64,000 nucleotides of DNA from Holosporales bacterium (GTDB lineage: Bacteria; Pseudomonadota; Alphaproteobacteria; RUG11792): NCBI GenBank assembly GCA_031269095.1, contig JAIRWI010000013.1:1-64000 (forward strand). The letters are read 5' to 3'. Positions 1 to 64,000 of this stretch are shown here, piece by piece. The position numbers were made by a program, and so were the translations under genes. The notes under the pieces were generated by a model. That model did no database searches. It saw only the letters and a list, made by a program, of their open reading frames with translations, and had not been told where the DNA came from. The number at the start of each line of letters is the position of its first letter. The first letter of the stretch is position 1.

Positions 1-658
1 CATTATCGTTAACTTCGAGGCCGAATAGATCAATTTCCAATTGGTTTTGGTTATAAATCTGACAGTTTATCACAATAAACGACAATTCACTTACTTCAGA
101 TTGCCTATGAATTTCCCTCGCGATCCCCTCTTTGTCCGATCCAACAGGGCCGTGAATAAAGCATGTTTTTCCCAGTTTTGATATTCTCTTAATTTCATTT
201 CGTAAAATATTAGTTTTCTGAGATATTCCTATTATAGCGTCATCAATCTTTGCTTTGGCCTTTAGCTCTTCATTTTCTCTTTTTAAAGAGGACATTTCTA
301 CAGCTTTTTTGACGGAAAGAATAAGTCTATTTGAATCAAATGGTTTTTCTATAAAGTCATATGCTCCTTGTTTGATGGAGTTTACTGCTGTTTCTATGGT
401 GCCATGTCCACTCATCATAATAATTGGAATAAATTCATTATCAGTCTTAATCATATTGAGTAAACGTAAACCATCTATCTCAGCTTCTCCAAGCCAAACA
501 TCAAGAATAATCAAATGAGGCTGCGATTCTTTTATAGACTTCATTGCTTCGACACAACAAGATGCGGTTCTTGTTATATATCCCTCATCACTCAGAATCC
601 CAGAAACTAGTTCCCTTATATCTTGTTCGTCATCTACTATCAGAATGTCAAATGCCAT
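1..658 (-). CDS. ntrX: NtrX-family response regulator, N-terminal part (runs off the window edge)
   Basis: About 219 residues are visible, starting MAFDILIVDDEQDIRELV at the ATG at 658-656; the rest lies beyond base 1. The N-terminal receiver domain shows the acidic DDE cluster, the phospho-acceptor region LIILDVWLG, and the conserved Lys of DFIEKPFDS. It is followed by a short coiled linker and the start of a sigma-54-type AAA+ domain (NCQIYNQNQLEIDLFG). The Walker A of this AAA+ domain reads GPVGSDKE, where the family usually has GESGTGKE, so the last glycine is Asp. The gene lies one base after the ntrY stop and is surely co-transcribed with it. In alphaproteobacteria NtrY/NtrX form a sensor/regulator pair linked to nitrogen, redox or envelope control. 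Whether this copy can hydrolyse ATP is doubtful. Confidence 0.9.
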   Translation of the reverse strand, partial: MAFDILIVDDEQDIRELVSGILSDEGYITRTASCCVEAMKSIKESQPHLIILDVWLGEAEIDGLRLLNMIKTDNEFIPIIMMSGHGTIETAVNSIKQGAYDFIEKPFDSNRLILSVKKAVEMSSLKRENEELKAKAKIDDAIIGISQKTNILRNEIKRISKLGKTCFIHGPVGSDKEGIAREIHRQSEVSELSFIVINCQIYNQNQLEIDLFGLEVNDN

Positions 659-659
659 A

Positions 660-2480
660 CTAAAGCACCTCCTTATTACTGTGATTTCCTCTAACAACAA
701 GAGGAATTGATATTATAATGCTTGCCCCACCGTGTTTTATAGAATTACCAATTTCAATTTTTCCGTTATGTTCAGTTAATATTTTATACACAATTGGTAA
801 ACCGAGTCCATTACCCGATTCCCGTGTAGTATAGTACGGATCCATTGCGTGTTCCATGGAATGGTCGGAAAATCCCGGTCCATCATCCTCGATTTCGATA
901 ATACAATCTTTTATTGCATCCTTTGAGTCTCCAACCTCGATATATATATTGCCATGCTTTTTATTATCATTTATCGCATTTATAGAATTCTGTAGAAGAT
1001 TTATCAAAACCTGGTTGATTTGTTGCGGATCAATTAAGCATATATAACTGGTGTTTTTGGAGGTCACATTGAAATTTATATTTTTATGAGAATTGCTTTG
1101 TAAAAGAGCAGTTTCTCTCACAAGTTTCATTACATCAATCTCCTCTATTTTAGGAGATGGCATACGCGCAAAATCTGAGAATTCATTAACAAGAGAACCG
1201 ATACAGTTTACCTGCCTTATTATAGTGTCTATGCAAGTTTCAAAGGTATCCCTGTCTGTTTTAATCTCCTCTTGATATTTTTTGCGCAATCTTTCAGCTG
1301 AAAGCTGAATTGGTGTTAGAGGATTTTTTATTTCATGGGCAATTTTTCGAGCTATGTCGCGCCAGGCATTTTGTTTATTTGAAATTATAAGTTCCTTTTT
1401 CTGCTCTTCGAGTTTCATTAGCATGGTGTTGAATGAAGATATCAAAATATCTAGCTCATTTTTAAATTTACGAGTTACTATCAGTGAGTTGTAATTTCCC
1501 AAGCTAACGTTCTTAGCAGCATATATAAGTTTGTTTACTGGTTTTACAATTCTATTAGCGAAGGTAATTCCAGTGAGAATAACTATCATTAAAAGAAGAA
1601 TCATAGTAGTTGAAAAAAATGTTATAAAAGTAAGCTTCAACCCGGTTCTTTGTGTGGCAATTGAAGTATATTCGTTGATTGCATTTATTATTTTATGCTT
1701 ATGATCCAAGATTTTTTGATCAATATTCTTGCTTACCATGAGGTATATTTCACTTTGGGCATCGATGGCCTGAACGGCAATAACAGATTGCTTAGACTCC
1801 CAAGAACAACCTTCCTCTCCTTTATTAACCAAGTTTAATGGGTCTTTTTGCATTTCTTCAAATTGAAGCGATAAAGTGAATAAAGACTTCGCAATTATAA
1901 ATTTACCCCCGCCTTTTGTTGCTTGAAATACGATAGCATCGATGCCGAGACCTAGTGTTTCGTTATTCAATATCTCTTCTATATTAGATTTACTGATCAT
2001 TATGTCGCTTATAACCCCCTTGAGTTGCATCCCAACTCCATAAGCATAGTTTTCGAGAGCTTTTTTTGTTTCGTTTATGTATATATTAGAAACCTGATTG
2101 GCATTTTCTATAACTGCTTTAACTGGAGCTTTAAAAAGAGATTCAATTCCAATATTGAAAAATATAATAGAAAATATAAAAACACAGGTAGCGGGCACCA
2201 CTGTGACGCAAGAAAATAGCAGAATAATTTGTTTTTGGAACTTACTCTTAGCTAATTTTGTTTTGTTTCTTATTTTTAAAATCCTGATAATTTGTTTCCC
2301 TATAGAAAAAATTAAAAAGAATAATAATAAAATATCTATATAAAGAAAGATAATTAAAAAGTAAGATTTCGAAATATTGTCTGTGGATATTAAAATATAA
2401 TACGTACCTAAACCAAATAAAATAACTAATATACCAAGTATATAATTTAGCAGTTTTTTATTTCGTCTAAAACTAACCAT
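660..2480 (-). CDS. ntrY: NtrY-like membrane sensor histidine kinase
   Basis: 606 residues. Three hydrophobic segments lie in the first ~110 residues, then an extracytoplasmic region to about residue 280, a further TM helix, and a HAMP-like stretch (ANRIVKPVNKLIYAAKNVS). The H-box is typical of NtrY (ARKIAHEIKNPLTPIQLSAE, phospho-acceptor His in AHEIKNP). The ATPase domain has the N-box (INQVLINLLQNSINAI), G1 (EIEDDGPGFSD) and G2 (GNGLGLPIVYKI). The family usually runs to about 720-770 residues and carries a PAS domain between HAMP and the H-box. Here the HAMP leads almost directly into the H-box, so the PAS domain appears to be lost. It would phosphorylate NtrX, whose gene follows one base downstream. 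Confidence 0.93.
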   Translation of the reverse strand: MVSFRRNKKLLNYILGILVILFGLGTYYILISTDNISKSYFLIIFLYIDILLLFFLIFSIGKQIIRILKIRNKTKLAKSKFQKQIILLFSCVTVVPATCVFIFSIIFFNIGIESLFKAPVKAVIENANQVSNIYINETKKALENYAYGVGMQLKGVISDIMISKSNIEEILNNETLGLGIDAIVFQATKGGGKFIIAKSLFTLSLQFEEMQKDPLNLVNKGEEGCSWESKQSVIAVQAIDAQSEIYLMVSKNIDQKILDHKHKIINAINEYTSIATQRTGLKLTFITFFSTTMILLLMIVILTGITFANRIVKPVNKLIYAAKNVSLGNYNSLIVTRKFKNELDILISSFNTMLMKLEEQKKELIISNKQNAWRDIARKIAHEIKNPLTPIQLSAERLRKKYQEEIKTDRDTFETCIDTIIRQVNCIGSLVNEFSDFARMPSPKIEEIDVMKLVRETALLQSNSHKNINFNVTSKNTSYICLIDPQQINQVLINLLQNSINAINDNKKHGNIYIEVGDSKDAIKDCIIEIEDDGPGFSDHSMEHAMDPYYTTRESGNGLGLPIVYKILTEHNGKIEIGNSIKHGGASIIISIPLVVRGNHSNKEVL

Positions 2481-2596
2481 ACTTTTACTATCGTTTCCAA
2501 TTCAAAAATTATTGTAACACAAAAAGCACATAGTCTGTTAATTTGAATTGTTTTAGAAAAATAAAACCTAGATATTTACAGCGTGTTGAGTGTTTG

Positions 2597-2993
2597 TGTA
2601 TTCTCCTCTAGTTATCAGCTGATGATTTTTTAAACCCATATTCTTTGGAATTATAGGGGGTTTTGGCGTTTTTTTAGTTCCAGTTAACATTGATATCGAT
2701 AAATATACCTAAAACATCAGTAGTCCTTGGAAGATAGGTAGTGAAAAATTATCTCTTCGCTAACTGGAAGCGAGTATATTAATAACAACTAATCAACTAT
2801 GTTAAAAAAGGCAAAATGCTCTCAAAAATTAACAATAACTCATTACGTAATAAAAAAATCCAATTTCTCATTATGTTTGAGTATATACTCGATTAACTCG
2901 ACTACCAATCTGGTACCAACACAAAAAAACTCAATGAGTTTGGAGGAAATGACTTCAAAAATTACTCTGCTGCCTAGCGCTACCAATATATAT
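2597..2993. repeat. Cluster of interspersed palindromic elements (B interrupted by A, then C and D)
   Basis: This fills most of the ntrY-tolA gap (2481-2994); I see no gene in it. A form-B copy starts at 2597 and is broken at about 2674. A form-A copy follows at 2676-2778 (core ATATCGATAAATATACCTAA, ending TAACTGGAAGCGAGTATA), and the lost 3' end of B (ending AATCAACTATG) resumes at 2779-2801, so A seems to have landed inside B. A short form-C unit (2802-2850, contains CTCATTACGTAA) and a form-D copy (2884-2993) complete the cluster. The D copy ends two bases from the tolA stop. Confidence 0.8.
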
Positions 2994-2994
2994 T

Positions 2995-3813
2995 CTAATC
3001 GAACATTTCTTTTGGATTGAAAGTTAATTCCAAATTTTTCCATTCTTCATATTTTTCTTTTGGAAGAGGTAAAGGATTACATTCCGGATCAAGAACGGCT
3101 CTATAAGCATTTTCTGCCGCCACTTTGAAATTTGGGTCGCTTTTCATTCTATTTTTATCCACAATCTCAGCTTTTTTCACGGTTCCATCTTCCAACAGCT
3201 CCATTCTGATATCAACAAGAAGTTCTTCAGCATTTTTTAAACCAGCCGGAAAATGCCAACATTTTCGTATAGTTTGCCTAATAAGATCAACCTGAGTGGC
3301 AGTTAGAACTGGGCCAACTTCCTCAGCTTTTACCCCCGTATTTTCACCATCACTTATTTTGGCCATCGCATCGTCAAGTACACTATCGAAAGTCTTTTTC
3401 TTTCCTTCTTTACTAATAGAGGCCTTATTTTCTTTTAGATTAACAATTTTTTTCTCTTTTAGTTCGGGTTTTTCGGCTTTTTTAACTGGTTTTTGTTTAT
3501 CTTTTTTTTTATTAATTTTATCTGATAGCTCTTTTTTTTGTTTTTTTTCTTCAGTAGGCATATTTTGTTGTTTCATTTCAGTTTTTTTGACTTTACTCTC
3601 CTCTTTTTCCTTTCTCTGGGCTTTTTCTTTACTAATATGCCCTTCCTTTTGCGAGATTACTGGTGCCCTACTCTTTGGGCCAATTTCTTTGAATTCAAAA
3701 ACAGTGTACCCCTTATCTTTAAGCTTTTTAGAAAAAGGATTATGAACACCGAAAGATATTAAAACTATAATCAAAGCATGAATTATGAGGGAAGCAATAA
3801 AAGGTATTTTCAT
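2995..3813 (-). CDS. tolA: TolA-like TonB-box energy-transducing protein
   Basis: 272 residues. One N-terminal TM helix (FIASLIIHALIIVLISFGV) anchors it in the inner membrane. A long Lys/Glu-rich, probably helical periplasm-spanning region follows (about residues 50-135). The C-terminal TolA/TonB-like domain starts near ATQVDLIRQTIRKCWHFPAG and ends TFNPKEMFD. It would link TolQR to Pal/TolB at the outer membrane and act in envelope constriction. The start ATG overlaps the tolR stop by 4 bases (ATGA), so the two are translationally coupled. The stop codon lies two bases from a palindromic element. No tolB or pal gene is in the window. Confidence 0.88.
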   Translation of the reverse strand: MKIPFIASLIIHALIIVLISFGVHNPFSKKLKDKGYTVFEFKEIGPKSRAPVISQKEGHISKEKAQRKEKEESKVKKTEMKQQNMPTEEKKQKKELSDKINKKKDKQKPVKKAEKPELKEKKIVNLKENKASISKEGKKKTFDSVLDDAMAKISDGENTGVKAEEVGPVLTATQVDLIRQTIRKCWHFPAGLKNAEELLVDIRMELLEDGTVKKAEIVDKNRMKSDPNFKVAAENAYRAVLDPECNPLPLPKEKYEEWKNLELTFNPKEMFD

Positions 3814-4241
3814 TTTGCAGTGTTACGCAATATTTCTGCTATAAGAGCAACCTTGCATATTCCGGAATTAGAAATTATTCCCATAATTTCTATGATTTTT
3901 CCATATTGCAGGTCTTTATCTCCTTTAACATAAACAACATCGCTTTTATTATTATTCAAAATGAGAGGAAGTTTTTTTAATAATTCCTCCATAGATAAAT
4001 TTGCTTCCTCCAGGTATATCTCGGCATTTTTATCGATTGTTATAACAATCGGATGATCCTTGTCGTTAATTTTTTGTTGTTTTTGAGAGGTTGTCTTAGG
4101 AAGATCTACATTGATCCCAATCGTTGCTATCTGAGATGTCATCATAAAGATAACCATAAGAACAAGCATAACATCGACAAGAGGAGCAACATTTATATGT
4201 ACCTGATTCTTAATCCGTTTATTGTTTTTTCTAAATACCAT
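3810..4241 (-). CDS. tolR: TolR / ExbD-family proton-channel subunit
   Basis: 143 residues. A short cytoplasmic N-terminus (KNNKRIKNQVHINVAPLVDVM) leads into one TM helix; the Asp in PLVDVMLVLMVIFMM is the conserved proton-path residue of TolR/ExbD. The periplasmic domain (VDLPKTTS..., YVKGDKDLQYGKIIEIMGII) matches the ExbD/TolR fold. It works with TolQ as the proton-driven motor of the Tol system. It sits between tolQ and tolA, with a 24-base gap to tolQ and a 4-base overlap with tolA. Confidence 0.93.
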   Translation of the reverse strand: MVFRKNNKRIKNQVHINVAPLVDVMLVLMVIFMMTSQIATIGINVDLPKTTSQKQQKINDKDHPIVITIDKNAEIYLEEANLSMEELLKKLPLILNNNKSDVVYVKGDKDLQYGKIIEIMGIISNSGICKVALIAEILRNTAK

Positions 4242-4265
4242 TTAGTTAGCGTACCCCATATATTA

Positions 4266-5039
4266 TTAGTATTCGTCTATTTGTCTTGTCATGATAGAAC
4301 TGAATTCTTCAGAAAAAGTTTCAAGTCTAGACGTATATTTATTTATATCACTTGACAATTTGTTATACATAACAGCAGCCGGTATAGTTACAAATATTCC
4401 AAGCGCCGTAGTAAATAGGGATTCCGATATAATCGGAGCAACTGCTGCCATTCCTACAGCCTGCGTTATCCCTATCGTTTTCATTCCGTCCATGATACTA
4501 ACCACCATTCCAAGAATTCCGATAATAACCCCATTGGTTCCTAGGGTCGAAAGAAAAGTCATGTTTTTCTCGATATCTTCAATTTCTTTATTAATAGTTA
4601 TCTGCATAATTTGCTTAATCTGAATGATTTTGCTAATCTTTTGCTCTGAAGAAAAAACTCCTTTCGATTTTGAAAAAAGTCTCTCCCATTCAGACATAGC
4701 TGCACAAAATATACTAGAAAGTGGATCAAACGAAGAATCTTTGATTTCATAATACAATGTTTCCAGGCCAACTCCAGACCAAAATTTATTTTCAAAGGAA
4801 TTGGCAGCTAGTTTTAAATTTTTAATTTTTATATACTTTGAAAAAATAATAGTGAGTGACCAGATCGATGCTGCAACAAGGGTTAACATAACAATTTTAA
4901 CAATAAATCCAGAATTCCAAAACATATCAAAGACCGAACCATTTGCATGGTTTGAAATTTGCTGAGTAGAAATCGTCGTATTATCTACGATAATATCGCT
5001 CATATCTGAGATTGCATTTTGAATCTGTTGCTTTTCCAT
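4266..5039 (-). CDS. tolQ: TolQ / ExbB-family proton-channel subunit
   Basis: 257 residues. The first TM helix lies near residues 25-65 (FIVKIVMLTLVAASIWSLTI). A cytoplasmic segment follows, then the two-helix MotA/TolQ/ExbB channel domain (FLSTLGTNGVIIGILGMVVS and ISESLFTTALGIFVTIPAAV). With TolR it forms the inner-membrane proton channel that energises TolA. It is the first gene of tolQ-tolR-tolA. The ybgC thioesterase gene that often precedes tolQ is absent; a small unknown ORF and a biotin ligase gene lie upstream instead. Confidence 0.94.
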   Translation of the reverse strand: MEKQQIQNAISDMSDIIVDNTTISTQQISNHANGSVFDMFWNSGFIVKIVMLTLVAASIWSLTIIFSKYIKIKNLKLAANSFENKFWSGVGLETLYYEIKDSSFDPLSSIFCAAMSEWERLFSKSKGVFSSEQKISKIIQIKQIMQITINKEIEDIEKNMTFLSTLGTNGVIIGILGMVVSIMDGMKTIGITQAVGMAAVAPIISESLFTTALGIFVTIPAAVMYNKLSSDINKYTSRLETFSEEFSSIMTRQIDEY

Positions 5040-5119
5040 TTCTAAAAAATTACTTTCTCGATAACGTATACGAGGATATTATAGAGAGTCATCTATAAAA
5101 AGCCAGCACTTAAATCAAT

Positions 5120-5377
5120 TTATGCTATACAATCTCCATCATCATCGAATTCAGACGATTGATCCTGATACTTCAAAAGATCGATTTTATTCTGCAGTTG
5201 TTTTTTCTTTTTAGAAAGAATAACGTCGCTGAGACGGAAAACATTAGCAAATTCAGAAATAGAGTCAGACTTTTCAATAGCTCTATCGATAACTTCTTTT
5301 TGTTCCTGTAGAACTTTAATTTCGTTTTTTCCAATAGAAAAAAAAGACATAGAAACTTTTGACAAAAAGAAAAACAT
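5120..5377 (-). CDS. Small charged protein, unknown
   Basis: 85 residues; an internal Met (MSFFSIGKNE) at 5350 is an equally good start. No convincing ribosome site precedes either one. The middle is rich in Lys/Glu/Leu and probably helical (KVLQEQKEVIDRAIEKSD and later KKKKQLQNKIDLLKYQ), and the tail is acidic (EFDDDGDC). I do not recognise a family. It lies 10 bases after birA and 80 bases before tolQ on the same strand, which is the main argument that it is a real gene. Confidence 0.4.
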   Translation of the reverse strand: MFFFLSKVSMSFFSIGKNEIKVLQEQKEVIDRAIEKSDSISEFANVFRLSDVILSKKKKQLQNKIDLLKYQDQSSEFDDDGDCIA

Positions 5378-5387
5378 CGCACGTACA

Positions 5388-5864
5388 TTATATAGCGCTT
5401 TTTTCTAATTCACAATAAATGAATTCAATTAATTCTTTTGCAGAAACATTAGGTATATTGGTAGAGTTTTCAATAGGAGATGTCTTTATATTAAATCCAA
5501 TTCCCATTACTGCGTATGGATAACATACCTCAACAAGAACCCCAGCAACTTTTCGATTATTAATAAGTATATCGTTTGGGTATTTAATTTTTGCAATTTG
5601 TTTTTGGTAATCTATAAAATTTTTTATTATGTTTAATAGCAAATCATTCAAAATCGTGATAGAATTTTCTTTGATCCCAAGTTTTATTATGAAAGAACCA
5701 TGAAAATTACCATTTTCTGAAACCCAGATCCTTTTATTTAATCTTCCCCTACCGCTTGTTTGGACATCTGCCCTAATTAAAATATCAAAAATGTGATTTT
5801 CAACCAAACCTAGCGCTATATCTTGAGTGCTTAAAACTTTGTTAAAATGGATAATTCTCAGCAA
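5388..5864 (-). CDS. birA: Biotin--protein ligase, catalytic domain only (BirA-like)
   Basis: 158 residues. The ligase motifs are present: GRGRLNKRIW (biotinyl-AMP loop, normally GRGR..R.W), KYPNDILINNRKVAGVLVE (normally KWPND...K..GIL.E) and GIGFNI. The family normally carries the whole catalytic domain plus a small C-terminal SH3-like domain, about 230-260 residues. Here the C-terminal domain is missing and the protein ends after a helix (ELIEFIYCELEK). There is no N-terminal DNA-binding domain, so no repressor role is expected. It would attach biotin to carrier proteins such as AccB. Its start overlaps the end of the upstream PRPP-synthetase-like gene by 23 bases. Confidence 0.82.
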   Translation of the reverse strand: MLRIIHFNKVLSTQDIALGLVENHIFDILIRADVQTSGRGRLNKRIWVSENGNFHGSFIIKLGIKENSITILNDLLLNIIKNFIDYQKQIAKIKYPNDILINNRKVAGVLVEVCYPYAVMGIGFNIKTSPIENSTNIPNVSAKELIEFIYCELEKSAI

Positions 5865-6498
5865 TATAGTCCTCTATTTTTAAAACGATAAATTTTTTCG
5901 GTAACTTTTTTTGAGGTATTGTATTTGTTATATAAATGTTTTTTATATCAGAATTTTGAAGATTTTCTATAGATTTTCCTGATAAGACACCATGAGTCGC
6001 GCATACGGAAACAGATTTTGCTCCACTTTTATACAAAAGTTCAGTTACTGCTAACACAGTTTTACCCGTATCTATTATATCATCAACTATGGTGCAATCC
6101 ATTTTTGGGGTGATAGCAGAGCAATCCCCTGAAACAGTTAAATCAGTTTCTGTCCTAGTTTTATTTAGAACAATACCGAAGTCAATTTCCATGCTTCGTG
6201 CATACGCACCCTTGTCTGGAGCAACTTTTACATCACTCTCTGGAATAATATTTTTCCAAAATTTCACCATTTTTATATTGAATATATTACGAACATTAGT
6301 ATGTAAATCAACAGATGCTATATTTTTTGTGGTTATCGATGATAGCGTATCGGACAGAGCCTGTATTTTTTCGCTATCTCTTGACAGCCAAATATATGGC
6401 AAAAGAATATCAAGCTTTTCGTCAAGAGGTAGCATTTTATACAACTCCTGCAATGAATCCTCATCTATCAGAGATTTTATAATCAATTTCGATTGCAT
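5842..6498 (-). CDS. Shortened ribose-phosphate pyrophosphokinase-like protein
   Basis: 218 residues; the family is usually about 310. The C-terminal phosphoribosyltransferase-type half is well kept. It has the PRPP loop CTIVDDIIDTGKTV, then ATHGVLSGKSIENL and YITNTIPQKK, plus SVDLHTN, which matches the conserved catalytic-His segment. The N-terminal half, which holds the ATP-binding and subunit-contact residues, is reduced. Where the family reads PYFGYARQDRK this protein reads PYIWLSRDSEK, losing the usual Arg-Gln-Asp-Arg set. It may be an inactive or repurposed Prs homologue, or a regulatory partner of a full-length enzyme elsewhere. It is transcribed ahead of birA with a 23-base overlap. 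Confidence 0.72.
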   Translation of the reverse strand: MQSKLIIKSLIDEDSLQELYKMLPLDEKLDILLPYIWLSRDSEKIQALSDTLSSITTKNIASVDLHTNVRNIFNIKMVKFWKNIIPESDVKVAPDKGAYARSMEIDFGIVLNKTRTETDLTVSGDCSAITPKMDCTIVDDIIDTGKTVLAVTELLYKSGAKSVSVCATHGVLSGKSIENLQNSDIKNIYITNTIPQKKLPKKFIVLKIEDYIAENYPF

Positions 6499-6614
6499 AG
6501 TTATCTTATTCCCTTGAATTTATTATTGCTTCACAGTATACTCATCATTTTTTTGGCTTAGTATCCAAAAAATATCTAATCCCGTTTACAAAAATATATC
6601 AAAGATGTAGTGTT

Positions 6615-7097
6615 CTATGGACCAGGAAATTTCGCTCTTAATTCAGATTGAATATAAATATCTGTTAACTTACGGTTACCAAGGTCTTTCTTTAACATTT
6701 CATAATTACTCCAAAAAGCATGGGAGCCACTTTCTATCTCAAAGAAATTTATTAAACCCAAAAGATTGCCTTCGAATTCATCTAGCATAAACTTATAGCC
6801 CCCTTGTACTCCTAGAGGAATCTCCATCCCGTATTCATTACGGGTGAATATTTTGCCATCCCTAGAATATATAAAACCTGGAGAACTCTGAAGGTCCATT
6901 CCAAGAAGTTGGTTCATAAAAGGTCGGTAAAGCTCTCTATTCAATGGCGAAAAAGAAGAAAAAAAACCATCAAATCTATCGTATGAATGTCTTTCTACTT
7001 CTGAAAAAAGCTCAACCTCCGTACCAGTTACACCTTGATAGTTGAAAACAGTGCTGATCAAACCTGCGACTGCAAGTTTTGAGAAATTTTTGTTCAT
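6615..7097 (-). CDS. Secreted protein of unknown function
   Basis: 160 residues, preceded by a good ribosome site (GGGGGTAAT then ATG). The N-terminus looks like a signal peptide (KNFSKLAVAGLISTVFNYQG, then VTGTEVEL). The mature part is rich in aromatic residues, with a SFSPLNRELYRPFMNQLLG segment and a GKIFTRNEYGMEIPLGVQGG segment that suggests a small beta-rich fold. I recognise no family. It stands alone between the prs-like gene and a repeat/transposase graveyard, so it may be lineage-specific. Confidence 0.65.
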   Translation of the reverse strand: MNKNFSKLAVAGLISTVFNYQGVTGTEVELFSEVERHSYDRFDGFFSSFSPLNRELYRPFMNQLLGMDLQSSPGFIYSRDGKIFTRNEYGMEIPLGVQGGYKFMLDEFEGNLLGLINFFEIESGSHAFWSNYEMLKKDLGNRKLTDIYIQSELRAKFPGP

Positions 7098-7228
7098 ATT
7101 ACCCCCAGAACAAAAAATAAAGTTCCTTGTTATCCTAACATAAATATATAAAAATTACAATAAATTTTTATTTTTATCTACGTTCATATGTTTCTGAGAC
7201 GGACTTTTAGAGCATTATTATTCTCTGT

Positions 7229-7481
7229 TATACTTTATTAACTCGACAACTAAGCTGATATAAAAATAAAAAACTCAATGATTTCAGGGGAAATGATTCC
7301 AAAAATTACTTAGTTATCGAATTAACCAAGTATACGTAATGAGTTATCGTTAATTCTCAAATGCATTTGATTTTTTATAACTGTCCCAGTTAACTTTGAC
7401 TCCGACCAATGTACCTAAAACATCAGTAATTCTTGGAATATGTTTGGAAAAATTATCTCATTGTTAATTAGAATGAGTATA
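7229..7481. repeat. Three abutting palindromic elements (D-C-A)
   Basis: A form-D copy occupies 7229-7334 (ends TATACTTTATTAACTCGACA and GAATTAACCAAGTATA). A short form-C unit follows at 7334-7379 (ACGTAATGAGTTATCGTTAA). A form-A copy lies at 7376-7481 (TATAACTGTCCCAGTTAAC to GAATGAGTATA). The units share their TATA ends, as expected if each inserted at a TA in the end of the previous one. The flanks, 7098-7228 and 7482-7793, are AT-rich and I see no gene in them. Confidence 0.8.
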
Positions 7482-7793
7482 TCTAGCTTTTTTATCTCAT
7501 CACTAGCCTTCTGTTTCCATTAGGTCTCTGGGGAAAATTCTCAACTCTATATCTTCATTTATAAATATTTTTATCAAAACTGTATTTAATCTTTTTTTTT
7601 TCGCTTATTTGGAATAAAAACTACAATGTCATTTTAGTTGTATTTAGAAACACTTCCGTTATTTTTCCTTAATTTATAATCATATTTGTAAACAGTCTGT
7701 TAACAGAATCTAATATACTAAATTAATTACCGAAAGAAGGTAGGAAGAAGTATAATATTAAAAACCTTTGTGAAGATATTTTATGTATTATTC

Positions 7794-7899
7794 TGTAGAC
7801 TTAAAGAGTTAATAGAAAGAGCAGGTTGTAAGCTGATATATCTACCTCCATATTCTCCAGATCTAAACCCTATAGAAAGATTCTGGAGTTGGCTTAACG
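7794..7899 (+). pseudogene. IS630-family transposase C-terminal remnant
   Basis: About 35 codons read LKELIERAGCKLIYLPPYSP then DLNPIERFWSWLN. The PPYSPDLNPIE-FW signature is characteristic of the C-terminal part of IS630/Tc1-type DDE transposases. The rest of the gene is missing upstream, and the frame runs straight into a duplicated segment at 7896. It is a decayed fragment. IS630 elements target TA dinucleotides, which matters for the TA-flanked palindromic repeats around it. Confidence 0.85.
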
Positions 7900-8226
7900 A
7901 GAGTTCAATTTTTTCATATGGATTTAGGATAGTTTTTACTGGCTACCTAGCCCCCCTTTTTTTCGCTCTTTAAGTGCAAAATGGATTGGGTATATTTTAG
8001 TGGAATATTATTATTACTTCTTATAAATTCCCTACCAGTATTTTACTTCTTTTGTTTTATTTATGTTTAAGTTCGTTAGGTACATAAAAGAAAGTTCAAT
8101 ACAAAAAACCCTCCAATCACGAGAGTTCAATTTTTTCAATGGATTACGGATTTAGGATAGTTTTTACTGGCTACCTAGCTCCCCCTTTTTTTTCGCTCTT
8201 TAAGTGCAAAATTGATTGGGTATATT
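7896..8226. repeat. Direct duplication of ~100 bp (7896-7996 and 8119-8226)
   Basis: Both copies start ACGAGAGTTCAATTTTTTCA and run through GGATTTAGGATAGTTTTTAC and TTTCGCTCTTTAAGTGCAAA to TTGGGTATATT, with small indels only. The first copy begins exactly where the IS630 remnant stops, and the second ends at the 3' end of the pseudopilin gene. The 122 bases between them hold no gene I can see. It is probably the scar of a transposition or recombination event. Confidence 0.85.
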
Positions 8227-8228
8227 CT

Positions 8229-8735
8229 TTACTGGTTTATAATAATTTTAACTACATATTTGGTATCCTCCTTGATTTCTCCTGGATCAGTTTCAAAAAC
8301 ATCCGCTCCTAAGCTCTCGGCGATTTTGGCTTTCATTTGTAAAACTTGTTTTTTGTTTAGAATCCCAGTGTTTCCATCGGAGGCAGAAATTTTGAGCTTT
8401 AAGCTATTGCTTTCCAAAACGACACTATATTTCCCCCCAATTTTGGGCAATTTAAATTCTGGAGAAGAAATTAATCCGGATTCGTGTAAGTTTTGAAAGA
8501 ATTTTGTCGGCTCGGTAACCGGACCGTATGCCGAAGAATAATTCGTATATGCCATACGAATCGTCTCAATATCAGTTATAACCGAACGAATTTGGGCAGT
8601 TTCAATAACCTCTCTTCCTTTAAAAACAGACCCGGCAATAATACCTATAACAAGAAGCACCATCGCCATTTCGATAAGAGAAAATCCATCTAAAGCGAGA
8701 TTTTTGACCTTTTTTTTATTCACTAAAATTTTCAT
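8229..8735 (-). CDS. Type II/IV-type pseudopilin-like protein
   Basis: 168 residues from the ATG at 8735, chosen because AGGAAG lies just upstream at good spacing. The N-terminus is a class III prepilin leader: a short basic part (KILVNKKKVKNLALDG) and then FSLIEMAMVLLVIGIIAG. This gives the Gly/Phe cleavage site for prepilin peptidase, Glu at +5 and the hydrophobic assembly helix. The C-terminal part is polar and beta-rich, with no disulphide pair. It resembles single pseudopilins found in reduced alphaproteobacteria. It overlaps the upstream coiled-coil gene by about 20 bases, so the two are coupled. No other secretion or pilus gene is in the window. Confidence 0.82.
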   Translation of the reverse strand: MKILVNKKKVKNLALDGFSLIEMAMVLLVIGIIAGSVFKGREVIETAQIRSVITDIETIRMAYTNYSSAYGPVTEPTKFFQNLHESGLISSPEFKLPKIGGKYSVVLESNSLKLKISASDGNTGILNKKQVLQMKAKIAESLGADVFETDPGEIKEDTKYVVKIIINQ

Positions 8736-9399
8736 CATCTTCCTGTAGTTCATTAGCTTCCTGTGTTCCCTCATTAACAAAAATTGTGTCCGAAGATTCG
8801 TTTTCGTTTGTGACATCTTTATTATCAGATTTTTTTTCCTTTAAATCGTTTTTTACAGGTTGAGTCGAAACAACGTTATTATCCTTGCTTTTAACGGACT
8901 CGTTGGATTTTTGTGAAACAGGAGTATTTTCCTCTTTTTTAATATCTTCTTTAACTAGAGAAACAAGTGTTTTTACGATTTTTTCAATATTTGTTTGCTG
9001 TTGCTTTTCAGTATTTAATTCTCCTATCTCCTTGTTTTTAGATTCTGGGGGGATAGTTTCGGTATAGACAATGGCTTCGGATTGTTGTGGAGCGATTTCA
9101 GCTTCTCCCTTTTTTAGAGCTTCTATTTCCTCATTTATTTTTTTAATCTCAGACTCTAATCCATCGAGTCTTTTAACTTTAGTATCAATTTCTGATGCTT
9201 TTGTTTCTTCGCTTGACTCTATATTAGAAGGATCATTTTTATACTTATCAATCAATTGGTTCAACTCAGACTTAAGAGTCGCCATTTCAAATTCTAGAGT
9301 TACCATTTTAGAACTAAGTTCTGCGAGTTTTTGCTCTGTAGAGCAATATGCTGAATTACAAAAAACACAAAGTGACAAAAGTACTGCCTTATAAATCAT
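8716..9399 (-). CDS. Secreted Glu/Lys-rich coiled-coil protein
   Basis: 227 residues. A signal peptide (AVLLSLCVFCNSAYCS) is followed by a heptad-like coiled coil (EQKLAELSSKMVTLEFEMAT, then KSELNQLIDKY) and a second helical stretch (VKRLDGLESEIKKINEEIEA). A long low-complexity Lys/Glu/Ser/Asn tail comes next. I recognise no family. Its end overlaps the pseudopilin start, so the two are made together and may act in one periplasmic assembly; that is inference from context only. Confidence 0.7.
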   Translation of the reverse strand: MIYKAVLLSLCVFCNSAYCSTEQKLAELSSKMVTLEFEMATLKSELNQLIDKYKNDPSNIESSEETKASEIDTKVKRLDGLESEIKKINEEIEALKKGEAEIAPQQSEAIVYTETIPPESKNKEIGELNTEKQQQTNIEKIVKTLVSLVKEDIKKEENTPVSQKSNESVKSKDNNVVSTQPVKNDLKEKKSDNKDVTNENESSDTIFVNEGTQEANELQEDDENFSE

Positions 9400-9549
9400 A
9401 ATAGAAGGTCCACCCTCAAGCTATCCCCATACTAATAATTCTATTTTATTTTTTTTACTATTTCAATATTTTTTTATTTCATGTGATAAACAAATAAGTT
9501 CTTAACGAAAAATTAACTATTTTGTATATAAACTATATCATATAGAGTA

Positions 9550-11253
9550 GTGTATTTGACTGGTAGTATGGGATTTATCATCACTAGAATAAAATCAATA
9601 GTGCGTAAAGCTCAAAGGTTTGAGCTCTGTCCGTCAATATTTAATATCCATACTAGTAAAAGTAAATTTTTCATATCTGATATATTTTCCGCAATAAAAA
9701 TATTTTTATCTCTTTTGCCACTGGTGTTTGCTTGGTCATTTGCTATTGGATTATCTCCGATACAGGGGCTTGCTACACTTTTTGCTGCAGCAATTGTATC
9801 TATAATTTTTGGTGGGTCAAAATATCAAATTTCACTGATATCATTTGCGCTATCGGTTATAACGATCGAAATCATAGCAAAGTACCAATACAATGGAATG
9901 TTATTGGTTTCTATTTTTGTTGCAATTATTCTCATAATATTTGGGTTGTTGCGATTAAATGATATTTTTAAGCGTTTATATAGTTCGTATATATCTGCAA
10001 TTACTATTTATGTTTCTTTATATATAATAGTATCCCAAACCCAGTATATACTCGGGATTACCTCACCTCAATCCCCAAGTAATCTAATAAACAATGTAGT
10101 TGCTATGTGTTCTAAATTAGACGGAATATCCTGGCAAAATGTTTTAACAGCATTATATTTTGTAATTCCGCTTTTTATAATTAAAATTAAAATAAAAAAC
10201 TCTTTTTTTATAACTATATATTTAGCTTTATCAATAACAAGTTCTTTCTTTATTGATTTAAAATTATTTAATATTAGTGATTTTGGAAATATTAACACTA
10301 CATACTTTGGTAATTTATCCAGCTCATTTGTCATAAACTGTATTAACTATTCTTTGGCCATAGCTATTGTTATTGCTTCAACTTCTTGTTTGACGACAAA
10401 TTTAAGTTCGAGCTTAACTGGAACTAGGCTTCAACATAATGCAGAATTTATTTCTCTTGGTATTGCCAACTTTATCAGTGTTATACTAGGTGGCGTATTT
10501 GTGTCTTCAAACACAAATTACACTATGCAAAATATTGCATACAAGACAAAAACACTTGGAACTCTGCTGATGCTTGGATGTTTATCTCTCGTCACCATAA
10601 ATTATTACGATATTATAATCGAACACATCCCCGTATATTCATTATCTGCTATATTAATAGTTTTTGCTATAGACAATATAAAATTAAAACATTTTAAGTT
10701 AAAAAATAATGATGATTATATATTTATTGCGACTTTACTAGTTTTGTTGTTTTTTGGTTTTGTTCCAGCTGTTTATATAGGCTTTATAATTTCGCTTATG
10801 TTTCTTGCACAAAGAATGATCTCTATTAAAGGGGAATCTATCCATGTAACAAAAAAGCATGATGCTTCCCTTTCTGAATTTATGGCGATTAAAAATGGAT
10901 TTATCAGAGGGCACAATTATTCGAAATATATAGATGTTATACATATCGAAGATAGCTTATTTTTAAATACAATAAAGATTGCTCTTGAAAGCAGAAAAAC
11001 TTCTAAGGTAATTATTTTGTACTTTAAACACATATTATTTTTAGATGCAGAAGCAATTCGAATTTTAAAATATATCGTAAGTGATGCACGAAAAAACAAT
11101 GTGATGGTTATAGTTTCTGGAGCTAATGGAATATTGCTTGAGATGCTGAAATATAAAGAGAAACAGGAGAATGAGGGTAGTATTTTTGGTTATATTGTTC
11201 CAAATTTTGGCGAAGCTCTTAAAAAAGCACATGAAAAACTAGGGATAATCTAA
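9550..11253 (+). CDS. SulP-family anion permease with STAS domain
   Basis: 567 residues from GTG at 9550; ATG at 9568 is an equally possible start and neither has a clear ribosome site. About ten to twelve TM helices run from near residue 45 to 415 and include the SulP-type stretch FAWSFAIGLSPIQGLATLFA. The C-terminal ~130 residues form a STAS domain (VIILYFKHILFLDAEAIRIL). The family moves sulfate, bicarbonate or dicarboxylates; the substrate cannot be read here. The gene is isolated, diverging from the coiled-coil/pseudopilin pair across an AT-rich spacer. Confidence 0.88.
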   Translation: MYLTGSMGFIITRIKSIVRKAQRFELCPSIFNIHTSKSKFFISDIFSAIKIFLSLLPLVFAWSFAIGLSPIQGLATLFAAAIVSIIFGGSKYQISLISFALSVITIEIIAKYQYNGMLLVSIFVAIILIIFGLLRLNDIFKRLYSSYISAITIYVSLYIIVSQTQYILGITSPQSPSNLINNVVAMCSKLDGISWQNVLTALYFVIPLFIIKIKIKNSFFITIYLALSITSSFFIDLKLFNISDFGNINTTYFGNLSSSFVINCINYSLAIAIVIASTSCLTTNLSSSLTGTRLQHNAEFISLGIANFISVILGGVFVSSNTNYTMQNIAYKTKTLGTLLMLGCLSLVTINYYDIIIEHIPVYSLSAILIVFAIDNIKLKHFKLKNNDDYIFIATLLVLLFFGFVPAVYIGFIISLMFLAQRMISIKGESIHVTKKHDASLSEFMAIKNGFIRGHNYSKYIDVIHIEDSLFLNTIKIALESRKTSKVIILYFKHILFLDAEAIRILKYIVSDARKNNVMVIVSGANGILLEMLKYKEKQENEGSIFGYIVPNFGEALKKAHEKLGII

Positions 11254-11325
11254 GATTAAGTTTCCCACTTAACTAGACTTTAGAAAAACTAAAAACAAAT
11301 ATAAATACTAGTATCAAGTAAAGCA

Positions 11326-11418
11326 GCTATATAATATTAACAAAAACGCCAAAATCCCAACGGTTTGGCATGAAATGGCTCATAAAAATAGCCTATTGCC
11401 AATACTGGCACGAGTATA
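11326..11418. repeat. Form-B palindromic element at the pnp 3' end
   Basis: A copy in reverse orientation contains AACAAAAACGCCAAAATCCC and ends GGCACGAGTATA at 11418, only five bases from the pnp stop. Its left end is eroded. It fills most of the gap between the SulP and pnp genes, which converge here. Confidence 0.65.
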
Positions 11419-11423
11419 AAATA

Positions 11424-13517
11424 CTACAGTCCTTTCATGGTGAGTTTTATTCTGTTTCTATCATCAATATCGAGAACTTTTACATTCACTTTCTGGTTTA
11501 AACTCAAAATGTCAGACACTTTTTCTACCCTTTTATTAGAAATATTGCTTATATGAATTAATCCTTCTCGCCCACCAGTTATAGAAACAAAAGCTCCAAA
11601 ATCAGTTATTTTAACAACTGTTCCAGCGAAAATTGCGCCAATTTCAGGCATACAGCCAATTCCCTTAACAATTTCCAAAGCTTCTTCCAAACCCTTTTGA
11701 TTTCGTGAAAACACAGAAACAAGTCCATTGTCATCAATATCAATTTTTGCTCCAGTTCTTTCGCAAATTTCTTTAATAATCTTGCCACCTGGACCTATTA
11801 AATCCCTAATTCTATCCTTATCAATCATAATTGTTGCCATGCTTGGAGCATTTGGACTGCGATTTTTTCTGCCCTCAACTATAGCTTGACTCATTTTACC
11901 AAGTATATGAATTCTCCCATCCTTAGCCTGGGCAAGAGCCTCTTTAATTATTTCTCTGCTAATGCTCGTTATTTTAATATCCATCTGAAGAGCTGTTATT
12001 CCTTCTTTTGTCCCTGCCACTTTAAAATCCATATCTCCAAGATGATCTTCATCTCCCATAATATCTGAGAGAATAACATATTTGTCTCCCTCTTTTATCA
12101 ATCCCATAGCAATCCCAGCAACTGGATTTGATAAAGGGACTCCTGCAGACATAAGGGACATAGACGTCCCACAAACCGTCGCCATAGATGAAGAACCATT
12201 TGATTCCGTAATCTCTGAAACAACTCTAAGTGTATATGGAAAATCCTCTGGATTTGGAAGAGCTGGACAAATTGCCCTCCAAGCAAGTTTGCCATGTCCA
12301 ATCTCACGCCTTCCTGGAGCTCCCATCCTCCCAACTTCGCCAACTGAATATGGAGGAAAATTATAATGGAGAAGGAATTTCTCTCTCCTATCTCCTGTTA
12401 TATCATCAACAATTTGTTCGTCCGATCCTGAACCAAGGGTCGTAACAACAAGTGCCTGAGTTTCCCCTCTCGTAAATAAAGAGCTCCCATGAACCATTGG
12501 CAAAACATCAACTTCACATGTTATATCACGAATATCGGTTTCACCACGACCATCCAACCTAACTTTCGTTTTTAAAAGGGAATTTCTCATTTCTTCGGAC
12601 AAAACACTCTCAAAGAGCGTATCTATAACAACCTGATTTTCCGCTTCTTCTCTTTTATCAGCTAATTTTTCATTAATATTAGCGTGCACTTCATTAATTG
12701 CTTCATGTCTTTCTAGTTTTCCTTTAATTGATAAAGCATGGGATATCTCTTTTATTGCAAGTTTTGAGATTTTTTTATACAAATCTTCATGTAAATTCTC
12801 AAAACTTGTTACGTTAATAGGTTTTTTGCCAACTTTTTCCTGTAATTTTTTAATTAATTTTATAACTGGCTGAAATGACTCAAAACCAAACATAACTGCA
12901 TCTAACATAGTTTCTTCAGAGAGCTCCTGAGCTTCCGATTCAACCATGAGAATTCCTTCGTCTGTTCCTGCAACGGTTAAACTGAGTAAATTATCGTCAA
13001 CCTGTTGGCCATAAACAGGATTTAATATAAAATCACCACTTTTTGTATAGCCTACATTGCATCCAGCAATTGGCCCCATAAATGGAACACCTGAAATAGA
13101 AAGCGCTGCTGAAGCTCCAATCATCGCAGCAATTCCTGGATCACATGTTTCATCGTAACTAATGGTTGTGCATACAACCTGAACTTCATTCAGAAAACCA
13201 TTAGGAAAAAGTGGACGAATTGGCCTATCTATAAGTCTCGACGTCAAAACTTCTCTTTCAGATGGTTTGCTTTCTCTCTTAATAAAACCTCCAGGAATTC
13301 TTCCAGAGGCATAAAATCTTTCCTGATAATTTATAGTAAGTGGGAAAAAACTCGCATTCGTGGCCTGCTTCTTCATGAAAACACATGTACATAATACAGT
13401 CGTCTCTCCATAACGAACAACAACAGCCCCATCAGCCTGTCTTGCAATTTTTCCCGTTTCAATTGAAAGTTCCTTCTCTCCCCAATTAATTTTTTCATTA
13501 ATAATAGAAAACATCAT
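11424..13517 (-). CDS. pnp: Polyribonucleotide nucleotidyltransferase (PNPase)
   Basis: About 697 residues from the ATG at 13517 (MMFSIINEKINWGEKELS), matching the usual family start. An upstream in-frame start at 13595 would give 723 residues but would reach almost to the divergent uvrC start. Two RNase PH domains are present, with FFPLTINYQERFYASGRIPG in the first and the catalytic second domain around EVDVLPMVHGSSLFTRGETQ. A KH domain (RIRDLIGPGGKIIKEICERT) and a C-terminal S1 domain (GTVVKITDFGAFVSI) follow. It degrades RNA 3' to 5' using phosphate. rpsO, its usual neighbour, is absent. Confidence 0.96.
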   Translation of the reverse strand: MMFSIINEKINWGEKELSIETGKIARQADGAVVVRYGETTVLCTCVFMKKQATNASFFPLTINYQERFYASGRIPGGFIKRESKPSEREVLTSRLIDRPIRPLFPNGFLNEVQVVCTTISYDETCDPGIAAMIGASAALSISGVPFMGPIAGCNVGYTKSGDFILNPVYGQQVDDNLLSLTVAGTDEGILMVESEAQELSEETMLDAVMFGFESFQPVIKLIKKLQEKVGKKPINVTSFENLHEDLYKKISKLAIKEISHALSIKGKLERHEAINEVHANINEKLADKREEAENQVVIDTLFESVLSEEMRNSLLKTKVRLDGRGETDIRDITCEVDVLPMVHGSSLFTRGETQALVVTTLGSGSDEQIVDDITGDRREKFLLHYNFPPYSVGEVGRMGAPGRREIGHGKLAWRAICPALPNPEDFPYTLRVVSEITESNGSSSMATVCGTSMSLMSAGVPLSNPVAGIAMGLIKEGDKYVILSDIMGDEDHLGDMDFKVAGTKEGITALQMDIKITSISREIIKEALAQAKDGRIHILGKMSQAIVEGRKNRSPNAPSMATIMIDKDRIRDLIGPGGKIIKEICERTGAKIDIDDNGLVSVFSRNQKGLEEALEIVKGIGCMPEIGAIFAGTVVKITDFGAFVSITGGREGLIHISNISNKRVEKVSDILSLNQKVNVKVLDIDDRNRIKLTMKGL

Positions 13518-13582
13518 TTTATCCATACTTTTTAATACAATCCCCACAGTATCATAAAACTCTTCTTTTCTCACGAAATTTT

Positions 13583-13611
13583 TTCGAAAAACCAATGTTT
13601 TCTTCTATAAT
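13583..13611 (+). promoter_or_regulatory. Predicted sigma-70 promoter of uvrC
   Basis: A perfect TATAAT lies at 13606-13611, and a poor -35 (TTCGAA, 13583-13588) sits 17 bases upstream. The -10 ends only six bases before the uvrC ATG, so the transcript would start at or next to the ATG. A GGAG stands at too short a spacing to be a normal ribosome site. Confidence 0.45.
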
Positions 13612-13617
13612 GGAGCT

Positions 13618-15417
13618 ATGATAGATACAGCTCCAACAGATATTATAAAAAGCACAGCTCAGGAGGCGGGAAATTATCCTGGAGTGTATAAAATGTATGA
13701 TCGTAGTTCTGATGCTATTATGTATGTTGGCAAAGCCAAAAATTTAAAAAATAGACTGCTTTCATATACGAGAAATAAAAATCTACCAAACAGATTAAAA
13801 ATGATGATTTCTCAAATCGGAAAAATTGAATACACGATTACACACTCAGAAATAGAAGCCCTCATTTTGGAAAGTAATTTAATAAAAGAGCTGAAGCCGT
13901 ATTTTAATATAATTCTCCGTGATGATAAATCATATCCATACATAGTCGTGGATGAACCTTCCTCATCTTCATTGATAATGAAAGAAGTTCTCTACCCCAG
14001 AATATTCAAAGTTCGCTCCCATAAAAGTAAAGGAGATAATTTTTATGGGCCATACCCGTTTGTTTCAGCACTTAATCTGGTTCTTAAGGTTATACAAAAA
14101 GCGTTTCTTATTAGGAACTGCACTGATAATTTTTTTAAACAGAGAAAAAGACCATGTTTGCAGTACTTTATAAAAAGATGCTCAGCTCCATGTGTTAACA
14201 ATATAGGATTAGATGAATACAAAAAAAATGTATTGCTAGCAAAAAAATTGTTAGAAGGTAATGATGAAGACGCTAGAAAAATGCTACTACTTGAAATGAG
14301 AGAGGCTTCACAAAAAGAAGACTTTGAGAAGGCGGCTTCTATAAGGGATAGAATAACAGCTATATCAGAGATTCAAAGCAAACAGTATGCAACTTTGGAA
14401 ACAAATTTATCTATCGATGTTATTGCTATGGCATCCACCGTTACCAGTGTGTCATTTTTTAGAAATGGTAAAAATGTTGGATCTGAAACATTTTTAACCG
14501 AAAACAACGGTGATATCGATTCCATGTCTAGGATTGAAGAATTTATAACGCAGTTTTATAAAATAATCAGACCTCCAGCTATTATAATTACCAGTGAAAA
14601 ACTGGAAAATAAGGAGATTTTATCAAAATTTCTAAACAGAAAAATAATAGATAATCCAACTGGAAGCTATAAAAAAATCATCGAAATTTCCATACAAAAT
14701 GTAAAACTAAAACAAAATAATGAGAAATTTGATCTGAAACCTCTCGAAATTCTGACTAAAATCAAAAAAATTAACAGAATTGAGATATATGATAACAGCC
14801 ATATTATGGGGACAGGAGCTTGTGGAGCTATGGTCGTTTTTGAAGATGGAGCCTTGCGTCCTAAATATTACAGAAAATTCAGCATATCCTCTCAAGAAGC
14901 GCGAGGCGGAGATGATATTGCAATGATGAAGTATGTTTTAAATAAAAGGCTAAGCTCTAAACATATCTCTCAGCAGCCTATGCCAGAACTTATAATAATA
15001 GATGGGGGATATACGCAACTCGCTGCAGCAAATGAAATTATTAAAGGAATCACAAACGTTATTGCAATAACCAAGCAAGATAATAGAAAAATGGGCGCTG
15101 AAAAAATAATCTTAGAAGAGGGGACTGAAATATTTCTCGGGGAAAATAACAGTACTCTCAATTTTTTGATAATGCTCAGAAATGAAGCTCACAAAACAGC
15201 AATAACATTTCATAGAAAAAAAATGAAACTCTCTATGCACAAATCCGCTCTCGATATCATACCGACAATAGGGCCATTACGTAAAAAGAGATTACTAGAA
15301 CATTTCGGTTCGATTAGTGCTATTAAGAATGCAACTATTGATGATATAATATCTGTTCAAGGAATTGACAAAAAGTCAGCTAAAATTGTTTTTGATTTTT
15401 TTAATAAAAGAACGTAA
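13618..15417 (+). CDS. uvrC: UvrABC excinuclease subunit C
   Basis: 599 residues. The N-terminal GIY-YIG nuclease domain (GVYKMYD...IMYVGKAKNLKNRLLSY) makes the 3' cut. A Cys-rich patch (CLQYFIKRCSAPCVNN) is followed by a UVR motif that contacts UvrB (EDFEKAASIRDRITAISEIQ). The RNase H-like domain (IEIYDNSHIMGTGACGAMVV ... ELIIIDGG) makes the 5' cut, and a helix-hairpin-helix pair closes the protein (IPTIGPLRKKRLLEHFGSIS). Length is normal. The stop shares one base with the pgsA start (TAATG), so the two are coupled. Confidence 0.96.
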   Translation: MIDTAPTDIIKSTAQEAGNYPGVYKMYDRSSDAIMYVGKAKNLKNRLLSYTRNKNLPNRLKMMISQIGKIEYTITHSEIEALILESNLIKELKPYFNIILRDDKSYPYIVVDEPSSSSLIMKEVLYPRIFKVRSHKSKGDNFYGPYPFVSALNLVLKVIQKAFLIRNCTDNFFKQRKRPCLQYFIKRCSAPCVNNIGLDEYKKNVLLAKKLLEGNDEDARKMLLLEMREASQKEDFEKAASIRDRITAISEIQSKQYATLETNLSIDVIAMASTVTSVSFFRNGKNVGSETFLTENNGDIDSMSRIEEFITQFYKIIRPPAIIITSEKLENKEILSKFLNRKIIDNPTGSYKKIIEISIQNVKLKQNNEKFDLKPLEILTKIKKINRIEIYDNSHIMGTGACGAMVVFEDGALRPKYYRKFSISSQEARGGDDIAMMKYVLNKRLSSKHISQQPMPELIIIDGGYTQLAAANEIIKGITNVIAITKQDNRKMGAEKIILEEGTEIFLGENNSTLNFLIMLRNEAHKTAITFHRKKMKLSMHKSALDIIPTIGPLRKKRLLEHFGSISAIKNATIDDIISVQGIDKKSAKIVFDFFNKRT

Positions 15418-15965
15418 TGAATAAAGTTTTAAATTTTCCAAATATACTTACAATTTCTAGAATCGCTTTGATTCCGGCGATAGCCACCGCATTTTATATG
15501 AATTATAGTACCATTGTTTTTATAGTTTTTGCGTTTTGTTGTTTAACTGATTTTTTGGATGGGTATATCGCTAGAGCATACAAGCAGACAACTCGCTTCG
15601 GACAGGTTCTTGATCCGATATCTGATAAGGCTCTGATCGCAACGACAATTATATTCATAGTCTGGTTTCACGAAATATCTATGCTTTCTATGATTCCAGC
15701 TTCGTTAATTCTATGTCGAGAGGTTATGGTCTCAGAGGTCAGGGGAATTGTAATCTCAGAAAAAAAGAAATTTAAAACAACTAAAATAGCGAAATGGAAA
15801 ACAACATTTCAGATGCTTTCTCTTGGATTCATCACGTTTTCACGTATTTTTGATTATAATGGAGTTATAGTGATAACTGGTGAAGTTTTTCTCTGGATAG
15901 CCTCGGTTATGGCTATTGTTTCTGGTGCTTCATACTATAGAAGACATTTTGACTTTTTTTTGTAA
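15417..15965 (+). CDS. pgsA: CDP-diacylglycerol--glycerol-3-phosphate 3-phosphatidyltransferase
   Basis: 182 residues, an integral membrane enzyme that makes phosphatidylglycerol phosphate. The CDP-alcohol phosphatidyltransferase signature is intact (DFLDGYIARA, then GQVLDPISDKA), with its three metal-binding Asp residues. Four to six TM helices are visible. It is coupled to uvrC, which is a common gene order in bacteria. With psd at 20 kb it supports local synthesis of PG and PE from CDP-DAG. Confidence 0.94.
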   Translation: MNKVLNFPNILTISRIALIPAIATAFYMNYSTIVFIVFAFCCLTDFLDGYIARAYKQTTRFGQVLDPISDKALIATTIIFIVWFHEISMLSMIPASLILCREVMVSEVRGIVISEKKKFKTTKIAKWKTTFQMLSLGFITFSRIFDYNGVIVITGEVFLWIASVMAIVSGASYYRRHFDFFL

Positions 15966-16039
15966 TATTTGTGAATTTAATCCCTTATATCGAGTGATAT
16001 TTCTTTCTGTTTAGAGATGTGTCGGTAATTTAGCTCGAT

Positions 16040-16087
16040 TACAGTTGATTAACTTGACATTAGTATTAATAAAAATACAAAACAACC
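16040..16087. repeat. Partial form-B palindromic element
   Basis: TTGATTAACTTGACATTAGT followed by ATTAATAAAAATACAAAAC matches one end of form B in reverse orientation; the rest has decayed. It lies between the pgsA and gatA stop codons, in a convergent gap. Confidence 0.5.
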
Positions 16088-16126
16088 ATTGATCTAACAC
16101 TGACACAAAATACATCCCTCACAAAA

Positions 16127-17620
16127 TTAGGGTTTGGACACGTACGACATTTCTTTTTTAAGTTCAGCAAAATTAGCGCTTTTTTCTATAACAGAAGCAA
16201 CGGAAAAAATAGATTTTTCGCAAAAATGGTTCCCGATAAGCTGGACTCCAAGCGGAAGTTTGTCGTTTCCTGAAAGCCCTACCGGAACAGATATAGCAGG
16301 AGACCCAATAATATTGGCAGTTACGGTAAATATATCATTTAGATACATAGTCACAGGGTCATTTGTGGCAGGATCATCTATTCCAAATGCAGTATTCGGA
16401 GTTGTCATTGTAAGAACCAAATCAACCTTAGCAAACGCATTATCTTTAAAATCTTTCTTAATCATCTCCCTTATTTTAAGAGCACGATTATAATATGCGT
16501 CATAATACCCCGAAGAAAGTACATAGGTTCCAGTAAGTATCCTACGCTTAACTTCCTCTCCAAAACCCTCTGTACGAGATCTTACGTATAAATCATCTAT
16601 ATTTTTTGGGGCATTTGCTCTGTATCCATAACGTACTCCATCGTATCTCCCCAGATTTGATGACGCTTCAGCGGGAGCTATTATATAGTATGAAGGAAGC
16701 GCATACGGTGCTGTTTCAAGATTTATGTCGATAATTTCACAACCGGCATCAAGCAACCATTTTTTCACCTGCTCCAATATTGCTATATTTACATCACTCA
16801 AACCTTCTGTGTATTGTTTAGCGACTCCGATCTTCATTCCTTTAATTGATTTGCCAACATAATCTAAATAATTGGGAATTTCAACTTTAATGGAGGTTGA
16901 GTCCTTTTTATCGTATCCAGCCATAGCGTTGAGCATAATGGCGGCGTCTTCCACGGTTTTTGTTATTGGCCCTGCCTGATCAAGAGATGAAGCAAAAGCA
17001 ATCATTCCATATCTTGAACAAAGACCATATGTTGGTTTTATCCCAACCAGTCCCGAAAAAGCAGCCGGTTGTCTAACTGATCCACCTGTATCAGAACCCG
17101 TTGCTGCAACTGCTATATCGGCAGCGACAGCTGCTGCAGATCCCCCTGACGATCCCCCAGGAACGAGTTTTATATCTGTATCAGATTTTTTTCTAAATGG
17201 CAACCAAACTGGACCGAAATAGCTTGTAAGGTTTGATGATCCCATTGCGAATTCATCCATGTTGGTTTTTCCAAGAATAATGGACCCCTCGTTTAATAAA
17301 TTTTGAGAAATAGTCGATTCATAAGGAGGAATGAAATTTTCAAGTATACGTGAACCAGCAGTTGTACGAAGACCATCTGTGCAAAAAAGATCCTTCATAG
17401 CTATTGGAACCCCAAGCATACTTCCTTCTATATTTTTTGCTATTTTTTCGTCAGCTTTTTTGGCTAAATCAATCGATTTTTCGTAATTCAATGTTATATA
17501 TGCGTTCAAATCTTCATATTTTTCAATTTTTTCAAAGTATCTTGTAACAAGTTCGAGAGAGGTAAAATCCTTATTTTTTAAGCCCGTTCTAGCCATTTTT
17601 ATAGTTAAATTATCCAGCAT
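16127..17620 (-). CDS. gatA: Glutamyl/aspartyl-tRNA amidotransferase subunit A
   Basis: 497 residues, full length. The amidase-signature catalytic set is present: Lys in PIAMKDLF, the Gly/Ser loop PGGSSGGSAAAVAA (cis-Ser) and the nucleophile Ser in GSDTGGSVRQPAAF. GatA releases ammonia from glutamine so that GatB can convert Glu-tRNA(Gln), and Asp-tRNA(Asn) where needed. This implies the indirect Gln-tRNA route. gatC and gatB are not adjacent. Confidence 0.96.
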   Translation of the reverse strand: MLDNLTIKMARTGLKNKDFTSLELVTRYFEKIEKYEDLNAYITLNYEKSIDLAKKADEKIAKNIEGSMLGVPIAMKDLFCTDGLRTTAGSRILENFIPPYESTISQNLLNEGSIILGKTNMDEFAMGSSNLTSYFGPVWLPFRKKSDTDIKLVPGGSSGGSAAAVAADIAVAATGSDTGGSVRQPAAFSGLVGIKPTYGLCSRYGMIAFASSLDQAGPITKTVEDAAIMLNAMAGYDKKDSTSIKVEIPNYLDYVGKSIKGMKIGVAKQYTEGLSDVNIAILEQVKKWLLDAGCEIIDINLETAPYALPSYYIIAPAEASSNLGRYDGVRYGYRANAPKNIDDLYVRSRTEGFGEEVKRRILTGTYVLSSGYYDAYYNRALKIREMIKKDFKDNAFAKVDLVLTMTTPNTAFGIDDPATNDPVTMYLNDIFTVTANIIGSPAISVPVGLSGNDKLPLGVQLIGNHFCEKSIFSVASVIEKSANFAELKKEMSYVSKP

Positions 17621-17813
17621 CAGATTTTTAAAATCAAAAAAAATCCCTACCGAACCATAGTACTATGATTTTTTAAGAATATCAGGTTATTTTTATCATG
17701 TAGCAGTATCTTATTTTTTTCAGGTAAAAAAAAACAAAAACGCCACAAACTTCATGTATTTTGGGGAATTTTAGAAAGATATTAGTTATATATCGCCGTT
17801 TTTATAAAAATTT

Positions 17814-18590
17814 TTAAAATAAAGCTAGTGTTAACACATAGTCAAAAAATAGAATTAAAACTGAAGATGATACGACGGAATTTGTCGTAGCCTTCCCTAC
17901 CCCCTCTGCTCCACCATTTGAATGAAAACCATAATAACACCCCATTAAACATATGGTAAACCCAAAAAAAGCACCTTTTATCAATCCAGACATGACATCC
18001 CAAAACTCCATATAATGGAATGTCTGAAATATATAATTCGAAGAATTAAATCCAAAATTATAAACACATATTAAGTATCCTCCAAAAATTCCAATAATAT
18101 CATCGATAAAAACCAAAAATGGAAGAAATATAATTCCTGCTAATATTTTAGGAAATATAAGATATTTATATGGGTTAACAGATAAGGTCGTGATTGCATC
18201 AATTTGTTCCGTAACTCTCATCGTTCCAATCGAGGCAGTCATAGAACCTCCAAGTCTTCCCGCAACCATGAGTGCTGTAAGGACGGGGCCGAGTTCTCTC
18301 ACCATAGAAATCATAATAACGGTCGGTATACCATTTTCAGCAGAGAATTTTGAGAACCCCGTATAACACTGAATAGCGAACGCCATACCAGTGAAAATAG
18401 CCGTAAGCCCAACAACTGGTAAAGAAAAATATCCAATTTGCAATGCCTCATTACGAATTTGTTTCCAATAAAATGGAGGAACTAGTCCGTAAAATAAACT
18501 CTTAAACAAAAATACAGAAACTTTCCCAATCGACTTTATGAATGATATGAATAATTGGCCAATCTTCTCTAAAAACATCAAAGAACACAT
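17814..18590 (-). CDS. mlaE: MlaE-family ABC transporter permease (lipid transport)
   Basis: 258 residues. The family signature is clear: VRELGPVLTALMVAGRLGG followed by GTMRVTEQIDAITTL, with five to six membrane segments. MlaE/YrbE permeases work with an MlaF ATPase and an MCE-domain MlaD to move phospholipids between the inner and outer membranes. Neither partner gene is adjacent, so the transporter operon is split. A nearer start (MFLEKIGQ, five residues in) is possible. Confidence 0.93.
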   Translation of the reverse strand: MCSLMFLEKIGQLFISFIKSIGKVSVFLFKSLFYGLVPPFYWKQIRNEALQIGYFSLPVVGLTAIFTGMAFAIQCYTGFSKFSAENGIPTVIMISMVRELGPVLTALMVAGRLGGSMTASIGTMRVTEQIDAITTLSVNPYKYLIFPKILAGIIFLPFLVFIDDIIGIFGGYLICVYNFGFNSSNYIFQTFHYMEFWDVMSGLIKGAFFGFTICLMGCYYGFHSNGGAEGVGKATTNSVVSSSVLILFFDYVLTLALF

Positions 18591-18689
18591 TTTTCTATCG
18601 ATGATAGTTCACTATTTTAACTAGCTATTAAGTTTATATCAATTTTGGTTTAGATAACAAGCCTACTAACTGGTAATAATTAAAACAAT

Positions 18690-18719
18690 TTGACCAATGG
18701 TTTGAAAATTGTTTATATT
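18690..18719 (+). promoter_or_regulatory. Predicted sigma-70 promoter of ruvC
   Basis: TTGACC (18690-18695), an 18-base spacer and TATATT (18714-18719). The predicted transcript starts near 18726, which leaves the AGGGA ribosome site at 18727-18731 and supports the GTG start at 18736. Confidence 0.6.
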
Positions 18720-18735
18720 TTATGTAGGGAAAGCA

Positions 18736-19242
18736 GTGCTGCGTGAGATATTGATCGTTCTAGGAATAGATCCAGGGTTGGTTATAACAGGATTTGGAGT
18801 TATCTCAGTAACTGGGGGTAATGCTTATGAATACATAACTTCTGGAGTTATTGAAACAAAAAACACTACAAATCTAGAGCAAAGATTGAAATATATATAT
18901 GAAAACGTTTTTAGACTGATAGAAACACATAAACCTCAAGAGATTGCTATGGAAGAGGTTTTTATCAATACTAACCAAAAAAGTAGTAGCAAACTTATTA
19001 TGGGAAGAACTGCAGCGTATTTAGCCTGCTGCAATTTTGGGTACCAAGTAAATGAATATGCTCCTAATACTGTTAAGAAAAATATAACTGGGAACGGGCA
19101 TGCGTCCAAGGATCAGGTCCACATAATGGTTCAAAAAATTTTTTGTACATCTATAGACAAAAATAAAACAAACGATGCGATCGATGCAATAGCCATCGCT
19201 TTATGTCATTTATTTAAAAAGATGTCTAAAAATTACTTTTAA
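18736..19242 (+). CDS. ruvC: Holliday junction resolvase RuvC
   Basis: 168 residues from GTG at 18736. This start is chosen because AGGGA sits just upstream, and a further in-frame TTG at 18709 would lie ahead of the predicted transcription start. The acidic catalytic residues are seen in VLGIDPGL, the MEEVF segment and the pair in DAIDAIAIALCH. RuvC cuts Holliday junctions after RuvAB migration. ruvA and ruvB, its common neighbours, are not here. A 200-base E element begins 8 bases after the stop. Confidence 0.94.
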   Translation: MLREILIVLGIDPGLVITGFGVISVTGGNAYEYITSGVIETKNTTNLEQRLKYIYENVFRLIETHKPQEIAMEEVFINTNQKSSSKLIMGRTAAYLACCNFGYQVNEYAPNTVKKNITGNGHASKDQVHIMVQKIFCTSIDKNKTNDAIDAIAIALCHLFKKMSKNYF

Positions 19243-19249
19243 ACATACT

Positions 19250-19449
19250 TAACCTCAGTTTCGTGTAAGAAAACGAAAAACCATCGTTCAATCATGCAAA
19301 GAGCGTAGAGATTTACCCTATAAGTGCTCTGCAACTGCTACACTTAGATGATTCACTATATAAGAGGTTAGATATTTAGCACAAAAGTAACAGGATTATT
19401 TGTCTCAATATTATAGGAAATCCTTCTTTCTTATACGAAACTGAGGTTA
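19250..19449. repeat. E-family palindromic element, complete copy (200 bp)
   Basis: The ends are TAACCTCAGTTTCGTGTAAG at 19250 and the near-perfect inverse, CTTATACGAAACTGAGGTTA, ending at 19449. The element is flanked by TA. Internal marks are AATCATGCAAAGAGCG and TTAGATATTTAGCACAAAAG, both shared with the copies near 26.0, 47.1 and 50.3 kb. It is non-coding and looks like a MITE. Confidence 0.85.
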
Positions 19450-19531
19450 CTTACCTACCGATACCCTATGAAAAAAGTATCTTTGTATTGTTGGTGTATT
19501 TATCCTAGTAGAACTCGCACCAGTTGGCAAT

Positions 19532-19875
19532 TATACTCGTTCTAGTTAACATTGATATCGACAAATGTACCTAAAACATCAATAGTTCTTGGGGGAGGTT
19601 TTAAAAAATTATCTTTTCGCTAACTGGAAAGAGCATAATTTCAGGAATTATGGCTTAAAAACTACCATATTGTTAACTGGCTCAGGTATACTTGTTCCAG
19701 TTAACATTAATATCGACAAATGTACCTAAAACATCAATAGTTCTTGGGATAGGTTTTGAAAAATTATCTCTTCACTTACTGGAAAGAGTATAAGTAATTT
19801 TTCTAACAGCATCCTCCTAGAATTACTAGGTTTGGGCATTTTTATTAATACTAACTTCAAGTAAATTAACTATAA
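19532..19875. repeat. Cluster of palindromic elements (A, partial, A, partial B)
   Basis: Form-A copies occupy 19532-19637 and 19686-19792, in the same orientation and about 90 percent alike by eye (shared run CGACAAATGTACCTAAAACA). A half-element lies between them, ending TTAACTGGCTCAGGTATA. A left-eroded form-B copy follows to about 19875. The bases 19450-19531 look like another worn B fragment. No gene is seen from 19243 to 19952. Confidence 0.8.
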
Positions 19876-19952
19876 TACATAGGACTATTTTATAAAGGTT
19901 CCCGATATTATATCTCACTCTACATAATTCTTTGAAGCAGTCAATTTAGTGA

Positions 19953-20651
19953 TCAAATCACCTTTCCAGTTGGTAATTCTGTCTTTGTACTAGCAATATC
20001 GGCAATCACAGATTCTCCAGCAATCATTGTCTGTCCCTTGATAACTTTTGGTAAAACCCCAATTGGCAACCACACATCACACCTACTCCCAAACCTTATA
20101 ATTCCAAAAATATCGCCTTTTTTCACCTCTTCCCCCTCATGAACATCACAAACGATCCTCCTTGCCAGCATCCCCGCGGTTTGAGTAAAAGCCATCATTT
20201 TATCTGGATCAGTTTTTAAACTCAAAACCATAACATTTTTTTCATTAAAAAGACTGGATTTATCAAGAGAAGCATTTAAAAAAGACCCCGAATTGTAAAA
20301 TATACTTTTAATAGTCCCTGCAAACGGGATCCTATTAACATGTACATTAAATATGCTTAAAAAAATACTGACTCTATACCGTGGTTCGTCTCCTAGTCCT
20401 ATGTCTGAAGGAGGTACCTCAATACATACTGTACTAACGGTTCCATCAGCAGGACTAACTATTAAATTCTCATCGTCTATCACCGCTCTTTTTGGATTTC
20501 TGAAGAAAAAAGCACAAAATATCGTTAAAAACACAAAAATCCACCCCAAAGTGCTTGAAAAAGTCATAAATACAAGTGAAGTAGCAGCTAACGCTACAAC
20601 AAATTTTACTCCATCGTTGTGAATAGAAAAATTGGTCATGGATATGCTCAT
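19953..20651 (-). CDS. psd: Phosphatidylserine decarboxylase (short archaeal/alphaproteobacterial form)
   Basis: 232 residues. The N-terminus is hydrophobic (one or two membrane segments), followed by VSPADGTVSTV, and the self-cleavage site is FGSRCDVWLP, where the Ser becomes the pyruvoyl group. The short form of about 215-235 residues is typical of alphaproteobacteria. It makes phosphatidylethanolamine from phosphatidylserine. pssA, usually the next gene, is absent. Confidence 0.93.
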   Translation of the reverse strand: MSISMTNFSIHNDGVKFVVALAATSLVFMTFSSTLGWIFVFLTIFCAFFFRNPKRAVIDDENLIVSPADGTVSTVCIEVPPSDIGLGDEPRYRVSIFLSIFNVHVNRIPFAGTIKSIFYNSGSFLNASLDKSSLFNEKNVMVLSLKTDPDKMMAFTQTAGMLARRIVCDVHEGEEVKKGDIFGIIRFGSRCDVWLPIGVLPKVIKGQTMIAGESVIADIASTKTELPTGKVI

Positions 20652-20973
20652 CAGAAAGAAATCCTCTTATCTAAGAATCAGAATACACCCTTCGGATTTT
20701 ATCACAAGAAATCCAAAAGATTCTATAAAAATTATTAACACTTTTTAAAGAAATATTGATTTATGCTGAATATTATTTGTGATGATATAATTTTATAAAT
20801 ATATAATACTTATAAAATATTTTTTGTTTTGTATGTATTATGTATTGTAATAGTTAATATTTTAACTAATCTTAAAAATAAAAATTATAAAACTCCCCAA
20901 AAATCTTAAATTTAATAAAAAATTAACCTATATATTCTAAACTTAAATGTGCGCTGGGGAGGTTCCAAGATAA
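20652..20973. other. AT-rich spacer between psd and dprA
   Basis: These 322 bases between two divergent genes are extremely AT-rich, with a small inverted repeat (TTAATATTTTAACTAA) and long A/T runs. I see no ORF, RNA gene or palindromic element of the A-E types. It must hold the promoters of both flanking genes. The dprA ribosome site (GGGAGGT) is at its right end. Confidence 0.6.
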
Positions 20974-22011
20974 ATGTTCGATAAAGTTATTGTTGACTGG
21001 TTTTGCCTCATAAATTCTAGAGGAATTGGGCCGAAAACTTTTTGGTCATTGCTGAGAATGTATAAAACAGCAGAAGAAGCACTATTTCGCGTACCAGAGC
21101 AATTCCCTCGAGCGAAAGCCGAAAAAATATTGAAAGCTTTCGATGGTAATATAATTATCGCGACTGATGATTATTTTCCAAAAGAATTGCGGCGTTCCAC
21201 ACTCTGCCCTCCTATGCTTTTTCTCCGTGGGAATAAAGAACTTTTAAAATCACAAAAAATTGCAATAATAGGAGCTAGAAACGCCTCAGCAAACGGTCGA
21301 TCAATTTCTTCAAGATTTGGAGAAAATCTCTCAAATTACCTTACAGTAGTTTCTGGTATGGCTAATGGAATTGATACGGGGGCTCATCTTGGAGCACTTC
21401 AAGGAAGCGGGAACACTATCGCTATCGTACCGTTTTCATTAGAAAATGTGTATCCAAAAGAAAATCTCAATCTTTTTAAAAGAATTTCAAAAAATGGACT
21501 ACTAGTAACTGAAGTCCCTCCACATAAAACCCCAGATCAAGGGATGTTTTCTGCTAGAAATAGAATTATCGCCCTTATGTCTGTTGGAATTGTGGTTATA
21601 GAAGCTTCTCTAAAATCCGGAACTATGAGTACTGCCAAAATAGCTCTCGATTTTGGAACGGAGGTTATGGCAGTTCCAGGATCTCCATCTGACCCAAGAT
21701 CTTCAGGATGTAATAATCTCATAAAAAATGGTGCCCCCCTTGTTGAAAACTATACAGATGTTTTAGAAATTATTGGCTACAAATCTGAAATTAAAAATGA
21801 AAAAATAGCTCTAAACGACAACTGTAGCTTTCCAAATAGCAGAAGCGGAGATATTATGTCCCTTCTTTCCGTGGATTCTCCGACAAATCTAGAGCTAATC
21901 GCTAAAAGTCTAAATATGGATATGCAAGAGCTGTTATATAACATATCAGAGCTTGAAATTCTGGGGAAAATACATAAATGTTCTTCTAATGAAGTTGTAT
22001 TAAATGCCTAG
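20974..22011 (+). CDS. dprA: DNA-processing protein DprA (Smf)
   Basis: 345 residues, with a strong GGGAGGT ribosome site upstream of the ATG. A helix-hairpin-helix-like start (INSRGIGPKTFWSLLRMY) is followed by the Rossmann domain, with AIIGARNASANGRSISSRFG, VVSGMANGIDTGAHLGAL and GMFSARNRIIALMS. A winged-helix tail follows. DprA loads RecA on incoming single-stranded DNA. No other competence gene is present apart from the pseudopilin at 8.2 kb. It overlaps radC by 8 bases. Confidence 0.95.
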   Translation: MFDKVIVDWFCLINSRGIGPKTFWSLLRMYKTAEEALFRVPEQFPRAKAEKILKAFDGNIIIATDDYFPKELRRSTLCPPMLFLRGNKELLKSQKIAIIGARNASANGRSISSRFGENLSNYLTVVSGMANGIDTGAHLGALQGSGNTIAIVPFSLENVYPKENLNLFKRISKNGLLVTEVPPHKTPDQGMFSARNRIIALMSVGIVVIEASLKSGTMSTAKIALDFGTEVMAVPGSPSDPRSSGCNNLIKNGAPLVENYTDVLEIIGYKSEIKNEKIALNDNCSFPNSRSGDIMSLLSVDSPTNLELIAKSLNMDMQELLYNISELEILGKIHKCSSNEVVLNA

Positions 22012-22702
22012 GACCTTTAAAGAAAAAATTGATTTTCAAAAAGGACATAGACAAAGACTTTTTCAAAAGCTGAACAACAACACTAGAGATTCTCTCCACG
22101 ATTACGAAATCGTCGAAATGATGTTATTTTTGATATTTAAAAGGAAAGATACCAAAATTCTGGCAAAAATCCTGCTTCAAAAATTTGGTTCAGTTAATGG
22201 AATTCTAGATGCCAATAAACAAAGCATGTTAGAGATCGACGGGATTGGAGAAAAAGCATATAACTCCCTACAAATTATATCAGCAGTTATGAAGCAGTAT
22301 AGTAGGGAAAAGATTGTGAAACGTCACATACTCGAATGCTTTGACGATGTCATAAAATATTGCAAATTCAACACCATACATCTAAAACATGAAGAACTCC
22401 GCATTATTTTTCTTAATGGTTCTAGTTTTATAGTGGGAGATGAAGTCGTACAAAGAGGAACTATTGATACCGTCGAAATATACAATAGAGAAGTAGTTAA
22501 AAAATGTATAGAGGTTGGAGCAAAATGTATCATACTTGTACATAACCACCCCAGTGGGGATCCAACCCCCTCAGTAAACGATATATTCTGTACAAAAAAA
22601 ATTGCTGAAGCATGCGAAGTATTTAATATAAAAATCCTCGACCATATTATAGTTGGTGGTAATAAACATATATCATTTAAAAGTTTACTCTTGTTGAGAT
22701 AA
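22004..22702 (+). CDS. radC: RadC / JAB1-MPN family protein
   Basis: 232 residues. Helix-hairpin-helix motifs at the N-terminus are followed by a JAB metalloprotease-like domain with the metal-binding motif HNHPSGDPTPSVND (H-x-H and D), plus the upstream conserved Glu region (LKHEELRIIFLN). The biochemical role of RadC is unsettled in the literature. It overlaps the end of dprA by 8 bases, a coupled pair that suggests a shared DNA-uptake or recombination role. Confidence 0.93.
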   Translation: MPRTFKEKIDFQKGHRQRLFQKLNNNTRDSLHDYEIVEMMLFLIFKRKDTKILAKILLQKFGSVNGILDANKQSMLEIDGIGEKAYNSLQIISAVMKQYSREKIVKRHILECFDDVIKYCKFNTIHLKHEELRIIFLNGSSFIVGDEVVQRGTIDTVEIYNREVVKKCIEVGAKCIILVHNHPSGDPTPSVNDIFCTKKIAEACEVFNIKILDHIIVGGNKHISFKSLLLLR

Positions 22703-22730
22703 AAGAATTTATAACTGATTTAGTTGACTT

Positions 22731-22835
22731 TATACTCGCCCCAGTTAGCGATAGGTGATTTTTAAAGCGATATTCCTTAGGATTACATAGAATTGGGTGT
22801 TTGGTTTAATATTAAAGTCAAACGAATCAAGTATA
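22731..22835. repeat. Form-B palindromic element
   Basis: Starts TATACTCGCCCCAGTTAGCG and ends ACGAATCAAGTATA, with the B-type core GATTTTTAAAGCGATATTCC. It lies 28 bases after the radC stop, between convergent radC and infA. Confidence 0.75.
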
Positions 22836-22911
22836 TATAAAAAGACCCCCCGTTACTAGCTAGTCCTAATATACTATCTGCACAAGGCAAACAATCTGTT
22901 AGTATTTAGTA

Positions 22912-23130
22912 TTACTTTTCTCTAAACGTAATTCTTCCCTTGGAAAGATCGTAGGGAGTCATCTCTACTATAACCTTATCTCCAACAAGAATTCTTATTC
23001 TATTTTTTTTCATCTTTCCAGAAGTGTGTGCCAATATAATGTGCTGATTTTCGAGCTCAACTCTGAATGTTGCATTTGGAAGTAACTCAATTACGGTTCC
23101 ACTAAATTCTACCAAATCTTCTTTGGACAT
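22912..23130 (-). CDS. infA: Translation initiation factor IF-1
   Basis: 72 residues, the usual length, one S1/OB fold ([20 protein letters not shown], then [16 protein letters not shown]). It binds the 30S A site during initiation. It stands apart from the spc operon, as is usual in alphaproteobacteria, 57 bases after ybaB. Confidence 0.96.
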
Positions 23131-23187
23131 AAAAAATAATCTACAAAACTCACCTAATATAATTGTAATGATAATGACGTTGAAATA

Positions 23188-23511
23188 CTAGAACATTCCT
23201 CCGGTTATTTGAGACAAATCCATTCCGCCAGAAGCTTCTTTCATTCCATCATCGAATTTCTTGTCTGCTTTCTGTTTTGCATCATTCATAGCAGCAACTA
23301 ATAAATCTTCAATCACTTCTTTCTCGTTTGGATCTATAATAGAATTATCCAATTCAATGGATCTAACTATCCCTTTAAGCGTCATCGTTACATTTACGAG
23401 ACCAGAACCAGAAGTCCCAATAACCTCCTGTATTTCAAGATCTTTTTGCGCTTCACTCAATTTCCCCTGCAGTTTCTGTGCCTGTTTAAGCAGTTGTTGC
23501 ATATTTTTCAT
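23188..23511 (-). CDS. ybaB: YbaB/EbfC nucleoid-associated protein
   Basis: 107 residues. An N-terminal helix (MQQLLKQAQKLQGKLSEAQK) and the central GTSGSGLVNVTMTLKGIVRS are typical, and the tail is Gly/Met-rich. It is a small dimeric DNA-binding protein. It normally lies between dnaX and recR, and neither is adjacent here. Confidence 0.94.
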   Translation of the reverse strand: MKNMQQLLKQAQKLQGKLSEAQKDLEIQEVIGTSGSGLVNVTMTLKGIVRSIELDNSIIDPNEKEVIEDLLVAAMNDAKQKADKKFDDGMKEASGGMDLSQITGGMF

Positions 23512-23533
23512 AAAAGTTCATAGCCTCATATCG

Positions 23534-24259
23534 TCAAACAATCATAATCCCAGAGAATTGGACCCCGCATCCCCTGCAATTTGCCCTTCTATAACTAAAA
23601 TACTCATTGTTTTTAAATGTGTCTATATCAATTTTCGATATATTACTATTTAATACCCCGCTTTCGATTAACTTATCACGAACATATCCGAGTAAGTCAA
23701 AATGTTGTCTAGTATCTATGTATTTTTTATCTACCATATCAATAACATCGCTTCCAACCTCGAATGACTCCTGGTGTATACATGGTCCGATTGCCGCAAC
23801 TATATTATCCCCCCTACATCCGAGCTTTTTTAGATTAGCAAGCGTATTCTCAACTACACCCAATAATGCCCCTCTCCAACCACTATGTATAGCCGCTATA
23901 TATCTCTGTTTTACATCACATAAAAGAATAGGAACACAATCTGCCGTTGTAACACCTATAAGCAAGTTAGGGGTATTTGTTATAACAGAATCGCATTCAA
24001 TGTGTAATAACGGATTATCTACGATTTCGACAAAATTACTATGAATTTGTTTAGGAATTACCATGTTTTCAGGCAAAATTCCGAAATACTCAGAAATTTT
24101 TGCTCTATTTTTCATGACAATTTTATCATCATCCCCCCGACCTAATCCGACATTAAGTGATTCGAACTGAGAAACACTCTCTCCTCCTTCTTTTCCAAAA
24201 AATCCGTGTTTTATAAGGGGAATATTCGAAAGGGTATCAGCATATTTTGCCCTAAGCAT
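23534..24259 (-). CDS. pgeF: PgeF/YfiH (LACC1-type) multicopper-fold protein
   Basis: 241 residues. Family motifs with metal ligands are seen in IPKQIHSNFVEIVDNP, GVTTADCVPILLCD (Cys), AIHSGWRGALLGV (His) and AAIGPCIHQESFEVG. Members act as purine nucleoside phosphorylase/adenosine deaminase, and some edit peptidoglycan (D-Ala/L-Ser proofreading). The gene is followed on the same strand by ybaB and infA. Confidence 0.92.
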   Translation of the reverse strand: MLRAKYADTLSNIPLIKHGFFGKEGGESVSQFESLNVGLGRGDDDKIVMKNRAKISEYFGILPENMVIPKQIHSNFVEIVDNPLLHIECDSVITNTPNLLIGVTTADCVPILLCDVKQRYIAAIHSGWRGALLGVVENTLANLKKLGCRGDNIVAAIGPCIHQESFEVGSDVIDMVDKKYIDTRQHFDLLGYVRDKLIESGVLNSNISKIDIDTFKNNEYFSYRRANCRGCGVQFSGIMIV

Positions 24260-24409
24260 AATATAAAACCCTACAAATTTCCTTTCAGCAAAATTATATA
24301 CCCAATAGAAGTAAAAATACTACGTCTATCCCAATTTTTGAACGGTTATACATGTTTTAGAGGCCCAAAGCAGAGGTTTTAAATCAAAAATTTAAATCTA
24401 GGACAATCT

Positions 24410-24847
24410 CTAAATATTTTTCATCTCAATAATTGCTCGAGCTAATTCCTCAGGGCGCGGAGGACAGCCAATTAAGCAGACATCGACGGGAATGATCTTA
24501 TCAACCCCCTGTACAACAAATGGAGAATCGCAGTATAACCCCCCACTAATAGCACAACTCCCCATTGCTATAACCCTTCGTGGCTCCAACATCTGCTCAT
24601 ACAAATTCTTTAACAGATCCACCATTTTATAAGTAACGGTTCCAGAAACTATCAAAAGATCTGCCTGCCTGGGGCTTGATCTAAAAAGACACCCATATCT
24701 ATCAAGATCAATTCTACTAGCAGCTGCATGCATCATTTCAATCGCACAGCACGACAAACCAAACGATAATGGCCAAAGAGACCTATTTTCGGCCCACTTT
24801 ACCATTTTATCCAAATTTGTTAAAAAAATATCATATGCTTTTGACAA
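24410..24847 (-). CDS. nuoB: NADH-quinone oxidoreductase subunit B
   Basis: 145 residues, a little short for the family (about 160-190) because the N- and C-terminal extensions are reduced. The cysteines for the terminal N2 iron-sulfur cluster are all present: the adjacent pair in LSCCAIEMM, then MGSCAISGG and IGCPPRPEELARAI. It sits in the hydrophilic arm of complex I. No other nuo gene is near. It starts inside the last codons of fabD (17-base overlap), so it is expressed with a fatty-acid gene, an unusual context. Confidence 0.93.
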   Translation of the reverse strand: MSKAYDIFLTNLDKMVKWAENRSLWPLSFGLSCCAIEMMHAAASRIDLDRYGCLFRSSPRQADLLIVSGTVTYKMVDLLKNLYEQMLEPRRVIAMGSCAISGGLYCDSPFVVQGVDKIIPVDVCLIGCPPRPEELARAIIEMKNI

Positions 24848-25745
24848 AGCTCTCTAACTCACTAATGTTTTCTACGCCATCCATTATAACATCAGGATAC
24901 GCACGTTTACTCAAATTTGTTAGAACCTTGGAGGGCCCTATTTCAATAATTCGATTCACTCCATTTTTTACCATAAAATCCACTGATTCTCTCCATCTAA
25001 CCCTATTTGTAACATGCTCCAACATCATATTTTTCAAAAGACCTATATCCTCGAGAGGGCTCGCAGTTACGTTCATGATAACAGAAAATTCTGGGAGGAA
25101 AAATTCATAATTTTCTAGAATTTTAGCCAATTTTTCAATGGATTCTTTCATAAAATAGCTGTGAAATGGTCCACTTGTATTTAAATTTATTACCTTCTTT
25201 GCGCCAATATTCAAAGCCCTTACAGCAACTTTTTCAACAGCTTTTGCAATTCCGCTTAGGACTACCTGCATATTTGAATTATCATTTGCAATAACAACTT
25301 CATCACACAAAATAGTTTCCACTTGTTGCGCACTTAACCCTAATATTGCGCACATTTTATACCTAGTACTATCGCTAGTCTCAGCCATAATTCTGCCTCG
25401 TTGCAATACTATTTGCGCAGCTTCCCCCAAAGAAACAAATCCAGAAGCAGCGAGAGCTGAATATTCTCCCAATGAATGTCCAGCCAAGTACTTGACGGAG
25501 CTGGAAGCAATATACTGTTTTAACGTATTCCAGATAACCATAGATGCAGTAAAAATTGCTATTTGAGCGTTATCCGTTTTTGTGAGTTCCTCAATTGAGC
25601 TGTCTTTTATTATCCTAGTAATATTTAAAGATACTGCATCCTCTATTTCTTCTAGTATTTCTTTAGCTATCGTAAAATTTTGAACAACATCAAGGGACAT
25701 CCCAATTTTCTGAGATCCCTGCCCCGGAAAAACAAACGAAATCAT
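24831..25745 (-). CDS. fabD: Malonyl-CoA--ACP transacylase
   Basis: About 304 residues from the ATG at 25745 (MISFVFPGQGSQKIGMSLDV), the usual family start; an upstream in-frame ATG at 25787 adds 14 residues. The nucleophile Ser is in AGHSLGEYSALAASG, and the second catalytic His is in NTSGPFHSYFMKES. It charges ACP with malonate for fatty-acid synthesis. No fabH, fabG or acpP is adjacent. It overlaps nuoB at its 3' end. Confidence 0.95.
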   Translation of the reverse strand: MISFVFPGQGSQKIGMSLDVVQNFTIAKEILEEIEDAVSLNITRIIKDSSIEELTKTDNAQIAIFTASMVIWNTLKQYIASSSVKYLAGHSLGEYSALAASGFVSLGEAAQIVLQRGRIMAETSDSTRYKMCAILGLSAQQVETILCDEVVIANDNSNMQVVLSGIAKAVEKVAVRALNIGAKKVINLNTSGPFHSYFMKESIEKLAKILENYEFFLPEFSVIMNVTASPLEDIGLLKNMMLEHVTNRVRWRESVDFMVKNGVNRIIEIGPSKVLTNLSKRAYPDVIMDGVENISELESFVKSI

Positions 25746-25845
25746 ATTTTGTGGAAACACTATCTTTATGTACAAATGGTAACACAATCCAAATACTAAA
25801 ATCTACTTAACTTTATGAAAGGTTAACTCTTTTTTAACCTTTTAA

Positions 25846-26351
25846 TATAGCTGTCCCAGTTAACATTAACATCGGCAAATGTACCTAAAACATCAGTAAT
25901 TCTTGGGATAGGTTTTAAAAAATATTCTCTTTGCTAATTAACCTAAGCTTTGTGTAAGAAAGCAGGATTTTCATACTGTTGATACGAATAATTCTGTGAC
26001 TTTTGTGTTAAACATCTAACCTTTTGTATAGTGAACTATATAAGTGTAGCGGTTACGAAGGTCTTATAGGGGAAATCATCGAGTTCTTTATGTGATTGAA
26101 TAATGGTTTTTCGTTTCCTTACTCGAAACTTAGGTTAATTAGAGCGAGTATAGCTGTCCCAATTAACATTAATATCGACAAATGTACCTAAAACATCAGT
26201 AATTCTTGGGATAGGTTTTAAAAAATTAACCCATTACTAACTGGAGCGAGTATAAAGCCAATTAGCGACAGCTTAGCTTTTCTAATTGCATCTCCTAGAA
26301 TTACAGGAGTTTTTGTATTAGCTTGTTTAACAAATTAATCAATCATAATCG
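25846..26351. repeat. Cluster: A element split by an E element, then A and B
   Basis: A form-A copy runs 25846-25938 and resumes at 26138-26152 (AGAGCGAGTATA). Between them sits a reverse-oriented E copy (25939-26137, ends TAACCTAAGCTTTGTGTAAG and GAAACTTAGGTTA). A second complete A copy lies at 26149-26254, sharing its TATA with the first, and a worn B copy follows to about 26351. The cluster fills the gap between fabD and bamE; I see no gene in it. Confidence 0.85.
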
Positions 26352-26382
26352 CTACTTTCTGAAGTTTGGCTTTTTGAAAAAC

Positions 26383-26862
26383 TTATTTTCTTTCTGCCTC
26401 TGTATAGTGTTTCATATACTTACCAAGTCCACCAAAGGTTTCTCCAAGAACTCCTGCTGTTTTACCACCTGTTTTTGTTTTTTCGCTAACAACATTAACG
26501 GTTTTATTAAGCTTTCCAGGAGATACAGTATTAACAGAGGTAACAACGTTATCCTTGTCAAATGACACAACCACAGTTTTCTCGTCCAAAACTTTTGGAT
26601 TGAAAAAGCTGGTTTTTTCAGTACGTTTTGAAACGTAATACCAATTATATGAGCCATCTGGAGCTACAACTGAAGATCTCAATGTCGGGGCACCGAACTT
26701 TTCATATACAACCATAGCGGTATCTTTCTTCACATTGATTTCCTGGAAATTCGCCGATTCAATAATATAGCCATGATTAATAACCACCTTCTCACAAGAA
26801 GTCAGAACAAATAACATCGCTCCCAGAAACGATAAAGTCTTTATTTTACCAATTATTATCAT
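26383..26862 (-). CDS. bamE: BamE/SmpA-OmlA outer-membrane assembly lipoprotein
   Basis: 159 residues from the ATG at 26862, nine bases after AGGAGA. The ATG at 26871 would overlap that ribosome site. A lipoprotein signal with lipobox LTSC precedes the mature protein. The BamE domain shows DTAMVVYEKFGAPTLRSSVV and NWYYVSKRTEKTSFFNPKVL. The tail (GLGKYMKHYTE) matches the alphaproteobacterial form. It is a part of the Bam complex that inserts outer-membrane proteins. Confidence 0.88.
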   Translation of the reverse strand: MIIIGKIKTLSFLGAMLFVLTSCEKVVINHGYIIESANFQEINVKKDTAMVVYEKFGAPTLRSSVVAPDGSYNWYYVSKRTEKTSFFNPKVLDEKTVVVSFDKDNVVTSVNTVSPGKLNKTVNVVSEKTKTGGKTAGVLGETFGGLGKYMKHYTEAERK

Positions 26863-27034
26863 TATGACCATCTCCTACGCACGTGTTTAGTTTATCAAAA
26901 TTCCTGTCATTTTTTTTTCTAACCGATTTACTATCACCACCGCATCTGTGAACGGTACTCTCCCCCCTACCCCACATAATTAAGGCCGTTGGAATAAAAA
27001 TCAAAATATAAAAATTCGTTGGCATATTACTCTA

Positions 27035-27394
27035 CTACTTTCTGTCCACCAACTCAATAAGTGCCATAGGAGCCGCATCTCCATAGCGGAAACCAGCTTT
27101 TATAATTCTTATGTATCCACCATTTCTATCTTTACAACGAACGGCAATATCATCAAACAATTTTTTAACGACTTCATTACTTTGGAGTCTTGAAATTGCC
27201 ATACGCCTGGCATGAAGAGACCCTTTACGTACTAGAGTTATCATTTTCTCAGCAATCGGCCGAAGCTCCTTAGCCTTTGGAAGGGTCGTTTTAATTTGCT
27301 CATGTTCTATAAGTGCACACAACATTGCGCGAAACATCGCCTTTCTGTGCGAGCTTGTTCTATTAAGCCGTCTTTTTTTAAAACCATGTCTCAT
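27035..27394 (-). CDS. rplQ: 50S ribosomal protein L17
   Basis: 119 residues, the short core form. The start is the family's [20 protein letters not shown], and the middle has [20 protein letters not shown]. It is the last gene of the ribosomal block, 22 bases after rpoA. I see no convincing hairpin terminator downstream. Confidence 0.97.
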
Positions 27395-27415
27395 AATCCA
27401 ATTCTCCGATTTTCA

Positions 27416-28441
27416 TTAGTTATATTGTTCATCAAGTTTGCGAGCAAGCTCGTCTATGTTTTCTGGAGGCCATCCCGGAATGGGCATCCCAAAATCAAGG
27501 TCCATAGCATGCAGCAGTTCTTTTATCTCATTTAAAGATTTTCTTCCAAAATTAGGAGTTTTTAACATATCAGCTTCAGATCTCTGAATAAGGTCTCCTA
27601 TATAAAATATATTTTCATTTTTCAAACAATTTGCCGCTCTAACTGACAATTCAAGCTCATCAACTTTGCGAAGAAAGTTCTTATCAAACGGTAATTCTTC
27701 CTTATCTCCCTTGACATCATACATAGGTACTTCATCAAAACTAACAAAACTTGCAAAATGATCCCTAAGAATAGCACCTGCTTTCGCAACCGCATCATCC
27801 GGTCGTACAGAACCATCCGTCTTAACAAACATTGTAAGCTTATCATAGTCAGTCCGTTGTCCAACACGAGTCTGTTCAACTTTAAAATCTACCAATGACA
27901 CTGGACTATATATCGCATCAATAAATATCAGGCCGATTTGTTTTTCGGAAGCATCCTGAGCGGAAGCCGGAACGTATCCCTTCCCATTATCAATGGTCAG
28001 CTCCATATCAATTTTTCCACCAGATTCAAGAGTGCATATAACGTGCTCAGGATCCATAACTTCTACATCTGTAGGGCACTCTATATCCTTTGCCTTTACA
28101 ACCCTTGGGCCAGAAACTGACGATATATGGACCTTACGACCTCTATCGCCGTGGAGTTTAATTCTTAAAGACTTTAAATTCAGTATAATTTCAGGAACAT
28201 CCTCACGAACACCTGGAATCACCGAAAATTCATGGGCAACACCATCAATTTTAACTGCTCTTATTGCAGAGCCTGGAATTGATGAAAGCAATACTCTACG
28301 AAGAGCGTTCCCGATGGTAGTCCCAAAGCCTCTTTCAAGAGGAGTTATAACAACACTCCCTTCGCGGAGCTTTTCATCGGTATAAGCTACCTCTGCTTTG
28401 TTAGGTCTAATCAAAATCTGCCATGTACTACTGTTATTCAT
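27416..28441 (-). CDS. rpoA: RNA polymerase alpha subunit
   Basis: 341 residues from the ATG at 28441 (MNNSSTWQILIRPNK), just after the rpsK stop; an upstream in-frame start would lie inside rpsK. The N-terminal dimerisation domain (VVITPLERGFGTTIGNALRR) and C-terminal DNA/activator-binding domain (LELSVRAANCLKNENIFYIG, then TPNFGRKSLNEIKELL) are complete. Placed between S11 and L17 as usual. Confidence 0.97.
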   Translation of the reverse strand: MNNSSTWQILIRPNKAEVAYTDEKLREGSVVITPLERGFGTTIGNALRRVLLSSIPGSAIRAVKIDGVAHEFSVIPGVREDVPEIILNLKSLRIKLHGDRGRKVHISSVSGPRVVKAKDIECPTDVEVMDPEHVICTLESGGKIDMELTIDNGKGYVPASAQDASEKQIGLIFIDAIYSPVSLVDFKVEQTRVGQRTDYDKLTMFVKTDGSVRPDDAVAKAGAILRDHFASFVSFDEVPMYDVKGDKEELPFDKNFLRKVDELELSVRAANCLKNENIFYIGDLIQRSEADMLKTPNFGRKSLNEIKELLHAMDLDFGMPIPGWPPENIDELARKLDEQYN

Positions 28442-28445
28442 AGGT

Positions 28446-28838
28446 TTAATTTCTCCGTGCCTTTGGAGGACGGCAACCATTGTGAGGTAGTGGTGTTGCG
28501 TCCCTGATTGAAGTTATAATAAATCCAGCCGATTGAAGAGAGCGAACTGCAGTTTCTCTCCCAGCCCCCGGGCCTCTAACTATGACACTAACATTCTTAA
28601 CCCCGTGTTCAACTGCCTTTTTAGAGGCTTCATCAGCTGCGAGCTGTGCTGCATACGGAGTAGACTTACGAGATCCTTTAAAACCAACACAGCCTGCTGA
28701 TCCAGAAGCTATAGCATTCCCGTGCTCATCGCATATTGTTATGATTGTATTATTAAACGATGCACTGATATGAGCTACTGCGTTCAAAACGTTCTTTTTT
28801 TCTCTTCTCTTAACTCTACTAACTGGTTTTTGTGCCAT
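28446..28838 (-). CDS. rpsK: 30S ribosomal protein S11
   Basis: 130 residues with the S11 core ([20 protein letters not shown]) and conserved tail [16 protein letters not shown]. It forms part of the 30S platform beside the mRNA exit. It lies between rpsM and rpoA. Confidence 0.97.
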
Positions 28839-28862
28839 AATTGTAAAATCCTCTTTATAAAA

Positions 28863-29240
28863 TTATCTTGTTACCATTTTCTTTCCGGCAATCGCGATTG
28901 CCTTCCCTTTTCTTGTACGTGCGTTCGTATGAGTTCTCTGTCCTCTAACAGGTAAACGCTTACGATGTCGAAGACCTCTGTAACATCCAAGATCTGTTAT
29001 CCTCTTAATATTCGTAGAAATAACACGGCGAAGATCTCCTTCGACCTTATAATCGCTATCTATAATTTCACGAATTTTTAAAATTTCTTGATCCGTGAGA
29101 TCAAAAACTCTTTTAGAATCTGAAATACCAATTTTTTCTACAATACTTTTTGCGTTATATTTCCCAATACCAAAAATATAGGTTAACCCAATAACCACCC
29201 TCTTTTGAGTTGGAATATTAACACCAGCAATACGAGCCAC
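28863..29240 (-). CDS. rpsM: 30S ribosomal protein S13
   Basis: 125 residues: [20 protein letters not shown] at the start, [20 protein letters not shown] and the basic tail that reaches the decoding site. It directly abuts adk (start at 29240, adk stop at 29241). rpmJ, which lies before rpsM in many bacteria, is absent, as in other alphaproteobacteria. Confidence 0.97.
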
Positions 29241-29897
29241 TTATCTCATCTCCTTTTTCAAAACACTAACAATTTCTTCTGTCACTTTTTCGACAGGAGC
29301 ATCTGCATCAACATTAATCAACCTACCATTCATTGAGTAAAACTCAATAATCGGGAAAGTTTTTTTATGATACTCAGACAATCTTGTACGCAAAATTTCT
29401 TCATTATCATCGGATCTTGTTTCAAACTCGCTTCCCCCGCAACTATCACAAATCCCTTCCGTTTTAGTCGTAGCTAATAATTTATTGTATATCCTACCAC
29501 ACTTTACGCACTGAAAGCGACCAGTTATTCTTTTAACAAGATTTTCCTCATCAGTAACAAAACTAAATACAATACTTGGCTTTGCGATAACCTCTAGTGC
29601 TCCTGTCTGCCAGGAAGTTCTTGGGAAGCCATCAAAAATAATATTTTTACAATCTGATTCATCTTTCAACCTAGAAACTTCCTCAGAGACAATATCTATC
29701 GTTACAAAATCAGGAAGAAGCTTGCCTCGAGAGATAATGTCATTTATTGTTTCTCCGGTTTTTGGATCAACTACCCTACCATTATTTTTTCTAAGTATGT
29801 CTCCTGTAGATACAATTTTATAGGACATTTCTTTTTCAAAAATGGCTGCTTGAGTTCCTTTACCACAACCAGGGGGACCTAAAAATACTATAAACAT
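29241..29897 (-). CDS. adk: Adenylate kinase with zinc-type lid
   Basis: 218 residues. The P-loop GPPGCGKGT, the NMP-binding segment and FDGFPRT are present. The lid carries four Cys (CVKCGRIYNK and CDSCGGSEF), so it should hold a structural zinc as in many alphaproteobacterial and Gram-positive enzymes. It converts AMP plus ATP to two ADP. It lies between secY and rpsM, the standard position. Confidence 0.96.
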   Translation of the reverse strand: MFIVFLGPPGCGKGTQAAIFEKEMSYKIVSTGDILRKNNGRVVDPKTGETINDIISRGKLLPDFVTIDIVSEEVSRLKDESDCKNIIFDGFPRTSWQTGALEVIAKPSIVFSFVTDEENLVKRITGRFQCVKCGRIYNKLLATTKTEGICDSCGGSEFETRSDDNEEILRTRLSEYHKKTFPIIEFYSMNGRLINVDADAPVEKVTEEIVSVLKKEMR

Positions 29898-29898
29898 T

Positions 29899-31242
29899 TT
29901 ATATCAACCCCTTGGCTTTTCCACGTTTAAAGAGCCCTTCATATTGTTGAGCAAGTAAATGAGACTGAAATTGATTCATAGTATCTATTGACGTGTTAAC
30001 AACAATTAATAAACTCGTTCCACCAAAATAAAACGGTAATGCAACCTGTGAAAGTATAACTTCCGGAAGTATACATATAGCACAAAGGTATAACGCACCA
30101 ATTGAGGTCAGTTTTAGTAATATCGTGTCAATATAATCGGCAGTTGAATCTCCAGGACGGATACCAGGAATATAACTACCGGATTTCTTAAGATTATCTG
30201 CCGTATCTTTCGGATCAAACATAATAGCTGTGTAAAAATAGGCAAAAAACACGATAGATATTAAGAAAAATATCATATAAAGAGGCTTTCCGTGTGAGAA
30301 CGAATTAGCAATTTTGCCAAAAATCGAATCAGGATTAACACTTACAAATCCAGAAATAGTTGCCGGAAGAAGCAGGATAGAAGAAGCAAAAATCGGGGGA
30401 ATAACACCAGCGTTGTTTAATTTTAATGGAAGATGAGTGTTTTGCTGACTAGCAGGCATATTTGCCATAGTTTGCCTTTTTGGATACTGTATAGGAATTT
30501 TTCTAACTGCTTTCTCCATAAAAACTATAAAAGCAATGACGGTAACAACAAGAGAGAGTAATACAACTAAAGCCATCACAGAAATAGCTCCCTGTTTTCC
30601 CATCGCAAACGTATTAAAAAGGGCAGCAGGTAAATTCGCAACGATTCCAGAATATATAATAATCGATGAGCCATTCCCGATTCCTCGAGCCGATATCTGT
30701 TCTCCAAGCCACATTATAAATAATGTACCTCCAGTCAAACTAGTCATAGTGGTAAATCTAAATACCATCCCAGGATCTATAACCGCTGGTCCAGAATGAG
30801 AAATGATCCTTTCAAGACCAACCGATATACCATACCCCTGAATAAGAGCCAGCAGAACAGCGCTGTATCGCGTATATTGATTAATTTTGCGTCTTCCAGA
30901 TTCCCCATCTTTTTTAAGAGCAGTAAGTTGTGGAGACATGGCCGTCAAAAGCTGGATAATAATGCTAGCCGAAATGTATGGCATGATATTGAGAGAAAAC
31001 ACAGTCATACGCCCCATAGCTCCACCAGAAAACATATCTAGTATTCCGAACAAACTATTTGCATGACTCTTAGCAAAGTCCGAAATAACCCCTGGGTTTA
31101 TACCAGGCAAAGGAATATATGTCCCGAAGCGATATACAACAAGAACCATTAACGTAAACCATATACGTTTTTTCAAATCTTCCGCTTTTTTAAAAGAAGA
31201 GAAACTAAAATTTTTTGCTAAACTCTCTGCTAGAGACGCCAT
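29899..31242 (-). CDS. secY: Protein translocase subunit SecY
   Basis: 447 residues with ten TM helices. Family motifs include RIWFTLMVLVVYRFGTYIPL, the plug region after GILDMFSGGAMGRMTVFSLN, and the C-terminal QFQSHLLAQQYEGLFKRGKA. It is the main pore of the Sec system. It is followed two bases later by adk. Confidence 0.97.
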   Translation of the reverse strand: MASLAESLAKNFSFSSFKKAEDLKKRIWFTLMVLVVYRFGTYIPLPGINPGVISDFAKSHANSLFGILDMFSGGAMGRMTVFSLNIMPYISASIIIQLLTAMSPQLTALKKDGESGRRKINQYTRYSAVLLALIQGYGISVGLERIISHSGPAVIDPGMVFRFTTMTSLTGGTLFIMWLGEQISARGIGNGSSIIIYSGIVANLPAALFNTFAMGKQGAISVMALVVLLSLVVTVIAFIVFMEKAVRKIPIQYPKRQTMANMPASQQNTHLPLKLNNAGVIPPIFASSILLLPATISGFVSVNPDSIFGKIANSFSHGKPLYMIFFLISIVFFAYFYTAIMFDPKDTADNLKKSGSYIPGIRPGDSTADYIDTILLKLTSIGALYLCAICILPEVILSQVALPFYFGGTSLLIVVNTSIDTMNQFQSHLLAQQYEGLFKRGKAKGLI

Positions 31243-31251
31243 ATTTTTCCC

Positions 31252-31719
31252 TTATTCTATTGTCAAAACGCTGCCGTTTTTTTCGAGAACTTCCTTCGCT
31301 TTCGCCGAAGCGCGTGTTACAGCAACTTTTATTACATTATCACATTTCCCATTAGCTATGAGAGAAACACCTTCTATATACGAAGGCATATACCCAATTT
31401 TTTTCAAAAAGATCTTATCAATAATTTGATCTTTTTCGAGTAAATTATTTTTAATAATTCTATTGATTTTATTAAAATCGAGTTCGTACATAAACATTCT
31501 ATGGATATTCGTAAACCCCCTTTTCGGCAGTCTTCTATAGAGAGGAGTTTGTCCCCCTTCAAAACCATTAAGACTGACTCCTGATCGTGCTGTCTGTCCT
31601 TTTCCACCGCGTCCAGAAGTTTTGCCTTTTCCAGATCCAATTCCACGACCAAGACATTTCGTCTTAGAACGCGATCCACAATTATCTCTTACATTGTTAA
31701 GTTTTAAATCAAAAGTCAT
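31252..31719 (-). CDS. rplO: 50S ribosomal protein L15
   Basis: 155 residues. The Gly-rich N-terminus (GRGIGSGKGKTSGRGGKGQT) and GFEGGQTPLYRRLPKRGFTN are typical. It lies one base after rpmD and nine bases before secY. Confidence 0.96.
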   Translation of the reverse strand: MTFDLKLNNVRDNCGSRSKTKCLGRGIGSGKGKTSGRGGKGQTARSGVSLNGFEGGQTPLYRRLPKRGFTNIHRMFMYELDFNKINRIIKNNLLEKDQIIDKIFLKKIGYMPSYIEGVSLIANGKCDNVIKVAVTRASAKAKEVLEKNGSVLTIE

Positions 31720-31720
31720 A

Positions 31721-31915
31721 TTACTCTGTAACCTCTATCATATGCCTAGTTTTTGCTATCAGTTTCCTAACGGAATTGCTATCAATAAGTTCTTTTGTTG
31801 CCCCTATCTTTCCTAAACCAAGAGACTTCAGATAAAGTGCCTGTTTACTATCTCTTCGAATAGAACTTCCAATTTGGGTGATCTTTATAGTTTTAGTTTT
31901 TTCTGTTATGGTCAT
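31721..31915 (-). CDS. rpmD: 50S ribosomal protein L30
   Basis: 64 residues, the normal bacterial length, with the family core IKITQIGSSIRRDSKQALYL and LGLGKIGATKEL. Between rpsE and rplO. Confidence 0.95.
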   Translation of the reverse strand: MTITEKTKTIKITQIGSSIRRDSKQALYLKSLGLGKIGATKELIDSNSVRKLIAKTRHMIEVTE

Positions 31916-31923
31916 TTCTATGT

Positions 31924-32538
31924 CTATGCCTCCACTGTTTCTTCGATCACTTTATTGTTGTTACTACTACTATGCTGACGCCTTGCTAAAATATCTGTCA
32001 ATTTTTTACCAAGTTTAGCAGCAATATTTTTGGGAGGAGTTATTGATTGTAAAGCAACAAATGTTGCACGGACCATATTATGGTAATTCCCAGAACCAAC
32101 AGACTTGCTTACAATATCTTGAACCCCTAGGGCTTCGAATACGGCTCTCATAGGGCCACCGGCAATAACACCAGTACCAGCGGGAGCAGTACGCAAGAAA
32201 ACATGTCCAGCCCCAATTCTAGCCTCTGCATCATGGCGGATTGTTCTCCCTTCTTTTAGAGAGATTCTAATCATCGATTTCTTAGCTTTTTGGCTTGCCT
32301 TTTCGACAGCATCTGGAACCTCTCTGGCTTTTGAAGAAGCGTATCCAACCCTGCCCTTTCCATCTCCAACAACAACAAGAGCTGAAAATCTCATATTCTT
32401 TCCGCCCTTAACAACCTTGGTCACTCTACGCACACTAACAAGTTTTTCAACAATCTGCTCTGGTTGTTGTTGCTGTTGCCGTTCCCCTCTGTTATTGCCA
32501 CCACCACTATCTCTACTGCGTTCGTTTTGTTTTGCCAT
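31924..32538 (-). CDS. rpsE: 30S ribosomal protein S5
   Basis: 204 residues. The S5 core has [20 protein letters not shown], the Gly-rich [20 protein letters not shown] and the C-terminal domain ([20 protein letters not shown]). The N-terminus carries an extra basic and Gln-rich stretch ([12 protein letters not shown]), a lineage extension. It follows rplR. Confidence 0.96.
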
Positions 32539-32550
32539 ATTCCCTTATCC

Positions 32551-32916
32551 CTAAAAATTTAATCCATTTTCTCTTGCCGAATCGGCCAAGATTTTAACAC
32601 GTCCATGATACAAAAATCCAGATCTATCAAATACAACATCCTTTATGTCTTTTGCCTTAGCTTTTTCAGCTATGGTTTTGCCAACATATACAGCAGCATC
32701 CTTATTTCCTCCATTTTTAACAACTGCCTTACCCTCTTTTGAAAGAGTCGATGCTTCAAGAATCGTTTTTTTTCCATTTTTATCAATGATCTGAGCATAT
32801 ATGTGGTTATTTGTTCTATTTACAACCAACCTATATCTACCATCAATCGTCTTATTAATCTTAAATCTCTGTCTAATTTTGCGTTTAATACGCAATTCCT
32901 TCGTAGTTACCGCCAT
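32551..32916 (-). CDS. rplR: 50S ribosomal protein L18
   Basis: 121 residues from the ATG at 32916 ([19 protein letters not shown]), one base after the rplF stop. An upstream in-frame start at 32949 would overlap rplF by 32 bases. The 5S-binding core includes [20 protein letters not shown] and the tail [20 protein letters not shown]. Confidence 0.95.
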
Positions 32917-32917
32917 T

Positions 32918-33451
32918 TTACTTTTTTTTCCCCTCTTTTCTATAAACAAATTCCCCGGACTTGATGATCCCTTTCCCTTTGTAGGGTTCGGGTTTTCTAA
33001 AACTTCTTAAATACGCCGCAACATCGCCAACCTGTTTCTTATTGTGCCCTGTTATAGACATTGTCGTCGGTTTTGGACAGTCTATCTTTATCCCCTCTGG
33101 TATTTCATAGTTAATATCATGGCTGTATCCGAGTTGCATAGTGAGTTTACGCCCAGCAACTGCTGCCTTATAACCGACACCAACCATCTCGAGTTCAATT
33201 TTAAACCCCTTATCCAATCCAAAAACAATGTTAGCTACATTTCTCTGTGAAGTTCCCCATAGAGACCTCGTCCTCTTGTCTTGGTTAATTGGTTTTAACA
33301 GTATCCCAACTTCTGTTTTTTCAACTTCAATACATGAAGGAACGTTGTATGATTCTTTAACGCCGTTTTTTTCAAAATTAAGCAAATTCCCCTCAACTAT
33401 GCTCTTAACCCCATTTGGGATAGTAATTTGATTTTTACCAACTCTAGACAT
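32918..33451 (-). CDS. rplF: 50S ribosomal protein L6
   Basis: 177 residues with two L6 domains; start [15 protein letters not shown] and conserved tail [20 protein letters not shown]. Lies near the factor-binding site of the 50S subunit. Confidence 0.97.
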
Positions 33452-33463
33452 ATTTTTTTCTCT

Positions 33464-33865
33464 CTAAAATAAGGTACAAAGAACCTCGCCACCTAGCGAC
33501 ATTTTTCGTGCCTCAACATCCGACATTATCCCTTTATTAGTCGACAATATGTTAATTCCTAAACCATTTTTCACAAAAGCCAAATCCTTAATAGGTGAAT
33601 AAACCTTACGACCAGGTTTCGATACCATTTTTATTTCGTAAATTACAGGTTTATCGTCATAATATTTTAATTCGATATTAAACAAATCACGTCCTGTTTT
33701 CTTACATTTGACGACATTATATCCTCGAATATAACCTTCATCCAGTAAAACCTTGATAACCCCCTCCCTCATCTTCGAAATGGGGGAACAAACAGTCTTT
33801 TTAAATGCCATTTGTGCATTTCTAATCCTTGTAATTAAATCGCTTATCGGATCAACAATACTCAT
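33464..33865 (-). CDS. rpsH: 30S ribosomal protein S8
   Basis: 133 residues; start [21 protein letters not shown]-terminal [20 protein letters not shown] then GGEVLCTLF. It binds the central domain of 16S rRNA and, in other bacteria, regulates the spc operon by binding its mRNA near rplE. Confidence 0.97.
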
Positions 33866-33892
33866 TTTTTATCCATACTCCTACAATATTTA

Positions 33893-34198
33893 TTACCAAC
33901 TAGCCTTAGTCACACCAGGTAAAAACCCAGCCGATCCAAGTTCGCGAAGAGCTATACGAGATAACCCAAATTTCCTATAATACCCTCTCGGTCTGCCTGT
34001 CAACTCACATCTATTACGAATCCTAACCTTTGACGAATTTCTTGGCATTTCAGATAATTTATGCATAACAGCTATCCTTTCTTCAAAAGTTAAGCTTTTA
34101 TCCATCATTCTATCTTTTAGAGCCCCTCTAGACGCCGCCTTACTTTGGGTGATTTTTCTTCTCAGATTATTGTGATTAATCGAACTTTTCTTTGCCAT
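33893..34198 (-). CDS. rpsN: 30S ribosomal protein S14 (zinc-free form)
   Basis: 101 residues, the long form without the Cys4 zinc site; family tail [20 protein letters not shown] and [19 protein letters not shown]. Lies between rplE and rpsH. Confidence 0.97.
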
Positions 34199-34215
34199 AT
34201 TCCTAACTCCTCATG

Positions 34216-34755
34216 CTAACTTGTAAACGGAAAATTTAAAGCTTTAAGAAGAGCAAGTGCTTCTTTGTCAGTTCTTGCAGTTGTGCATACTGTAACATCA
34301 AAACCTCTAACCTTATCAATCTTGTCATAATTTATTTCAGTAAAAACAATCTGCTCTTTGATTCCCATAGAAAAATTCCCATGGCCGTCAAATCCCTTGC
34401 TAGACAATCCTCTAAAATCTCGAACCCTCGGGAGGGCCATGTAAACAAGTCTATCGGCAAATTCGTACATCCTATCTCTTCTGAGAGTCACCTTAACTCC
34501 AAGATTTACACCCTCACGCACTTTAAACCCAGCGATAGATTGTTTAGCTTTTGTCACAACAGGTTTTTGCCCTGATATAAGAGTAATCTCATCTATAACC
34601 GAAGCCAGAACTTTGCTATCAGCCGCAATATCAGAAGAGGTACAATTTAGTACTATCTTCGACAACTTAGGAACTTTCATATCGTTTGTAATTCCAAGAT
34701 CCTTTTTCAAAGACTCTTTAATGGTTTTTAAAAATTTATCTCTTGTATAACTCAT
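34216..34755 (-). CDS. rplE: 50S ribosomal protein L5
   Basis: 179 residues; 5S rRNA-binding protein with PKLSKIVLNCTSSD, KPVVTKAKQSIAGFKVREGV and RDFRGLSSKGFDGHGNFSMG. Start overlaps the rplX stop by 4 bases. Confidence 0.97.
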   Translation of the reverse strand: MSYTRDKFLKTIKESLKKDLGITNDMKVPKLSKIVLNCTSSDIAADSKVLASVIDEITLISGQKPVVTKAKQSIAGFKVREGVNLGVKVTLRRDRMYEFADRLVYMALPRVRDFRGLSSKGFDGHGNFSMGIKEQIVFTEINYDKIDKVRGFDVTVCTTARTDKEALALLKALNFPFTS

Positions 34756-35072
34756 ACTACGACTCCAGACTTTTTAAAATATCTTACCTTTTTACCAGTC
34801 TCATCGAGTTTATATCCAATCTTTGCTGGCTTATCAGTAGAGGGATCAATCAAAGAAAGATTCGATATACTAATCGGCATCTCCTTTTTGTAAGCCCCCT
34901 GAGAATGCTTGTAATCTGGTTTTACATTTCTGACGACAATATTAACCCCTTCAACAAGAGCCTTCCCTTTTTCTAGAAACATCTTTTTAACAATCCCACG
35001 TTTACCAGAATCAGATCCTACGACAACCTGAACTTGATCGCCTTTTTTTATTTTAAATTTTGGCTGCGTCAT
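34752..35072 (-). CDS. rplX: 50S ribosomal protein L24
   Basis: 106 residues with the KOW motif (KIKKGDQVQVVVGSDSGKRG) and VEGVNIVVRNVKPDYKHSQG. Assembly initiator of the 50S subunit. Overlaps rplE by 4 bases. Confidence 0.97.
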   Translation of the reverse strand: MTQPKFKIKKGDQVQVVVGSDSGKRGIVKKMFLEKGKALVEGVNIVVRNVKPDYKHSQGAYKKEMPISISNLSLIDPSTDKPAKIGYKLDETGKKVRYFKKSGVVV

Positions 35073-35074
35073 AA

Positions 35075-35443
35075 TTATAAAACCTCCGGTGCCAAAGATA
35101 TAATCTTCATATACCCCGCCTGACGAAGTTCCCTCGTCACGGGGCCAAATATACGACTTCCAATAGGCTCCCCTTGTTTGTCAATCAAAACAACAGCATT
35201 TTTGTCGAAGAAAATTTGCATACCGTCTTTACGCCTAATAGGATGTTTTGTTCTAACGATAACAGCGTTATGGATATCCCCTTTTTTAACCTTCCCTCGA
35301 GGTATTGCATTTTTGATCGTCACAACGATAACGTCACCAACCCCAGCGTATCTTCTTTTAGAACCTCCAAGAACCTTGATGCAAAGAACTTCCTTTGCTC
35401 CTGAATTATCTGCTACACCTAAGCGTGATTCCGATTGAATCAT
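35075..35443 (-). CDS. rplN: 50S ribosomal protein L14
   Basis: 122 residues, the standard length: [20 protein letters not shown] at the start, [20 protein letters not shown] in the middle and tail [20 protein letters not shown]. Overlaps the rpsQ end by 4 bases. Confidence 0.97.
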
Positions 35444-35691
35444 CTTTTATCTCCTATTTTTATGAGCGAATCAACTACCCAAGTTTTTGTTTTTGAAATA
35501 GGGCGCGATTCAATAATTTTCACAAAATCTCCAATTTTATATGAATTAGTAGCATCATGTGCCGCATATTTCTTATGTTTTTTGACATATTTTTTGTAAA
35601 TCGGATGCATAACCCGTTTTTCAACTTTAACTAAAACGGTTTTATCACACTTATCGCTAACAACGAATCCTTGTAATATACGACTAGGCAT
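35440..35691 (-). CDS. rpsQ: 30S ribosomal protein S17
   Basis: 83 residues from the ATG at 35691 ([20 protein letters not shown]), where the family begins and where GGGGG lies about nine bases upstream; a start at 35712 adds seven unlikely residues. OB fold with [20 protein letters not shown]. The start lies within the last codons of rpmC. Confidence 0.95.
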
Positions 35692-35896
35692 TTGATGAAC
35701 CCCCATTACCAATTTTTAGCTGACGCAAACGCGTAAGAACCCTAGCAGTATCCTTTTTACATCTTCTAATCGATGATGTATTAACATCCTGGGTGGTCTT
35801 CATGCGAATCCTAAGGTTCATCCCCTCTTTTTTAAGAGATGCACACATCTCACAGAGTTCCTTTGAATCCTTCTCTAACAACTCTTTAAATTTCAT
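35684..35896 (-). CDS. rpmC: 50S ribosomal protein L29
   Basis: 70 residues from the ATG at 35896, preceded by AGGAA; a GTG at 35908 would overlap that site. Two-helix fold with [20 protein letters not shown] and [17 protein letters not shown]. Ends inside the start of rpsQ (8-base overlap). It sits at the peptide exit, where SRP and trigger factor bind. Confidence 0.95.
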
Positions 35897-35910
35897 TTTT
35901 CCTAACACCT

Positions 35911-36321
35911 TTATACAATACGCCTTACAAATTTAGCTCTGATAGGTAATTTGGAAGCAGCAAGAGTAAGTGCTTCTTCTGCAGTTTCCTCCGATACGCC
36001 ATCGAGCTCAAACATAACCCTACCTGGATGCACCCTAACAGCCCAATGGTCGTTAGATCCTTTTCCTTTTCCCATTCTAACTTCAGCAGGTCTTTTAGAA
36101 ACTGGGATATCTGGAAAAATCCTAATCCAAACACGTCCTGCTCTTTTAACATATTTTGAAATAGCACGTCTTGCTGCTTCTATCTGTCTTGCAGTTAACC
36201 TTGCTGGCTCAATCGCTTTAAGGCCATAGCTTCCATAACTAACACTAGAACCAACAATCGTAAATCCTTTAATCTTTCCTTTAAAGGCTTTTCTAAATTT
36301 TGTTTTTTTCGGGAACATCAT
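35911..36321 (-). CDS. rplP: 50S ribosomal protein L16
   Basis: 136 residues: [18 protein letters not shown] at the start, [20 protein letters not shown] and the conserved [20 protein letters not shown]. Near the A site and peptidyl transferase centre. Confidence 0.97.
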
Positions 36322-36339
36322 AACTAAAAATCCTCTATC

Positions 36340-36996
36340 CTATATCTTTTTATCTCTTGAAACAAAATCTCCAACTTCACTGTCCCCCTTGTATATCCAA
36401 ACTTTAATACCACAAGTCCCATAGGTTGTCTTCGCTGTTGCTTTTGAAAAATCTACATCAGAACGCAATGTATGAAGAGGAACCCTACCTTCTCTATACC
36501 ATTCCATCCTGGCAATTTCCGCACCATTTAATCTTCCACCAACGTTACACCTAATACCATATGCACCAAGCTTCATAGCGGATTGCATCGCGCGTTTCAT
36601 CGCTCTTCTGTAGGATACACGCTTTTCTATTTGATTAGCTATTCCTTCTGCTATCAAACACGCATCGAGTTCTGGTTTTCTGACACCAACTACATTAACC
36701 CCAACCTCCATGCCGGCAATTTTTGAAACGGCTTTCCTCAATTTTTCAAGATCAGTTCCACCTTTGCCAATAAGCATACCGGGACGAGCTGCGTATATCT
36801 CAATACTTATTTTTTTCGCAGGACGCTCTATAACAACTCTCGCTATTCCAGCACCTACATAATTTTTCTTAACATATTCTCTGATTTTAAGGTCTTTAAT
36901 CAGTTGATCGGCATACCCCTTGCCAGCGAACCACTTGGACTCCCAAGTACGAATAATCCCGAGTCTCATTCCAACTGGATTTACTTTTTGTCCCAC
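36340..36996 (-). CDS. rpsC: 30S ribosomal protein S3
   Basis: 218 residues; start [22 protein letters not shown] domain ([20 protein letters not shown]) and C-terminal [20 protein letters not shown]. It forms part of the mRNA entry channel. Three bases separate it from rplV. Confidence 0.97.
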
Positions 36997-36999
36997 TTG

Positions 37000-37344
37000 C
37001 TATACCCCCCTCTGTTCAACAACAATACTGAGATGACTAAACGGTTTGATCACTCGACTTCCGCGACCGCGCCCTCTAGGATGAAATCTTTTTAGCGTTA
37101 AACTATGACCAACATACGCTTCTTTAACATAAAGGTTATCGACATCCAACCCATTGTTATTTTCCGCATTGGCCATTGCCGACATCAATGTCTTTCTAAC
37201 ATCACTCGCAATTCTTCTTTTAGAATGGAATAAAACTCCAAGAGCTTTATCTGTCTTCATACCTCTAATCATAGATGCCACAATATTTAATTTCTGCGGA
37301 CTAACTCTAATCTTCCTTAATATTGCCGTTGCTGTATACGTCAT
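37000..37344 (-). CDS. rplV: 50S ribosomal protein L22
   Basis: 114 residues from the ATG at 37344 (MTYTATAILRKIRVSPQKLN), just after rpsS; the longer reading frame upstream overlaps rpsS. Exit-tunnel loop region is RFHPRGRGRGSRVIKPFSHL. Normal length for the family. Confidence 0.96.
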   Translation of the reverse strand: MTYTATAILRKIRVSPQKLNIVASMIRGMKTDKALGVLFHSKRRIASDVRKTLMSAMANAENNNGLDVDNLYVKEAYVGHSLTLKRFHPRGRGRGSRVIKPFSHLSIVVEQRGV

Positions 37345-37348
37345 ATAA

Positions 37349-37624
37349 CTATCTCTTCGCCTTTTTATCTGCCCCATGCCCATAATACGTACGCGTTGGG
37401 GCGAATTCACCAAACTTATGTCCAACCATATTCTCGTTCACAGAAACTGGAATAAATTTTCTCCCGTTATGAACCCCAAACGTTAAACCAACGAATTGCG
37501 GTAGTATTGTTGAACGCCTAGTCCAGATTTTTATCACATCAGATCTACCAGACGCCCTAACAGCATCAGCCTTCTTTAGAAGGTATCTTTCAAAAAATGG
37601 ACCTTTCCAAACTGATCTCGTCAC
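37349..37624 (-). CDS. rpsS: 30S ribosomal protein S19
   Basis: 91 residues, standard: [20 protein letters not shown] and [20 protein letters not shown]. On the 30S head, near bridge B1a. Confidence 0.97.
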
Positions 37625-37640
37625 TTTATTACAATTCTCC

Positions 37641-38462
37641 TTACTTCCGTTTCGATATTATATACTGACTCGTAGTCTTATTTCTACGAGTTTTTTTGCC
37701 TTTCGTTGAAATACCCCACGGGGTGCATGGATGCCTTCCTCCTGAGGTTTTCCCTTCTCCTCCACCATGTGGGTGATCTATTGGGTTCATAGCGACACCA
37801 CGAACACACGGACGCTTTCCGAGCCAACGATTACGTCCTGCTTTTCCATAGCTCCTATTTTGATGGTCAGCATTCGAGACGACTCCGATTGTCGCTCTGC
37901 AGTCACTAGAAACAAGTCTTTGTTCTCCAGAAGGGAGCCTTAATATAACATACCCTCCATCTCTTCCGACAATCTGAACACCAGAACCTGCTGATCTTGC
38001 CAATTGAGCCCCTTTACCAATTTTCATTTCAACATTATGAACCGTTGTTCCAACTGGAATATTCTTCATAATCATAGTGTTACCAGGTTTTATATCCGCC
38101 TTATCCGCAGAAACAATTTTATCTCCAATTTTTAGTTTGTTTGGGGCGATAATGTATCTATATTCATCGTCAATATATTTAACAAGAGCAATGAATGCCG
38201 TCCTGTTCGGATCGTATTCAATACGTTCAACCACTGCATCCATATCATATTTGTTACGCAAAAAGTCCACAGTTCTATAGCGCTGTTTGTGGCCTCCACC
38301 TCTATTCCAAACAGTTACATGGCCATGATTATTGCGCCCTGCTCTATCGATTTTTCTTTCCGTCAGCTTTTTAAAGGGTTTTCCTTTCCAAAGTTCCGAC
38401 CTATCAATATTAACAAGCTTTCTCTGCGATGTTGTTATTGCCTTATATTGTTTGAGTCCCAT
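37641..38462 (-). CDS. rplB: 50S ribosomal protein L2
   Basis: 273 residues with the conserved loop [20 protein letters not shown], whose His is important for peptidyl transfer, and the zinc-free tail [20 protein letters not shown]. Complete. Confidence 0.98.
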
Positions 38463-38467
38463 TTACA

Positions 38468-38782
38468 TTACACTCCTAAATCTATCTTATTATTTTCAGC
38501 AAGTTTAACAATTGCCTTTTTAAAATCTGCACGTTTGCCAATCCTACCACGAAAAACCTTCGTTTTCCCTTGGCTATTGATTGTATTAACAGATAAAACT
38601 TTCACTTTAAAAACCCTTTCTATCGCCCCTTTGATTTCTTGTTTTTTTGCGGTTTTATCAACAATAAACGTATATGCATTTACCTTTTCCAAAAGTAAAT
38701 TGGATTTCTCTGTCATCGATGGGCTTCTTATTATATCAAAATCCTTAAACTTCGGTGTCGTTATTGCAACTTTTTCTGCCAT
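38468..38782 (-). CDS. rplW: 50S ribosomal protein L23
   Basis: 104 residues; IIRSPSMTEKSNLLLEKVNA at the N-terminus and INSQGKTKVFRGRIGKRADF. At the tunnel exit, docking site for trigger factor. Its start shares its first base with the rplD stop. Confidence 0.96.
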   Translation of the reverse strand: MAEKVAITTPKFKDFDIIRSPSMTEKSNLLLEKVNAYTFIVDKTAKKQEIKGAIERVFKVKVLSVNTINSQGKTKVFRGRIGKRADFKKAIVKLAENNKIDLGV

Positions 38783-39396
38783 TATACCAATCTCCCTTGA
38801 AGTTCTTTAACTGCATCCACAGAAAGAACAAGTTTCTTTCTTCTAACAATATCGTAAACATTAGCCCCAATTTGCGGAATAAAATCATATCCGACTATAT
38901 TCGAAAGAGCATTTAATACATTTTCATTTTTAACAGAATCAACAAAAAGAGCAGATTCCAAACCATCAAATCTAGTTAAAAACTCTTTAGTCTTGATTTT
39001 TTCATCATAATTTAAAGAATCTACAATCACTAGGTCTCCAGATTTAACCTTAGCAGAAAGAACCATCTTGAGAGCGAGTTTCCTAACCTTTTTTTGTATA
39101 TCAAACTCATGACTACGAATAACCGGGCCGAAAATAACGCCACCCCCTCTGAATTGCACAGCTTTTTTTGAACCATGTCGAGCACCGCCAGTCCCCTTCT
39201 GCTTGTGCATCTTACGAGTCGTTCCGTGGACATCAGATTTCCCCTTAACGCTGTGATTCCCGCTTCGTCTTTTGGCTAGTTGCCACAAAATAACGCGAGA
39301 TATAATATCTCTTCGTGGATTCAATCCGAATACATCATCCCTGAGTTCCAAATCTCCAGCCGTTTTATTGTTTCTATCAATTATTTGTAATTTCAT
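38782..39396 (-). CDS. rplD: 50S ribosomal protein L4
   Basis: 204 residues. The tunnel loop (GTTRKMHKQKGTGGARHGSK) and RGGGVIFGPVIRSHEFDIQK are present. In E. coli L4 also represses the S10 operon; whether that holds here cannot be judged from the sequence. Confidence 0.97.
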   Translation of the reverse strand: MKLQIIDRNNKTAGDLELRDDVFGLNPRRDIISRVILWQLAKRRSGNHSVKGKSDVHGTTRKMHKQKGTGGARHGSKKAVQFRGGGVIFGPVIRSHEFDIQKKVRKLALKMVLSAKVKSGDLVIVDSLNYDEKIKTKEFLTRFDGLESALFVDSVKNENVLNALSNIVGYDFIPQIGANVYDIVRRKKLVLSVDAVKELQGRLV

Positions 39397-39400
39397 AATC

Positions 39401-40042
39401 TTAAACCTTTTTTATAGCATCTCTGACATAGACCGTTCCATTTTTGGCCCCAGGAACTGCTCCTACCACAAGTATAACGCCCTTTTCCTTGTCAACTGAA
39501 TGAACTTTGAGATTAAGGGTTGTAACCCGCTTATCCCCCATATGCCCTGCCATTCTCTTATTTTTAAAAACCTTTCCTGGCAAAGTTCTGTTACCCGTTG
39601 ATCCATGACATCTATGAGTGACGGATACACCATGGGTAGCGCGAAGACCTCCAAAACCATGGCGTTTTATTGCCCCAGCAAATCCTTTACCAACAGAAAC
39701 TCCTGTAGCATCAATAAACTGACCCGCTTCAAAATATGTTACATCGTATAAATCACCAATCTTATAAGCCTGTGAATCGGTAACCCTAAATTCCTTCAAA
39801 ATCCCGTAATTTTTGCTATTAACTGTTTTAAAATAACCAAGCTGTGGCTTATTTACATGTTTTTCTTTAGATTCTTTGGTTCCAAGTTGAACTGCATTAT
39901 AACCATCAGTTTCTTTGCTTCTTAGAGCAACAACTGCACAAGGTTCAACCTTTAAAACGGTTACCGGAACCTGAACACCATTGTCGTCAAATAACTGAGT
40001 CATACCGACCTTTACGGCAATCAACCCTACTCTATTATTCAT
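39401..40042 (-). CDS. rplC: 50S ribosomal protein L3
   Basis: 213 residues: start MNNRVGLIAVKVGMTQLFDD, and the peptidyl-transferase-reaching loop in CHGSTGNRTLPGKVFKNKRM. Complete and in the usual place after rpsJ. Confidence 0.97.
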   Translation of the reverse strand: MNNRVGLIAVKVGMTQLFDDNGVQVPVTVLKVEPCAVVALRSKETDGYNAVQLGTKESKEKHVNKPQLGYFKTVNSKNYGILKEFRVTDSQAYKIGDLYDVTYFEAGQFIDATGVSVGKGFAGAIKRHGFGGLRATHGVSVTHRCHGSTGNRTLPGKVFKNKRMAGHMGDKRVTTLNLKVHSVDKEKGVILVVGAVPGAKNGTVYVRDAIKKV

Positions 40043-40054
40043 ATTCTGCTATCC

Positions 40055-40363
40055 TTACAACTTTATTTCAACATCAACCCCTGCAGCCAAATCGAGCTTC
40101 ATCAAAGCATCAACCGTTTGCGGGAGCCAGTCTACTATATCAATCAACCTTTTGTGAGTTCTTATCTCGAACTGCTCACGAGATTCCTTAAAAATATGGG
40201 GAGATCTATTTACAGTATATCTCTCAATCTTAGTTGGAAGAGGAATAGGGCCGACAACCTCAGCTCCAGTTCTCTTTGCAGCGCTCACAATTTCCTTAAC
40301 CGATTGATCAAGCAATCTGTGATCGTATGCTTTTAGCCTTATTCTTATACTACGCCATTCCAT
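40055..40363 (-). CDS. rpsJ: 30S ribosomal protein S10
   Basis: 102 residues from the ATG at 40363 ([20 protein letters not shown]), the family's usual start; an in-frame TTG at 40387 adds eight residues and is unlikely. Core [21 protein letters not shown]10 also binds NusB in antitermination. First gene of the classical S10 operon, directly after tuf. Confidence 0.96.
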
Positions 40364-40396
40364 CTTTGTATAATACCTCTTCAACAAAAAATATAA

Positions 40397-41587
40397 CTAT
40401 TTTACAATTTTAGTAACAACACCTGCACCAACAGTTCTTCCACCTTCTCTAACAGCAAATCTAAGATTTTCTTCCATAGCGATAGGAGATATAAGTTCAA
40501 CATTAATCTTTACATTATCCCCCGGCATAACCATCTCGACCCCTTCTGGAAGCGTAACCGTTCCAGTTACATCAGTAGTTCTGAAATAAAACTGTGGACG
40601 ATAATTGGAAAAGAATGGGGTATGGCGCCCTCCTTCTTCTTTACCTAAAACGTAAACCTCTGCTTCAAAATTCGTATGTGGAGTAATTGATCCCGGAGCT
40701 GCCAAAACCTGTCCTCTCTCAACTTCTTCTCTCTTTGTTCCTCTTAAAAGAGCTCCGATATTATCACCTGCCTCTCCTTGGTCAAGAAGTTTTCTAAACA
40801 TTTCGACGCCGGTTACTGTTGTTTTTACCGTCGGCCTTATCCCAACGATTTCGACCTCTTCTCCAACCTTGATAACTCCTCTTTCAACTCGCCCTGTTGT
40901 AACAGTACCTCGGCCTGAGATCGAAAAAACATCCTCAATAGGAAGAAGGAAAGGCTTATCAATTGCTCTAACAGGTTGTGGAATATATTTATCAACAGCC
41001 TCCATAAGAGCTACAACTGAATCCTTGCCAAGAGCTAGATCTCTATCTTCAAGAGCAGCAAGTGCTGAACCTCTAACAATAGGAATATCATCACCAGGAA
41101 AACCGTATGCGCTTAGCACATCCCTGACTTCCATTTCCACCAGATCAACGAGCTCGGGATCATCAACCAAATCCATTTTATTTAAGTATACAACGAGAGC
41201 TGGAACACCAACTTGGTAAGCTAACAAAACATGCTCTCTTGTTTGAGGCTTTGGTCCATCAGCTGCTGAAACAACTAAAATTGCTCCATCCATCTGAGCG
41301 GCACCAGTAATCATATTTTTAACATAGTCAGCATGTCCAGGACAGTCTACATGTGCATAGTGTCTACTATCTGTCTCATACTCAACATGTGCCGTTGATA
41401 TAGTTATTCCTCGAGCTCTCTCTTCAGGAGCCCCATCAATTTCGCCATAATCCTTAAAACTAGCCTTGCCAAGCGATGCTTGTACTTTGGTTATAGCAGC
41501 CGTTAACGTTGTTTTTCCATGATCGACATGACCAATCGTTCCTATGTTACAATGTGGCTTAGATCTCTCAAACTTTTCTTTTGACAT
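40397..41587 (-). CDS. tuf: Elongation factor Tu
   Basis: 396 residues. G-domain motifs [18 protein letters not shown] and NKMDLVD; domains II and III complete, ending [13 protein letters not shown]. It delivers aminoacyl-tRNA to the ribosome. The only tuf copy in the window, between fusA and rpsJ. Confidence 0.98.
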
Positions 41588-41630
41588 TGTTTACTCCTTA
41601 TTTGTTCAAAAAATTAATGTAACAGTCATA

Positions 41631-43703
41631 TTACGACATTTTTTCTTTTATTTCATCAGCAATATTCTGTGGAACTTGTTCATAGTGATCAAAAACCATA
41701 GAAAACTGCGCTCGTCCTTGGCTCATCGAACGTAGAAGGTTTACATAACCAAACATATTAGCCAAAGGAACCATAGCAGTAATTACTCTGGCATTACCTC
41801 TTTGGTCCATACCAGAAACCTGCCCTCTTCTACTATTCAAATCTCCGATAACATCCCCCATATAATCCTCAGGAGTCACAACATCTACTTTCATAATTGG
41901 TTCCAGAAGTTTCGGGGAACATTTTACAATCCCCTCTCGGAATGCCGCACGAGCTGCTATTTCGAAAGCCAGAACACTTGAGTCAACATCATGATAAGCT
42001 CCATCAATTAAGATTGCTTTGAAATCTATCATTGGAAAACCAGCAATAACTCCAGTATTCATTGCAGATTGCAATCCTTTTACAACCCCTGGGATATATT
42101 CCTTTGGAACTGTCCCTCCGACTATTTTATTCTCAAATAAAAATCCTTCTCCTGGTTGCAACGGCTCAAATATTATTTTAATACGAGCAAATTGCCCTGC
42201 CCCACCGGACTGCTTCTTATGAGTGTAATCAATTTCATTAATTTTTGTAATAGTTTCTCGATAAGCAACCTGAGGCGCCCCTATATTCGCATCGACTTTA
42301 TATTCTCTTTTTAGTATATCGACTTTAATCTCTAGATGAAGCTCCCCCATTCCTTTTATAATAGTTTGTCCAGTTTCTTGGTCAGAGGTTATTTTAAAAG
42401 ATGGATCCTCTGCTGCCATACGCGAAAGAGCTACCCCCATTTTTTCTTGATCTGCTTTTGTTTTTGGTTCGATAGCAATTTCAATAACAGGATCCGGGAA
42501 TTCCATTTTTTCAAGAATTACAGGCTGCGCAGCTGAGCACAATGTCTCTCCAGTTGTCGTATATTTGAGACCACAAAGAGCTACAATATCACCAGCCCCT
42601 GCAAATTTTATATCTTCCCTATTATTGGCATGCATAAGAAGGATTCTACCTATTCTTTCTGTCTTGTCTTTAACTGAATTGAGCACGCTTGTCCCAGACT
42701 CAAGAATTCCAGAATATATCCTAAAAAATGTTATGCTCCCCACAAACGGATCTGTCATAATTTTAAACGCCAAGCCAGCAAGTGGCTCAGCATCCTCTGG
42801 ATTCCTAACAATCTCTTTTCCGCTCAGGTCTGTCCCTTTCATGGCTCCTATATCAAGCGGAGAAGGAAGATAATCTACGACAGCATCAAGAAGCGGCTGC
42901 ACCCCTTTGTTTTTAAAAGCAGTTCCGCACATAACTGGAACAAATTTACCTTGAATAGTTCCTTTTCTTAAACACTTTTTTATAAGATCTAAACAAATCT
43001 CCTTGCCGTCAAGGAAGGCTTCCATTGCCGTATCATCCATCTCAGCGATAGTATCAAGCATTTTTGTATGGTATTCCTTTGCATCCACCAACATATCAGC
43101 AGGAATTTCTACGATTTCATAATGAGCCCCGAGATCTTCGCTTGTCCAAACGCAAGCCTTCATATTAACAATATCGACAATCCCTCTAAACTCAGATTCG
43201 ACTCCTAGAGGAAGAGTTAAAACAACAGGTTTGGCTCCAAGCCTATCAACTATCATATCTACACATTTGTAGAAATTTGCCCCCATCCTGTCCATTTTAT
43301 TTACGAAACAAATCCTTGGTACTCCATATTTATCAGCCTGTCGCCACACAGTTTCGGATTGCGGCTCTACACCAGCTACTCCATCAAAAACAGTAATAGC
43401 ACCATCAAGGACTCGAAGACTTCTTTCAACCTCAATCGTGAAATCGACATGCCCCGGGGTATCTATAATATTGATCCTATGATTTTTCCAAAAACAGGTC
43501 GTTGCAGCAGAGGTTATGGTAATCCCCCTCTCCTGTTCCTGTTCCATCCAATCCATAGTAGCACCACCTTCGTGAACCTCTCCAATCTTATATGACTTAC
43601 CAGTATAAAAAAGGATTCTTTCTGTCGTAGTGGTTTTTCCGGCGTCTATATGCGCCATAATACCTATATTACGATAGTTCTCAATTTTTGTTTCTCGCTT
43701 CAT
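41631..43703 (-). CDS. fusA: Elongation factor G
   Basis: 690 residues. G motifs [22 protein letters not shown] and NKMDRMGA, switch region [20 protein letters not shown], and domains II-V complete with [12 protein letters not shown] and [20 protein letters not shown]. It drives translocation. Between rpsG and tuf. Confidence 0.98.
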
Positions 43704-43718
43704 GATATCCCCGTTACC

Positions 43719-44192
<474 letters not shown>

Positions 44193-44210
44193 TCAATAAA
44201 TCTCCCTATA

Positions 44211-44582
44211 TTACTTTGGTTTCTTCGCACCGTATTTGGAACGGGCCTGTTTTCTATCCTTGACACCTTGTGTATCAAGAGTACCTCTTATTATGTGGTA
44301 TCTAACACCAGGAAGGTCTTTTACACGTCCACCTCTAATCAGAATAACAGAGTGTTCCTGTAAATTATGTCCTTCTCCTGGAATGTATCCAGTTACCTCA
44401 AATTTATTCACTAGTCTAATACGAGCAACCTTTCTAAGAGCCGAGTTAGGTTTTCTAGGTGTTGTTGTAAAAACGCGGGTGCAAACACCTCTCTTTTGTG
44501 GACACAGCCCCAAAGCTGGAGATTTACTCCTAAAAACCCTTGGTTTTCGAGGGGTTCTAATCAATTGATTAATCGTAGGCAT
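44211..44582 (-). CDS. rpsL: 30S ribosomal protein S12, with Arg43
   Basis: 123 residues, complete. Decoding-site loops read [13 protein letters not shown] and [16 protein letters not shown]. Counting the initiator Met, residue 43 is Arg (codon AGA) where E. coli and most bacteria have Lys; Lys88 is kept. Arg43 is the well-known streptomycin-resistance substitution. It is the first gene of a minus-strand block of about 17.5 kb that ends with rplQ. rpoB-rpoC, which usually precede it, are missing. No clear Shine-Dalgarno sequence precedes the ATG. Confidence 0.97.
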
Positions 44583-44625
44583 GTTATGTATAAAATCTTG
44601 TCAAAGTACCCATAGTATGGGCTGT

Positions 44626-44654
44626 ATTGTAGTATACGCTTTCCACGTAGTCAA
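44626..44654 (-). promoter_or_regulatory. Predicted sigma-70 promoter of the str-S10-spc-alpha block
   Basis: On the minus strand TTGACT (44654-44649), exactly 17 bases, then TACAAT (44631-44626). Predicted start near 44619, giving a leader of about 37 bases before rpsL. A further TTGACA nearer the gene is too close to the ATG to act. Confidence 0.7.
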
Positions 44655-44718
44655 CGGCATTGTTGAAAACAATATTAAAAATCTCAAAATATAATTATTT
44701 TGCCATTCAAGAATGTAA

Positions 44719-44825
44719 TATACTCATCCTAGTCGGCAAGGGGGGACTTTTTAAAACTATGTTTTTTGGGATTACTGGAGTTTTTGGTATTTTTGTTAAT
44801 ACTAAAGTCAAGTAAATCAATTATA
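44719..44825. repeat. Form-B palindromic element upstream of rpsL and radA
   Basis: Starts TATACTCATCCTAGTCGGCA and ends AAGTAAATCAATTATA, with the B core TTGGGATTACTGGAGTTTTT. It lies between the divergent rpsL and radA genes, 65 bases outside the rpsL -35. The rest of the 418-base gap (44826-45000) is AT-rich apart from a possible 14-codon reading frame overlapping the radA start. Confidence 0.75.
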
Positions 44826-45000
44826 ATCGTCATAAATTTAGGAATTGGATTATTACGTTTTTTCTTCTGCTTTTTCAATTTTTTTTACATAAAAGCTGTC
44901 GAATTATCTTTTATTACCTCTCCGAAAAATTAATTTAACCTATCCTCAAGGAGATTTTTTGGGATAACATCATGGCGTATTTTTTATCTGAACGCGTGAT

Positions 45001-46371
45001 ATGGCGAAAACTGTAACAAGATTTGTGTGCCAGGAGTGCGGCACTGTTCTTCCCAAATGGATGGGTCAGTGCGATGTTTGTAACGAATGGAACTCCGTCG
45101 TTGAAGAAGTTCTTGAAAAACATAACTCACAAACCAATGTACCACCGGATTTTTTCAAAACGATAGATATCAGCAACGATTCTGTAAAAAATCTTCAATG
45201 GTACAGACACACTACCTCAATAAACGAATTAAATAGAGTTTTAGGCGGAGGTTTTGTTGAGGGGTCTGTGGTGCTGGTAGGGGGGTCCCCTGGTATTGGC
45301 AAATCTACCTTGCTTCTTCAAATGTTTCTGAAAAAAATTAAAGAAATTGGAAAATACGTATATGTATCAGCTGAAGAATCTATAAATCAGGTTAGTATGA
45401 GAGCCAAAAGGTTAGGGTTATCTGATTCTTCGAGGGAAATATTGTTAGCAAGCTCCAGTAATATTGAACAAATAATATCAAGTATTGAAAATTTATTCGG
45501 AAAAACGATAGTTATAATAGATTCAATCCAAACCATTTCTACAAACCTTATACATTCTCCCCCCGGGACTATTTCACAGGTTCGCTACTGCACACAGGAA
45601 CTCGTTAATATTGCTAAAAAAAACAATATAATCATAGTTATTGTGGGACATATTACTAAAGATGGAGCGATAGCTGGTCCAAAAACCTTAGAACATATGG
45701 TCGATTGTGTCCTATATTTCGAAGGTGATAGATCGTACGACTACAGGATCCTCAGATGCTCTAAAAATAGATACGGACCAACGGACGAAATAGGGGTTTT
45801 TTCAATGACAGGGGTTGGATTGGAAGAGGTTCCAAATCCCTCATCCGTTTTTCTTTCCGATCAGAAAGAAAGTATGGTAAGCGGTGTTGCTGTATTTGCA
45901 GGGATTGAGGGAACAAGGCCAATACTTTCTGAAATACAAGCCCTCGTTTCTCATACCAGTATACCCATGCCAAGGCGTTCTTCTATAGGTTTTGACTCAA
46001 ATAGGCTTTCTATGCTTGTGGCCGTTTTATCCAATAGGTGTCGGATAAATTTTGGTAATAAAGATGTTTATTTAAATGTTGCTGGTGGGCTTAAAATTCA
46101 GGAACCAGCAATAGATCTAGCAGTTGCAAGCTCGATAATTTCAGCATATTTACAAAAACCATTACCTAGTAGCTCTGTATTTTTTGGAGAAATCAGCCTT
46201 TCTGGAGAGATTCGACAGTCACACCTAGCCTATTCTCGTATAAAAGAGGCAGAAAAACTTGGTTTTAGCAAAATATACTGTTCAAAAAAGACCGAAATTT
46301 CTGGTGATTCAAAAATAATAGGAATAGGATCTGTTAGAGAAATAGCATCTATGGTTAAAAATAGTGATTAA
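45001..46371 (+). CDS. radA: DNA repair ATPase/branch-migration protein RadA
   Basis: 456 residues. The N-terminal Cys4 zinc finger (FVCQECGTVLPKWMGQCDVC), Walker A GGSPGIGKSTL, the RadA-specific KNRYG motif (CSKNRYGPTDEIG) and the C-terminal Lon-like domain are all present. It processes recombination intermediates. No strong ribosome site stands before this ATG; a GGGATAAC lies near an earlier out-of-frame ATG at 44972. Its end overlaps ogt by 8 bases. Confidence 0.96.
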   Translation: MAKTVTRFVCQECGTVLPKWMGQCDVCNEWNSVVEEVLEKHNSQTNVPPDFFKTIDISNDSVKNLQWYRHTTSINELNRVLGGGFVEGSVVLVGGSPGIGKSTLLLQMFLKKIKEIGKYVYVSAEESINQVSMRAKRLGLSDSSREILLASSSNIEQIISSIENLFGKTIVIIDSIQTISTNLIHSPPGTISQVRYCTQELVNIAKKNNIIIVIVGHITKDGAIAGPKTLEHMVDCVLYFEGDRSYDYRILRCSKNRYGPTDEIGVFSMTGVGLEEVPNPSSVFLSDQKESMVSGVAVFAGIEGTRPILSEIQALVSHTSIPMPRRSSIGFDSNRLSMLVAVLSNRCRINFGNKDVYLNVAGGLKIQEPAIDLAVASSIISAYLQKPLPSSSVFFGEISLSGEIRQSHLAYSRIKEAEKLGFSKIYCSKKTEISGDSKIIGIGSVREIASMVKNSD

Positions 46372-46843
46372 TTTTTTCTCATATTCAACGATTGTTGGAG
46401 ACTTAACCATAAGTGAAGAAAACAGGATTATTATTGGGATTAGATTTGGCAAAACTCCTTTTAGCAATAAGTATGATATATGTACAAAATATGAAAAACT
46501 CGAAACCGAATATATAAAACAAGCATATTTAGAAATAGCAGAGTATTTGAATGGAAAAAGACAATTATTTGATTTTAAATTCAAATTTGAAGGGACAAGT
46601 TTTCAAAAGACCGTATGGAAAGCTTTGTTGCAAATTCCATTTGGTGAAACCAGAAGTTATAAAGATGTAGCAAATTTTATAGAAAAACCATTGGCATGTA
46701 GAGCTGTTGGATTAGCAAATAATAAAAACCCTATGTGCATAGTTGTGCCATGCCATAGGGTTATTGGAAATAATGGAAAAATTTTGGGATATGCTGGTGG
46801 AATTGAAGTTAAACAAAAACTCCTTAAAATTGAATCTAATTAA
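46364..46843 (+). CDS. ogt: Methylated-DNA--protein-cysteine methyltransferase
   Basis: 159 residues, GTG start inside the last codons of radA (8-base overlap), so coupled. The C-terminal domain has the DNA-binding helix around LLQIPFGETRSYKDVANFIE, GLANNKNP and the active-site Cys in IVVPCHRVIG. It removes O6-alkyl groups from guanine in a suicide reaction. There is no AraC-like domain, so this is the Ogt type rather than Ada. Confidence 0.93.
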   Translation: MINFFSYSTIVGDLTISEENRIIIGIRFGKTPFSNKYDICTKYEKLETEYIKQAYLEIAEYLNGKRQLFDFKFKFEGTSFQKTVWKALLQIPFGETRSYKDVANFIEKPLACRAVGLANNKNPMCIVVPCHRVIGNNGKILGYAGGIEVKQKLLKIESN

Positions 46844-46844
46844 T

Positions 46845-47332
46845 CCCAGTTTCGAGTAAGGAAGTATATATTTATTTTAGTTAGTAACAGGGTTTTTAAA
46901 AACTATATTCTTTGGAATTACATATGCTTTGGTATTTTTGTTGATACTGAAATCAAGTAAAACAACTATACTTGATTCCCCCCCAACAACCGAGCTGGTA
47001 TAAATACCAAAAACCCAATGATTTTGGGAGATATAGCTTAAAAAATTACTTGGTTGTCGAGTCAACCAACTACAAAGAAACCATTGTCTAATCATGTAAA
47101 GAGCGCGGCAGCTGGCTCTATGAGTGCCCTCACAAAGATCACACCTAATAATTTAATATAACATAAAAAGTTAGATATTTAGCTCAAAAGTTACAGGACT
47201 ATTTACCTCAACACTATGGGGATCCTGCCTTTTTATATGAATTTGATTTTATATCCAAACACGATAACGAAGTAGGATCCTTTTATTACGCAGAAGTTAT
47301 TGTTAATTTTCGAGAGCATTTGTTTTTTTTAT
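46845..47332. repeat. E element split by nested B and D elements, plus C unit
   Basis: The left end of an E element (CCCAGTTTCGAGTAAGG) lies at 46849-46865. It is cut by a form-B copy (46866-46970) and a form-D copy (about 46971-47082), after which the E body resumes (AACCATTGTCTAATCATG, TTAGATATTTAGCTCAAAAG) to about 47250, where its right end has decayed. A form-C unit follows at 47285-47332. No gene is seen from 46844 to 47647. Confidence 0.8.
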
Positions 47333-47421
47333 AGGTTTCCAGATATCATAGAAAGAATCCTATTTCTCAGTATGTTTTTGTATATAAGAAGTAGGAATCA
47401 TCCCCAAAATCATAGTAGGGC

Positions 47422-47485
47422 CCGAAACGTTTGAACTGAGGAGGAGCAGTTCTGGTATTGTTTGTTTTGTTTTTGGACGTTTCGG
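47422..47485. other. Imperfect dyad with inner hairpin, possible small RNA or terminator
   Basis: Outer arms CCGAAACGT (47422-47430) and ACGTTTCGG (47477-47485) pair perfectly. An inner hairpin GAACTG...CAGTTC (47433-47438, 47447-47452) has the loop AGGAGGAG, and a T-rich run follows. It lies in a gene-free stretch and matches none of the A-E repeats. Confidence 0.4.
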
Positions 47486-47647
47486 AACCTCTATGAATAA
47501 ATAGTAACACATAGTTCGCATCACTCGAGAGATTAATAATGAATATCTATATTTTTTTTAAAAAAGACGCAATTTTATAATAAATTTTATTATTCTTCTT
47601 GAAAAATTTTTAAAAAAGTTTATAATCCGAATCTCTCTTGGATGTTC

Positions 47648-48325
47648 TTATTTTTGCTCTCCAGAGACGGTTATTTTCTTTTTTTCGACGATTGTATTTC
47701 CGGCAGCCGCATCATTACCTGCCTTAATAGTAGTTTTCTCCCCTTCAGCAGGCTTTGCTTCTGCTTTCTTAGCCTCTACGCTTACAGTCTGTGCAGGTGC
47801 CTTCGCCATTTCAGAGGTCATAGTAGTAGAAGAAGCAGTCGATTTCTCCCCTTCAGCAAGCTTTGCTTCTGCTTTCTTAGCCTCTACGCTTACGGTCTGT
47901 GCAGGTGCCTTCGCCATTTCAGAGGTCATAGTAGCAGAAGAAGCGGCCGATTTCTCCCCTTCACCAGGCTTTGCTTCTGCTTTCTTAGCCTCTACGCTTA
48001 CGGTCTGTGCAGGTGCCTTCGCCATTTCAGAGGTCATAGTAGAAGTGCCCCCAAAAAGACTGCTACTTTTTTCCATTATCTGGCTTGTTATCAGCCCCCC
48101 TGCTCCATTTGCCTGAATAGGTAATTTTGTATCAAGAATTTTGCAACCAGCATCATTACATTTACTTAGCACAGTACTTTTCTTGTCAAAAATATAGAGA
48201 CTATTGTCTGAAGTAGGAAATATGGAATATCTGCTGGTATACTCCATATATGATATAAACAAAATACACGAAACGATTATTGTAAGGCAAACTATTAAGG
48301 TTATTTTGACCCCATTTACAAACAT
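47648..48325 (-). CDS. Membrane-anchored protein with three 36-residue tandem repeats
   Basis: 225 residues from the ATG at 48325, preceded by GTGGGGTAGAA; an upstream ATG at 48364 has no ribosome site. One TM helix (VKITLIVCLTIIVSCILFIS) is followed by a small domain with two Cys (LSKCNDAGCKILDTKL). Three repeats then start TMTSEMAKAPAQTVSVEAKK and are rich in Ala/Lys/Glu, followed by a polar tail. The low-complexity part is probably extended outside the membrane. I recognise no family. Confidence 0.68.
   Translation of the reverse strand: MFVNGVKITLIVCLTIIVSCILFISYMEYTSRYSIFPTSDNSLYIFDKKSTVLSKCNDAGCKILDTKLPIQANGAGGLITSQIMEKSSSLFGGTSTMTSEMAKAPAQTVSVEAKKAEAKPGEGEKSAASSATMTSEMAKAPAQTVSVEAKKAEAKLAEGEKSTASSTTMTSEMAKAPAQTVSVEAKKAEAKPAEGEKTTIKAGNDAAAGNTIVEKKKITVSGEQK
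47717..48040 (-). repeat. 108-bp tandem repeat, three copies, in frame
   Basis: Units 48040-47933, 47932-47825 and 47824-47717 encode 36 residues each and are almost identical at DNA level, so they are young or kept alike by conversion. The G+C looks higher than in the surroundings. Copy number probably varies between strains. Confidence 0.9.
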
Positions 48326-48412
48326 TTCTACCCCACATCTAAAACAATTTGCATACACCTTCATATAATTTATACAATTAAATTATTAACATTTCGTTAA
48401 AACTAGAGGCAA

Positions 48413-50056
48413 ATGCGTGGTTTTTTTCAAAAAATACTGATTTTTATACTGTTTACCTCCATCACAACAGCTTCTTCAAAGGTAGATTTTTCAGAAGACA
48501 AAATAAATAAATTTGATAAAAGAATAGAACATGCGATGGAAAAACTAAAAGCCCCCGGTTGCTCTGTTGTAGTAGTCGATAAGGATAAAGCCTTATACCA
48601 AAAATCCTTTGGAAAATGCAGGAAAAATGGCAAAAACATTGATGCAAAAACAATCTTCCCCATATCTTCACTTACAAAAACAGTTACTGCAATTATTGTT
48701 GGGAAACTCGTTGATGAAGGAGTTATTAATTTTGATGACCAAGTTCGTCAGTATTTGCCGAATTTTTTTATAGCTAATGAAGATATATCCTCTAAATTTA
48801 CCATACGTGACCTTATATCTCACAGATCTGGATTTAAGAATTTTCTCAGAAATGATCTTTGGTCAGCTGGGTATTCAAAGGACCAGATCATTGAATCTCT
48901 GAGATATGTTAGCAATGTAGACGGATTTCGTAAAAAATACGGATACCAAAATGTGGTATATGGAATAATAGAGGATGTCATAGTTAAAGCAACGGGACTT
49001 TCATACGATGATCTTGTGGAAAAATATATAACTATCCCTATGAATCTTGATGCGACTTCAACCAAACCGCTGATAATACAAAGATCTTTTATAGAGAATT
49101 TTAAATATAATCGTAAAAATCACGGATTTTGGTATGCGGCCAAAAATCCATTTAATTTGGAGAAATCAAAAAACATCTCTTCTACTCATACAACTTACTA
49201 TGATGAAATAATAGAACTGCCCCCGAATGATTTTTTCCAAAGAATCAAAGCGACGGCGGGAATTAACATGAGTGCCGATAATCTGGGAGAATTTCTTAGA
49301 ATGTGCTTAAGAAATGGAGCGTATGATAGTAAGACAACAATAATTTCGAAAGATACCTTTGCTGAGTTAACCTCAAATCAAATCGAACTCAAGAATATTA
49401 AAGATGACGATTGTACATTCCCAAAAAATAGATTAACAGAAATTCACTATGGTATGGGGTTTTTTAATGCAAAATACTCTGATGAAGGGAAAAATGATAG
49501 ACGAATACTTTTTCATATGGGTGGAATATATGGGGTATCTAATTTTTTTGCTATTTCTCCGAGTGATAATATAGCGATTGGGGTATTATGCAATTTAGGT
49601 GGTACTGATAGAACTTTATTCTCAGAACTAATTTGTTGGGAATTTTTTGACATATACTTTGGCTATAAGAGCTATGACTGGACGCAACTTGAACTCGATA
49701 ATAATAAAAAAATAAACGAACAAAAAATCTCTTATCATAAAAATATTTCTGAAAAGAATCCATCTCCTCATGAAAATTTCGAACTATATACCGGAACGTA
49801 TAACAGTGTAATATACGGAGATATTACAGTAACTATTAATAATGATGGGGAATTGGAAATTTCCAACGGAATTAGAAAAACAAAGATTTCTCATGTTAAT
49901 GGAAACATCTTCGGCTATGAAGCTTTAAGTATGGGGGAAAGTTTTTTCGATAGAAAGGAATATGTAGTTTTCTATAAAGGAGGTGGAGAAAATTTTGATT
50001 CTCTGTATATTTCACAATTTCATGAGGATGGTACATTATTCGCAAAAAAAATATAA
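48413..50056 (+). CDS. Secreted beta-lactamase-fold serine hydrolase
   Basis: 547 residues, AGAGG before the ATG. A signal peptide (FQKILIFILFTSITTASS) is followed by a class C beta-lactamase/DD-peptidase-like domain, with the SxxK motif in ISSLTKTVTA (Ser86/Lys89) and YxN in YGYQNVVYG. A C-terminal beta domain spans about residues 450-547. Relatives include D-Ala-D-Ala carboxypeptidases, esterases and penicillin-binding-like proteins; the substrate cannot be told. It diverges from the repeat-protein gene upstream. Confidence 0.85.
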   Translation: MRGFFQKILIFILFTSITTASSKVDFSEDKINKFDKRIEHAMEKLKAPGCSVVVVDKDKALYQKSFGKCRKNGKNIDAKTIFPISSLTKTVTAIIVGKLVDEGVINFDDQVRQYLPNFFIANEDISSKFTIRDLISHRSGFKNFLRNDLWSAGYSKDQIIESLRYVSNVDGFRKKYGYQNVVYGIIEDVIVKATGLSYDDLVEKYITIPMNLDATSTKPLIIQRSFIENFKYNRKNHGFWYAAKNPFNLEKSKNISSTHTTYYDEIIELPPNDFFQRIKATAGINMSADNLGEFLRMCLRNGAYDSKTTIISKDTFAELTSNQIELKNIKDDDCTFPKNRLTEIHYGMGFFNAKYSDEGKNDRRILFHMGGIYGVSNFFAISPSDNIAIGVLCNLGGTDRTLFSELICWEFFDIYFGYKSYDWTQLELDNNKKINEQKISYHKNISEKNPSPHENFELYTGTYNSVIYGDITVTINNDGELEISNGIRKTKISHVNGNIFGYEALSMGESFFDRKEYVVFYKGGGENFDSLYISQFHEDGTLFAKKI

Positions 50057-50071
50057 TTGATTTATTTGGCA

Positions 50072-50261
50072 TTATAGTTACGCTACTTGACTTAGGAATT
50101 AACAAAAATGCTATACCCCATGCAATTCTTTGAAATATATTTTAAAAAACTAACCTATTGCCCACTAGAATAGGTATAGTACTAACAAAAATGTCCGCCT
50201 TTCCCTGTAATTACATGGGATATAGCTTTAAAAATCACCCGTTGCCAACCAGAACGAGTAT
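50072..50261. repeat. Two adjoining form-B palindromic elements
   Basis: A complete reverse copy at 50072-50178 (TATAGTTACGCTACTTGACT ... AGAATAGGTATA) directly abuts a second at 50178-50261 that lacks its left ~20 bases and ends CAACCAGAACGAGTAT. The first copy starts 16 bases after the hydrolase stop. Confidence 0.75.
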
Positions 50262-50264
50262 GAT

Positions 50265-50455
50265 TAACCTCAGTTCGTGTAAGGAAAACCATTATTCAAT
50301 CACACAAAGAGCGCGGAGGTTTATCCTATAAGAGCTCTGCAACCGCTACACTTAGATGATTCATTAGATAAGAGTTTAGATATTTAGCACAAAAGTCATA
50401 GGATTATTCGCATCAACATTATAGAAAATCCTGCTTTTACACGAAAGTCAGATTA
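50265..50455. repeat. E-family palindromic element
   Basis: Starts TAACCTCAGTTCGTGTAAGG and ends ACACGAAAGTCAGATTA, with TTAA on both sides. Shares TTAGATATTTAGCACAAAAG and CAATCACACAAAGAGCG with the copy at 19250, in the same orientation. Slightly shorter than 200 bases through small deletions. Confidence 0.8.
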
Positions 50456-50482
50456 ATTACTAACTGGTATAAAAACACAATT

Positions 50483-52126
50483 TTATTGTTTCTTTAAAAA
50501 AGAATCATATTCAGGATCTGAAACAAGGTCTGCATGACTACCAAAAATAGTACTGTCTTTCCCCATATAAAGTATTTTATCGCTATTTACTATAATTTGA
50601 GGAAAATCAGTTATTACAATAATGGTTTTCTTTTTTACCATAAAACTAACAAAATCATAAAACAGTTCTTTGGTCTCTTGGCTATCAAATTTTTCTGGAA
50701 ATTCAATTAATATAATCCCAAAATCATTGTTTCTCATAAATATTCTAGCAATTTGAATCCGCGTTATAATTTCAGATGAAGCTATTATTTTGTGATCTTG
50801 ATCACATACCTCCTCTTCCAAAAAATCCAACAAACCAACTTTTTCTGCTATTTTTAGAAAATTTTTATTATCGATATCATTCTTAAAACTTGCTAATATG
50901 TTTTCCGCAACCGTGCCATCTATTATACCGAAGTCTATTTTTAAAATAGCAAACAAGGAATGTATAGTTTTGGAATCTATATTTTTTATGCTTGTTCCAG
51001 AAATATAAATATTTCCAGATTGAGCCTGATAAAATTTCAGCAGGAGATCGAATATATAATGGGCATCCTTGCTAGCACGCTCCCCCACTATAGAAATAAC
51101 CTCTCTTGGAAGAATTGAAAAAGTCAAATCACGAAAAATTGGTTCGTTTGAAGCAAGGGACGGATTATGAAACGAAACCCCATGAAGAGCTATAAATATA
51201 TTGTCCTTATTTAAGATCACTGGATTTGTTTCCGATATCGGTTGTCTGTTTTTTGAAACAAATTCATTTAAAATTGGCTCCACGGTAAAAGAAAATTTCC
51301 TGTATTTTATAAAAGAACGAAGAAACAGAATGTAGAAAAAAATTGCTAAAATTACCAACACACTATATTGATTAGTAGCCTTAAAAATCTCACTTGTATA
51401 TTCATTATCAGTAAAAAAGTATGAAAAACATATAATTATAAATATAAAACATAGTATAAAAAACGACTTCCACACTGATCTCTCAGCTCTTATTGTTTCG
51501 GTATTTAGTATTTTTTTCATTTTTCTCTCAAATTTTGAGCATATTTCCTCGCCAATTTCAAAAAATTGAATTCCTTTTATAGCATTTATGCTAATTTTAC
51601 AAAATTTTTTAACTGAAGAATTTATATTTTTAATATTGTTTATATATTTTATAAAAACCAAAAACGGTACTATAACATGCAGTATTAAAATAACCCCTAA
51701 TAAAAAAAATAAAATTTTAAAATTTAATATTAATGTTAAAATACTAATACTAATAAAAATAGTTAAAAAAGGTATTACTCTAGAATGGAATTCAATTATT
51801 TTTTTCTCTGTATTATCTATATAATCTAAAAAACTATCTAAAATGTGTTGCATGTTATTATCATGAAGAAGGCTGATATCTAGATTTATTGAAGACGAAG
51901 TAAAATTTTCGAGCTTTTTTAAAATACTATGTTTTTTTAAAATATTCGTATAATGAGATATAAGTATAAATGACATTATACAAATAAAAATAGAAGAAAT
52001 AGTAATATAAAATGAAATATTTTGTGGTAATTCCTCTATGAAATAGAAATGAAAAACCCCCATACATGAAACTATTATAATTAATAAACAAATTGATATT
52101 TTGTTATGAATAATGTATGGATTCAC
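50483..52126 (-). CDS. ABC exporter-like protein with all ATPase motifs degraded
   Basis: 547 residues. The N-terminal half has about five to six TM helices in an ABC exporter layout (to residue ~275). The C-terminal half aligns with a nucleotide-binding domain (IALHGVSFHNPS, IFRDLTFSILPREVISIVGE, YISGTSIKNIDS, VAENILASF). Walker A is GERASKDA (348-355) instead of GxxGxGKS. The Q-loop Gln is lost, the LSGGQ region reads ASSEIITRIQIAR (449-461), Walker B is ILIEFPEKFD without ILDEPT, and the H-loop His is Asp507. The frame is still open over its full length. It may be a recently inactivated transporter or a non-ATPase partner. Confidence 0.8.
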   Translation of the reverse strand: MNPYIIHNKISICLLIIIVSCMGVFHFYFIEELPQNISFYITISSIFICIMSFILISHYTNILKKHSILKKLENFTSSSINLDISLLHDNNMQHILDSFLDYIDNTEKKIIEFHSRVIPFLTIFISISILTLILNFKILFFLLGVILILHVIVPFLVFIKYINNIKNINSSVKKFCKISINAIKGIQFFEIGEEICSKFERKMKKILNTETIRAERSVWKSFFILCFIFIIICFSYFFTDNEYTSEIFKATNQYSVLVILAIFFYILFLRSFIKYRKFSFTVEPILNEFVSKNRQPISETNPVILNKDNIFIALHGVSFHNPSLASNEPIFRDLTFSILPREVISIVGERASKDAHYIFDLLLKFYQAQSGNIYISGTSIKNIDSKTIHSLFAILKIDFGIIDGTVAENILASFKNDIDNKNFLKIAEKVGLLDFLEEEVCDQDHKIIASSEIITRIQIARIFMRNNDFGIILIEFPEKFDSQETKELFYDFVSFMVKKKTIIVITDFPQIIVNSDKILYMGKDSTIFGSHADLVSDPEYDSFLKKQ

Positions 52127-52246
52127 TATGATTTAAAGTAACTGCTCTTCTAAATCTTACAAGCATTATACAGTAATCTCGAGATAATATATAATCATTG
52201 TTATATGTCACTCACGCACACGCATAAAGGTACGATAAGACACACC

Positions 52247-53281
52247 ATGATTATTATAGCAGCAGGCGGAACAGGTGGGCATGTTTTCCCCGCCATCTGT
52301 GTTGCGAAACAAATAACTGAGAAAAATGTTATTTTCGCGACAGATGAACGAGGGATCGAGTATCTCGGAAATTATAAAAAATCTGCCATAGTTCAAAAAA
52401 TAAAAACCAATAATGGTCGCTTTTCGCTTTATATGTCACTTTTAAAAAACACAGTTAAAGCTGTGTTATATTTAGCACGAAACAGGCCGGAGTGTATCAT
52501 TGGTTTTGGTGGATACCCATCTGTTCCCTTTATTCTTGCAGGGCAATTTCTGGCTATTCGTACAATTATACATGAACAAAATGCAATCGTTGGAAAAGCA
52601 AATAAATTCCTATCAGTTATGGCAAAAAAAATCCTGCTGTCGTTTGATATAGCAAATTACCCAGTATGTTACAGACATAAAACAGTTGTGACTGGTAATC
52701 CAACACGTTTCGATTACATGTATACAAAATACAATTATTCTCCATCTTCAAAAAGCTTCAAAATTCTGGTGTTAGGAGGTAGTCAGGGTTCGAAAATTAT
52801 TACAGAAAAAATTATTGAATGTATTCCATATTTTCCAAATGATGTATTTATATACCATCAGGTAAGATCCGGTGAAAATTTTGATTTCCTTTCGAAAATA
52901 TACGAAAAATACGGAATTCAGAACAAAATTCAAGGTTTCTTTGACGAAATTGCAGATATTTACCAAAACGTTAATTTAGTTATCTCACGTTCTGGAGCCT
53001 CTACCGTATTTGAACTTATTGGATTTAAAGTCCCCTCTATCCTCGTTCCATACGCTATGTCGATAAACGGTGATCAGAAGGCTAATGCAAAAATTTTAGT
53101 AGAAGCCGGAGGTGCAATTATTTGTAATGAAAATGAGATTATAATGTACGAAAAAATAATGGATCTGTATAACAACAGAGAAAAACTCACCACTATGTCC
53201 AAGTCCTTACAGAAGCTTTATAAAAATACGAATCCATCAAAAATTATAAAGAGTTTTATTAATGAACTTAAAACCCCCTAA
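52247..53281 (+). CDS. murG: UDP-GlcNAc--lipid I N-acetylglucosaminyltransferase MurG
   Basis: 344 residues from the ATG at 52247 (MIIIAAGGTGGHVFPAICVA), where the family starts; an in-frame ATG at 52205 would add 14 residues and has no ribosome site. The Gly-rich loop GGTGGH, second Gly-rich loop IGFGGYPSVPF, and the donor-sugar site VISRSGASTVFELIGFKVPS are present. It makes lipid II, so peptidoglycan precursor synthesis is implied. The usual mur/fts neighbours are missing. Confidence 0.95.
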   Translation: MIIIAAGGTGGHVFPAICVAKQITEKNVIFATDERGIEYLGNYKKSAIVQKIKTNNGRFSLYMSLLKNTVKAVLYLARNRPECIIGFGGYPSVPFILAGQFLAIRTIIHEQNAIVGKANKFLSVMAKKILLSFDIANYPVCYRHKTVVTGNPTRFDYMYTKYNYSPSSKSFKILVLGGSQGSKIITEKIIECIPYFPNDVFIYHQVRSGENFDFLSKIYEKYGIQNKIQGFFDEIADIYQNVNLVISRSGASTVFELIGFKVPSILVPYAMSINGDQKANAKILVEAGGAIICNENEIIMYEKIMDLYNNREKLTTMSKSLQKLYKNTNPSKIIKSFINELKTP

Positions 53282-53291
53282 TTTTTCCAGT

Positions 53292-53504
53292 ATGAATTCT
53301 ATTTTTCGAAAAAAACCTCTAAGATTTAAAAAATCATCAGAATCAGCAGAAAATTTTAGCAATAAGTTAATTTTATTGCCACACTCCGTGAAACTACAAG
53401 ACTTTTTACATTTTTATTTATCAAAGTGCCTATATTATATACTCTCTCCAGTTAACAGAGAGATAATTTTTCAATGCATATCCCCAGAATTACTTACGTT
53501 TTAG
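53292..53504 (+). pseudogene. Possible gene fragment ending in a palindromic element
   Basis: An open frame begins a few bases after murG (MNSIFRKKPLRFKKSSE). Its first ~48 codons look like a basic N-terminus of something. From 53438 on the frame runs through a form-A element and stops inside it. This could be the stump of the next gene of an old mur/fts cluster, cut by element insertion, or chance. I do not recognise a family. Confidence 0.25.
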
Positions 53505-53544
53505 GTGTATTTGTCGACATCAAAGTTAAGTGGAACAACTATAT
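53438..53544. repeat. Form-A palindromic element (reverse)
   Basis: Starts TATACTCTCTCCAGTTAACA and ends TTAAGTGGAACAACTATA, with core TTTTAGGTGTATTTGTCGAC. Lies 156 bases after murG. Confidence 0.8.
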
Positions 53545-53589
53545 ACCTTACGGAATTATTACGGAATCATCAAGGTATATTTGTTGTTC

Positions 53590-53695
53590 TATAGTTATTC
53601 TATTTGACTTTAGTATTAACAAAAATACCCAAAATCCCCCGGAATTCCAAGAAATATAGCTTTAAAAACCCCATTAACTAACTGGAGCGAGCATA
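53590..53695. repeat. Form-B palindromic element supplying the portal gene's stop
   Basis: Starts TATAGTTATTCTATTTGACT and ends CTAACTGGAGCGAGCATA. Its right end overlaps the last six codons of the phage portal gene: that gene's final residues YARSS and its TAG stop are read from the inverted end of the element. Confidence 0.8.
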
Positions 53696-54901
53696 AGTGT
53701 TAAGTGAGCTGAGTATATCTTCACTCTTTATCCCACCATTATTGCTTTGTGTAAGAGAAAATCCAAGCGCTTCACGTTTTTCATCAATTGTTAAAAACGT
53801 TGCATCATTGATTTTTTTCCACTCAGTTTCACGACGCTTGGAAAGAGCCTGTATAGAATCTATATCATACATTAATCTATACTCGTTATCGTTAAATAGG
53901 TATTGTATCCAGGTTGTAAACTCTCCGGCGATTATATTAAGCATTGGAAGAACTGTTTCTTCCCAAAAATTATACCGCGCTTCTTTGTAGTTTGAAAATG
54001 TTGCGTTCTTTGTTTCTCCAATAAGGATAGGGGGAACCCCGAAGGCTAGAGCTATTTCTTTTGCTGAAAACTCCTTACCGGATAAGAAATCAAGATCCTT
54101 TGGAGAAAGTCCCATTTCTTTCCATTCGAAATTTCCTTCAAGAAGAAGTACTTTTCCCGCATTTTTCCCTCCTTCATATACATTTTTTAAATCATTTTTC
54201 AATTTTTCACGCTGTCCTGGCTCAAAAGTTGAATGATATATAAGCGCTCCTGAAGGTCTACCACCATTTTTCAAAAAAGCTATGTTTTGATTGGTAATTG
54301 CATTATGTTGATGAATTGCATTCATAACAACTTCAACTGGGCTTTGACCATACCAATCATTTAGCGGACTAAATAACTTGATATGTAAAATATCGGAAAA
54401 GCCGTCTTCGTTAGTTTTAAAAATTGTTTTGTTTTTGCCATTAATTGAATATTCATATCCAAGTGGAATTGAATTTTCCCCCGGGATAACTTGAACTCTG
54501 TCCGGCCGCAAAAGGTGCAGTTCTTTAACTACCCCCTCATCGTCACGAAGAGCATTTATATAACAATTGCCCGAAAGCAAAAGCTGAGATACTGCGGCTT
54601 CCATAAAAATTGTTCGAGACTGTTTAATATTTGGTCTCTCCAAAAGATTTAGGATTTCGTGATAATGTATGGATTCATCAATAACGTTTTCATGATTATA
54701 TCTTTTAAGCAACCAATCAACGGAGGACACTGCTCTTGATATAATATGTACACACCTATATACAATGACATTGTTTTGATATCCTATTTCAGATAGATCT
54801 GAGTAGTTTTTGCCAGTACTGCAAGAAACAGTTTTGTAATCGACAATGGATGATATCGCATTATCGAATTTACCATAGCTTCTAAAAAAATTGTTAAGCA
54901 T
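53678..54901 (-). CDS. HK97-type phage portal protein (gene-transfer-agent-like)
   Basis: 407 residues from the ATG at 54901, with GGAG six bases upstream; the in-frame TTG at 54913 overlaps that site. Portal-family segments: NVIVYRCVHIISRAVSSVDW, LLLSGNCYINALRD, QSPVEVVMNAIHQHNAITNQ, FLKNGGRPSGALIYH and EIALAFGVPPILIGETKNAT. It matches portal proteins of alphaproteobacterial gene transfer agents in length and order. No terminase, protease or capsid gene is adjacent. The last five residues and stop come from a palindromic element, so the original C-terminus is altered. Confidence 0.9.
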   Translation of the reverse strand: MLNNFFRSYGKFDNAISSIVDYKTVSCSTGKNYSDLSEIGYQNNVIVYRCVHIISRAVSSVDWLLKRYNHENVIDESIHYHEILNLLERPNIKQSRTIFMEAAVSQLLLSGNCYINALRDDEGVVKELHLLRPDRVQVIPGENSIPLGYEYSINGKNKTIFKTNEDGFSDILHIKLFSPLNDWYGQSPVEVVMNAIHQHNAITNQNIAFLKNGGRPSGALIYHSTFEPGQREKLKNDLKNVYEGGKNAGKVLLLEGNFEWKEMGLSPKDLDFLSGKEFSAKEIALAFGVPPILIGETKNATFSNYKEARYNFWEETVLPMLNIIAGEFTTWIQYLFNDNEYRLMYDIDSIQALSKRRETEWKKINDATFLTIDEKREALGFSLTQSNNGGIKSEDILSSLNTYARSS

Positions 54902-55088
54902 TTTTATCTCCAAAAAAAAAATATAACTCTATAAAACTAAAAGTATTTGATAATAAAAAACCGAATTTTCTAATAGGCTGTCACAAATTCAACCTATAAA
55001 AATAGTTTCTCATAAAAAAAATAAATTGTCAAAATTTGGAAATATTGTCCCGAACAGAACTTTTTTAAAATCTGGTGTTTCTTGTTAC

Positions 55089-55192
55089 ATACTCTCTCCA
55101 GTTAGCAAAGAGATAACTTTTCCAAATCTATCCCCAAGAATTACTAATGCTTTAGGTATATTTGTCGAGGTCAATGTTAACTGGAACAGTTA
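55089..55192. repeat. Form-A palindromic element (reverse)
   Basis: ATACTCTCTCCAGTTAGCAA to AACTGGAACAGTTAT, core TTTAGGTATATTTGTCGAGG. It sits between the portal start and the unknown secreted-protein gene. The flanking 54902-55088 is AT-rich without any gene I can see. Confidence 0.8.
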
Positions 55193-55203
55193 TGACACAT
55201 ACT

Positions 55204-55223
55204 TATGGGACGCGAGTCCCCAT
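55204..55223. terminator. Short hairpin with GCGA loop
   Basis: TATGGGAC, loop GCGA, then GTCCCCATA pair with a single bulged C. It lies 34 bases after the stop of the minus-strand gene that ends at 55258. No T-run follows, so a terminator role is weak. Confidence 0.3.
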
Positions 55224-55257
55224 AAACAGCTTGCGCTTACAAGAAATATGTTATACA

Positions 55258-55755
55258 CTATGTACGTGGGGGTGTTTTTAAAACCTCAAGAATCCGACTC
55301 TTAATGATGTTTTGATGCTTTTTAATACGAGTTTCTGAGTCTTCTTCGGATTTTATCAAAATCGATATATCTCCGAGCTCAGAAATATTCACTGTTACTT
55401 TATACAAACATGATCCTGTATTATCAAATTCCTGAACTTGGGCTTTATCGGTTTTTATAATACCGGGCTCTTTGTAAGCGTACGATATCGATAAAGATAG
55501 ATCTCTTAGAACAGCAATCGCTGCATTCCATGCCTTATCTTTTTTGGTCTCTGTAATAGTGTTTGAGGGGACATTATTTGTGGTAAAAATCTTCCCTAAA
55601 AAAAATTCAGGTTTTTTTTTCAATATTGACCCAAAGTTATTTTTAACCTCATCCTCACGGCTCTCTGGAGCCTTCGCTTTAAAAGCAACCACATCATAAG
55701 CATTGAAAGTACATATCAGAATAGCGAAAAAGATAGTACTTTTTGTGGTTATCAT
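55258..55755 (-). CDS. Secreted protein, distantly DUF3576-like
   Basis: 165 residues from the ATG at 55755, chosen because a signal peptide starts there (TKSTIFFAILICTFNAYDVV); an upstream ATG at 55818 would hide it. The mature protein has KAWNAAIAVLRDLSLSISYA, then a beta-rich part (CLYKVTVNISELGDISILIK) and a final helix. The layout resembles alphaproteobacterial DUF3576 lipoproteins, but there is no lipobox Cys and the match is weak. It lies between two phage-derived gene groups and diverges from the connector gene. Confidence 0.6.
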   Translation of the reverse strand: MITTKSTIFFAILICTFNAYDVVAFKAKAPESREDEVKNNFGSILKKKPEFFLGKIFTTNNVPSNTITETKKDKAWNAAIAVLRDLSLSISYAYKEPGIIKTDKAQVQEFDNTGSCLYKVTVNISELGDISILIKSEEDSETRIKKHQNIIKSRILEVLKTPPRT

Positions 55756-55862
55756 TTCGAAGTAAAAAAGCGCATGTGTTACAGATACATTATGCATCAT
55801 ATTATCCCATGCGTTCAATTTAAATTTCTTAATATTTGTATAACATAAAAGGAGAAAAACAA

Positions 55863-56276
55863 ATGATCAAAGTAATCCAAAAATCAAAAGACTTAGTCTT
55901 AGATATAAAAGTTTTAAAATCTCATCTTAGAATAGAACATTCTCACGAAGATGAGTATTTAAAAGTACTAATTGAAGCAGCAACCGAGATTCTCGAAAAA
56001 AAAATGGGTATGTCTATTTTAAATAAAAAATATAAATATACCGGAGACCCATCAGATCCCATACCAATTTACCCCATAACAAAAGTTTTCGCTAAAAAAG
56101 ACGGAGAATTTTGCGCAGGAATTGCGGAGTCTTCGAGTGAAGTCCCTTCCGATATTATGTACGCCGTTCTTCAAGTCGCTAAGAATATGTATGAGTGTAA
56201 TAATGATGAAAATATTTTAGAATCTCAATATATTAGACATGTTATTGGCATTTATAAACCATTAAATATAAACTAA
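55863..56276 (+). CDS. Phage head-tail connector (gp6-like, GTA type)
   Basis: 137 residues from the ATG at 55863, with AAAGGAGA just upstream; an ATG at 55836 lies before that site. The N-terminal segment LDIKVLKSHLRIEHSHEDEY followed by LKVLIEAATEILEKKMGMSI is typical of the HK97 gp6/GTA head-tail connector fold. The C-terminal helix VPSDIMYAVLQVAKNMYE also fits. The ring it forms joins portal to tail. It is co-transcribed with the next gene. The portal gene lies 1 kb away on the opposite strand. Confidence 0.8.
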   Translation: MIKVIQKSKDLVLDIKVLKSHLRIEHSHEDEYLKVLIEAATEILEKKMGMSILNKKYKYTGDPSDPIPIYPITKVFAKKDGEFCAGIAESSSEVPSDIMYAVLQVAKNMYECNNDENILESQYIRHVIGIYKPLNIN

Positions 56277-56292
56277 TTAGGATAATAATAAA

Positions 56293-56589
56293 ATGAAAAT
56301 TTCAAACCTTAATCAAAAAATAATTCTATTAACAGAAAATAAACTGCCGACAGATCAATTAGCCACTGAGTATATAAAATTTGTTCCTTTTATGAATGTT
56401 CGGGCAAGCGTTATTGCTCTTTCTAAAACCCACGAATTCAAAATAACTATAAAAAATATGAATTTTAATAAATCAATATCTGCTATTGCTTTTGAGGGGG
56501 GTGAAGAAAAAGTTGTTTTCCCAGTAGTGCAATCGCAAAATGTTGTAAATTCAGATGATAAATATCTAACTTTTGTAGTTAAATATTAA
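56293..56589 (+). CDS. Probable phage head-tail joining protein
   Basis: 98 residues, 16 bases after the connector gene. Small and beta-rich, with FVPFMNVRASVIALSKTHEF and MNFNKSISAIAFEGGEEKVV. Size, order and the x-V-R-A-S-V segment suit the head-closure/joining family found after gp6 in gene transfer agents, but I see no diagnostic motif, so the call rests largely on position. Confidence 0.55.
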   Translation: MKISNLNQKIILLTENKLPTDQLATEYIKFVPFMNVRASVIALSKTHEFKITIKNMNFNKSISAIAFEGGEEKVVFPVVQSQNVVNSDDKYLTFVVKY

Positions 56590-56744
56590 ACTGAGAATGG
56601 GCCGTCATAAGCCAATCTCTATATCCTCGACTCGATGTGAGTAATTATTGGTCCTAGATTTCTATCTATCCTGTAAGATTTTTTCTTTTCAAATTTCTTA
56701 CTTATAATAGAGAATTCTAGGGCATAGCTATTATATTTATCCTT

Positions 56745-57521
56745 CTAAATTTCTCTTTGCGTTATCATATTCTGAGAAAATCGAACTAGCATTGGGACAG
56801 AGCCAGAAATAAAAAACCATTTCATTTCCTCAACAATTTCAATTTCAATTTCAATTTCTTTGAATATATATTTCATAATATTATAAAATATAAGTGTTGC
56901 AGTAATAATTATTATACCATTTATAATGGTTACTTTTTTATTATAATCTTTTAAAAAGGTATTCCAAGAAACAGAAAAACCAAGTAAAAAATAAAAAGCA
57001 ATATATGTGGAAGTTTGAATTTTCCCAATATATATTCCAAGTATTAATACTAAAATAAAAGCTATTACGATACTATATACAGAAATACTTTTTGTTGAAT
57101 CTGCGAATTTAACAAGCTTTGAATATAAAAAAACTGAAACGAGTGCAAAAACTGGAGTTACAGCAACATCAAACGGGTAATGGTACCCTTTCTTGACTAG
57201 AATATATCCACTGTAAACCATATTTATAATACACAGAATTCTAACAAAAATGTTTCTAAAGTGAAATATGAGCCATATATAAAATATTGACGCAAAGTGC
57301 ATATGTCCGCTGGGGAATCCATATCCAGTTGTTGGGCATGTCTCTGGAAGAGGCATCTTGAATATGTTTTTAAGTATAACATTGTATATCATTGTAATCA
57401 TAAGCAAAAATATACAATTTCCAAATATTTTTTTATCTAGAAATATATACCCAATTAAACCTAAAGTAATAACTCCGTATACATCAAATATTTGAGCAAA
57501 AATTGCTTCAAAATCTAGCAC
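56745..57521 (-). CDS. PAP2-superfamily membrane phosphatase
   Basis: 258 residues, about six to seven TM helices. Motif 2 (GFPSGHMHFASIFYIWL) and motif 3 (YHYPFDVAVTP, normally SR.....H...D) are seen. Motif 1 (KxxxxxxRP) is not clear and the motif 3 Arg appears as Lys (VKKGYHYP). It would dephosphorylate a lipid phosphate such as undecaprenyl diphosphate or phosphatidate. It overlaps the end of the MFS gene by 7 bases. Confidence 0.8.
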   Translation of the reverse strand: MLDFEAIFAQIFDVYGVITLGLIGYIFLDKKIFGNCIFLLMITMIYNVILKNIFKMPLPETCPTTGYGFPSGHMHFASIFYIWLIFHFRNIFVRILCIINMVYSGYILVKKGYHYPFDVAVTPVFALVSVFLYSKLVKFADSTKSISVYSIVIAFILVLILGIYIGKIQTSTYIAFYFLLGFSVSWNTFLKDYNKKVTIINGIIIITATLIFYNIMKYIFKEIEIEIEIVEEMKWFFISGSVPMLVRFSQNMITQREI

Positions 57522-58726
57522 AATTTCCTATTGTTTTTTATCATGAAGAAAATATATACGCAGGCAAGGATCGAAGTGACTCCCCCCTGTATAAAAGGAT
57601 ACACGGAGCAATAATCGCCAATCACTCCTGCCAGATAATTACTAAAAAACAGGCATATTCCCTCGATAGCATAGTAGATAGCGAAGGTCGTCCCCACCAT
57701 ATTCGGTGTAGTGGATAACTGCGATACAATCGACGATAGCACACCATGCGTTGAACCAATATGAATGCCTGCCATGATATACACAAGAACTATCATGGCA
57801 TTATTATGTGCAAAAATAGCCATGATATTTGCAATAAAAAGCAGGAAAATACCGTACAAAAGTATTTTTCTTTTATCAAATGTATCCGATAGTTTTCCCA
57901 TAGGAATAGCAACTAAAATAATACAAATTTCATATATTCCCATAAAAATTGGAAGACTAGCCGTATTTCCTGGGATAATATTCCGTGCTCTTAAAGTTAT
58001 AAATCCCTCACTAAAACGCGCAAACATAAGAATCACAATTATAATAATAAATCTCCAATACTCAATCCTGAGATCTTTTACGTTTTTTATATTCCAGTTT
58101 TTACTACTTTTTTTACTATTATATTCTTGATATTTAACTTTTTTCTTTAAAATTACATAAGCGATAACAGTAGGTATAATAGCCAAACCAAAGATTACCC
58201 TAAAATTATCGTTTAATAGTATAGTCAGAAAGGATGTTATAACGGACCCAATCAAAGACCCTGCTATATTCATCATATGTCTCAACGAATAGGCGTACCC
58301 TCTTTTCTCTATAGGAATCTCAGCCAGCATTGTATCAGCAGGGGTTGTACGCAATCCTTTAACAAATCTATCTATTGCTTTAGCAATGAAAATCAGCCAA
58401 ATATTCCACGCAGCAGTTATAAAAATTTTACTAATTATTGTAAAAAAAGCCCCTACCTTTAAAAATCCTAACTTTTTCTTCGAAATATCTATAAGAATTC
58501 CAACAAATAACTTCGAAATAAACGAGAGAAATAACACGGCACCTTCTAGTAATCCAAACGACTTGTATCCACCTTTTAAATTTTCAACTATAAAAATAGG
58601 TAAGAGTGAAAATGCCATAGACGATGCAATCCCCCATAAGAAGAATGAAAAACATATCCATAATATGTTTCTATTATCCTTCCGCTTTTCAGAAATTTTT
58701 ATGTATCTTGAAATTTCGAATCTCAT
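57515..58726 (-). CDS. Major facilitator superfamily transporter
   Basis: 403 residues with twelve predicted TM helices in two halves. The family loop 2-3 region is FLSFISKLFVGILIDISKKK, and the repeat in the second half is PMGKLSDTFDKRKILLYGIF. The substrate cannot be told. It is upstream of and coupled to the PAP2 gene; the pair may serve one lipid or phosphate-related route (inference). Confidence 0.88.
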   Translation of the reverse strand: MRFEISRYIKISEKRKDNRNILWICFSFFLWGIASSMAFSLLPIFIVENLKGGYKSFGLLEGAVLFLSFISKLFVGILIDISKKKLGFLKVGAFFTIISKIFITAAWNIWLIFIAKAIDRFVKGLRTTPADTMLAEIPIEKRGYAYSLRHMMNIAGSLIGSVITSFLTILLNDNFRVIFGLAIIPTVIAYVILKKKVKYQEYNSKKSSKNWNIKNVKDLRIEYWRFIIIIVILMFARFSEGFITLRARNIIPGNTASLPIFMGIYEICIILVAIPMGKLSDTFDKRKILLYGIFLLFIANIMAIFAHNNAMIVLVYIMAGIHIGSTHGVLSSIVSQLSTTPNMVGTTFAIYYAIEGICLFFSNYLAGVIGDYCSVYPFIQGGVTSILACVYIFFMIKNNRKLC

Positions 58727-58784
58727 AGCATAAAGAATTCTATATGAAACGTCGATTTTTTAGAACATTTTTCATCCTATTTAA

Positions 58785-59039
58785 ACTCATTCTAGTTAAC
58801 AACAAGGTAATCTTTTAAGCTATATTTCCTGGAGTTACAAGAGTTTTAGATACTTTTGTTGATATTAACATTAATTGGCATAACTATACATAGAGTTTAT
58901 CGTTAATTCTCTGGCGCATTTGACTTTTTATACTATACTTATTCCAGTTAACACTGATATCGACAAATATACCTAAAACATCAGTAATTCTTGGGATAGG
59001 TCTAGAAATATTATTTCTTTTCTAACTGGAGAGAGTATA
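58785..59039. repeat. Palindromic elements B, C and A in a row
   Basis: Form B at 58785-58888 (ACTCATTCTAGTTAACAACA ... GGCATAACTATA), form C at 58889-58933 (GAGTTTATCGTTAATTCTCT) and form A at 58934-59039 (TATACTTATTCCAGTTAACA ... TGGAGAGAGTATA). They fill half of the gap between the MFS and glmS genes; 59040-59219 holds the glmS upstream region and no gene. Confidence 0.8.
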
Positions 59040-59219
59040 ACATTAATTGTAAATAAAGAGTTTTGTATGGAAAAACAATTATGGAAAATGTAGTGATTGG
59101 AGAATATGGCAGAATTACATCCCCCCTTATTCTAAAAATAGGAATCTAAAAATATATAAACTTAGCCTGTATTTTCGATTAAAATGGTTTCGTATCCGTG
59201 TTATTGTAGAGAATTGCGA

Positions 59220-60977
59220 ATGTGTGGAATAGCTTCCGTTTTATTAAATAGGGATTCTAGTGGTGATAATTTATCAAAAATATTATTCGATAGCTTAAAA
59301 AAATTGGAATATCGGGGATATGACTCTGCTGGAATTGCTGTTTTGGATTCTAAATGCGTAACCCATATGTTTAAAAGTGTCGGAGAAGTTGAGAACTTGA
59401 AGAATAACATAGACTATAGCATTACTGGAAATATAGGAATTGCACACACCAGATGGGCAACCCACGGCGAGGTTTCCGTTGAAAACGCGCATCCTCACAA
59501 GGTAGGAAAAGTTTCGGTAGCACATAATGGAATAGTCGAAAACTATAATGAGCTTAAAAAAGAGTATCTTTTCGATATTACTTTTAATAGCGAAACTGAT
59601 ACTGAAGTTATATCAGCTCTTATACATAATTTTATAGAAAAAGAAGGATTATCTTTTGAAGATTCTTTTAGGAAAACATTAAAATTAATAAAAGGAATGT
59701 ACGCAATCGTAGCAATATCAGAAAGCGAACCCGGAACGCTTATCGGAGCAAAGTACGGCTCCCCCTTGGTGATAGGATGTAATAATAGTAATGATATTTA
59801 CATAGCGAGTGACGCAATAGCTCTTTCAGGTTTGTCGAGAGATGTTATATATATGAAAGAAGGCGATATAGTTATAGCTAAAAACGGTGAATATAAAATA
59901 TATGACTCCAATAATAATGAATCCTACCGAGAAAAATTTCCGGTAACCGTATCGGTTAATTCTCTGGATAAAACTAAATATGAGGATCATATGCTATCTG
60001 AAATTTGTGAAGAACCGGAAGTACTTGTTAAAACATATGACAATTTTTCACCTACTATTGATATAAAGAATTATAAATCACTTTATTTTATAGCATGTGG
60101 TACTTCTTATTATGCAGGGCTTTTGGCGAAGTATTGGATTGAAGATATTTCGGGGATTCATGTCAATGTTGAAATTGCTTCTGAATTTAGATATAGAAAT
60201 CCAGTACTTTTAAAGGATTCACTATATGTATTTATAAGTCAATCTGGGGAAACTATAGACACTCTATGTGCAATGAGGAAGGTTATCATCGAAAAAAATT
60301 TAGACACTCTTTCCATTGTTAATGTTCCAAATAGCTCGATTGCGAGGGAATCTAAATACAATATTCAAACATATGCTGGAACAGAAATAGGAGTCGCTTC
60401 TACGAAAGCCTTTATAAGTCAGGCATTAACCCTACTTCTTCTAATAAAGAATAAACTTAATATAGAAAATATAGCAAAATCCATGCAGAATATACTTGAT
60501 AGAAAAACAGAAATTGCAAATATTGCAGAAAAAATATCAAAAAGCAGAGCGATTATATATATGGGAAGAGGAACGAGCTATCCAATCGCAATGGAAGGAG
60601 CCCTCAAGATGAAAGAGCTTTCATATATAAGCTCAGATGGATGCCCGTCTGGAGAAATTAAGCATGGGCCAATTGCCTTGATAGATAGCGGCGTAAGCTC
60701 GATAATCCTGGCTCCAAAAGATAGGTATTATGAAAAGACTCTTTCTAATGCGGAAGAAATTTTGGCAAGACACGGAGCCGTATATTTATTGGGGGCTGGA
60801 AATCAAAATTTAGCAAAACATAGCGACATAATTGAAGTCCAGAATATTGAGGAAGAAATTGGTAATCCTTTCATTTTGACGACGACTGTTCATTTGCTCG
60901 CATACTACACAGCGAAGGTGAAGGGGCTTAATATAGACAAACCAAGAAATTTAGCAAAGTCAGTTACTGTAGAATAA
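59220..60977 (+). CDS. glmS: Glutamine--fructose-6-phosphate aminotransferase
   Basis: 585 residues from the ATG at 59220, which gives the family's MCGIASV with the catalytic Cys2 freed after Met removal; an in-frame ATG at 59184 would bury this Cys. The glutaminase domain (IGIAHTRWATHGEVSVENAH) and two SIS sugar-isomerase domains (FIACGTSYYAGLLAKYWIED and YMGRGTSYPIAMEGALKMKE) are complete, ending KPRNLAKSVTVE. It makes glucosamine-6-phosphate for peptidoglycan and LPS. No glmS ribozyme is expected or seen. Confidence 0.97.
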   Translation: MCGIASVLLNRDSSGDNLSKILFDSLKKLEYRGYDSAGIAVLDSKCVTHMFKSVGEVENLKNNIDYSITGNIGIAHTRWATHGEVSVENAHPHKVGKVSVAHNGIVENYNELKKEYLFDITFNSETDTEVISALIHNFIEKEGLSFEDSFRKTLKLIKGMYAIVAISESEPGTLIGAKYGSPLVIGCNNSNDIYIASDAIALSGLSRDVIYMKEGDIVIAKNGEYKIYDSNNNESYREKFPVTVSVNSLDKTKYEDHMLSEICEEPEVLVKTYDNFSPTIDIKNYKSLYFIACGTSYYAGLLAKYWIEDISGIHVNVEIASEFRYRNPVLLKDSLYVFISQSGETIDTLCAMRKVIIEKNLDTLSIVNVPNSSIARESKYNIQTYAGTEIGVASTKAFISQALTLLLLIKNKLNIENIAKSMQNILDRKTEIANIAEKISKSRAIIYMGRGTSYPIAMEGALKMKELSYISSDGCPSGEIKHGPIALIDSGVSSIILAPKDRYYEKTLSNAEEILARHGAVYLLGAGNQNLAKHSDIIEVQNIEEEIGNPFILTTTVHLLAYYTAKVKGLNIDKPRNLAKSVTVE

Positions 60978-61032
60978 AAAAAGAAACATATACTCGCTAT
61001 ACCCAAAAGTAATAAAAAGTTGGTCTTTTTTA

Positions 61033-61123
61033 TTAGACTCGTTCTAGTTAGTAATAATGGTAATCTTTTAAGCTATATTTCGTAGAAGTGCGTTTATCTA
61101 AAAGTTAATATGACCTAAGTATA
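61033..61123. repeat. Form-B palindromic element, eroded right end
   Basis: TTAGACTCGTTCTAGTTAGT then ATCTTTTAAGCTATATTTCG, ending ACCTAAGTATAC. It lies 55 bases after the glmS stop, between convergent glmS and ymdB. Confidence 0.65.
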
Positions 61124-61207
61124 CCTTTTATAGAAAGGACTAGAATATGGATAGCGAAAAGTATTGTAATAGATATATTTATTTCTGCAAGGTATTATAT
61201 TGTATAC

Positions 61208-62029
61208 TTAAACAATATCTTGTTGTTCTTTCAAAAAACCACCATTTCTGATCGTTTTTATGTCGGTAGCAAGCCCAGTCGCGTTATCTATATCGAATAG
61301 TGCTCCACAAACGGTTGCGCCCCCCGATGCTGGAGACATTTTGGCAAACATATTAACTTTATCGACGAAGCGCTTAAATGGTCCCTCATCCTCCATACCA
61401 ATAACAGAATTATAATCCCCACACATTCCAGCATCTGTAAGAAGTGCGGTTCCCCCCTTCAAAATCATTGCATCAGCAGTCGGAACATGAGTATGGGTCC
61501 CAATAACCGCTGAAATTTTTCCATCAAACATACGGGCTAAGGCAACTTTTTCTGCCGTAATTTCTGCGTGTATATCAACAACAATTGCATCAATATTTTT
61601 CCCAAGTTTGTAAATCTGAAGTAAGTAAGCCATTGCAGCGAATGGATCATCATTCTGTTCCATAAAAACCCGCCCCATAAGATTCACAACCAGAACTTTT
61701 TTACCAAGATTAACTATTTCATGAACATAAAAACCATGTCCAGGGGTTCCTTTCGGATAGTTAAGAGGGCGGATTAAGCGCTTTTCTCTATCGAACATTT
61801 GCAGGTCATCTTTCTGATCGAAGCTATGATTTCCTAGGGTTATAACATCGATACCGGCCTCAAAAAGCATATCGCATATATTTTGGCGTATACCGAATCC
61901 GTGCGAAGCATTCTCTCCATTGGCGATAGCACAGTCTATCTGACATGGTCCTTTTCGTATTTTGATGTAACTAGCTAGAGCAGTTCTGCCAGCTTTTCCT
62001 ACAACATCCCCAAAAAACACAATTTTCAT
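61208..62029 (-). CDS. ymdB: YmdB-type metallophosphoesterase
   Basis: 273 residues from the ATG at 62029, six bases after GGAG; the in-frame TTG at 62041 overlaps that site. Metal-binding motifs are seen in KIVFFGDVVGKAGR, IANGENASHGFGI, ITLGNHSFDQ, VDIHAEITAEK and VIGTHTHVPTADAMIL. Bacterial relatives act on 2',3'-cyclic nucleotides and influence RNA turnover or biofilm state. Its 5' side holds two structured non-coding stretches. Confidence 0.94.
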   Translation of the reverse strand: MKIVFFGDVVGKAGRTALASYIKIRKGPCQIDCAIANGENASHGFGIRQNICDMLFEAGIDVITLGNHSFDQKDDLQMFDREKRLIRPLNYPKGTPGHGFYVHEIVNLGKKVLVVNLMGRVFMEQNDDPFAAMAYLLQIYKLGKNIDAIVVDIHAEITAEKVALARMFDGKISAVIGTHTHVPTADAMILKGGTALLTDAGMCGDYNSVIGMEDEGPFKRFVDKVNMFAKMSPASGGATVCGALFDIDNATGLATDIKTIRNGGFLKEQQDIV

Positions 62030-62118
62030 TTCATTCTCCAAGCTCTATAACATTGCAAAAACATATACCACTCTTTTCTTCAGCCAACACATTTTATATA
62101 TATTATACATACAAAACC

Positions 62119-62182
62119 GGAAGAAGCACTAGCGGCTCCCCCAAGCTAGGAAGCGACAACGGAGCTAGTACAAAGCTCTTCC
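62119..62182. other. Structured non-coding segment upstream of ymdB
   Basis: Outer arms GGAAGAAGC (62119-62127) and GCTCTTCC (62175-62182) pair with one bulge. Inner arms ACTAGC (62128-62133) and GCTAGT (62164-62169) pair perfectly around a loop with CTCCCCCAAGC. It is much richer in G+C than its surroundings. It could be a small RNA, a leader element of ymdB or a mobile repeat end; I cannot name a family. Confidence 0.45.
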
Positions 62183-62203
62183 AAAACTTTCTCCATAATA
62201 TTT

Positions 62204-62335
62204 TTCTTTTTTTTTTTGGACAATTTTAAAACAACCAATTGGTGTAGAAAGTTGTCAAGGTGGAGAGCGAAGCGGACCTTGACAACATTAACGGAACCAA
62301 TTGGTATACTTTTGTCTAAACAAAAAAAAAAGAAT
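62204..62335. repeat. Nested ~130 bp palindrome next to surA
   Basis: Symmetric around 62269: a T-run with TTGGACAA on the left and TTGTCTAAAC with an A-run on the right; ACCAATTGGT at both 62234-62243 and 62296-62305; and a perfect 11-base hairpin GTTGTCAAGGT / ACCTTGACAAC (62251-62261, 62276-62286) with a 14-base loop. It begins three bases after the surA stop (minus strand), so it may end surA transcription, but its length and order are more like a mobile palindromic element. Confidence 0.75.
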
Positions 62336-62337
62336 GC

Positions 62338-63759
62338 TTATTTTACCAAATGCTCCAGCTTTTTTTGATCGATTTTTATAAACGAAATATATTGAGCTTT
62401 TTTAAAATTTCTCGCAAAATCTTTTGCAGCTTTTTTAGATATCAGCATGTTTTTAAGTTCATTTTCATCTGGGATTTCAGCGTTTGGAATTTCTTTACTA
62501 ACTGTAAAATACACATCAACATAATTTTCTCCGTTCATAGAATGTGCGGTATTAGCTTTTCCCATAGAGGATTTTAGTATATTTGCAACAAACGGGGTCT
62601 CAGGCATTTCATCTTTTTCTTCGACGGTCACATTATCCTTTTTGCAAATCGCTTTAAATGAATCTGCATTTTTTGCTGTTTTTAGTTTTTCTATAGTTGC
62701 ATAAACTGCTTCAGAATCCGAGGATGTCATAATTCCCCCTTGATGCTGTATACTGCACTTTAGATATTTATATTTAGCTTCCGTTGATCCTTTTTTGTGT
62801 GGTTCTGCTTTATCTTCGAGGTATACAATTTTAAATCCAGTATTTGTATCAATAATTCCACTAAACTCCCCAGGTTTTAAGCTAAGAACCGCACTTTTTA
62901 TAGTTTTATCTAGATTTTTTTCTACGATTGGGCCAAGGTCTCCAGTTTGGAATCTATAATTCCCCTGTGATATTGCCTCTGCCATAACTTGAAAATTAAA
63001 CCCATTTTGGAGAAGTTCATAAACCGCCTCAGCATTTTGTCTAACTTTTTCCTTAGATTTTTTATTAGAAACTCTAAAGTATATTTCGTATACGTGGTAT
63101 CTAGTATAATTAAGGTTTTCCTTTTCCTGTTTTTTTATTTCTTCTACTTCTCTTTTGGTAATTCTTATACTATTTTTCATAGTTTCAACAATTGAGAAAA
63201 ACAACATCCGGGAAAATAAGTCCTTTTTAAAAATATCCATATTAATTCCTAGATGTTCGAACTTTTTCCCCAGTTCTTCAACGGAAATACCGTTTCTATC
63301 CGCTATATCCTGAATTCTTTTTTCAAGTTGTTTTTTGGAAATTTCCATATTATTTTTTTTGGAAACTTGCTCTTGGAGTTTAATATCTATTGCTTTTGCG
63401 AGAATACCATCCGCCATAAGTTTCAGATCGGAATTATTGAAAACCTTACCAGAAGAGAAGGCTATAAAGCGCGCCATATTTACAATATCAACGTTTGTAA
63501 TAATGTCGCTATTTACCGTAGCTATAACATAAAACTCCTGTGATCCATTAACTTTCGCCCCAATATATACGTTATCTATATCGTCTATACAATTTTTTTT
63601 GTTAGATTTTTTGATAGCACTTATTGCTTCCAAGGGTTTTTTATCATTATAAAATTTCGATTCGTTATCAACTTTTCCGATTTTTGCTACATCAAGCGAG
63701 TACGAAACGTCAAAGTTAGAAGCAATGAGTGTTAAAAGAAGTATTTTTAAAAAATTCAT
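62338..63759 (-). CDS. SurA-like periplasmic peptidyl-prolyl isomerase/chaperone
   Basis: 473 residues. A signal peptide (FLKILLLTLIASNFDVSYS) precedes a SurA N-like helical region (AKAIDIKLQEQVSKKNNMEI, then RIQDIADRNGISVEELGKKF). A parvulin domain follows (YHVYEIYFRVSNKKSKEKVR, FQVMAEAISQGNYRFQTGDL, LKPGEFSGIIDTNTGFKIVY), and a C-terminal helical tail. It escorts outer-membrane proteins to the Bam complex, so it fits with bamE at 26 kb. The long Asn/Lys-rich stretch before the first helix is an oddity. In many relatives lptD lies next to it, but not here. Confidence 0.88.
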   Translation of the reverse strand: MNFLKILLLTLIASNFDVSYSLDVAKIGKVDNESKFYNDKKPLEAISAIKKSNKKNCIDDIDNVYIGAKVNGSQEFYVIATVNSDIITNVDIVNMARFIAFSSGKVFNNSDLKLMADGILAKAIDIKLQEQVSKKNNMEISKKQLEKRIQDIADRNGISVEELGKKFEHLGINMDIFKKDLFSRMLFFSIVETMKNSIRITKREVEEIKKQEKENLNYTRYHVYEIYFRVSNKKSKEKVRQNAEAVYELLQNGFNFQVMAEAISQGNYRFQTGDLGPIVEKNLDKTIKSAVLSLKPGEFSGIIDTNTGFKIVYLEDKAEPHKKGSTEAKYKYLKCSIQHQGGIMTSSDSEAVYATIEKLKTAKNADSFKAICKKDNVTVEEKDEMPETPFVANILKSSMGKANTAHSMNGENYVDVYFTVSKEIPNAEIPDENELKNMLISKKAAKDFARNFKKAQYISFIKIDQKKLEHLVK

Positions 63760-63854
63760 AATTTTTGTTTTTATACCAGGTACTGACTCTATGCCGGATT
63801 ATAACAAAGAAACCTGTGAATATCAAGTGAGAACAGACTGACTGAGACATACAC

Positions 63855-63931
63855 TGGCGCGCCCTGGAAGGCTCGAACTCCCGACCCACAGCTTAGAAGG
63901 CTGTTGCTCTATCCAACTGAGCTAAGAGCGC
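63855..63931 (-). tRNA. tRNA-Arg(TCT)
   Basis: 77 bases including an encoded CCA. The acceptor GCGCTCT pairs with AGGGCGC (one G-U), discriminator G. D arm TAGCTCAGTTGGATAGAGC; anticodon stem ACAGC/GCTGT with loop CTTCTAA, giving anticodon TCT for AGA/AGG. Variable loop GGGTC; T arm GGGAG TTCGAGC CTTCC. All arms fold. Confidence 0.97.
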
Positions 63932-63937
63932 GCTACG

Positions 63938-63958
63938 CGATCACAGGTAACGTGATCG
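63938..63958. other. Hairpin upstream of tRNA-Arg
   Basis: CGATCAC and GTGATCG pair perfectly around a 7-base loop, seven bases before the tRNA 5' end. It may be a processing signal or the terminator of a gene beyond the window edge. Confidence 0.35.
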
Positions 63959-64000
63959 TGATGATAAAGATGACAACATAACATATACGACAACGTAACA

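Follow-up and report, generated by a model that had tools for sequence, protein, structure and literature searches.

The nested palindrome beside surA in the window, i.e. the whole 64-kb stretch of DNA that was analysed, is with a probability of about 0.86 part of a copy of a ~220-bp non-autonomous mobile palindromic element inserted between surA and ymdB. The window belongs to the genome of a Holosporales relative of termite-gut MAGs, here designated G000. Copies are dispersed over genomes of the same family, their central stem covaries, the site without the element is found in relatives, and in-frame insertions occur in protein genes. The features of the locus are as follows:

62113..62334, + strand: whole repeat unit of 222 bp, 94% identical to G000:C2:9439-9657, with unrelated flanks
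62113..62203, + strand: left module with the inverted repeats GGAAGA..TCTTCC and ACTAGC..GCTAGT, followed by a pyrimidine-rich tract
62204..62335, + strand: nested palindrome, from symmetry, RNA folding and tile comparison
62207..62223, + strand: left arm of the outer helix, T-run and GGACAA, from sequence and folding
62234..62243, + strand: left arm of the middle helix, ACCAATTGGT, exact box and folding
62251..62286, + strand: inner core hairpin GTTGTCAAGGT-GGAGAGCGAAGCGG-ACCTTGACAAC, the signature of the family
62267..62273, + strand: GCGNAGC mini-hairpin with GNA triloop
62279..62310, + strand: promoter-like motif TTGACA-N20-TATACT
62296..62305, + strand: right arm of the middle helix, ACCAATTGGT, exact box and folding
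62312..62331, + strand: right arm of the outer helix, TTGTC and A-run, from sequence and folding
62338..63759, - strand: surA, the upstream member of the separated genes; 3-4 bp lie between its stop and the repeat
61208..62029, - strand: ymdB-like phosphoesterase gene with its ATG at 62029, overlapping or adjoining surA in relatives

The search of the window's own genome first returned a match at C2:9516-9657 with 94% identity. Extended into its flanks, this match covered window positions 62113-62334 (222 bp) and ended abruptly on both sides. Due to the fact that the 222-bp match includes positions 62113-62203, the left module belongs to the repeat unit; in the relative G017 the left module and the pyrimidine tract likewise precede the palindrome. 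The extent given in the preliminary description, 62204-62335, thus holds for the palindrome and is too narrow for the copied unit. The second copy starts 14 bp past the stop of a gene whose sequence reads as trmB, about 600 bp before a 16S rRNA gene. The single occurrence that the preliminary description had named as speaking against its view is therefore not the case, and the search for further copies that it had proposed yielded, besides this second copy, hundreds of related copies in relatives. The genome of the window contains two copies in total, neither of them with an open frame through the element.

The comparison of the surA-ymdB locus within the family revealed the empty site. The ymdB gene is present in 33 of 35 family genomes. 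Loci were read in 29 relatives, and 28 of these have surA directly upstream of it. The gap between them ranges from -4 to +44 bp in these 28 relatives (-4 bp in 17 of them), whereas it amounts to 308 bp in the window's genome, where both genes are intact and the repeat occupies 222 of the 308 bp. This difference shows an insertion in the lineage of the window, within a probable operon. A segment of 83 bp that separates the repeat from ymdB (62030-62112) lies outside the shared repeat and may contain a new start signal for ymdB or the remnant of a longer insertion. With respect to a target-site duplication in the window, the similarity between the end of surA and the start of ymdB was not significant; at the Mfd and YbeY junctions in G017 possible short repeats were seen by eye only.

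All pieces of the three concentric levels of symmetry described previously were located, including the inner stem, which consists of 11 perfect base pairs (62251-62261/62276-62286) closing the loop GGAGAGCGAAGCGG. The RNA folding that had been suggested as a check gave -45 kcal/mol for the palindrome region (z = -3.8), a value reached by 0 of 200 shuffles, and the palindrome was more stable than every one of 913 tiles of 140 nt from the window. The ACCAATTGGT boxes had also been regarded as a possible binding site of a dimeric protein, being palindromes themselves. In relatives the boxes are non-palindromic and only the complementarity from box to box is kept, e.g. ACCGATTTAT/ATAAATCGGT in G001, ATGAAG/CTTCAT in G018 and ACCAGATTG/CAATCGGT or CCAATTG/CAATTGG in G017, and a dimeric repressor box was rejected on these grounds. 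The outer arms read AATATTTATCTTTTGG/CCAAAAGATAAATATT in G001 and TTTCCTTTTTGGAAC/GTTCCTCCAAAAAGGAA in G017, and in G008 as well as in most G024 copies the right side folds into its own hairpin instead. As judged from these sequences, the two ACCAATTGGT boxes form the middle helix by mutual pairing and the tiers are helices rather than protein boxes; that each box in the window also looks like a palindrome by itself is coincidental.

A strong hairpin located directly past the surA stop could act as a transcription terminator or as a protector of the surA 3′ end, and in relatives the TATAAT side of the element is turned to gene 3′ ends more often than to gene starts (9:0 in G017, 12:5 in G008 and 31:23 in G024). 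However, the palindrome is not followed by a T-run on either strand, since on both strands a T-run precedes it and an A-run follows it, and it hence lacks the combination of GC-rich hairpin and subsequent T-run of an intrinsic terminator; the earlier impression that the structure is more than a terminator needs is borne out. The only terminator-like match, a weak one in the direction of surA, was found at 62142-62120 in the left module and thus outside the palindrome. Moreover, surA and ymdB are hardly separated in relatives, so that a conserved terminator has no place there, and copies occur in both orientations and some of them inside genes. A role as terminator or 3′ end protector is therefore considered very unlikely, and the locus is better read as the site of an inserted element.

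The distribution of the element was analysed with sequence patterns and a covariance model. An exact scan for the core TTGTCAAGGT-N14-ACCTTGACAA in 84,980 genomes, one per species, returned 27 stretches, 25 of which stem from two Holosporales MAGs; the other two, in Bacteroidota-type genomes, look like chance matches. When up to 3 mismatches were allowed in 144 relatives, multiple copies were present only in G000, G008, G017 and G024, and with a degenerate pattern about 91 copies were counted in G024. The covariance model R1, which describes the inner hairpin, was run on 35 genomes of the family and matched in 17 of them, with 102 copies in G024, 87 in G001, 77 in G008, 43 in G017, 38 in G018, 16 in G002, 14 in G029, 13 in G019, 2 in G000 and at most 5 in the remainder. 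Many copies in G018 are near-identical and lie at different loci. In G001 a different hairpin repeat (GCGGCGGCTTGTTCGGCTTCGCCGAACC...) adjoins several copies on their right (L308, L314 and L315). The search of viral contigs for surA, aimed at viral carriers, gave nothing useful.

The alignment of 18 copies from 6 genomes (A1) supports a hairpin with 12 + 2 pairs, in which 98% of the cells are paired and 6 pairs are altered on both sides. The covariation score was 0.348 compared to 0.101 for shuffles, and sliding of the pairing destroyed it (19-43% paired). The apical part of the core reads GGAGA-RC-GNA-GY-GR with any base at N; accordingly, the GCGNAGC mini-hairpin carries A, C, G or T at this position across copies, and some copies have A-T instead of its outer G-C pair. 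DNA mini-hairpins of the GCGAAGC type are known to be stable (PMC4686876). Covarying stems and conserved loops would also be expected of a structured non-coding RNA or a riboswitch-like element, which was nevertheless the least probable of the explanations considered. No Rfam family matched, and insertions within protein genes argue for selfish DNA. In those helices that are predicted on both strands, G-U as well as A-C pairs are rare without any strand preference, unlike in most structured RNAs, so that wobble pairs provide no signature of an RNA strand. The near absence of wobble pairs without strand bias is more compatible with selection or homogenisation acting on DNA than with RNA.

Besides the core, a motif resembling TTGACA-N20-TATAAT is retained in nearly all copies of each genus examined. 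Its spacing is 19-21 in nearly all copies examined (7 genomes) despite variable intervening bases, and it is often preceded by TG, as would be expected of a portable promoter reading rightwards out of the element. This explanation is nonetheless unlikely, if somewhat less so than a terminator, since gene starts are no commoner on the TATAAT side (28/80) than on the other side (12/35), the motif in the window points into the 3′ end of surA in antisense direction, and the N20 spacing exceeds the sigma-70 optimum by 3 bp. The elements lie mainly on the 3′ side of genes and are rather scarce ahead of gene starts, and they lack the orientation preference for starts that a promoter of the next gene would show. 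The bias to 3′ flanks and the avoidance of gene starts are as expected of tolerated insertion.

Insertion of the element into protein genes was observed in relatives. On contig C55 of G017 the ybeY gene has a stop-free frame of 311 codons, in which the Pfam match to YbeY is split at profile positions 66/67; this match is continuous in the other 28 genomes with YbeY. In the alignment the element reads SSVSERSEQAY...FPFWNEK...WSRWRAKRTLTK and is flanked by conserved blocks. An apparent second partial copy, comprising the right half, was seen by eye in frame to the right of this insert (L158). A similar insert of about 72 residues is present in Mfd on contig C20 of G017, within an open frame of 1093 codons, and the Mfd proteins of G000, G003, G008, G011 and G018 are without such an insert. 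A chimeric assembly is unlikely because both halves belong to the same gene in YbeY and in Mfd. Furthermore, the sole copy of G009 is contained in an open frame of 575 codons whose protein belongs to no known family. Of 18 copies in G017, 11 have a frame without stops over the entire 252 bp, compared to 4% of shuffles. The insert peptides matched no NCBIfam model and none in Pfam above threshold. No in-frame insertion in a conserved protein gene was seen in the genome of the window. Two G017 copies overlap open frames, one at the beginning of a BamE-like gene (L161) and one at the end of another frame (L043), both as possible terminal extensions.

The element was compared with three known classes of short repeats. 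The Rickettsia palindromic elements (RPEs) are palindromes of 100-150 bp in Rickettsia and Wolbachia that occur in intergenic positions and, in frame, within genes (PMC2229807, PMC3767692). The Holosporales element shares with these and the Wolbachia elements the nature of a short dispersed palindromic repeat, the intergenic and in-frame location in conserved protein genes (YbeY and Mfd in G017) and the long stem-loop fold. Copies are likewise numerous in relatives (38-102), while the window's genome has only 2. It differs in the order of its host (Holosporales) and in its length, which is 222 bp in G000 and about 250 bp in G017 with a palindromic part of about 130 bp, as well as in its two-module unit, its own GNA-loop core hairpin and the TTGACA-N20-TATAAT motif. 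No sequence relation was detected when the insert peptides were compared with NCBIfam, a library that may lack RPE models. REP/BIME sequences mobilised by RAYT resemble the element in their small imperfect hairpin, whose internal loop is strand-specific, their many intergenic copies and their frequency at gene 3′ ends. Unlike these, the element keeps no GTAG/CGTC tag beside the core, as inspected in alignment A1, is also found inside genes and is abundant in G001 and G018, which lack a Y1 transposase. MITEs such as Correia/NEMIS and ERIC agree in size (100-250 bp), inverted repeats, absence of transposase-coding capacity and an internal promoter-like motif; here, by contrast, the left module is situated beyond the outer inverted arms, a cognate transposase is not known and a target duplication was not demonstrated. 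The best reading is a new RPE-like family of non-autonomous mobile palindromes, which is not assigned to any named RPE family. The literature searched contained no report of palindromic elements in Holosporales, and a 2025 review of this group does not use the word 'palindromic' (PMC11909080).

With respect to its movement, the element probably spread through this Holosporales family and, in the lineage of the window, was inserted between surA and ymdB, separating two genes which share 4 bp in most relatives. The conserved part is a DNA hairpin with the stem TTGTCAAGG, the GGAGA internal loop and the tiny GNA-loop hairpin, beside which TTGACA-N20-TATAAT is located. This hairpin is the probable recognition target of a putative mobilising enzyme, which would be supplied from elsewhere to a non-autonomous element. 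As with RPEs, copies in some relatives frequently have one or more frames free of stops, so that the element can land in a protein gene without breaking it. The window copy most likely has no dedicated function, and any effect on the surA/ymdB transcript would be a side effect.

A Y1 (HUH) transposase was tested as mobilising enzyme because the hairpin resembles REP/IS200 ends, and it at first looked promising, being present in the first three copy-rich genomes checked. Mobilisation by Y1/RAYT failed family-wide: no Y1 remnants exist in G001 (87 copies), G018 (38 copies) and G000, and no core lies within a few kb of the Y1 remnants at the loci retrieved from G008, G017 and G024. In G004, a symbiont genome of 1.1 Mb with a single palindromic element, the Y1 transposase family gave 88 matches, the majority of them fragmentary. 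The search for a mobilising enzyme, which covered the Y1 family, found none. It is tentatively proposed that protein-coding palindromes arose or spread outside the Rickettsiales as well, and that the family might move as single-stranded DNA read via the GNA-loop mini-hairpin by a host or transposon enzyme, with TTGACA-N20-TATAAT as part of the recognition or as transcription start for movement.

Selfish palindromes in frame in conserved genes are described in the literature consulted for Rickettsia and Wolbachia only. The present family is a second, unrelated-looking one, which comprises hundreds of copies and series of subfamilies in several genera and shows covarying stems as well as a clear empty site. 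It makes the movement of such in-frame palindromes testable: from the conserved core the bases to be read by the mobilising machinery can be predicted, and the search for the enzyme involved can contrast genomes that have 0, 2 and 100 copies. In addition, YbeY and Mfd are new natural cases of enzymes with inserts of some 70 or more foreign residues.

The window contains further repeats. Another repeat of about 110 bp, weakly palindromic and 78-85% identical among about eight or more copies, was found at 2677-2784, 7229-7494, 19531-19638, 19686-19805, 25840-26255, 53433-53544, 55085-55193 and 58882-59040. Further repeat families are located near 44748, 46879, 47078, 47729 and 53590; together with the ~110-bp repeat they probably correspond to families A-E of the preliminary description.
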